DNA from: Actinomycetes bacterium
GTDB lineage: Bacteria > Actinomycetota > Acidimicrobiia > Acidimicrobiales > RAAP-2
Reading direction: 5' to 3'
Assembly: GCA_021807265.1 (NCBI GenBank)
Contig: JAKAPH010000004.1
Span: forward strand, 1-40,669
Length of the DNA stretch: 40,669 nucleotides
A program made the translations under genes and the position numbers. How positions within the stretch are numbered: position 1 is the first letter of the stretch; every line of letters begins with the position of its first letter. The notes beneath the pieces were generated by a model. It did not search any database, was not told the origin of the DNA, and was given only the letters and a program-made list of their open reading frames with translations. Shown here piece by piece: positions 1-40,669 of the stretch.

Positions 1-27
1 AAAACCAACCCAGGAGGAAAGATTAAA

Positions 28-294
28 ATGGCAAATACAGACTCGGTTGCGTCTGCGGTACGCATCGCCGGTGCGCTCGTCGGTGGCGGTCTCGCCCTCG
101 GCGGTGGCGCCATCGGTGCGGCGATCGGTGACGGTCTCGCCGGTAGCCAGACCATCGCGGCCATTGCCCGCCAGCCCGAGATCGAGAACAAGGCTCGTCA
201 GTACTTCTTCTTGACGGTCGGACTGGTGGAGGCCATGTACTTCATCAACCTGCTGTTCATGGTGGTCTTCGTCTACGTCTTCAAAGCGCAGTAG
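28..294 (+). CDS. atpE: F0F1 ATP synthase subunit c
   Basis: 88 aa two-TM proteolipid: [26 protein letters not shown] loop, TM2 with carboxylate LVEAMYFI; followed by the rest of the atp operon. Confidence 0.97.
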
Positions 295-299
295 TTCCT

Positions 300-335
300 A
301 CGTTGGTCAGCCCACGTGGGTGGGCTGACCAACGT
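300..335 (+). promoter_or_regulatory. Intercistronic hairpin between atpE and atpF, no following T-tract
   Basis: acgttggtcagccca-cgtggg-tgggctgaccaacgt, 15-bp perfect inverted repeat. Confidence 0.7.
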
Positions 336-367
336 GTTCACCCACAAGTCAAAGTAGGACTCTCGAG

Positions 368-889
368 ATGATTGGCTCATCAATCTTCCTTCTCCCGAAC
401 GGCACGTTCTTCGTCGAACTGCTGGTGTTCGCCGTGATCGTGCTGATCATGGCCAAGTACGTGCTGCCCCCGCTCAACAAGGCGATGGAGGGACGTCAGG
501 AGAAGATCCGCGCGTCACTGGAGGCCGCCGACCAGGCGCGCGCCGAGGCCGCCGCCGCCGGCGACGAGCGGGCCCAAGTGCTCGCCCAGGCGCGGGACCA
601 GGCGCGCGAGATCGTCGCCGCCGCCCAGGCCCTGGCCGACCAGGTCAAGGCTGAGGCCGGCGGACGAGGCCAGGCCGAGTTCGACCGGATCGTGGGCTCG
701 GCCAACGACGAAGTCGCCACGGCGCGCCAGCGCGCCATCGAGGAGGCCTCGGCGCGCATCGGCGAGATCGTCTTTGACTTGGTGAACAAGATCGTCGGCC
801 GCGAGGTCGACCAGCAGACCCACCAGGACCTCATCCGCGAGGCGGTCGCCGCCCTCACGGCCGAGGCGCAGCGCGGAACGAGTCGCTGA
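368..889 (+). CDS. atpF: F0F1 ATP synthase subunit b
   Basis: N-terminal TM then long Ala/Glu/Arg-rich helix; position between atpE and atpH. Confidence 0.95.
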   Translation: MIGSSIFLLPNGTFFVELLVFAVIVLIMAKYVLPPLNKAMEGRQEKIRASLEAADQARAEAAAAGDERAQVLAQARDQAREIVAAAQALADQVKAEAGGRGQAEFDRIVGSANDEVATARQRAIEEASARIGEIVFDLVNKIVGREVDQQTHQDLIREAVAALTAEAQRGTSR

Positions 890-891
890 CC

Positions 892-1803
892 ATGCTGCCC
901 AAGCTCGAAGGTTACGCCGCCGCCCTCCTGGGAACGTTGGAAGCGGCTGACCTCACGACGGTCGCCAGCGACCTGGTCGCGCTCGAAGAGACCGTACTGA
1001 CCCGCGCCGACCTGCGCGGCGTGCTCGCGGACACCTCGATCGCCGGACCGGTGCGCGGCGCCATCGTGCGCGAGCTGCTGGCGAACAAGGTGGCGACCAC
1101 CACGATGCGCCTGGCGGTCTTCGCCGCGACGACCGCGCCCGCCCAAGAGGTGCCGCGCGCGATCGGCGAGCTGAGCCAGAACGCGCACCACCTGCTCGCT
1201 CACGGGTTCATCGAGCAGAGCAACCTCGGACTGCTCGGGGCGCGCAAGCGCGTCGCCGGGTTCGCCGACGCGATCCTCGAGGACCTGGCGACCGACGACT
1301 TCGCCGCGATCGAGCGCGAGCTGTTCACCTGGGCGCGCACCATCGAGGAGAACCAGGAGCTGCGCCGCCTGCTCGTGGACCGCGACGCTCCGCTCGACGC
1401 GCGCGTCGCGGTGACCGACCAGTTGCTGCGCGGACGCGTCAGTGCCGCCTCGCTCGCCCTCGCGCGCTACGTCATCACCGGCGGGCGCCCCCGCGACGTC
1501 GTGGGCACGCTCGACTACCTCGTGGACCACGTCGCCGAGGCGCGCAACTGGCGCGTCGCGCGCGTGCACAGCGCCCGCGCGCTCGACGAGCGCGACCAGG
1601 CCGACCTCGCGCGTTCGCTCAGCTCGCTCACCGGCAGCTCGGTGGAGCTGCAGGTCGCCGAAGAGCCCGACCTGCTCGGTGGGGTCCTCGTCGAGGTGGG
1701 CGACTTGCGCCTGGACGCCACGACCCGCGGCCGCCTCGCCACGCTGCGCGACGCCGTCGCGAGCGGCCACTTGTACGAATCAGCTTTGAAGCAAAACGAT
1801 TAA
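892..1803 (+). CDS. atpH: F0F1 ATP synthase subunit delta
   Basis: Position between atpF and atpA; C-terminal LLGGVLVEVGDLRLDATTRGRL typical of the delta/OSCP family. Confidence 0.93.
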   Translation: MLPKLEGYAAALLGTLEAADLTTVASDLVALEETVLTRADLRGVLADTSIAGPVRGAIVRELLANKVATTTMRLAVFAATTAPAQEVPRAIGELSQNAHHLLAHGFIEQSNLGLLGARKRVAGFADAILEDLATDDFAAIERELFTWARTIEENQELRRLLVDRDAPLDARVAVTDQLLRGRVSAASLALARYVITGGRPRDVVGTLDYLVDHVAEARNWRVARVHSARALDERDQADLARSLSSLTGSSVELQVAEEPDLLGGVLVEVGDLRLDATTRGRLATLRDAVASGHLYESALKQND

Positions 1804-1818
1804 GAAAAGGAAACTGTG

Positions 1819-3336
1819 ATGACTGAGCTCACCATTAGTGCCACGGAGATCACCGAGGCGCTGCGCAAGCACGTCGCTGACTTCAATCCGGCGGTCGGCG
1901 CCGAGCAGGTCGGGCGCGTCGTCGAAGTCGGCGACGGCATCGCGCGCGTGTCGGGACTGCCCTCGGCCAAGGTGAACGAACTGCTCGAGTTCGAGGACGG
2001 CACCGTCGGCCTGGCGATGAACCTCGACGAGGAGACCATCGGTGCGGTCGTGCTCGGCTCGGTCGACAAGATCGAGGAAGACCAGATCGTTCGCTCGACG
2101 GGCCGGATCCTTTCGATGCCGGTCGGTGACGCGATGCTCGGACGCGTGGTCAACGCGCTCGGCGAGCCCATCGACGGCCGCGGGCCGCTGGTGAACCCCC
2201 AGTCGCGCCGCATGGAGGTCCAGGCACCTGGCATCATCGGCCGTCAGCCGGTGGGCGAGCCCCTCCAGACGGGCATCAAGGCCATCGACGCGATGACCCC
2301 GATCGGCCGCGGCCAGCGCGAGCTGATTATCGGCGACCGCAAGACGGGCAAGACCACGGTCGCCATCGACACGATCCTGAACCAGAAGGGCCAGGGCGTG
2401 AAGTGCATCTACGTGGCCATCGGTCAGAAGAACTCGTCGGTCGCCCAGACCGTCAAGACCCTCGAGGACCACGGCGCCATGGAGTACACCGTGGTCGTCG
2501 TCGCCTCGGCCGGCGACCCCGCACCGTTCAAGTTCCTCGCGCCCTACGCGGGCTGCGCGATCGGCCAGCAGTGGATGGACGGCGGCGAGCACGCGCTCGT
2601 GGTCTACGACGACCTGTCCAAGCAGGCCGAGGCCTACCGCCAGATCTCGCTGCTGCTGCGGCGCCCACCGGGCCGCGAGGCGTACCCCGGCGACGTCTTC
2701 TACCTGCACAGCCGCCTGCTCGAGCGCGCGGCGAAGCTCTCCGACGAGCTCGGCGGCGGGTCGATGACGGCCCTGCCGATCATCGAGACCAAGGCCGGCG
2801 ACATCTCGGCCTACATCCCGACCAACGTGATCTCGATCACCGACGGCCAGGTCTTCCTCGAGTCCGACCTCTTCTACTCGGGCGTTCGCCCGGCGATCAA
2901 CGTCGGTAACTCGGTGTCGCGCGTCGGTGGCGCGGCCCAGATCAAGGCCATGAAGTCGGTGGCGGGCACGCTCAAGATCGACCTGGCCCAGTTCCGCGAC
3001 CTCGAGTCCTTCGCGACCTTCGGCTCGGAGCTCGACAAGTCGTCCCAGGCCCAGCTCGACCGCGGCTACCGCCTGACCGAGCTGCTCAAGCAGGGTCTGA
3101 ACGCGCCGGTGCCGGTCGAGGAGCAAGTCATCGTGATCTACGCGGGTACCCGCGGCTGGCTGGACACCGTGCCGGTCACCGACGTGCGCCGGTTCGAGAC
3201 CGAGCTGCTGGCGACGTTCCGTGCCAAGCACCCCGAGCTGCTCGAGCAGATCCGCACCAAGGGCGTCCTGCCCGACACCGACGCGGTCGACGCGGCGATG
3301 CGCAGCTTCGTCGACAACTTCGCCGTCAGCAACTAG
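1819..3336 (+). CDS. atpA: F0F1 ATP synthase subunit alpha
   Basis: [20 protein letters not shown]-loop, [27 protein letters not shown] 1819 preferred over upstream GTG 1816. Confidence 0.97.
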
Positions 3337-3362
3337 GACCAGCGAGCTAGGAAGGAGGAGAC

Positions 3363-5694
<2,332 letters not shown>

Positions 5695-5696
5695 TC

Positions 5697-6128
5697 GTGG
5701 CCACGTTGATGGTTGAGATCGTGACGCCCGAGACGGCGTTGTGGCGCGGGGAGGCGAACGCGCTCATCGCGCGCTCGTCCGACGGCGACTTCACGATCCT
5801 GCCCCAGCACACCGAGACCGTCGGCGACATCGTCGCGGGCGTGGTGCGGGTCCAGACCAACGAGGGCGAACTCGCCTTCGCGGTGCACGGCGGCTACTTC
5901 CAGGTCGGCCCCGGCGACGTCGACGGCGAGACGCGCGCGACGGTGCTGGCCGGGGTCGCTGAGCGCACGACCGACATCGACGTGGCTCGAGCCCAGGCCG
6001 CCAAGGAGCGCGCCGAGGCCGAGCTCGCGGCGATGACCAAGGGCGACGCCGAAGACCACGCCAACTTCTACCTCGCGCAGTCCTCGCTCGAGCGCGCCGA
6101 GCTGCGCCTACGCGCGGCTGCGCACTAG
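5697..6128 (+). CDS. atpC: F0F1 ATP synthase subunit epsilon
   Basis: VEIVTPETALWRGEANALIARSSDGDFTILPQHTETVG; operon position; GTG start. Confidence 0.94.
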   Translation: MATLMVEIVTPETALWRGEANALIARSSDGDFTILPQHTETVGDIVAGVVRVQTNEGELAFAVHGGYFQVGPGDVDGETRATVLAGVAERTTDIDVARAQAAKERAEAELAAMTKGDAEDHANFYLAQSSLERAELRLRAAAH

Positions 6129-6472
6129 CGAGTCGCTGACCGGCGCAGCGACGGCGCCGGGTCGCGGCGCATCGCGTCGTTGAGTCGCGGGCGGACGCGG
6201 GCGAGGTAGTAGAGGGCGACGACCACGATCGTCGTGTCGGTCGCGAGGAACAGCAGCGTCATGGCGAGCACCCAGTGCCACTTGGCTCGCCCGACATCGG
6301 CAAAGGCCCAGGCGGGCGTTCCCACAAGGTGCCCGAACGCCCACGCGAGCACGACGACGACGACCACCACCAGCACCGAGCCGGCGGTCGCGACGGCCCC
6401 GCCTCCGGTGATGAGCGCGAGGTGCACGCCGAGTAACTGGATAACTATCGACGTCGTCGCGAGCAGCGCCAC
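6125..6472 (-). CDS. Hypothetical membrane protein (about three hydrophobic segments)
   Basis: 115 aa ORF with hydrophobic stretches; convergent with atpC, stop codons overlapping in CTAG. Confidence 0.6.
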   Translation of the reverse strand: MALLATTSIVIQLLGVHLALITGGGAVATAGSVLVVVVVVVLAWAFGHLVGTPAWAFADVGRAKWHWVLAMTLLFLATDTTIVVVALYYLARVRPRLNDAMRRDPAPSLRRSATR

Positions 6473-6502
6473 GGGACCTCCGAGGTCACCCTATCGTTCT
6501 AG

Positions 6503-6934
6503 CTAGCGAGCGTTCACGTACTCCAACAGGTCGCGCCGCTCGACTTCGAGCTCGCCGACGCGGGCCTTCACGACGTCGCCGATCGACACGAGCCCGACCA
6601 ACTGGCCGTTCTCCACGACCGGGACGTGGCGGATGCGCTTGTCGGTCATCGTGGTCATGAGCTCGTTAAGCGACGTGGCCTCGTGGCACGTGATGACCGC
6701 GGTGGTCATGAGCGCAGCGACCCGCAGGTCGAGGGCGTCGGCGCCCTCGCGCGCGAAGGCTCGCACCACGTCGCGCTCGCTCAGCATCCCGGCGAGCGGT
6801 CCCGTGCCGCCGGTTACGACGAGGGCACCGATCCCGCGCTCCTTGAGCATCGCAATCGCGTCGTGTACCGAACGCTCCTGATTAATGGTGGCGACGTCGC
6901 GCCCCTTGGTCGCCAACAAGTTGGCTACGTTCAC
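6503..6934 (-). CDS. CBS-domain-pair protein
   Basis: Two CBS motifs (GIGALVVTGGTGPLAGMLSERDVVRAF; RIRHVPVVENGQLVGLVSIGDVVKA); GTG start at 6934 chosen after a purine-rich stretch. Confidence 0.85.
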   Translation of the reverse strand: MNVANLLATKGRDVATINQERSVHDAIAMLKERGIGALVVTGGTGPLAGMLSERDVVRAFAREGADALDLRVAALMTTAVITCHEATSLNELMTTMTDKRIRHVPVVENGQLVGLVSIGDVVKARVGELEVERRDLLEYVNAR

Positions 6935-7031
6935 TCCGGCCTCCTCAACTCGCACGAGTAGTCCTCGTAGCCGGACCCTAACGCGAGACGCCGCGAGTCG
7001 CAACGCGAACGCTCGTGCACTCCTTCACGAA

Positions 7032-8021
7032 TCAGAAGGCGGGGGTCGTGAACTCCTGGAGCTTGTTGTGCCGGTGGAAGGTCTCGATCGTGCGCACGGT
7101 GCCCGACTGCGAGCGAACGACGAGCGACTGGGTGGTCGCGCCGAACTCGGTGAAACGCACGCCCTTCAAGAAGTCGCCGTCGGTCACCGCGGTCGCCGAG
7201 AAGTAGCAGTTGTCGCCGGTCACCAGGTCGTCGGTGGTGAGCACGCGGTCGAGGTCGTAGCCCATCGCCTCGGCGGTCTCGCGCTCGACTTCGTCGCGCG
7301 GGTGCAGCACGCCCTGGATCTCGCCGCCGAGTCCCTTCAGGGCCGCGGCCGCGATGACGCCCTCGGGCGTGCCGCCGATGCCGAGCAGTAGGTCGGCGCC
7401 CGAGTTCGGCCAGCCGGTCGCGATGGCGCCGGTGACGTCGCCGTCAGAGATCAGCAGGACGCGCGCCCCGGCTTCGCGGACTTCGCCGATCAGTTCGTGG
7501 TGGCGGGGTCGGTCGAGCACGACGACGCCGAGCTCCTGGACCGGCTTGCCGAGCCGCTTGGCGAGCTCGCGCAGGTTCTCGGTGGGCGTGGCGTTGATGT
7601 CGACGGCGCCGCGTCCGCGCGGGCCGACGGCAATCTTGCGCATGTAGACGCACGGGCCCGGGTTGAACATGGTGCCGCGCTCGGAGAGCGCGATGACCGA
7701 GACGGCGCCCTTGCGGCCCATGGCGGTCATCGTCGTGCCGTCAATCGGGTCGACGGCGACGTCGACCATCGGGGGCTCGCCGTTACCGATGTGCTCGCCG
7801 TTGAAGAGCATCGGGGCTTCGTCCTTCTCGCCCTCGCCGATCACGACGATCCCGTCCATCGCGACGGCGCCGAGTACGAAGCGCATGGCGTCCACGGCGG
7901 CGCCGTCGGCGGCCATCTTGTCGCCGCGACCGGCCCAGCGGGCCGCCGCGATGGCCGCCGCCTCCGTCACGCGAATCATTTCCAGGGCGATATTGCGATC
8001 TGGTACCGAGGGTGGTTGCAC
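7032..8021 (-). CDS. glpX: Class II fructose-1,6-bisphosphatase
   Basis: VIGEGEKDEAPMLFNGE, DPIDGTT, GIGGTPEGVIAAAALK; GTG start inferred. Confidence 0.95.
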   Translation of the reverse strand: MQPPSVPDRNIALEMIRVTEAAAIAAARWAGRGDKMAADGAAVDAMRFVLGAVAMDGIVVIGEGEKDEAPMLFNGEHIGNGEPPMVDVAVDPIDGTTMTAMGRKGAVSVIALSERGTMFNPGPCVYMRKIAVGPRGRGAVDINATPTENLRELAKRLGKPVQELGVVVLDRPRHHELIGEVREAGARVLLISDGDVTGAIATGWPNSGADLLLGIGGTPEGVIAAAALKGLGGEIQGVLHPRDEVERETAEAMGYDLDRVLTTDDLVTGDNCYFSATAVTDGDFLKGVRFTEFGATTQSLVVRSQSGTVRTIETFHRHNKLQEFTTPAF

Positions 8022-8094
8022 GGTAGAAAGCGTAGTCCGCTGGGCACGAGGGGGTCCGGCTGAGGCACCCCGGCGAAGCGGCAATACTGGATGG

Positions 8095-9357
8095 GTGAGT
8101 TCGTTGTTGGTCAAGCCCGCGGGTCCGTTGTCGGGCGACGTCCAGGCCTTCGGCGCGAAGAACGCGGTCTTGAAGGAGATGGCGGCGTGCCTGCTCGCGA
8201 GCGGCGTGCACCACCTGACCAACGTGCCCGCGATCAGCGACGTCGCCGTCATGACCGAGCTGCTGGAGGCGGTGGGCTGCACCGTCGTGACCGGCGAGCA
8301 CCAGCTGACCATCACCGTTCCCGACGCGCGCGACCTGCACCCCATCGCGCCGGCCCATCTCTTTGAGGCCATGCGGGCCTCCATCGTCGTGCTGGGCCCG
8401 CTGCTCGCGCGCTGCGGCGAGGCCCACATGGCCCTGCCGGGGGGCGACGACTTCGGACTGCGCCCGATCAACTTCCACACCGACGGCCTCTCGGCGATGG
8501 GCGCCGACTTCCACAACGACCGCACCTCGATCCACGCCACGACGACCCGGCCCCGGCTGCGCGCGACGCGCATCACGCTCGAGTACCCGAGCCACACGGC
8601 GACCGACAACCTACTGATGGCCTGTGTGCTGGCCGAGGGCCGGTCGGTCATCGACAACGCCGCGCGCGAGCCCGAGGTCGAGGACCTCGGCCACCAGCTC
8701 ATCGCGATGGGCGCGCGCATCGAGGGACTGGGCACGTCGCGGCTCACCATCGACGGCGTCGAGTCACTGCGCGCCGCCGACCACGAGGTCATCCCCGACC
8801 GTGTCGTCGCGGCGACCTACCTCGCGGCCGGGTTGATCACCGGCGGCGCGGTGCGCGTCATCGACGCGCGCGCCGATCACATGGAGATGCTCCTGCACAA
8901 GATCGAGGCGATGGGCGGCGTCGTGGACGTGACCGGGCCGGGCGTCGTCGTTCGTGGTCCGAGCCGGCTGCGGGGCTGTGACGTCTCGACCTTGCCCTAC
9001 CCCGGGGTGGCGACCGACTACAAGCCACTCATCACCACGATGCTCGCCGTCGCCGACGGGGTCTCGGTGGTGACCGAGAACCTCTTCGCGGGGCGCTTTC
9101 GCTACGTCGACGAACTGGTACGGCTGGGCTCGAACATCACCACCGACGGCCACCACGCGATGATCCGCGGCGTCGACCACCTGGTCGGCACGACGGTGCG
9201 CGGCGCCGACATCCGCGCCGCCGCGGCCCTCGTGCTCGCGGGACTGGTCGCCGACGGCGCCACGACCGTCGAGGGGTTCGAGCACATCGAGCGCGGCTAC
9301 GACGACTTCGTGGGGCGACTCACCAGCCTCGGCGCGCGGATCGACCGAATCCGATGA
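8095..9357 (+). CDS. murA: UDP-N-acetylglucosamine 1-carboxyvinyltransferase
   Basis: GAKNAVLK, ALPGGDDFGLRPINFH, NAAREPEVEDL, PDRVVAATY, PYPGVATD; GTG start. Confidence 0.9.
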   Translation: MSSLLVKPAGPLSGDVQAFGAKNAVLKEMAACLLASGVHHLTNVPAISDVAVMTELLEAVGCTVVTGEHQLTITVPDARDLHPIAPAHLFEAMRASIVVLGPLLARCGEAHMALPGGDDFGLRPINFHTDGLSAMGADFHNDRTSIHATTTRPRLRATRITLEYPSHTATDNLLMACVLAEGRSVIDNAAREPEVEDLGHQLIAMGARIEGLGTSRLTIDGVESLRAADHEVIPDRVVAATYLAAGLITGGAVRVIDARADHMEMLLHKIEAMGGVVDVTGPGVVVRGPSRLRGCDVSTLPYPGVATDYKPLITTMLAVADGVSVVTENLFAGRFRYVDELVRLGSNITTDGHHAMIRGVDHLVGTTVRGADIRAAAALVLAGLVADGATTVEGFEHIERGYDDFVGRLTSLGARIDRIR

Positions 9358-10316
9358 TCGCGCGCGACCCCGACGAGCTGATCGCCGAGGCGGCCCGCGG
9401 GTCGCGCACGGCCCTGGCGCGACTCATCACCTACGTGGAGTCCGGCGGTTCGAGACAGCGCGCCACCGTCTCGCGCGCCTACGCGACGCCCGCCCCCTAC
9501 GTGGTCGGGCTCACGGGTCCGCCCGGCGCCGGCAAGTCCACGCTCACCGACCAGCTGATCAAGACCGCGCTCGAGAGCGGCTCCTTTGACGGGGCGCAGC
9601 CCTTCGACCAGGTTGGCGTGCTCTGCGTGGACCCGAGCTCGCCCTTCACGGGCGGCGCCATCCTCGGCGACCGGATCCGCATGCAGGACCACGCGACCAA
9701 CGAGCACGTCTTCATCCGCTCGATGGCCACGCGCGGCCACCTCGGCGGTCTCTCGCTCGCGGTGCCCGACGCCATCCGGGTCCTCGGCGCGGCGGGCTTC
9801 TCGGTCGTCTTCGTTGAGACCGTCGGCGTCGGGCAGATGGAGGTCGATATCGCCTCGGCGGCCGACACCACCATCGTGGTGACCAACCCGGGCTGGGGTG
9901 ACTCGATGCAGGCCAATAAGGCCGGGCTCCTCGAGGTCGCCGACATCTTCGTCATCAACAAGGCCGACCGCGCGGGACTGCGCGAGACCCGCCGGGACCT
10001 CGAGCAGATGCTCGAGCTCGGCACCGCCAAAGAGCCCCGACCGCCCATCCTCGAGACGGTGGCGAGCAGCGGTGCGGGCGCCGGCGAACTCTGGCGGGCG
10101 ATCATCGAGCACCGCCGGCTCGTGACGGGCACCCAGCAGGACCACCACCGCGCGGCCCAGGCTCGCGCCGAGCTCGACCGTGTGCTCTCGGTGATGCTGC
10201 GCGCGCGAATCGGCGAGCTCGCCGAGGGCGCGGCCTACACCGAGCAGGTCGCCGCGCTCATCGACGGGCGGACCGATCCCTACCGCGCGGCCGAAGCGTT
10301 ACTCTCAGAGACGTGA
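9354..10316 (+). CDS. meaB: MeaB/ArgK-family P-loop GTPase (methylmalonyl-CoA mutase chaperone type)
   Basis: GLTGPPGAGKSTLTDQLI, VDPSSPFTGGAILGDRIRM, RGHLGG, ETVGVGQ; overlaps murA stop by ATGA. Confidence 0.9.
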   Translation: MIARDPDELIAEAARGSRTALARLITYVESGGSRQRATVSRAYATPAPYVVGLTGPPGAGKSTLTDQLIKTALESGSFDGAQPFDQVGVLCVDPSSPFTGGAILGDRIRMQDHATNEHVFIRSMATRGHLGGLSLAVPDAIRVLGAAGFSVVFVETVGVGQMEVDIASAADTTIVVTNPGWGDSMQANKAGLLEVADIFVINKADRAGLRETRRDLEQMLELGTAKEPRPPILETVASSGAGAGELWRAIIEHRRLVTGTQQDHHRAAQARAELDRVLSVMLRARIGELAEGAAYTEQVAALIDGRTDPYRAAEALLSET

Positions 10317-10765
10317 TCGCCGAGTCAGTCGTCTTTGACCTCTTGTTCCTCGTCCACATCCTCGCCGCCGTCGCGACCATCACGGTCGTGGTGGTGATGC
10401 GAGCCGGGGCGTCGGCCGTCGCCGGCGGCGCTGACTCGGTGGTCCAACGGCGCCGGTTCCCCGCCCACAGCAACTGGGCCGCGAGGGTTGTCCACCTCGT
10501 GGTACTGAGTGGCCTGGCCACGGCGGCAACGGGCGACAGTGCCGACTCGTTCGGCCGGCCCTTCGTGATCGTGGGCTTGCTCTGCTACCTGGCCATTGCC
10601 GGTCACCTCGAAGTACGCACACTGCCCCTGGAGCGCAAGGTGGCCGACGAGATCGCCCGCAGCGGCGTGGCCGAGGCCGCGATGGGCCGCCAACTCACCC
10701 GTTCGATCGACGTCATCGGGACCCTGCTCGCGGTGGCCCTGGTGGCGATGATCGTCCAGTTCTAG
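10313..10765 (+). CDS. Hypothetical membrane protein
   Basis: 150 aa with several hydrophobic helices; GTG start overlapping the meaB stop. Confidence 0.7.
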   Translation: MIAESVVFDLLFLVHILAAVATITVVVVMRAGASAVAGGADSVVQRRRFPAHSNWAARVVHLVVLSGLATAATGDSADSFGRPFVIVGLLCYLAIAGHLEVRTLPLERKVADEIARSGVAEAAMGRQLTRSIDVIGTLLAVALVAMIVQF

Positions 10766-10771
10766 CGGCGC

Positions 10772-12028
10772 CTACAGGAAGGTCGCGCGCCCCACCATGC
10801 CGGCCGCGACCGTGGCGTTGGTGACCTCGTCGATCAGCACGAAGCTCCCGGTGACCCGGTTGTCGCGGTAGTCGTCGACCACGAGCGGGTCGGCGGTCGC
10901 GAGCTGGACGAGCCCGATGTCGTTCGTGCGCAACTCGTCGCCGGGGTCGACCGACAGCGTCGCGACGTCCACGACGCCGTCGAGGCTCACGATGCGCGCG
11001 GGCGTGACCCGGGTCGTGTGCTTCAGGCGCAGCCGCGAGCCCGTGGTGAGCGGCCGCTCGCCGAACCAGCAGACGGTCGCGGCGATCTCGCGCGTGACGT
11101 GGGGCAGTGGCGCGCCGGCGAGCAGGTCGCCGCGCCCGGCGTCGGTCTCGTCGGCGAGTGCCACGTCGATCGAGAGCCCGACCGCCCCGTCAACGTCGGC
11201 CCCGCTGTGCAGGGTGTTGAGCGCGGTGATCGTCGTCTCGATGCCCGCGGGCAGCAGGGTCACGACGTCACCCTCGTGCAGGGCCTCGCCGTTCACCATG
11301 CCGGCGTAGGTGCGCCCGCCGCCGGGCTGGCGCAGGACCCACTGGATCGGTAGGCGCGCGCCGTTGGTCGCATTGGACCAGGCGCCGGCGTCGCTCGTCT
11401 CGAGGGCCTCGAGCACGGTGGGTCCGGCGTACCACGGGGTGTGGTCCGAGGCGTCCACGACGTTGTCGCCGAGCAGGGCCGAGGTGGGCACGCAGGTGAT
11501 CGCGTCAAAGCCCAGCTCGCCGGCCACGGTCTCGACCTCGTCGACGACGCTCTGGAAGGCGGTCGGTGACCAGTGCACCGCGTCCATCTTGTTGACCGCG
11601 ACCACCAGCCCGCGCACGCCGAGCAGCGCGGCGATGCACAGGTGGCGCCGGGTCTGCTCCTTGAGCCCGTGCGCGACGTCGACCACCACGAGCGCTAGGT
11701 CGGCCGTTGAGGCGCCGGTGGCCATGTTGCGGGTGTACTGCACGTGGCCCGGGCAGTCGGCGATGATGAACTTTCGCTGGGGGGTCGACGCGTAGCGGTA
11801 GGCGACGTCGATGGTGATGCCCTGCTCGCGCTCGGCGCGCAGGCCGTCGGTCACGAAGCTCAGGTCGAGGTCGCCGACGCCGCGGCGCTCGGAGGCGTTG
11901 ACCACGGCGTCGAGTTGGTCGTCGAAGAGCTGGCGGGTGTCCACGAGCAGCCGGCCGATGAGCGTCGACTTGCCGTCGTCGACGGACCCGACGGTCGCGA
12001 GTCGCAAGATGTCTGTCGTGAGCTCCAC
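10772..12028 (-). CDS. cysN: Sulfate adenylyltransferase subunit 1 (GTPase)
   Basis: GSVDDGKSTLIGRLL, EREQGITIDVAYRY, ADCPGHVQYTRNM; no APS-kinase domain. Confidence 0.95.
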   Translation of the reverse strand: MELTTDILRLATVGSVDDGKSTLIGRLLVDTRQLFDDQLDAVVNASERRGVGDLDLSFVTDGLRAEREQGITIDVAYRYASTPQRKFIIADCPGHVQYTRNMATGASTADLALVVVDVAHGLKEQTRRHLCIAALLGVRGLVVAVNKMDAVHWSPTAFQSVVDEVETVAGELGFDAITCVPTSALLGDNVVDASDHTPWYAGPTVLEALETSDAGAWSNATNGARLPIQWVLRQPGGGRTYAGMVNGEALHEGDVVTLLPAGIETTITALNTLHSGADVDGAVGLSIDVALADETDAGRGDLLAGAPLPHVTREIAATVCWFGERPLTTGSRLRLKHTTRVTPARIVSLDGVVDVATLSVDPGDELRTNDIGLVQLATADPLVVDDYRDNRVTGSFVLIDEVTNATVAAGMVGRATFL

Positions 12029-12952
12029 TTAGAAGTAACCCTCACGCTTGCGGTCTTCCATGGCGGTCTCGGAGAAGCGGTCGTCGGCGCGCGTCGCGCC
12101 GCGCTCGGAGACGTTCGCGGTCGCCACCTCGCGCACGATCGCCTCGACGGTCACCGCGTCGGACTCGACCGCGCCGGTGCAGGTCGCATCGCCGACGGTG
12201 CGGTAGCGCACGAGGCGCCGCTCGACGCGCTCGCCGGGCCGGGGCTCGATGAACTCGTTCACGGCGAGCCACATGGCGTCGCGGCGCACCACGTCGCGCT
12301 CGTGGGCGAAGTAGATCGGCGGCAGGGCGACGTTCTCTCGTTCGATGTACTGCCAGATGTCCAGCTCGGTCCAGTCCGAGAGCGGGAAGGCCCGCAGGTG
12401 CTCGCCGGCGTTCACCCGGCCCTGGTAGAGCTGCCACAGTTCGGGGCGCTGCTGGCGGGGGTCCCACTGGCCGAACGCGTCGCGAAAGGAAAGGATCCGT
12501 TCCTTGGCGCGGGCCTTGTCCTCGTCGCGTCGGGCGCCACCGAAGGCGGCGTCAAAGCCGTGCTCGACGATTGCGTCGAGCAGCGCCACCGTCTGGAGCC
12601 GGTTGCGGGCGCCGTGGGGGCCGGGGTCGGCCACCCGGCCGCGGTCGATCGCCTCCTGCACGCTCGCAATGACGAGGCGCGCGTTGAGGTTGGCGACGGT
12701 CTGGTCCCGGAACGCGAGGACTTCGGGGAAGTTCTGGCCGGTGTCGACGTGCATCACCGGAAAGGGGAGGCGGCCCGGCGCGAAGGCCTTGACCGCTAGG
12801 TGCAACAGCACCGCCGAGTCCTTGCCGCCCGAGAAGAGCAGTACGGGTCGCTCGCATTCGGCGGCCACCTCGCGCAGAATGTAGACGGCGTGGGACTCGA
12901 GGAGCGAGAGATGGTCAGTGGTCGTCTGGGGGCGCAAAGATGTCAAGGTCAT
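12029..12952 (-). CDS. cysD: Sulfate adenylyltransferase subunit 2
   Basis: LLFSGGKDSAVLLHLA, FPVMHVDTGQNFPEV, GGARRDEDKARAKERI, C-terminal MEDRKREGYF. Confidence 0.96.
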   Translation of the reverse strand: MTLTSLRPQTTTDHLSLLESHAVYILREVAAECERPVLLFSGGKDSAVLLHLAVKAFAPGRLPFPVMHVDTGQNFPEVLAFRDQTVANLNARLVIASVQEAIDRGRVADPGPHGARNRLQTVALLDAIVEHGFDAAFGGARRDEDKARAKERILSFRDAFGQWDPRQQRPELWQLYQGRVNAGEHLRAFPLSDWTELDIWQYIERENVALPPIYFAHERDVVRRDAMWLAVNEFIEPRPGERVERRLVRYRTVGDATCTGAVESDAVTVEAIVREVATANVSERGATRADDRFSETAMEDRKREGYF

Positions 12953-12961
12953 GGTTCCGTT

Positions 12962-13008
12962 CCTCGAATAGTCTACAATATCACTAGGAAATATTAAACT
13001 TTTCGAGG
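12962..13008. promoter_or_regulatory. Divergent cysD/cysH promoter region with inverted CCTCGAA...TTCGAGG arms
   Basis: AT-rich segment between divergent genes flanked by 7-bp inverted arms at 12962-12968 and 13002-13008. Confidence 0.4.
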
Positions 13009-13015
13009 TCTTTTC

Positions 13016-13684
13016 ATGATGATACCCAGTCAGCCCACGATTCAGGACCTGGCGGCGCTCAATGCGCGCTTCGAGACGGCCGATCCGAGCGAGGTGTTGG
13101 GGTGGGCGTTTGACGAGTTGGGCGACGTCGTGGTGGCGTGCTCCTTCGAGGACCTGGTGCTCGTGCACCTCGTGCACGAGCGTTGGCCCGAGGCCGAATT
13201 CGTCTTCCTGGACACCGGCGGCCACTTCCCCGAGACCCTCGAGTTCGTCGAGCGGATCGAGCGCGACTGGTCGCTGCGCATCACGCGCCCCGAGCTGAGC
13301 GCCGAGGCGGCCAGCTGGCCCTGTGGCACCGCGCAGTGCTGCGCGCAGCGAAAGGTCGAGCCCCTGACGCGTGTGCTCGCCGGGCGCGCCGGCTGGGTGA
13401 CGGCCTTGAAGCGCGTGGACGCGCCGACGCGCGCCGCGACGCCCATCGTCTCGATGGACGAGAAGTTCGGCCTCGTCAAGGTCAACCCGCTCGTCACCTG
13501 GACCGACGACGACATCGCGTACTACCTCGACCGGCACGGGCTCGCGTCGCATCCGCTGTGGGCTCAGGGCTACGCCTCGATCGGCTGCGCCGCGGTGACG
13601 AGCAAGCCCCTCGACCCGAGCGACCGTCGCAGCGGGCGCTGGGCCGGCGGCGACAAAGTCGAATGTGGACTACACGAGGTATAA
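13016..13684 (+). CDS. cysH: APS/PAPS reductase
   Basis: FLDTGGHFPETLEFV, CGTAQCCAQRKVEPL, C-terminal GRWAGGDKVECGLHEV. Confidence 0.92.
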   Translation: MMIPSQPTIQDLAALNARFETADPSEVLGWAFDELGDVVVACSFEDLVLVHLVHERWPEAEFVFLDTGGHFPETLEFVERIERDWSLRITRPELSAEAASWPCGTAQCCAQRKVEPLTRVLAGRAGWVTALKRVDAPTRAATPIVSMDEKFGLVKVNPLVTWTDDDIAYYLDRHGLASHPLWAQGYASIGCAAVTSKPLDPSDRRSGRWAGGDKVECGLHEV

Positions 13685-13758
13685 CATCCACCAATTTCAC
13701 GTGATGGCCTTGTACATTTAACGGCAATGTCGAGTGAGATCCAGCACATGCGAGCCGG

Positions 13759-14610
13759 ATGCTACTGATCATCCTGCTGCTGCTTTGGGGGGCGTTCCTC
13801 GTTCCCATGCTGGTGCGGCGACTGCGCGACTACCGAAACGATCGGTCGATCGAGCACTTCCACGAGGAGCACGACGTCATCGGGCGTCGCGCGGTGGTCG
13901 AGCCGGTGCACCGCCTCGACGAGTACGACGGCATGGGCTCCTACGAGCCCGAGTACCACGAGCAGCCGCGGCGCCCGCACCTCACGGTCGTTCACGATGG
14001 CGACACGTACCAGTCACTCGAGTCGCGCAGCTCGTGGGACGAGTGGAGCAGCGACTACGAATTCGACGAGCCACTCGCGCGACGCCGCCCGGCCTACGAG
14101 GCGCCGAGTGCGTCGCGTCCAACGACCAACCACTACGCCGCGGCCTACGCGGCGACCCCGCGCCAGTCGACGCGACCGGCGCCGTCCGTGAGTCGCGCGC
14201 GCTCGATGCGCGCGCGTCGACGGGTCATGTTCCTGCGCCTCGTCCTGACGGCGCTGACCCTCAGTGTCATCGGCTTCTTCACCGGCTTCGCGCTGGCCTG
14301 GGACCTCGCGATCGTCGCGTGGATCGGCGTAGTGGGATTCATCGCTCTGGCGTTCTACGCTGTGGGCCAGGGCTACCTGCACGAGTCGTCGCTCGGACTG
14401 AGCTCGCTGAGTCGTCGGCCCGCGGCGCCGGTCGAGCCACTCGCCGCGCGTCGGGCGCGCTCCCCGCGTCGCACCGAGCCCGTCTATGACGAGTACGAGT
14501 ACGAGGAGTACGACGAGTTTGCCGAGTTCACCCAGTTCGACCCGCGCACGGGTGCGCGGGTGAGCGGCCAGTGGCGCGACGAGCAATCCGACCGTTACGC
14601 GTTGGGCTAA
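13759..14610 (+). CDS. SepX/GlpR-like actinobacterial membrane protein
   Basis: N-terminal TM LLIILLLLWGAFLVPMLVRRLRDYR, charged linker, paired C-terminal TMs; resembles the actinobacterial divisome-associated GlpR/SepX layout. Confidence 0.5.
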   Translation: MLLIILLLLWGAFLVPMLVRRLRDYRNDRSIEHFHEEHDVIGRRAVVEPVHRLDEYDGMGSYEPEYHEQPRRPHLTVVHDGDTYQSLESRSSWDEWSSDYEFDEPLARRRPAYEAPSASRPTTNHYAAAYAATPRQSTRPAPSVSRARSMRARRRVMFLRLVLTALTLSVIGFFTGFALAWDLAIVAWIGVVGFIALAFYAVGQGYLHESSLGLSSLSRRPAAPVEPLAARRARSPRRTEPVYDEYEYEEYDEFAEFTQFDPRTGARVSGQWRDEQSDRYALG

Positions 14611-14625
14611 ACTGAAGTTTCCTTC

Positions 14626-14698
14626 GGGGGTGTAGCTCAATTGGTAGAGCGCTACGTTCGCAATGTAGAGGCAGTGGGTTCGAATCCCATCACCTCCA
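14626..14698 (+). tRNA. tRNA-Ala(CGC)
   Basis: Full cloverleaf: acceptor GGGGGTG/CACCTCC, D-arm GCTCAATTGGTAGAGC, anticodon loop TTCGCAA, T-arm GTGGGTTCGAATCCCAT; G3:U70 pair supports Ala. Confidence 0.96.
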
Positions 14699-14939
14699 CT
14701 CTGAAGTTGGCGAAGTCTTGTGGAGGAACCTGGCCTGCGGTGACGGTTCGTTCACGGACTCACTCGCCGTGTGTCGGCAACGTTGCCTACAAATCACCGT
14801 CGCTCTTTGCGAAGTGACACGGCGTCATCGTGGTCATGCACGGCGCTCAATCGATCGCGCCGCCCAAGCTCTGCGAATCGCGTGATCTGAACGTGCCGGC
14901 AAGTTTCGATGGCCAGCGCACGGCATCCAAGGACTCGCC

Positions 14940-15305
14940 TCATTCGAGACGAAGCCGATGGGCAATTACGGCAACGTCCAGTTGTGAAGTCGCGACGTCG
15001 TAAACGAGTTGGAATGCTTCGTCATCGGTGAGTGGTGGTGATATCCCGTTGAGATCGCAGAATACGACCGTGCTCAGCCACGCCAGTCGCTTGTTGCCGT
15101 CCACGAGGGCGTGGTTCTTGGCCATGGATTGCAAAAGCGCAGCCGCCTTGAGACTGATCGTTGCGTAGGCGTCCTCGCCGAAAGCACTGGATCGGGGCCT
15201 GTTTACCGCCGAATCCAACAGACCAATATCACGAACTGGACCGATCCCAAGGGTTCGAACCATCATGATGATGTCCTCGAGTTCGAGGTATTCGACTTCG
15301 CTCAT
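14940..15305 (-). CDS. Doc-family (Fic fold) toxin
   Basis: Fic-type motif HALVDGNKRLAWL; 121 aa; directly downstream of a small RHH ORF. Confidence 0.88.
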   Translation of the reverse strand: MSEVEYLELEDIIMMVRTLGIGPVRDIGLLDSAVNRPRSSAFGEDAYATISLKAAALLQSMAKNHALVDGNKRLAWLSTVVFCDLNGISPPLTDDEAFQLVYDVATSQLDVAVIAHRLRLE

Positions 15306-15508
15306 GCAGAGCCAAGTCGCTCCAGAACATCGTTCCAGCGTGTCACCATGCGATGCGTTGATTCTTCAACCCGTGCCACGTGGCCGGTACGTTCGACTCG
15401 ATCGAGCACCGCGCGGCGGATGACTTCTTGACGGGAGACACCCTCAAGTTCAGAGAGGGAGGCGAGCGCCTTCTCGAGAGTGGCGTCGGTTCGAAGGGTG
15501 AATGCCAT
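15302..15508 (-). CDS. Ribbon-helix-helix antitoxin
   Basis: FTLRTDATLEKALASLSELEGVSRQEVIRRAVLDRVERTG; overlaps the toxin start by 4 nt. Confidence 0.85.
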   Translation of the reverse strand: MAFTLRTDATLEKALASLSELEGVSRQEVIRRAVLDRVERTGHVARVEESTHRMVTRWNDVLERLGSA

Positions 15509-15515
15509 TGATTAA

Positions 15516-15534
15516 TGATACCACTGTGGTATCA
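15516..15534. promoter_or_regulatory. Palindromic operator upstream of the antitoxin
   Basis: TGATACCAC-T-GTGGTATCA, perfect 9-bp arms, 8 bp upstream of the antitoxin start. Confidence 0.7.
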
Positions 15535-15739
15535 GTTGTCAATCCTCGATATGTGGTGTTTTGACGTCGCTCATACAGCGAAACAAACAGCGAGTCTGGC
15601 TGGCAAAACCCATCACGATCCGTGTGGCCGGTTCTTATTGTGCCCAAGGTCCACCCAGAGACTGAGACAATCGTTGTGGGATGGCCCTTCGTAGTATGTG
15701 GTGACGTCGCGCGAGTCCCTCCGCGACCGGGAGGCCCCG

Positions 15740-16384
15740 ATGACACAACTGGTGCGCGTACACAACTTCATGGTGACCAGCGACGGGTACGGGTCGGGGG
15801 AGGGGCAAAGCCTTGAGCACCCCTTTGGCCACGCCAATCCGGCCGAACTGTTCGCTTGGGCGGGAGCGACCGCCCACTGGGTCAATCGGACCGAGCCGGG
15901 CGGGACGTACGGGCTCGACGACTACTGCACCCGTGACTTCACCCGCAACATCGGTGCCGAGATCATGGGACGGAACAAATTCGGTCCCCAGCGCGGACCG
16001 TGGGAGGACTTCGAGTGGAGAGGGTGGTGGGGGGAGGACACGCCGTTCCACACGCCGGTGTTCGTACTCACGCATCACGTTCGACCATCATTTGCCGCGG
16101 GTGACACCACGTTCCATTTTCTTGATGCGTCGCCGCAGGACGCACTCGCGCGGGCGCTTGAGGCTGCCGATGGCAAAGACGTGCGCATTGGCGGCGGTAT
16201 CGCCACGGTGCGCGAATTTCTCGACGCCGATCTCATTGACCAGTTGCACGTCGCGGTGGTGCCCGTCGAGTTGGGTCGTGGGGAACGACTGTGGGCGAGC
16301 CCCGACGAACTGGCCGACCGCTTTGTGATCGAGGCGATTCCTAGCCCGAGTGGCGTGACCCACCTGTTCTTCTGGCGGCGTTAA
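15740..16384 (+). CDS. RibD C-terminal/dihydrofolate-reductase-like family protein
   Basis: NFMVTSDGYGSG, EIMGRNKFGPQRGPW, VFVLTHHVRP, IGGGIATVREFLDADLIDQLHVAVVPVELG. Confidence 0.88.
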   Translation: MTQLVRVHNFMVTSDGYGSGEGQSLEHPFGHANPAELFAWAGATAHWVNRTEPGGTYGLDDYCTRDFTRNIGAEIMGRNKFGPQRGPWEDFEWRGWWGEDTPFHTPVFVLTHHVRPSFAAGDTTFHFLDASPQDALARALEAADGKDVRIGGGIATVREFLDADLIDQLHVAVVPVELGRGERLWASPDELADRFVIEAIPSPSGVTHLFFWRR

Positions 16385-16645
16385 CCGTCAGACCGATGCG
16401 GCGGTGGTGATGGTCGCCGGATCGACCGCCATCACGGTGGGGTGCTGTCATGCATCACTGACCCGGCGCCGCGGCGTCGACCGAGCCGCTCGCGCGGTCC
16501 GGTTCTGTCACCTTGACGACACGGCGATCGTGTGCCCCTGCGTCGCGCTCTTGTTGTTCGCTCGCGAGGGTTGTCTCGTGGGTCAGGGTGTTGTCGCCCA
16601 TTCGCACGCGAACCCGTCGGTGACCTCGACGCGATATGCCGAGGT

Positions 16646-16939
16646 CTAGAGCGACACGTCGAGGCGCATGGTTACGCGTACGACGTCACCCAAGGTCACG
16701 TCCTGGGCCGATCGGACCGACGCGCGCAGGGGCAGGGCGTAGCCATCATCCCTTGGGAAGAGCGAGGTCGTCCACGTCGTCTCCCCGATCTGGGCCGTGA
16801 CGGGGATGACCCCCCAGCCGTAGGTGAGCAGCGACGAGAGCTCGTGGATCTGTTCGCTGGCATCGGGGGGAACGGTGACGAAGTGAAAGGGCGACGGCCC
16901 CCGCCAGTACCAGACCTCACCGGCGAATTCGAATTCCAT
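16646..16939 (-). CDS. DUF1905-family protein
   Basis: FAGEVWYWRGPSPFHFVTVP, GWGVIPVTAQIGETTWTTSLFPRDDGYALPLRASVR. Confidence 0.8.
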   Translation of the reverse strand: MEFEFAGEVWYWRGPSPFHFVTVPPDASEQIHELSSLLTYGWGVIPVTAQIGETTWTTSLFPRDDGYALPLRASVRSAQDVTLGDVVRVTMRLDVSL

Positions 16940-17227
16940 GAGTGCACCCTACGAGCCGCGTCCGGCGCAGCCACACCACCACCGCGGTGAGCGACTGATT
17001 GCGTTGGCTAGGTGAACGCGCCGTGAGCCGGCGATGTCACGGTCCCAGTAAACACGTCGTGATCAGGTAGGAATCGTGACGCGCCGGGTGCGGGCCACGT
17101 GTCGCGCGGAGTTCATCTGCCGTTATCTGAGAGTTCACGGCGTGCCCCAGAAATCTCACGTTCCATCAGGTAAGGTTCGCCGCGGACCTCCAAACGGGAG
17201 GATTCGCAAAGGGCGGAAGGTGAAGGA

Positions 17228-18388
17228 ATGTCCCTAAAACGAGTGAAGGTGGTGCTCGCCGCTGGAGCGACGATGGCCAGTCTGGCCGTCGTATCGGTCA
17301 CCGGTTCGGTGGGCGCCAGTGGGGCGACGTCGGTCAATTGGTCGACCGTTCAGAGCCTCGCCGCGAGCGGACCGACGTCGATGGCGGCGCTGGTTGCGGC
17401 GGCCAAAAAGGAAGGGACGCTCAACGTCATCGCGTTGCCGCCGAACTGGGCGAACTACGGCGCGATGATTTCGACGTTCTCGAAGAAGTACGGCATCAAG
17501 GTGAACTCGGAGAACCCGAACGGATCGAGCCAGGACGAGATCAACGCGATCATCGCCGACAAGGGCCGCTCGACGAACCCCGACGTCATCGACGTGGGGA
17601 CCAACTTCGCCATCACGGCGCAGCAGAAGGGTTTGCTGGCTCCGTACCGCGTGTCGACCTGGGCCCACATTCCCGCGGCGCTGAAGCAGCCCAAGGGATA
17701 CTGGTTCGATGACTACGGCGGGTTCGTCGCGATCGGCTGCAACGCCGCGGTCGTGAAGGTCTGCCCGACGTCCTTCGCCCAGATGCTCCAGAAGGGCAAG
17801 GGGTACAAGATCGGGATCAACAACAACCCGACGGCATCGAGCTCAGCGCTCGCGGCGGTCATGGCCGCGGCAATCGCGAACCACGGCTCGCTCAACAACG
17901 TCAAGCCGGGCGTCGACTACTTCAAGACGATGAACGCGAACGGTAACTTCGTGGCCACCGTGGCCGGGCCCTCGACGGTCCAGAGCGGGGCGACGAACAT
18001 CGTGATCTGGTGGGACTACCTCCAGGCTTCGGGCATCAACACCCTGCCCGGCTACGCCAAGAAGTGGAAGGTCGTGATCCCGAGCGACGCGTCGATGGCT
18101 GAGTACTACACCCAGGCCATTAACAAGTCGGCACCGGACCCGGCGGCCGCGCGCCTGTGGGAGGAGTTCCTCTACTCGGCCCAGGGCCAGAACATCTGGC
18201 TCCAGGGGATGGCCCGTCCGGTCGAGCTGGCGTACATGACGCTGCACCACCTGGCCAACGCGAAGGCGCTCGCCGCCTTGCCGCCGCTGCCCAAGGGCGC
18301 CATCCAGTACCCGACCCAGGCCCAGATCACCAAGGCCGAGGCCGTCGTGGTTGCCAACTGGCCGACCGAGGTCACCTCAGGTCCGTAG
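17228..18388 (+). CDS. ABC transporter extracellular solute-binding protein (iron/polyamine-like fold)
   Basis: N-terminal signal peptide, AAAKKEGTLNVIALPPNWANYGAMISTFSKKYGIKV, followed by two permeases and an ATPase. Confidence 0.85.
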   Translation: MSLKRVKVVLAAGATMASLAVVSVTGSVGASGATSVNWSTVQSLAASGPTSMAALVAAAKKEGTLNVIALPPNWANYGAMISTFSKKYGIKVNSENPNGSSQDEINAIIADKGRSTNPDVIDVGTNFAITAQQKGLLAPYRVSTWAHIPAALKQPKGYWFDDYGGFVAIGCNAAVVKVCPTSFAQMLQKGKGYKIGINNNPTASSSALAAVMAAAIANHGSLNNVKPGVDYFKTMNANGNFVATVAGPSTVQSGATNIVIWWDYLQASGINTLPGYAKKWKVVIPSDASMAEYYTQAINKSAPDPAAARLWEEFLYSAQGQNIWLQGMARPVELAYMTLHHLANAKALAALPPLPKGAIQYPTQAQITKAEAVVVANWPTEVTSGP

Positions 18389-18401
18389 TAGTAGTACAGG
18401 C

Positions 18402-19352
18402 ATGACTTCAGCGACGTCAGACGATCCATCGAGCGTCTCCGGCCCGGGTGCCACGGCACCCGCGGCCGGGGGCGCCGACGTCGCCGTACGGCGTCGGCGC
18501 CGGTCGCTCGGCCGAGCGCTCGCGCCGGTCGCGGCGATGGCGCCGTTCTCCATCTATTCGTTCCTCGGCCTCGGCGTGCCGATCCTCGCCGTGATCTATT
18601 ACGCCTTCCAGAGCGAGCAGGGCAAGCCGACCCTGTCCAACCTCGCCCTGGTGACCCACGGGTCCTACCTGCTCGGGTTCGAGAACAGCATCGTGCTGGC
18701 CCTGATCACATCCATCGTGCCCGGCATCCTGGGTCTGATCCTCGCCTACGCCATCGCGACCTCGCGCTCGACGCTGCTCAAGCGACTCGTCGCGACCGCC
18801 TCGGGCGTGCTCGCGAACTTCGGCGGCATCAACCTGACCTTCATGTTCATCGCGACGCTGGGCTCGACGGGAATCCTGACGGCGTGGTTGAGCGCGATCC
18901 ATCTCAACCCGTGGAACTTCGGCTTCAACCTCTACTCGTTCTACGGCGTCGTGCTCGTCTACCTGTACTTCCAGGTGCCGCTCATGGTCCTCGTGATCAC
19001 GCCGGCGCTCGGCGGGCTTCGCCCGTCGTGGCGTGAGGCGGCCGAGAACATGGGCGCCTCGAGCTGGCGCTACTGGCGCTACGTCGGCATCCCGGTCCTG
19101 ATGCCCTCGGTGCTCGGCGGGATGCTGCTGCTCTTTGGCAGCGGGTTCGCCGCCTACGCCACGGCCGAGACCCTGACCGCCGGCACCGTGACCCTCGCGC
19201 CGATCCAGATCGGCTCGCTGCTCGCGGGCAACCAGCTCGCCGGCCAGGAGAATGTCGGCTACGCCGTCGGCCTGGGCATGTTCGTGGTGCTCGCGCTGAC
19301 GATGATCCTCTACGGGCTGGTTCGACGAAGGGCGTCCAAGTGGCTGCGCTGA
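18402..19352 (+). CDS. ABC transporter permease
   Basis: Six hydrophobic segments and EAAENMGASSWRYWRYVGIPVLMP (EAA loop); ATG at 18402. Confidence 0.88.
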   Translation: MTSATSDDPSSVSGPGATAPAAGGADVAVRRRRRSLGRALAPVAAMAPFSIYSFLGLGVPILAVIYYAFQSEQGKPTLSNLALVTHGSYLLGFENSIVLALITSIVPGILGLILAYAIATSRSTLLKRLVATASGVLANFGGINLTFMFIATLGSTGILTAWLSAIHLNPWNFGFNLYSFYGVVLVYLYFQVPLMVLVITPALGGLRPSWREAAENMGASSWRYWRYVGIPVLMPSVLGGMLLLFGSGFAAYATAETLTAGTVTLAPIQIGSLLAGNQLAGQENVGYAVGLGMFVVLALTMILYGLVRRRASKWLR

Positions 19353-20185
19353 TCCCCGACGTCGTCGAAGACGCGCTCGTCATCGTCGAACCGCCCTCGC
19401 GCCGGCGCTGGCCGCGCCTGCGCGTGTGGCGGGCCGTCGTGCTCTTCATTGCGGGCGCGTACTTCCTGATCCCGATCTACGCCGGTCTCCGGTTCTCCTT
19501 CGAGAACGACGCCGGGCACCTGTCGCTCTACGCCGTGAAGGCGATCCCGTCCGAGCCGGGCTTCTCCGCGGCCTTCTGGCTGTCGATGCGCCTCGCGGTC
19601 GTGACCCTCGCGTTGACTCTCGTGCTGATGGTGCCGACCTCGGTCTACGTGCACCTGAAGTTCCCCCGGCTGCGCCGGCTGCTCGACTTCGTGACGATCC
19701 TGCCGATCGTGATCCCGCCGATCGTGCTCATCCTGGGCGTGCTGCGCGCCGCGCCGCTGTGGCTGCGCGCGTCGCCCTATCTGCTGAGCCTCGTCTACGT
19801 GATCCTGTCGATGCCCTTCGTCTACCGATCACTCGACGCGGGGCTGAGCGCCATCGATCTCAAGACCCTCGTCGAGGCGTCGCGCTCGCTCGGGGGCAAC
19901 TGGCTCAACACGCTCTGGCGCGTGGTCGTGCCGAACCTGCGCTCGGCGCTGCTCTCGGCGACGGTGCTCACGCTCGCGCTGGTGCTGGGCGAGTTCACCA
20001 TGGCGAGCCTCGACCTGTGGACGACGCTGCCCGTGTGGATCTATCAGTTCCAGCAGGTCGACGCCCACGTCTCCACGGCGGTCTCGATGGTCTCGCTGGT
20101 GGGGACGTGGCTGCTGATTACGCTCATTGTCTCCCTCGATCGCTCGCAATCGCGTCGTGCACGCAGAAGGACGAAGAACTCGTGA
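19340..20185 (+). CDS. ABC transporter permease
   Basis: Hydrophobic segments and EAA-like loop LVEASRSLGGNWLNTLWRVVVPNL. Confidence 0.88.
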   Translation: MAALIPDVVEDALVIVEPPSRRRWPRLRVWRAVVLFIAGAYFLIPIYAGLRFSFENDAGHLSLYAVKAIPSEPGFSAAFWLSMRLAVVTLALTLVLMVPTSVYVHLKFPRLRRLLDFVTILPIVIPPIVLILGVLRAAPLWLRASPYLLSLVYVILSMPFVYRSLDAGLSAIDLKTLVEASRSLGGNWLNTLWRVVVPNLRSALLSATVLTLALVLGEFTMASLDLWTTLPVWIYQFQQVDAHVSTAVSMVSLVGTWLLITLIVSLDRSQSRRARRRTKNS

Positions 20186-21291
20186 CCGAACTCGCCGACG
20201 CCACCCGAACGACCGAACCGGCACCGGCCGGTGCGCGAGTGGGCCTCGAGGGGCTCGTTCGCACCTACGGCGCGACCCGGGCGCTCGACGGGTTCTCGCT
20301 CGCCATCGAGCCGGGGGAGTTCGTGGCACTCCTCGGCCCGTCGGGCTGTGGCAAGACGACCGCGCTGCGCGTGCTCGCGGGCTTCGAGCAGCTCGACAGC
20401 GGGCGGGTGACCGTCGACGGCCGTGACGTCGGCAAGATCAGCGCCCAGCACCGCGACATGGGGATGGTCTTTCAGAGCTACTCGCTCTTTCCCAACATGA
20501 ACGCGCTCAACAACGTGGCCTTCGGCCTGCGGATGCGCCACCAGCACGCCGCCCAGCGCCGCCAGAAGGCCGGCGAGCTCTTGGAACTGGTCGGGCTGAG
20601 CGACCAGGCCCAGAAGTACCCCCACCAGATGTCGGGCGGCCAACAGCAGCGCGTCGCCCTGGCCCGGGCCCTCGCGATCGAACCGCGGGTGCTCCTGCTC
20701 GACGAGCCGCTCTCGGCGCTGGACGCGAAGGTGCGCGCCGAACTGCGCGACCAGATTCGCCAGCTCCAGCAGCGCCTCGCGATCACGACCGTCTTTGTCA
20801 CCCACGACCAGGAAGAGGCGCTCTCCATGGCCGACCGGGTCTGCGTGATGTCCGCGGGCCGTGCCGAGCAGACGGCGACCCCGGCGACGCTCTACTCGCG
20901 CCCGACGACGCCCTTCGTCGCCGAGTTCGTCGGGGTCTCGAGCCGGGTGCCGGTCGAGCCGGTGAACGACACGGTGACCCTCTTCGGCGAGTCGTGCCGC
21001 GTGCGCCCGAGCGACGCGGGCGTGCCCACCGGCGAGGTGGACGCGTTGCTGCGGCCCGAGGACGTCACGGTGACCCTGGACGCCACGGCCAAGCCCTTCG
21101 TCACTCATAAGAGTTTCCTCGGCGCGATCACCCGCGTGATCGTGCAGGTCGATGGCGTCGCGGTGCGCGCGGACGTGCGCAGCGACGTCGCCGCCGACAT
21201 CGAGCTGGGCGCCCGGGTGCGCCTCGCGGTGGTCTCGCGCGACGTGCTCGTGGCCCGGCGCGCCCCGGCGCGCCCCGCGCCGACCGACTAG
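20182..21291 (+). CDS. ABC transporter ATP-binding protein with C-terminal TOBE-like region
   Basis: LLGPSGCGKTTALRVLAG, MSGGQQQRVALARALA, LLLDEPLSALDAKVR, FVTHDQEEAL; GTG start inferred at 20182. Confidence 0.93.
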   Translation: MTELADATRTTEPAPAGARVGLEGLVRTYGATRALDGFSLAIEPGEFVALLGPSGCGKTTALRVLAGFEQLDSGRVTVDGRDVGKISAQHRDMGMVFQSYSLFPNMNALNNVAFGLRMRHQHAAQRRQKAGELLELVGLSDQAQKYPHQMSGGQQQRVALARALAIEPRVLLLDEPLSALDAKVRAELRDQIRQLQQRLAITTVFVTHDQEEALSMADRVCVMSAGRAEQTATPATLYSRPTTPFVAEFVGVSSRVPVEPVNDTVTLFGESCRVRPSDAGVPTGEVDALLRPEDVTVTLDATAKPFVTHKSFLGAITRVIVQVDGVAVRADVRSDVAADIELGARVRLAVVSRDVLVARRAPARPAPTD

Positions 21292-21370
21292 CCCAACCGC
21301 CCGGTCGCCGTCGCCACTCGCGCGACCATGCCATCGGAGTGGGTTCGCCAGTGTGTAACTTAGGGCCACA

Positions 21371-22147
21371 ATGGAATCAGCTAGCGGCTCCTCGCTCCTC
21401 GAGCTCGATCGTGTCTCGGTGCACTTCGGCGGGCTGCACGCGCTGCGCGACGTGTCCTTCTCGGTGGCCTCGGGTGAGATCGTCGGACTGATCGGACCCA
21501 ACGGGGCGGGCAAGACGACCGCCTTTAACGTGGCGTGCGGCTTCGTGCGCCCGTCGTCGGGCCACGTGCACTACCCCGCGGCCGGCCGGTCCAACGTGCG
21601 CCCGAGCGAGCTCGCGCGCATCGGCGTCGCGCGCACGCTCCAGGGCGTCGGTCTGTTCCCGCACTGCACGGTGCTCGAGAACGTGATGGCCGGCGGACAC
21701 ATCCGCGCCGGCGGCGACTTCGTCACGAGTCTCTTCGCGCTGCCGCGCGGCGTGCGCAGCGAGCGCGGTCTACGGACGTCGGCGATGGCCATGCTCGAGC
21801 GCTTGGGCGTCGCCAACGTCGCGACCCAGATGCCCAGCGCCATCCCCTACGGCGTGGCGAAGAAGGTCTCGGTGGCGCGCGCCTTGATGAGCGAGCCCAG
21901 CCTGTTGCTGCTCGACGAGCCGGCCTCGGGGCTCGACGAGGCCGAGCTCGAGGAGTTCGCCGCGTTGATCAGCGAGCTCCGCTCGTCGATGGGGGTGCTG
22001 CTCGTCGAGCACGACATGGAGTTCGTGATGCCACTCGTTGACCGACTGGTCGTGCTGAGCTTCGGCGAGGTGATCGCGACCGGCTCGCCCAGCGAGATCC
22101 GCGCCCACGAGGCCGTGATCGCGGCCTACCTCGGGGTCGACGAATGA
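21371..22147 (+). CDS. livG: Branched-chain amino acid-type ABC ATPase
   Basis: GLIGPNGAGKTTAFNVACGF, IPYGVAKKVSVARAL, LLLDEPASGLDEAELEEF; followed by livF, two permeases and an SBP. Confidence 0.9.
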   Translation: MESASGSSLLELDRVSVHFGGLHALRDVSFSVASGEIVGLIGPNGAGKTTAFNVACGFVRPSSGHVHYPAAGRSNVRPSELARIGVARTLQGVGLFPHCTVLENVMAGGHIRAGGDFVTSLFALPRGVRSERGLRTSAMAMLERLGVANVATQMPSAIPYGVAKKVSVARALMSEPSLLLLDEPASGLDEAELEEFAALISELRSSMGVLLVEHDMEFVMPLVDRLVVLSFGEVIATGSPSEIRAHEAVIAAYLGVDE

Positions 22148-22851
22148 TCCGCGTCGACGGCCTCAGCGTTTCCTACGGCGCCGTTCAGGCGCTGCGCGAC
22201 GTCTCCTTCGAGGCCCAGACCGGCACCATCACCGCGGTGCTCGGCGCCAACGGCGCCGGCAAGACGACGCTGCTGCGCACCATCAGCGGACTGGTCGCGC
22301 CGCGCTCGGGGTCCATCGCGCTCGACGAGGCGACCCTCACGGGCATGCGCACCGAGGACATCGTGCGCCGCGGCGTGGGCCACGTGCCCGAGGGTCGCGG
22401 GGTGATCGCCGAGTTCACAGTCGAAGAGAACCTCCGGCTCGGCGCCATGATCTCGTCGGTGCCGCTGCGCGACGGCCTCGCCCAGCAGTACGAGTGGTTC
22501 CCGGTGCTCGGCGAGCGGCGCAAGCAGGCCGCGGCCACCCTCTCGGGCGGCGAGCGCCAGATGCTCGCGATGGCGCGCGCACTGATCGCCCAGCCGACGG
22601 TCCTGCTGCTCGACGAGCCGTCCCTCGGCCTCGCACCGTTGGTGACGGCCCAGCTGATGCACACGGTCGCCGAACTCTGCACCACGACGGGACTGACGGT
22701 GATCCTGGTCGAGCAGAACGCGAAGTCGGCCTTGCGCATCGCGAGCCGCGCCGTCGTGCTCTACCTCGGGCGGGTGGTGGCCGACGACGTCGCGGCCGTC
22801 GTCGCCCAGGACGACCAGCTGCGCCAGTACTACCTCGGGATGGTGAAGTGA
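22144..22851 (+). CDS. livF: Branched-chain amino acid-type ABC ATPase
   Basis: VLGANGAGKTTLLRTISGL, GVGHVPEGRGVIAEFTVEENL, LSGGERQMLAMARAL. Confidence 0.92.
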   Translation: MIRVDGLSVSYGAVQALRDVSFEAQTGTITAVLGANGAGKTTLLRTISGLVAPRSGSIALDEATLTGMRTEDIVRRGVGHVPEGRGVIAEFTVEENLRLGAMISSVPLRDGLAQQYEWFPVLGERRKQAAATLSGGERQMLAMARALIAQPTVLLLDEPSLGLAPLVTAQLMHTVAELCTTTGLTVILVEQNAKSALRIASRAVVLYLGRVVADDVAAVVAQDDQLRQYYLGMVK

Positions 22852-23750
22852 TGAGCTCGTTTCTCACGTCGCGCAACGTCGCCGACGTCCTCGGCGGGAT
22901 CACCAACGGTGTGATCTACAGCCTCGTCGCGCTGAGCCTGGTGCTCGTGTGGCGCTCGACGAGAATCCTCAACTTCGCCCAGGGCGCCATGGCCATGATC
23001 GCGACCTACGTCGGCTTCGCGGTGCTCGCGCCCACGACGAGCTACTGGGTCTCGATGGCGGTCGCGATCGTGGCGGGACTGCTCATCGGCGGGCTCACCG
23101 AGCGCGTGATCGTCCGCGGCCTCTACGGCAAGCCCGAGATCAACCCGGTCGTGGCCATGGTCGGCTTCCTGCTCGTGCTCGAGTCCGTCGCCGCGGCCAT
23201 CTGGTCGACCGGTTCGCGCGGCCTGCCGACCCCCTTCTCGATGGTGGACTGGCAGCTCAACCACAAGCCCGTCGCGCTGTCGCCGTTCGCGCTCTACGAG
23301 ATCGTCACGGCGGTCGTGGTGATGACCGTGATCGCCGGATTGTTCCAGTTCACCAAGCTCGGCCTGCGCCTGCGCGCCGCTGCACTCGCGCCCGAGGTCT
23401 CACGGTTGCTCGGGGTTCGGGTGGGCCGGATGCTGACCTTGGGCTGGATGCTCTCGAGCGCCGTGGGCGCGGTCACCGCGGTCCTGGTGGCGTCGAACTA
23501 CTTCACGGGCCTCACGCCAACGGCCATGGACGGGGTCTTCGCCTTCGGCTTCATCGCCGCGGCGATCGGCGGACTGGATAGCCCGGTCGGCGCGCTGCTG
23601 TCGGGTATCGCCCTCGGGGTCATCCTCCAGTTCGTCGGCGACTACCTGAACTCCAACGCCATCATCCTCGTGGCCCTGGGGATGCTCGTCGTGTCGCTCA
23701 TGGTTCGCCCCAACGGCGTGTTCACCCGCTCGGCCCAGAGGCGCGTCTGA
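22851..23750 (+). CDS. livH: Branched-chain amino acid-type ABC permease
   Basis: GGITNGVIYSLVALSLVLVWRSTRILNFAQGAMAMIATYV; ATG overlaps livF stop. Confidence 0.9.
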   Translation: MSSFLTSRNVADVLGGITNGVIYSLVALSLVLVWRSTRILNFAQGAMAMIATYVGFAVLAPTTSYWVSMAVAIVAGLLIGGLTERVIVRGLYGKPEINPVVAMVGFLLVLESVAAAIWSTGSRGLPTPFSMVDWQLNHKPVALSPFALYEIVTAVVVMTVIAGLFQFTKLGLRLRAAALAPEVSRLLGVRVGRMLTLGWMLSSAVGAVTAVLVASNYFTGLTPTAMDGVFAFGFIAAAIGGLDSPVGALLSGIALGVILQFVGDYLNSNAIILVALGMLVVSLMVRPNGVFTRSAQRRV

Positions 23751-24943
23751 TGCGCGGCGTGCGGTCGAACCAGCGAATCGTCGCCGGCACTGCGCTCGGC
23801 GTCGCGGCGGTGCTCGCCTCGATCCTCGGGGTTGGCACGGCCCGGGCGGCGACGGCCTTTTCCATCGCGTCGGTGGCCTTCGTCGCGGGCGCGACGCTGC
23901 TCGCTTCGCGGGAGTTCCGCCACAACCACCCGGTCGCGGCGCGCGCGGCGATCAGCGTGCTCGCCGTGGACGTCTCGCTCGTGTTGACGGCCTTCTTCTC
24001 GGCGACGGTCGACGACAACCTGGCCATCGGCGCTGCGATGTCGATCGTGCTGCTCGGCCTGTCGTTTCTCACCGGGTCGTCGGGCCAGATCTCGCTCGGC
24101 AACGGCGCCTTCATGGGGGTGGGCGCCTTCACGGTCGCGGTGTGGGCGAACCACCACCCAACGACCCCGATCGCCGTCGTGCTGGTGCTCGCCGTGGTGG
24201 CGGGGGCCCTCGTGGGGCTGTTGCTGGGGCTGCCCGCGACGCGCCTGCGCGGGCCGTACCTCGCGGGCATGACCCTCGCCTTCGCGGTCGCCTTCGGTGC
24301 GGTCTTGAACCTGTTCGGCACCTGGACGGGCGGGGACTCGGGACTGCAGTTGCCCGCCGCGGTGAACGCGCCGGCCTGGGTCCTGCACTTCTTCAAGCCC
24401 GGCACGTCGTCGCTCACCACCAACTCGGTCTGGCTCGTGGACATCACGATCGTCACGGCGGGCATCGCGTTGTTCTTCATGGCGAACCTCTTCGCGAGCC
24501 GCACCGGGCGGGCCATGCGCCTCGTGCGCGACAACGACGTCGCGGCCGAGCTGGTCGGCATCTCGCTGCCGCGCGCGCGCGTGATCGCCTTCATCGTCTC
24601 GGCGGCCTACGCGGCCCTGGGCGGCGGCCTGTGGACGCTCATCAACAACGCGGTGACGCCCTCGACCTACGGATTCGCCCTGTCGGTCACGATCCTCTCG
24701 TTGGTCGTGATCGGCGGCATCGGGACGATCCCGGGGGCGCTCATCGGCGGGCTCATCTACGCCTTCGCCGCGAACGTGATTGCGTGGTTCACCGCCCACA
24801 CCGGGCTCAACCCACAGGGCAACGTCGCGAGCCAGCTCAACGGGATCATCTTCGGCGGCCTGCTCGTGCTCACGATCCTCTTCGCGCCCACCGGTATCGC
24901 GGGCTTCGTACGTCGGCGGTGGGCGGCATGGCGCGCGAGGTGA
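23750..24943 (+). CDS. livM: Branched-chain amino acid-type ABC permease
   Basis: GSSGQISLGNGAFMGVGAF, GRAMRLVRDNDVAAELVGI, GGIGTIPGALIGG. Confidence 0.9.
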   Translation: MRGVRSNQRIVAGTALGVAAVLASILGVGTARAATAFSIASVAFVAGATLLASREFRHNHPVAARAAISVLAVDVSLVLTAFFSATVDDNLAIGAAMSIVLLGLSFLTGSSGQISLGNGAFMGVGAFTVAVWANHHPTTPIAVVLVLAVVAGALVGLLLGLPATRLRGPYLAGMTLAFAVAFGAVLNLFGTWTGGDSGLQLPAAVNAPAWVLHFFKPGTSSLTTNSVWLVDITIVTAGIALFFMANLFASRTGRAMRLVRDNDVAAELVGISLPRARVIAFIVSAAYAALGGGLWTLINNAVTPSTYGFALSVTILSLVVIGGIGTIPGALIGGLIYAFAANVIAWFTAHTGLNPQGNVASQLNGIIFGGLLVLTILFAPTGIAGFVRRRWAAWRAR

Positions 24944-25017
24944 ATTGCCTGGGGCCATTCGACCGTCTAAGTTCAGCATCGGGACTTACGGACCAGTAAG
25001 CAACACGCAACAATGAG

Positions 25018-25033
25018 CCATCCGAAGGGATGG
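25018..25033 (+). promoter_or_regulatory. 5'-UTR hairpin immediately upstream of the SBP ribosome-binding site
   Basis: CCATCC-GAAG-GGATGG followed by purine-rich ATGGGGGGAGA and ATG 25051. Confidence 0.45.
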
Positions 25034-25050
25034 ATGGGGGGAGACAAACC

Positions 25051-26403
25051 ATGGAGGTACGACGCACACGTCGTCTCACGATTACCGGCTCGGCGCTCGC
25101 ACTGAGCCTCAGTCTGGTCACGATGGGGGCATCGATGGGATCGGCGAGCGCTGCAACGAGGGCGCCCAAAGTCCCAGGTGTGACCGCGAAACAGGTGACC
25201 ATCGGCGCGACGGTGCCGCTCACCGGCATCGCGTCCCAGGGCTATAGCGAGGTCGCCAAGGCTGCGAACGCAGTCTTCACGTGGGTGAACCAGCATGGTG
25301 GCATCAACGGTCGCAAGATCAAGTACGTCATGAAGGACGACTGCTACGGCACCCCAGGATTCGGCTGCACGGGCAACCCGAACACTGTCGCCCAGACCAA
25401 GGCGCTGCTCGCGTTGCCGGTCTTCGCGACCGTCGGCTCGCTCGGCACGCCGACCCAGGACTCGGTGCGCGCACTGCTGAAGGCCAACCACGTGCCCCAG
25501 CTGTTCGTCAACTCGGGCTCGAAGGACTGGAACAACCCCAAGACCTACCCGGGTCTGTTCGGGTGGCAGACCAGTTACACGGTCGAGAGCAAGATCCTCG
25601 GCCAGTACCTGAACCAGCACTTCGCGAACCAGAAGACCTGCTTCTTGGGCCAGCACGATGACTTCGGTGCTGACGGCCTGCTCGGGCTCAACTACGTCGG
25701 GATCAACCCGACCGACTCGATCATGTACGACGTGGCCGGACTGGTCACGGGCGGGGCGGGCTACTTCACGCCGTTCATCCAGAAGTTCCAGTCTGACGGG
25801 TGCAAGGTCGTCGTGCTCGACACGATCCCCGGTGCGACCGACGCCGCGCTCGGCAACGCGCTCGCGCTCGGCTACTCGCCGCAGTGGGTCATCTCCAGTG
25901 TCGGTGCGGACCCGGTGACGGTCGACGCGCCCTTCGCGGGCAAGCCCTTCCCGGACCCCGAGATCGGCGCCATCTCGTTTGACTACCTGCCCGCGTCCTC
26001 GGACACGTCGGTGTGGAACGGCTGGATGCGCACGGTCATCGCGAACGACAACACCGACTTCCCGAACTTCACGTCGAGCACGCCGATGGACGGCAACATG
26101 GAGTACGGCATCGGCTGGGGCGTCGCCTTCGTCGAGGCGCTGCGGGCCGCCGGGCGCAACTTCACCCGGGCGAGCTTCCTGCACACCCTGACCACGACGA
26201 CATTCCAGACGCCGGCGCTCGTGCCGCTGCACTACACGGCGAGCAACCACCAGGGCTTGAACGGTGGCTACATCATCAAGATCACGAGTGCCACGACGTC
26301 GGGCGTGCTTGACCGCACCGTCTACACGACGGGTTCGAACAAGTCGAGCGCGATCGTGGCGACGTCGAAGCTGAGCACGGCGATCCCGGCCTGGCTGCAG
26401 TAA
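25051..26403 (+). CDS. Branched-chain amino acid-type ABC substrate-binding protein
   Basis: Signal peptide, VTIGATVPLTGIASQGYSEVAKAANAVFTWVNQHGGINGRKIKYVMKDD. Confidence 0.92.
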   Translation: MEVRRTRRLTITGSALALSLSLVTMGASMGSASAATRAPKVPGVTAKQVTIGATVPLTGIASQGYSEVAKAANAVFTWVNQHGGINGRKIKYVMKDDCYGTPGFGCTGNPNTVAQTKALLALPVFATVGSLGTPTQDSVRALLKANHVPQLFVNSGSKDWNNPKTYPGLFGWQTSYTVESKILGQYLNQHFANQKTCFLGQHDDFGADGLLGLNYVGINPTDSIMYDVAGLVTGGAGYFTPFIQKFQSDGCKVVVLDTIPGATDAALGNALALGYSPQWVISSVGADPVTVDAPFAGKPFPDPEIGAISFDYLPASSDTSVWNGWMRTVIANDNTDFPNFTSSTPMDGNMEYGIGWGVAFVEALRAAGRNFTRASFLHTLTTTTFQTPALVPLHYTASNHQGLNGGYIIKITSATTSGVLDRTVYTTGSNKSSAIVATSKLSTAIPAWLQ

Positions 26404-26426
26404 CCAGCACGAACCAACGATTCATC

Positions 26427-26468
26427 ATCAACAACGCGCCCCGGCTTCGGCCGGGGCGCGTTGTTGAT
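26427..26468 (+). terminator. Terminator-like hairpin after the SBP gene
   Basis: 19-bp perfect stem atcaacaacgcgccccggc / gccggggcgcgttgttgat with TTCG loop; weak T-tract. Confidence 0.8.
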
Positions 26469-26485
26469 TCCAGCCCCGAAAGCGC

Positions 26486-26889
26486 TGTGCGAAACGTGGG
26501 GATTGCTGGCACCAGCCGGTGCACAACGCCCGCTTCATCGGTGGATAACGGGAGAAATCCGGGGTAAAAGTTCTCGATTTCCCCGTTTGGGTGCGGTTGC
26601 CCCTTTCGCGATCCGCGCCGCTTTGGCACAGTGATCCTTGTAGTTCACGGAGTACCGGTCGACGATCGGCGAAACCGCGAGGGGACGTCGACGGAGGGGC
26701 GAGGGACCTCGAAAGAGGGACGGAGCCACTTACCGGGCGGTGGGGTTCGGCCCACCGTTCGCACGACGAATACCGTGAACACCGCCGTCACACGGTGGCC
26801 CGTCCGACACGGGTCAGCGCGAGACGTGCCTTCGGAGACCCCGAGAGGCTGGAGGGCTTGCCCACTGGTCACTCGGGGTCTTCGGCTTT
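26486..26889 (+). repeat. 404-bp direct repeat, copy 1 (candidate structured ncRNA)
   Basis: No mismatch seen by eye to 27030-27433 at an offset of 544; several hairpins and a terminal G/C-rich stem; strand inferred from the hairpin followed by CTTT. Confidence 0.9.
26836..26881 (+). terminator. Terminator-like stem at the end of repeat copy 1
   Basis: AGACCCCGAG / CTCGGGGTCT 10-bp arms followed by TCGGCTTT. Confidence 0.5.
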
Positions 26890-27029
26890 CCCGGGTGAAT
26901 CCCGACTCGACGAAAGCGATCGGCCTCGGCTCCGTGGCGCTACGCACCGGCCGGCGCGGGGCCGACGACGACGCGGCGGCGTCAACGACACGCTGGCAGC
27001 TCGCCAGGCAGCCGTGGCCCCGCTGACAT

Positions 27030-27433
27030 TGTGCGAAACGTGGGGATTGCTGGCACCAGCCGGTGCACAACGCCCGCTTCATCGGTGGATAACGGGAGAA
27101 ATCCGGGGTAAAAGTTCTCGATTTCCCCGTTTGGGTGCGGTTGCCCCTTTCGCGATCCGCGCCGCTTTGGCACAGTGATCCTTGTAGTTCACGGAGTACC
27201 GGTCGACGATCGGCGAAACCGCGAGGGGACGTCGACGGAGGGGCGAGGGACCTCGAAAGAGGGACGGAGCCACTTACCGGGCGGTGGGGTTCGGCCCACC
27301 GTTCGCACGACGAATACCGTGAACACCGCCGTCACACGGTGGCCCGTCCGACACGGGTCAGCGCGAGACGTGCCTTCGGAGACCCCGAGAGGCTGGAGGG
27401 CTTGCCCACTGGTCACTCGGGGTCTTCGGCTTT
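27030..27433 (+). repeat. 404-bp direct repeat, copy 2 (candidate structured ncRNA)
   Basis: Same as copy 1; ends one base before the SRAP stop codon complement at 27434. Confidence 0.9.
27380..27425 (+). terminator. Terminator-like stem at the end of repeat copy 2
   Basis: Same 10-bp arms as copy 1 followed by TCGGCTTTT. Confidence 0.5.
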
Positions 27434-28126
27434 TCAAAAGAGCGGTGGCGCCTCGAGTGGCTCGATGAGCGAGGGCCCGTCGTTGCGGATCGAGCCGACG
27501 GCCGCGCCGACGCCGTAGTGGACGAGGGTGCCCGGGCGCGCGGGCCGTAACAGCAGCGCCCGCTCGTCGGGTCCGTAGTCCGTGACGTCGAGCCACTGCT
27601 CGACGTCCTCGAGCTCGAGCACGACGGGCATCCGGTCGTGCACGCCGTCCATGTCGGCGTTCGGGGTCGTCGTGATCACGGTGCAGGTCGCGATGACCTC
27701 GTCGCCCGACGACCAGTGCTCGTAGAGGCCGGCGAGGACGATGGGCTCATCGTCACGGCGGGTGAAGTAGTGGGGCTGGCGGTGCTTGCCCGGCCGGTGG
27801 TCCCACTCGTAGAAGCCGTCGACGGGGATGGCGCAGGGGCGCCGCGCGAAGGCCGCGCGAAACGACGGCTTCTCGGCGACCGTCCCGCCCCGGGCGTTAA
27901 AGAGCCGATCGGCCATGCCCGGGTCCTTCGCCCAGCTGGGCAGGAGCCCCCACCGGTAGCGGTCGAGCACCCGGGTGCCCTCGCGCTCGCTCACCGCGAC
28001 GAGGTACTGGCGCGGTCCGACGTTCCAGCTCGGTCGCTCCTCGGGGTCGAGCCCGGCCGCGAGGGTCGCCTCGAGGAGCCGCGCGAGGCGGCTCGGGGGG
28101 CTGAACAGGGCGATTCGCCCGCACAT
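27434..28126 (-). CDS. SRAP-domain (HMCES/YedK-like) SOS-response-associated protein
   Basis: MCGRIALF with Cys2, NARGGTVAEKPSFRAAF, CAIPVDGFYEW, HDRMPVVL; start at 28126 exposes Cys2. Confidence 0.93.
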   Translation of the reverse strand: MCGRIALFSPPSRLARLLEATLAAGLDPEERPSWNVGPRQYLVAVSEREGTRVLDRYRWGLLPSWAKDPGMADRLFNARGGTVAEKPSFRAAFARRPCAIPVDGFYEWDHRPGKHRQPHYFTRRDDEPIVLAGLYEHWSSGDEVIATCTVITTTPNADMDGVHDRMPVVLELEDVEQWLDVTDYGPDERALLLRPARPGTLVHYGVGAAVGSIRNDGPSLIEPLEAPPLF

Positions 28127-28188
28127 AGGACTCCTCTCTGCTCTGACGATAGGCCGTTGGCGCGCGTCACCGGGACTGGGTACTCTTA

Positions 28189-28202
28189 CGAACATATGTT
28201 CG
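28189..28202. promoter_or_regulatory. LexA/SOS box
   Basis: CGAACATATGTTCG, perfect palindrome of the actinobacterial CGAAC-N4-GTTCG type, upstream of imuA'-imuB-dnaE2. Confidence 0.88.
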
Positions 28203-28852
28203 CTTCTTCATCGGTTCGACCCCCCATTCCCCCCGAACTGGCCGCCACGCTGCGCCCGGTGAGCTTCGCCACGCATCGGCGAATCGCCCTCGACGAGCCG
28301 TGGCGCAGCCTCGTTCCCGGCGAGGGACTGCGCCGCGGCTCGACGATCTCGGTCCAGGCGCCGTCGGGGGCCGGTGGGCTGAGCCTCGCCCTGAGCCTGC
28401 TCGCCGGGGCGAGCGCGCGCGGCCACTGGGCGGCGGTGGTGGGGGTCGACGACCCCGGCGTACTCGCCATGGCCGACCTCGGGGTCGACCTGCGCCGGGT
28501 GCTCTTCGTGCCGCGCCCCCGCGGCGCGTGGGCTGAATCGGTCGCGGACGTCCTCGACGGCGTGGACCTGGTGATCGTGCGGCCCCCGTCGCGCGCCGCG
28601 CGGGGCAGCGCGCGGGTACTGACGGACCGGGTTCGCGAGCGCGGCGCGGTGCTGCTCGTGGTGAGCGAGTCCGCCTCGACGTGGCCCCTGCCGGTCGACC
28701 TCTCCTTCAGCGTCACCCACGCGCAGTGGTCGGCGTCGTCTCGCCTCGAGAACCGCACGCTGCGCGTGCGCATCGAGGGCCGCGCCGGCGTGCGCGGCGC
28801 CGAGCACGTCGTGGTGCTGCCCGATCGTCGGGGACGGGCGGCGGGTGGCTGA
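28197..28852 (+). CDS. ImuA'-like RecA-fold mutasome accessory protein
   Basis: GLRRGSTISVQAPSGAGGLSLALSLLAGASARGHWAAVVGVDDPG; directly upstream of imuB and dnaE2; Walker A lacks the Lys. Confidence 0.8.
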
Positions 28853-29928
28853 ATGGAACGACTCATCGGTGTCTGGGTCGAGTCCCTGCGCGTCGAGGCC
28901 CTCGACGGCTCCACGCTGCGCGAGTCGCTCGTGCTCCTGGACGCGCTCGGGGTGGTCTGTCCCTTCACCGAGCTGATCCACCTCGGCTTCTACGCGCTGC
29001 CGTCGCGGGGCCCGAGCCGGTTCTTCGGGGGCGAGCAGCGGGTGCTCGAGGCGGTGGCGACGGTGGTGCGCGACGTGCTCGGACGCGAGGCGTCCCTCGG
29101 CGTGGCCGACGGGCTCGTCTGGTGCGAGTTCGCGGCGCGCGACGGCGTCGTGGTCGCACCGGGAGAGACCGACGACTACCGGCGCGCGAGGCCCCTGTCG
29201 GTGCTCGGGCGTCGCGACCTCGCCACGACCGGCCGCCGGCTCGGACTGACGACGGTGGGGGACTTCGCCGACCTGGCCCGCGCGCGGGTGAGCGAGCGCT
29301 TCAGCGCGTCGGTGCTGGTGCTGCACCAGGTCGCGCGCGGCGAGCTCGACGAACTGCCCGGTCAGCGCGACGTGCGACTCGGGGCGCGCCTGGGCCGCCT
29401 GCGCGAGGCCGACCGGCCCGACGAGCAGCGGGGGTTCTTCGGCCAGCGCGGCGCGGCCGACGACCGGGCGCACGCCGCGGCGCTGCGCCTGCGCCAGCGT
29501 CTCGGGGCCGACGGCGTGGTCGTGGCCGCGCTGCGCGGTGGCCGCCTGCCCCAGGACCGCGCGGCGCTCGTGCCCTGGGGGTCGCCGACGGCGGTCTCGC
29601 AGGACGACGCGCCGTGGCCGGGCCAGCTGCGCGCGCCGTCGCCCGCGACGGTGTTCGCCCACCGGGTGGCGGTCGAGCTGCACGGCGCGGCGAACGAGGC
29701 GGTCCGGGTGGACGCGCGCGGGACGCTCAACACGGCCCCGACCTCGTTCGCCTTCGCCTCGGGCGCCCTTCGCGCCGTGACCTGGTACGCGGGCCCCTGG
29801 CCGCTCGTCGAGCGGTGGTGGGCGGTGGGCCGGCGCCGGGCGCACCTGCAGGTGCTGCTCGAGACCGGGGAGGCCCTGCTGCTCGTGGCCGAGTCGGGCC
29901 GCTGGTCGCTCGCGGGGGTCTACGACTG

Positions 29929-29929
<1 letters not shown>
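28853..29929 (+). CDS. imuB: ImuB-like Y-family pseudo-polymerase, short form
   Basis: LGFYALPSRGPSRFFGGEQRVLEAVATVVRD, LGVADGLVWCEFAARDG, RLGLTTVGDFADLARARVSERF; between imuA' and dnaE2. Confidence 0.8.
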
Positions 29930-33027
<3,098 letters not shown>

Positions 33028-33870
33028 TCAGAAGTCGAAGGCGAACTCGGGCCGTTCGCCGAGCTCGACCTGCAGGCGCACGTCCATCTGCACGAGCGGC
33101 AGGTCGTCGGCGTGGGTGACCCCCACGCAGCGCGACGAGGTCAACAAGACGTCAAAGCGCAGCGGGTAGTGGTGCAGGATCGAGCCGACGAAGACCGACA
33201 GCAGCGACTCGGGGCTCGTGGCGAAGTCGTGCTGGGCGTACGCGGCGCTGAGCAGCGGCCAGATCGCCGGCTGGAAGCCCCACAGGTTCATCGAGACCGT
33301 GGTCTCGGGGTCGAGGAAGACCGGCGACAGGCCGTCGTCGGCGACGAAGCCGTCGGGCGAGTCGTGCACGCGGCGGCGCTCGACGATGTCGGTGAGGTGC
33401 CCGTTGACCACGTTGCAGACCCCGCGCGAGACGGGCAGGTCGCCCACGAGGGCGCGGTCCAGGCGAAAGCCGACGAGGCAGCTGGTGGACTTGGTGCGCA
33501 GGTGCTCACCGAGCAGTGCGAAGGCGTCGCGGCCGTAGAGGTCGTCGGCGTTGGCGATGGCGAAGGGGACCGTCGGGTCGAGGTAGGGCAGGGCCGCGAT
33601 GGTCGCCGGGACGGTACCGCGGGGCTCGGACTGCAGCGCGAAGTCCACGGACCACGTTCTTGGCCACGAGGCGCGCACGTGGCGGCGGATCTCGGGCCCG
33701 GTCTCGGGGTTGATCACGAGCACCACGTGGGCAAAACCCGCGGCGAAGGCGTCCGACGCGATCAGGTCGATGACCCCCTCGCCGTGCACGCCGATGGGCG
33801 CGAGCTGCTTGAGACCCCCGTAGCGCCGTGCCCGCCCGGCGGCGAGGATGACGAGGGTCGGGCCCGTCAC
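33028..33870 (-). CDS. Nucleotidyltransferase family protein
   Basis: LVILAAGRARRYGGLKQLAPIG, FAIANADDLYGRDAF; GTG start overlapping the fabH stop. Confidence 0.82.
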   Translation of the reverse strand: MTGPTLVILAAGRARRYGGLKQLAPIGVHGEGVIDLIASDAFAAGFAHVVLVINPETGPEIRRHVRASWPRTWSVDFALQSEPRGTVPATIAALPYLDPTVPFAIANADDLYGRDAFALLGEHLRTKSTSCLVGFRLDRALVGDLPVSRGVCNVVNGHLTDIVERRRVHDSPDGFVADDGLSPVFLDPETTVSMNLWGFQPAIWPLLSAAYAQHDFATSPESLLSVFVGSILHHYPLRFDVLLTSSRCVGVTHADDLPLVQMDVRLQVELGERPEFAFDF

Positions 33871-34787
33871 GACCAACGGACCACCGCGCTCGCCCAGGTC
33901 ATGCCGGCGCCGAAGCCCGTCAGGAGGGCGTACTCGCCGGCCTTGACGCGCCCGTTGGCGATGGCGTCGTCCATCGCGAGGGGGATCGAGGCACTCGAGG
34001 TGTTGCCGTAGCGGTCGAGCACGACCACCGCGCGCTCCATGTCGATGCCCAGGCGCTGGGTGGCGGCCTGGATGATGCGGATGTTGGCCTGGTGGGGCAC
34101 GACCAGGGCGATGTCCTCGGCCTTCACGTCGGCGTCGGCCATGGCCTGCTCGGCCGAGTCGACCACGACGCGCACGGCCCGGCGGAAGACCTCCTTGCCG
34201 TCCATCTGGAAGAAGCCCTCGTGCTCGCAGGTGAGCAGGTCGGCCCAGTTCCCGTTCGCGCCCAGGCTGAACGAGAGCAGGTCGTTGCCGGTCTCGTCGT
34301 ACTCGAGCACCGTGGCGCCGGCGCCGTCGGCGAGCAGGACCGCCATGTTGCGGTCCGACCAGTCGACCCAGCGCGAGAGGTTCTCCGCGCCGATCACGAG
34401 GACCCGGCGCTGGCCCGTCTCGAGCAGGCCGTAGGCGGTGCGCACGGCGTACATGAAGCCGCTGCAGGCGGCGTTGACGTCCATGGCCGGGCAGGTGAGG
34501 CCCATCTCGGCGGCGATCAAGGTGGCGGTGGCGGGGGTGATCCGGTCCGGGGTGGTCGTCGCGACGACGAGGAAGTCGATGTCGTCCACGCCGTAGCCCG
34601 AGGCCGCGAGCGCGCGCTGGCCCGCGGTCACCCCGAGGGACTTCGCGGTGCCGCCGATGCGACGCTCGCGGATGCCGGTGCGCTCGCGGATCCACTCGTC
34701 TGAGGTGTCGAGCGTCTTTGACAGATCGTCGTTGGTGACGACCCGATCGGGAACAGCGGTACCCCACCCCTTGAATCGAACGCCCAT
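33867..34787 (-). CDS. fabH: 3-oxoacyl-[ACP] synthase III
   Basis: TSDEWIRERTGIRERRI, AACSGFMYAVRTAYGLL, VPHQANIRIIQA, YGNTSSASIPLAM. Confidence 0.95.
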   Translation of the reverse strand: MGVRFKGWGTAVPDRVVTNDDLSKTLDTSDEWIRERTGIRERRIGGTAKSLGVTAGQRALAASGYGVDDIDFLVVATTTPDRITPATATLIAAEMGLTCPAMDVNAACSGFMYAVRTAYGLLETGQRRVLVIGAENLSRWVDWSDRNMAVLLADGAGATVLEYDETGNDLLSFSLGANGNWADLLTCEHEGFFQMDGKEVFRRAVRVVVDSAEQAMADADVKAEDIALVVPHQANIRIIQAATQRLGIDMERAVVVLDRYGNTSSASIPLAMDDAIANGRVKAGEYALLTGFGAGMTWASAVVRWS

Positions 34788-34833
34788 GGAATAGCCCTTT
34801 CGCCGACCGGTACACGACCAGTCTAGGGCGGGG

Positions 34834-35238
34834 CTACGAGTTTGGCGGTGCCTTGAGAACCTGCAGCGTGCAGCGTGCGACCGCGATCAGGCGATCGCGC
34901 TCGTCGGTGAGCTCGATGCCCCAGACCTGGACCGATCGGCCCTTGCGGATGGGCGTCGCGGTCGCGGTGAGCGTGCCCGAGGACAGCGAGCGCAGGTGCG
35001 AGCAGTTGATCTCGGTGCCGACCACGATGTGCGTGGGCCCGACACTCAGTGCCCCCCCGTAGGAGGCGGCGCCCTCGGCGAGCAGCGCCGAGACCCCGCC
35101 GTGCAGGATCCCGTAGGGCTGGTGGACCTTCGGGCCGACCGGCAGGCGTAGTACCACTCGGTCGGGTGAGGCCTCCACGATCTCGACGCCGAGCAGATTG
35201 TGGACGTTCTCGCCCTGGGTCATACCTTCGAGGTCCAT
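34834..35238 (-). CDS. Hotdog-fold thioesterase (PaaI-like)
   Basis: [56 protein letters not shown]. Confidence 0.9.
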
Positions 35239-35273
35239 TGGGCAATTCTAGGAGCGACGGTAGCCTCGCACCT

Positions 35274-36293
35274 ATGAACCGACTCGTCGACCTGCGAAGC
35301 GATACCGTCACCCAGCCCACCGCGGCGATGCGCGAGGCCATGGCCGCGGCACTGGTGGGCGACGACGGCTACGGCGAGGACCCCACCGTCAACGCGCTCG
35401 AGGCCCGCGCCGCCGCGCTGCTCGCCAAGGAGGCGGCGGTCTTCGTGCCCTCGGGCGTGATGGCGAACCAGATGGCGATGCGCGTCCTCACGAGTCCCGG
35501 CGACGTCGTGGTCGCGGGCGCCAATCAGCACGTCGTGGACTTCGAGATGGGCGCCTCGGCGCGCAACGCCTCGATCCAGTTCGCCCTCGTCGACGACTCG
35601 ACCGGCCAGCTCGACCTCGAGCGGGTGCGCGAGATCATCGACGCCGAGGCCGACCACCGCGCCCACGTCGGGGCGGTCGCGGTCGAGAACACCCACATGC
35701 CCTCGGGCGGCACGCCGTGGGCGCTGGCGGACCTCGAGGCCCTGGCGCGCGGCGTCGAGCGCCCGGTCCACCTCGACGGCGCGCGGCTCTTCAACGCCTC
35801 GGTCGCCACGGGCACGCCCGTGAGTGCCTACGCCGCGCCGGCGACGACGGTGATGGTGTGTCTCTCCAAGGGGCTCGCCGCGCCCGTCGGCTCGCTGCTC
35901 GCCGGGCCGGCGGACCTGATGGCCCGCGCGCGCATCGAGCGCAAGCGCCTCGGCGGCGCGATGCGTCAGGCCGGCGTGCTCGCCGCGGCCGGTCTGGTGG
36001 CCCTGGACACGATGGTCGAGCGTCTCGCCGAGGACCACGCCCGGGCCCGGCGCCTGGCCGACCTGGTCGCTGACGCCTTCCCCGCGTCGGGCTACGACCC
36101 CTCGACCTGCACCACGAACATCGTGGTCTTCTCGCACCCCGACGCGCGCGCACTGGTGGCGACGCTCGCCGATCACGGCGTGCTCGCGGGCACGCTCGCG
36201 GCGACGCGCGTGCGTCTGGTGACCCACGTCGGGGTGGGTGACGACGACCTCGAGCATGTGGCCGGCGTGCTTGGGATCCTCGGGCGTCGCTGA
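35274..36293 (+). CDS. Low-specificity threonine aldolase-type PLP enzyme
   Basis: [65 protein letters not shown]. Confidence 0.93.
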
Positions 36294-36364
36294 CACCGAG
36301 ATTTCACCCACGACCAGCGACGCCGGTGCAGCGCGGCGGTAGCCTGGGCACGGTAGTTGTGCCC

Positions 36365-37624
36365 ATGACCGATATCTTTCACCTCTCGACGTTCCTGCAC
36401 CGACCGATCTTCGATCGCGAAGGTGACCGGATTGGCCGCGTCCAGGACCTGGTCGCGCGTCTCGGCGACGACGCGCACCCGCCGGTCGTGGGCGCGGTGA
36501 TCCGCATCGAGGGGCGCGACCTCTTCGTGCCGATCCGCAAGATCGGCGGCCTCGAGCACGGCCGCGTGACCTTCGAGGGGCGCCGGGTCGACCTGCGCCG
36601 CTTCGAGCGCCGCCCCGGTGAGCTGCTGCTCGCCGAGGACCTGCTCGCGCGACACCTCATCAACCTGGTGCGCGGCCGACTGATCAGCGCCAACGAGATC
36701 GAGCTCGCCAAGATCGACGGCGTCTGGGAGGTCGTCGGCATCGACCCCGGACGCCGGCCCCTGCTGCGCCGAATCCTCGGTCCGTCGATGGGCCAGCGCG
36801 TCAAGGCCGAGACGATCGTCGACTTCGCCTCGATCGAGCCGTTCGTCGGCCACGTCCCCACGGCCCGACTGCGCATCCCGTACCGCAAGCTCGCCAAACT
36901 GCACCCGGCCCAGATCGCCGACCTCGTCGAACAGGCCAGCCACGAGGAGGGCGAGGAGATCATCGAGGCGGTGGGGCTCGACCGCGAGCTCGAGGCCGAC
37001 GTCTTCGAAGAGCTCGACACCACCCACCAGCTCGAATTCCTCGAGGACCGCAGCGACGCCGACGCGGCGCGGCTGCTCGCGCGCATGGAGCCCGACAACG
37101 CCGCCGACCTCATCAGCGAGATCGACCAGGAGCGGCGCCTGTCCATCCTCGAGAACCTGCCGGCCGGCCAGCAGGCCAAGGTGCGCAACCTGCTCGCCTA
37201 CAACGCCGACACCGCGGGGGGCATGATGAACCCCGACTTCGTCTCGGTGCCCGCGACCGCGACGGTCGCCGAGGCGCTCGCGGCCGTGCGCGATTCGCGG
37301 GTTCCCGCCGAAGCGCTGCAGAGCGTCTACGTCATCGACGAGCACGGCCAGCCCGTCGGGGCGGCCGCGATCGCGGACCTCGTGCGCGCGCGCGACAACG
37401 AGCTCGCCCTCGGGGTCGCGCGCACGCAGCTCACCTACGTGCACCCGCACTGGGACCTGCACCGCGTCGCGCGCAAGATGAGCGACTTCAACCTGACCGT
37501 GCTGCCCGTCGTGGACGAGACCCACGGGCACATGATCGGCGTCGTAACGGTCGATGACCTGCTCGAGGAGCTGTTGCCCCAGGGCTGGCGCCGTGAGTTC
37601 GGCATGACGGCGGGGGAGGAATAG
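36365..37624 (+). CDS. PRC-barrel + MgtE N-terminal + CBS-pair protein lacking a membrane domain
   Basis: PRC-like N terminus, MgtE-N helical repeat LHPAQIADLVEQ / MEPDNAADLISEI, then two CBS motifs ending VVTVDDLLEELLPQGWRREF; no hydrophobic TM region. Confidence 0.88.
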   Translation: MTDIFHLSTFLHRPIFDREGDRIGRVQDLVARLGDDAHPPVVGAVIRIEGRDLFVPIRKIGGLEHGRVTFEGRRVDLRRFERRPGELLLAEDLLARHLINLVRGRLISANEIELAKIDGVWEVVGIDPGRRPLLRRILGPSMGQRVKAETIVDFASIEPFVGHVPTARLRIPYRKLAKLHPAQIADLVEQASHEEGEEIIEAVGLDRELEADVFEELDTTHQLEFLEDRSDADAARLLARMEPDNAADLISEIDQERRLSILENLPAGQQAKVRNLLAYNADTAGGMMNPDFVSVPATATVAEALAAVRDSRVPAEALQSVYVIDEHGQPVGAAAIADLVRARDNELALGVARTQLTYVHPHWDLHRVARKMSDFNLTVLPVVDETHGHMIGVVTVDDLLEELLPQGWRREFGMTAGEE

Positions 37625-37648
37625 TGCCCCGTCGCGCGCCACGTTCAA

Positions 37649-37670
37649 AGGGGGTTGTCTGAAACCCCCT
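37649..37670 (+). promoter_or_regulatory. Hairpin in the leader between the MgtE-N/CBS gene and NRAMP
   Basis: AGGGGGTT-GTCTGA-AACCCCCT. Confidence 0.55.
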
Positions 37671-37756
37671 AGTACCGGTTCAACCGTGACAGCGAAGTAC
37701 GACCAAACCCGACTGCGGTCGGTCCGATTGGCAGGTCTCTAACCCGCCTCTGGGCC

Positions 37757-37776
37757 CGTCGTGGTCGCCCACGACG
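37757..37776 (+). promoter_or_regulatory. Hairpin directly upstream of the NRAMP ribosome-binding site
   Basis: CGTCGTGG-TCGC-CCACGACG followed by GAGAGGAGGTGAC and GTG 37792. Confidence 0.55.
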
Positions 37777-37791
37777 ACGAGAGGAGGTGAC

Positions 37792-39372
37792 GTGGAGAAC
37801 GAGAGCCGACACCAGCAGATCCGAGGAGCATTCGGGACGATCTCGTCCCACGACACCGGCGAGCGCCGCGGGGCACGCGCACGGCTCCTCACCCTGCTCG
37901 CCATCATCGGCCCCGGGCTGATCGTGATGGTGGGCGACAACGACGCCGGCGGCGTGTCGACCTACGCCCAGGCCGGCCAGAACTTCGGCTACTCCCTGCT
38001 CTGGACGCTGCCGCTCTTGATCCCGGTCCTGATCGTCAACCAGGAGATGGTGGCCCGCCTCGGCGCGGTCACCGGCGTCGGCCACGGGCGCCTGATCCGC
38101 GAGCGCATCGGCCGGCGCTGGGGCAACGTCTCGATCGGGTCGATCCTGCTGCTCAACTTCATGATCATCATCACCGAGTTCATCGGGATCTCGCTCTCGA
38201 TGGACTACTTCGGCGTCTCGCCCTACGTCTCGGTGCCCCTCGCGGCGCTCGCGCTCTTCGCGGTCACCGCGACGGGATCGTTCCGTCGCTGGGAACGGTT
38301 CATGATGCTCTTCGTCGCGACCAACGTCATCGTGATCCCCCTCGTGGTGCGCGCGCACGTCGCCACGGCAGCGCTCACCCAGCACCTCGTCGTCCCGGGC
38401 ATCCGCGGGGGCGCGAGCTCGGCGAGCGTGCTGCTCATCATCTCGATCATCGGCACGACCGTGGCACCGTGGCAGCTCTTCTTCCAGGAGAGCAACATCG
38501 TGGACAAGAAGATCTCGCCGCGCTGGCTCAACTACGAGCGGGCCGACACCGTGATCGGCTCGATCGTGGTCGTGGTGGTCGCCTCGCTGCTCGTGGGGGT
38601 CACCGCGGCGGGTCTCTCGCACCACGGCGGCACCAACGCCTACGTCAACGCCCTCGAGGTCGCGCGCGGCCTCGGGCGCTACGTCGGCCACGGCGCGGGC
38701 GCCTTCTTCGCGATCATCTTGCTCAACGCGTCGATCGTCGGCGCGGCGACGGTGACCCTGGCGAGCAGCTACGCCATCGGCGACCTGTCGCCGCGCTTCA
38801 ACCAGGGCCTCGACGTGCCGTTTCGCGAGGCGAAGGGCTTCTACGGCATCTTCGCCGCGCTGCTCGTGGTCGCGGGCGCGGTGACCCTGCTGCCGGGCGC
38901 GCCGCTCGGGATCATCACCCTGGCCGTGCAGGCGATGAGCGGGCTGATGCTGCCGAGCACCTCGATCATCGTGCTGCTGCTGGCCAACGACCGGGCCACG
39001 CTCGGTCCCTGGGTCAACCCGCGCTGGCTCAACGCGCTCGCCGTGGTGATCGTCGGCGTGCTCGTCGTGCTCTCGGTGGTGATGATGATCTCGACGATGT
39101 TCCCCTCGGCCCCCGTCGTCGGACTGCTCGAGGGTCTCGGCGCCGTGACGGTCGTCGGCATCGCCATCGGGCTGCCCATCGGGCTGCGCCGCATCGGGCC
39201 CGCCCCGCACTACGACGTCGACCGCCTCGACTGGCGCACCCCGCGCCTGGCCCTGCTCGAGCCCCCGGTGCAGTCGCGCGCCCGGCGTTGGCTGCTCGGG
39301 GCCAACGGCACCTACCTCGTCGTCGCGGGCACGCTGCTCGTCGTGCGCATCATCCAACTGACCACCTCGTAG
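37792..39372 (+). CDS. NRAMP-related divalent metal transporter, divergent (possible Mg2+-type NRMT)
   Basis: LLTLLAIIGPGLIVMVGDNDAGGVSTYAQAGQNFGYSLLWTLPLLIPVLIVNQEMVARLGAVTGVGHGRLIRER plus about 11 TM segments; GTG start. Confidence 0.88.
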   Translation: MENESRHQQIRGAFGTISSHDTGERRGARARLLTLLAIIGPGLIVMVGDNDAGGVSTYAQAGQNFGYSLLWTLPLLIPVLIVNQEMVARLGAVTGVGHGRLIRERIGRRWGNVSIGSILLLNFMIIITEFIGISLSMDYFGVSPYVSVPLAALALFAVTATGSFRRWERFMMLFVATNVIVIPLVVRAHVATAALTQHLVVPGIRGGASSASVLLIISIIGTTVAPWQLFFQESNIVDKKISPRWLNYERADTVIGSIVVVVVASLLVGVTAAGLSHHGGTNAYVNALEVARGLGRYVGHGAGAFFAIILLNASIVGAATVTLASSYAIGDLSPRFNQGLDVPFREAKGFYGIFAALLVVAGAVTLLPGAPLGIITLAVQAMSGLMLPSTSIIVLLLANDRATLGPWVNPRWLNALAVVIVGVLVVLSVVMMISTMFPSAPVVGLLEGLGAVTVVGIAIGLPIGLRRIGPAPHYDVDRLDWRTPRLALLEPPVQSRARRWLLGANGTYLVVAGTLLVVRIIQLTTS

Positions 39373-39381
39373 TCTCGTGGC

Positions 39382-40197
39382 GTGAGCAATCGACCGACCC
39401 TCGTGTGCGTGCACGCGCACCCCGACGACGAGGCGCTCTTCACCGCGGGGATCTCGTCGCACTACGCCGAGCGCGGCTACCGGGTCGTGCTCGTCACCTG
39501 CACCGACGGGCGCTACGGCATCGACCCGGCGGGCCGCGAGGGCGACGACCCCGACCACGACGTCGCGGCCACCCTCGAGCGGCGCGCGAGCGAGCTCGCC
39601 GCCGCGGCGACCCTCGCCGGCTTCGAGCGCGTCGTCCAGTTGGGTTACCGCGACTCGGGGATGGCGGGCTGGGCCCAGAACGACGACGAGCACGCCTTCG
39701 TGCGCGCCGACCTCGAGCGGGCCGCCTCAACGCTCGCGGCGCTCTTTGACGAAGTGGGCGCGACCGTCGTGGTGACCTACGACGAGCACGGCTTCTACGG
39801 TCACCCCGACCACGTCACGGCCAACGCGCTGACCCGCGCGGCCGTCGCGCGCTCGGCCAGCGTCGAGCGCCTCTACTATCCCATCGTGCCCCAGAGCGTC
39901 CTGACCACCTTCGTGCCCGACGCGCGGGCCCTCGAGGTCTTCCTACCGGCCTGGGTGCTCGACGCGGGCATCGGTGCGCCCGACGAGCTCGTGGCGACGA
40001 CGATGGACGTGGCACGCTTCGCGCCGGTCAAGCAGCGCGCGATCGCGACCCACGCCTCCCAGATCGATAACGGCGACCTGGTGACGATGGACCCCGAGCT
40101 CTTCCTCGCGCTCTTTGGCACCGAGTACTACCAGCGCGCCTGGACGCGCCGCGAGGCCGCGGGCGACGAGACCGATCTCTTTGGGGGACTGTCGTGA
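39382..40197 (+). CDS. PIG-L/LmbE-family deacetylase (MshB/Mca-like)
   Basis: VCVHAHPDDEALFTAG, LVTCTDGRYG, GYRDSGMAGW, YGHPDHVTANALTRAAV. Confidence 0.9.
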   Translation: MSNRPTLVCVHAHPDDEALFTAGISSHYAERGYRVVLVTCTDGRYGIDPAGREGDDPDHDVAATLERRASELAAAATLAGFERVVQLGYRDSGMAGWAQNDDEHAFVRADLERAASTLAALFDEVGATVVVTYDEHGFYGHPDHVTANALTRAAVARSASVERLYYPIVPQSVLTTFVPDARALEVFLPAWVLDAGIGAPDELVATTMDVARFAPVKQRAIATHASQIDNGDLVTMDPELFLALFGTEYYQRAWTRREAAGDETDLFGGLS

Positions 40198-40669
40198 GCC
40201 TCACCTTTCTTGCCGTGCACGCCCACCCCGACGACGAGGCGAGCTCCACGGGCGGGGTCTACCCGTTGCTCGCGTCCCAGGGCGTGCGCACGGTGCTCGT
40301 CACCTGCACCAACGGCGAGTTCGGCGACGCGCCGGGCGGCATCAAGCCCGGCGAGCCGGGCCACGACCCCGAGGTCGTCGCGACCCTGCGCGAGGCCGAG
40401 CTCGACCGCGCGGTCGAGCTGCTCGGCGTGGACCGGCTGGTGCGCCTCGGCTACCGCGACTCGGGCATGATGGGTTGGCCCCAGAACGAGGACCCCCGGT
40501 CCTTCTGGGCGACGCGCGTCGACGAGGCGGCCGACCGGCTCGCCGCGGTGCTGCTCGAGGAGCGGCCCGACGTCGTGGTGACCTACAACGAGATCGGCTT
40601 CTACGGCCACCCCGACCACATCCAGGCCCACCGGATCACGCTCGCGGCGATCAAGCGGCTCGACTACGA
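40194..40669 (+). CDS. Second PIG-L/LmbE-family deacetylase, truncated by window end
   Basis: FLAVHAHPDDEASSTGGVYPLLASQGVRTVLVTCTNGEFG, GYRDSGMMGW, YGHPDHIQAHRIT; no stop before 40669. Confidence 0.88.
   Translation, partial: MSLTFLAVHAHPDDEASSTGGVYPLLASQGVRTVLVTCTNGEFGDAPGGIKPGEPGHDPEVVATLREAELDRAVELLGVDRLVRLGYRDSGMMGWPQNEDPRSFWATRVDEAADRLAAVLLEERPDVVVTYNEIGFYGHPDHIQAHRITLAAIKRLDY

Follow-up and report, generated by a model that had tools for sequence, protein, structure and literature searches.

What kind of gene is a 404-bp sequence that occurs twice, without a single difference, between a livK-like gene and an SRAP gene in a genome bin of the order Acidimicrobiales? In the window (the whole stretch of DNA analysed, 40,669 nt long), positions 26486–26889 and 27030–27433 are exactly identical over 404 bp at an offset of 544, and the 140 bp between them (26890–27029) are unrelated sequence, confirming both the identity and the separation that a preliminary description of the locus had reported. 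The genome bin (G000; 1.64 Mb, 82% complete) holds exactly two copies, both in the window. Copy 1 (26486–26889, forward strand), delimited by the exact repeat and agreeing in its limits with the conserved part of single-copy homologues, comprises a complete gene unit of box array, promoter, and RNA, and copy 2 (27030–27433, forward strand) repeats this unit in full. Upstream of copy 1 lies the livK-like gene for a periplasmic binding protein (25030–26403; PF13458), followed by a perfect 19-bp hairpin (inverted repeat I4; 26427–26468, forward strand) that is probably the terminator of the livK-like gene and separates it from copy 1. On the other side, the stop codon of the convergent SRAP gene (27434–28195, reverse strand; PF02586, E = 1.3 × 10−64), which lies outside the RNA gene, abuts copy 2; by neighbour clusters, SRAP is the commonest right-hand neighbour in the genus. 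The stretch 27434–33027 contains SRAP, two open reading frames without a Pfam match in the place expected for ImuA/ImuB-like proteins, and a DNA polymerase III alpha-type (DnaE2-like) polymerase, and is probably an SOS mutagenesis cassette adjoining the RNA pair.

We regard it as near certain that each 404-bp copy is a real RNA gene. Positions 26640–26889 and 27184–27433, both on the forward strand, are a conserved, structured non-coding RNA of about 250 nt with an inferred 5′ end, and covariance model R1 matches 26631–26889 and 27175–27433 with 250 bits each. The earlier impression that the element is non-coding held up: most homologues interrupt the open reading frames of the window, reference frames remaining stop-free in 2–18 of ~68, and homologue lengths (374–407 bp) fall into all three classes modulo 3, on which grounds a protein-coding reading was rejected. 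The forward strand folds better than 100 of 100 shuffled sequences (z = −3.67), and the reverse strand does not stand out from its shuffles (z = −1.5). From alignment A1, which comprises 65 distinct homologues of the genus over element positions 146–404, RNAalifold derived a consensus of eight helices and 67 pairs, in which 97.4% of cells are paired and both partners have changed in 33 of the 67 pairs. None of 500 shuffles of the alignment reached any of five covariation measures, a control that overstates significance because the sequences are related, and paired cells dropped to 39–48% when the structure was slid along the alignment. Despite this relatedness, the compensated pairs at columns 22:152 (UA 33, CG 25, GC 4) and 31:145 (UA 34, CG 26) are hard to explain otherwise.

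In the consensus, the 5′ segment UUCACG pairs with CGUGAA ~130 nt downstream (columns 15–22 with 152–158 of 272), enclosing further hairpins; this 5′ domain is followed by a long hairpin whose tip, CUGUCCGACACGG, is invariant, and then by the 3′ hairpin AACCCCGAG...CUCGGGGUU. The 3′ hairpin (CCCCGAG...CTCGGGG; 26835–26884 in copy 1 and 27379–27428 in copy 2, forward strand; model R2 score 66.5 bits in both) is the part conserved order-wide, as traced with models R2 and R3, and 13 of its 19 pairs covary across the order; within family f35 the sequences were too alike for a test of covariation. The conserved loops GUUCGGU and CCGAC, both of which hardly vary, could kiss through UCGG and CCGA, which we offer only as a suggestion. 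Most of the hairpins listed in the preliminary description lie in the RNA part and within the covariation-supported consensus; the exception is the first of them, AACGGG(A)GAAATC/GATTTCCCCGTT, which is located upstream of the promoter among DnaA-box-like sequences and is not conserved as a hairpin.

Rfam 15 at the gathering score returned no match in the window except one tRNA, a permissive threshold also gave nothing at the element, and the 20 homologous loci searched had no Rfam RNA match at the element at E values up to 3. Weak sX6 and miRNA-like signals at about 26430–26470 were set aside, since they fall on the GC-rich terminator hairpin of the livK-like gene. The element is not RNase P RNA, tmRNA, or SRP RNA, and neither these models nor the 6S model match at the locus; the preliminary description had likewise recognised none of the four. 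RNase P RNA is encoded elsewhere in 59 of 61 genomes, the genome bin itself having its own on contig C140, and SRP RNA was found elsewhere in 25 of 26 genomes, in the bin on contig C20. tmRNA scored above the cut-off elsewhere in 22 of 26 genomes; the incomplete bin gave only tRNA-like partial tmRNA matches, none of them at the element. The 6S model (RF00013) had no match in 31 relatives, and the element is not a recognisable 6S RNA: size range and single gene are alike, whereas 6S RNA has paired 5′ and 3′ ends and a large central bubble, and the two ends of the RNA here do not pair with each other and there is no promoter-mimic bubble.

A blastn search of 150 relatives, 90 of them from the same genus, found homologues in 76 of the 90 genus genomes, mostly as one copy each. 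Model R1 added G040, G016, G019, G052, G063, and G085 and matched G079 weakly, and the element is present in at least 82 of the 90 sampled genus genomes. Blastn matches of 27 nt in G117 and G149 (E about 5 × 10−4) were taken as chance, and phage and plasmid collections held no match to the element. In other families of the order R1 touches the 3′ hairpin only; the hairpin model R2, applied to the order (identified as Acidimicrobiales from record names), matched 101 of 397 genomes, usually once per genome, and 52 of 204 genera, and most of the 36 order loci inspected have a promoter of the form CTTGAC-N17-CANANT 156–301 nt upstream of the hairpin. When the hairpin pattern was searched over 85,462 species genomes, nearly all of the matches listed came from Acidimicrobiia, Acidimicrobiales, or unspecific actinobacteria, and model R3 gave few weak matches outside the order in a phylum sample. 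Among the weak R3 matches in other classes, L280, L283, and L286 look like possible members. Four others (L281, L282, L284, and L285) were not counted; their hairpin stands a few nt behind a TTGAC-type promoter without an array, a different arrangement that marks a leader-type element of another kind.

An NTP_transferase/FabH gene pair lies behind the RNA in part of the genus and in the sister genus g62, and one of these two genes is found there in families f46 and f27, a synteny that supports common descent. Since the RNA body between promoter and hairpin is unalignable outside the genus, homology there rests on the hairpin, the promoter spacing, the array, and some synteny. Read from these features, the gene represents an undescribed RNA family spread across an order whose bacteria live in soil and water. 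The suggestion that this is an undescribed RNA is borne out by the missing Rfam match, the strong covariation, the lack of a conserved frame, and homologues throughout the genus and in other families; our literature search found no description of an RNA of this kind, and the family itself is new, being a member of no family that could be tested and set apart from Ms1 by fold and neighbours.

Several loci depart from the usual arrangement. In two loci of the sister genus (L086 and L087), at least two tandem degenerate ~175-bp repeats (AATCCACCGAAC...GGGGAGGC) occur ~400 bp upstream of the 3′ hairpin, so that a longer, modular RNA is possible there. At L095/L109 (G374:C357), a distance of 355 nt separates two hairpins (CCCCGAG/CTCGGGG and CCCCAAG/CTTGGGG), perhaps another tandem RNA-gene pair, in an unrelated family. 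In the sub-clade of L047, L053, L055, L058, L063, L064, and L071, the RNA is succeeded on its own strand by genes for an ECF-type sigma factor and for a membrane protein whose position is that of an anti-sigma factor.

Each copy opens with ~150 bp of promoter region that carries phased DnaA-like boxes, a feature missed in the preliminary description along with the order-wide spread of the gene. The promoter (26604–26632 in copy 1 and, identically, 27148–27176 in copy 2, forward strand) combines a weak −35 element, TTTCGC (26604–26609 and 27148–27153), with a −10 element, CACAGT (26627–26632 and 27171–27176), that lies 17 bp further on and has an extended TGG; it is marked by TGGCANNGT, which is conserved in the genus, and TTGAC-N17-CANANT stands in the same place in other families. 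Before it, the first ~85 bp of the copies in the genus carry 9-mers like the DnaA box TGTGGATAA; these share one orientation and stand near +1, +12, +23, +54, and +75. In the array of copy 1 (26486–26583, forward strand) the boxes are TGTGCGAAA at 26486, TGGGGATTG at 26497, GGTGGATAA at 26540, GGGGTAAAA at 26561, and GATTTCC at 26577, with positions conserved in homologues and spacing and box type conserved order-wide; the array of copy 2 (27030–27127, forward strand) is identical. The upstream parts contain 74 such 9-mers with at most one mismatch versus 2.4 in shuffled sequence, a ratio that is overstated as the homologues are not independent, and the RNA part contains none. From the GGTGGATAA-type box to the −10 element the distance in the genus is either 76–77 or 87 bp, with no value between, and thus changes by one helical turn.

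The same layout recurs across the order, where many loci have T[GC][TG]GGA[TC] boxes at −20, −31, −52, −62, −73, −84, −94, and −105 from the −35 element, in places that match those in the genus. TG[GT]GGA[TC] boxes upstream of the order-level promoters likewise lie in one orientation, at a density of 12.3 per kb versus a background of 0.49 per kb, a ratio somewhat flattered by choosing the motif after inspection and taking the promoter with the most boxes. Phase played no part in either choice, and the boxes follow a period of 10.7 bp with R = 0.907 (45 positions, 16 loci), a resultant reached by 0 of 20,000 random sets. The boxes are degenerate, with G as common as T at position 3. Families f28, f29, and f48 have promoter and hairpin without recognisable boxes, and some order loci (e.g., in f3 and f27) gave no promoter match with the pattern used, so either the array is not universal or some outer matches are false. 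Overall, we consider the assignment as a DnaA-box array probable.

This assignment draws on the origins of the same lineage. The dnaA–dnaN intergenic regions of 20 order genomes contain TGTGGA (36) and TGGGGA (15) boxes, which in several genomes are in one orientation, ~21 bp apart, and beside DnaA-trio-like CTACTACT repeats; the boxes of the element are therefore of the oriC kind in those genomes. E. coli DnaA prefers boxes 2–3 bp apart (PMC11317965), gaps that produce 11–12 bp steps, as in the element. Thus 9-mers, single orientation, 2–3 bp gaps, and TGTGGA type are shared with oriC arrays and DnaA-regulated promoters of E. coli (PMC11317965), whereas unlike oriC arrays the array here precedes an RNA gene, keeps its promoter phase over the order, and has no unwinding region. 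A reading of the element as oriC was rejected on finding dnaA–dnaN origins on other contigs; judged from contig coordinates, dnaA is on another contig or far away (481 kb in G066 and 1.4 Mb in the single-contig G264). With DnaA-box-like 9-mers found upstream of the promoter, DnaA control of the RNA is likely, and we infer that DnaA is the protein that binds the array.

The identity of the two copies had been ascribed to very recent duplication or gene conversion, of which only the latter explanation is retained. In G000, G042, G084, and G026 the copies are 99.5–100% alike within a genome, the few differences being confined to three final bases included past the 404, versus 78–91% between genomes, and their spacers, which are not conserved, are only 16–45% alike. 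Further pairs occur in G041 and G061 (93% and 85% alike) and in G231. High identity within genomes, lower identity between them, and diverged spacers indicate that the pair is old in this clade and that its copies have been homogenised. The paired copies evolve in concert, and gene conversion that keeps them alike fits these comparisons without the need for a very recent duplication. Plain tandem duplication of a 544-bp unit does not by itself produce this layout and was rejected, since copy 2 is followed by sequence other than the spacer. Two contigs (G047:C18:1–127 and the end of G071:C50; L019 and L020) break off within the RNA, where they are 98% identical to the window copy; because G047 has a further copy of 71% identity, C18 may have been binned wrongly.

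DnaA is the initiator of replication and also regulates a small set of genes, and small RNAs and DnaA-controlled promoters are, as such, known kinds. The reading that we favour, with moderate confidence as a whole, is that each 404-bp copy would be a complete non-coding RNA gene with transcription of its own. The like-oriented 9-mers lie on the same side of the helix immediately before a sigma-70-type promoter; DnaA, or another protein that recognises these boxes, would bind them and would control, most likely activate, transcription of a multi-helix RNA of ~250 nt ending at the conserved hairpin. The RNA would act in trans, as suggested by its standing alone and by a next gene that is often convergent, and in the clade of the window the gene would form a tandem pair kept identical by gene conversion. 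Transcription, binding by DnaA, activation, and action in trans are all predictions. Our most likely guess at the role is that the RNA would tie gene expression, or the control of replication, to the replication cycle, and we give a trans-acting regulatory role coupled to replication close to an even chance. The idea of a small RNA joined to replication or cell-cycle control is shared with CcnA (PMC8959179) and EcpR1 (PMC4414408) of Alphaproteobacteria, which differ in belonging to an unrelated phylum and to the CtrA/GcrA/dnaA circuit and in not being marked by a DnaA-box array.

Other explanations would retain the sequence observations and change what the element is. Two identical copies in one contig could point to a mobile or REP/MITE-like repeat, or to an assembly artefact of the kind the preliminary description had warned of; the chance of this is close to negligible, as most of the genus has one copy per genome, often with the same neighbour, terminal inverted repeats and further copies in the genome are lacking, and the separately assembled G042, G084, G026, G041, G061, and G231 carry the pair with different spacers. 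A cis-acting leader or riboswitch of the downstream gene would suit the sub-clade in which a same-strand gene for an ECF-type sigma factor starts 40–88 bp downstream, but in most genomes, including at both window copies, there is no close same-strand gene, the next gene usually being convergent, and the RNA ends in a strong hairpin; we consider such a role highly improbable. A single RNA gene with its own promoter, order-wide and fast-evolving, could also be an RNA polymerase-binding RNA of the Ms1 or 6S type that has diverged very far, and the lack of Rfam 6S matches in the relatives, together with the absence of the word Acidimicrobi from the Ms1 survey, would leave room for one. Ms1 (PMC4191392, PMC9130861) is similarly a stand-alone sRNA gene of ~250–300 nt with its own promoter, fast divergence, and wide occurrence in an actinobacterial lineage. 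However, Ms1 and 6S RNA fold into one long hairpin that has a bubble at its centre (PMC4191392), whereas the 5′ end of the RNA here pairs internally and is followed by two further domains, and Ms1 is flanked by HAD-IB hydrolase and oxidoreductase/Fic genes close to ori, whereas the neighbours here are SRAP, GNAT, NTP transferase, and FabH, far from dnaA. Nor did our literature search turn up an array of boxes upstream of Ms1. An Ms1 identity, or a diverged relationship of this type, is thus unlikely; if the RNA does bind RNA polymerase like Ms1, its novelty falls.

Two further alternatives concern the array. Stable RNA promoters preceded by phased sites for activators other than DnaA are known, as with Fis at rrn P1, and another activator with a similar 9-mer might occupy the boxes, making the RNA growth- or stress-controlled with no link to replication. 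Many of the boxes are indeed TGGGGA rather than TGTGGA, and the second and third are very degenerate in the genus; yet both types occur together in the dnaA–dnaN origins of the same genomes, and the gap of 2–3 bp between neighbouring boxes is that preferred by E. coli DnaA, so that we consider a different activator rather unlikely. Alternatively, the array, with its single orientation, oriC-like spacing, and location away from dnaA, could be a datA/DARS-like site for DnaA titration or reactivation, or a second origin, with the RNA secondary. Strong selection on the RNA as RNA, the fixed distance and phase of the array to the promoter, the ordinary oriC with DnaA-trio-like repeats between dnaA and dnaN, and the lack of a visible AT-rich unwinding region in the element make this very unlikely.

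In its broadest form, the RNA would be an undescribed class of the whole order, possibly of its taxonomic class, under direct DnaA control through a phased array, linking gene expression with the replication cycle and perhaps filling the position that 6S RNA or Ms1 has in other lineages, a proposal that remains tentative and to which we give somewhat less than an even chance. The identical pairs with diverged spacers are a clear example from nature of an RNA gene shaped by gene conversion, and a little-studied, mostly uncultured lineage gains a conserved RNA to annotate, along with a model that finds it. If the proposed control is correct, an order-wide RNA gene with an oriC-like array in fixed phase would provide a directly testable RNA arm of replication control.
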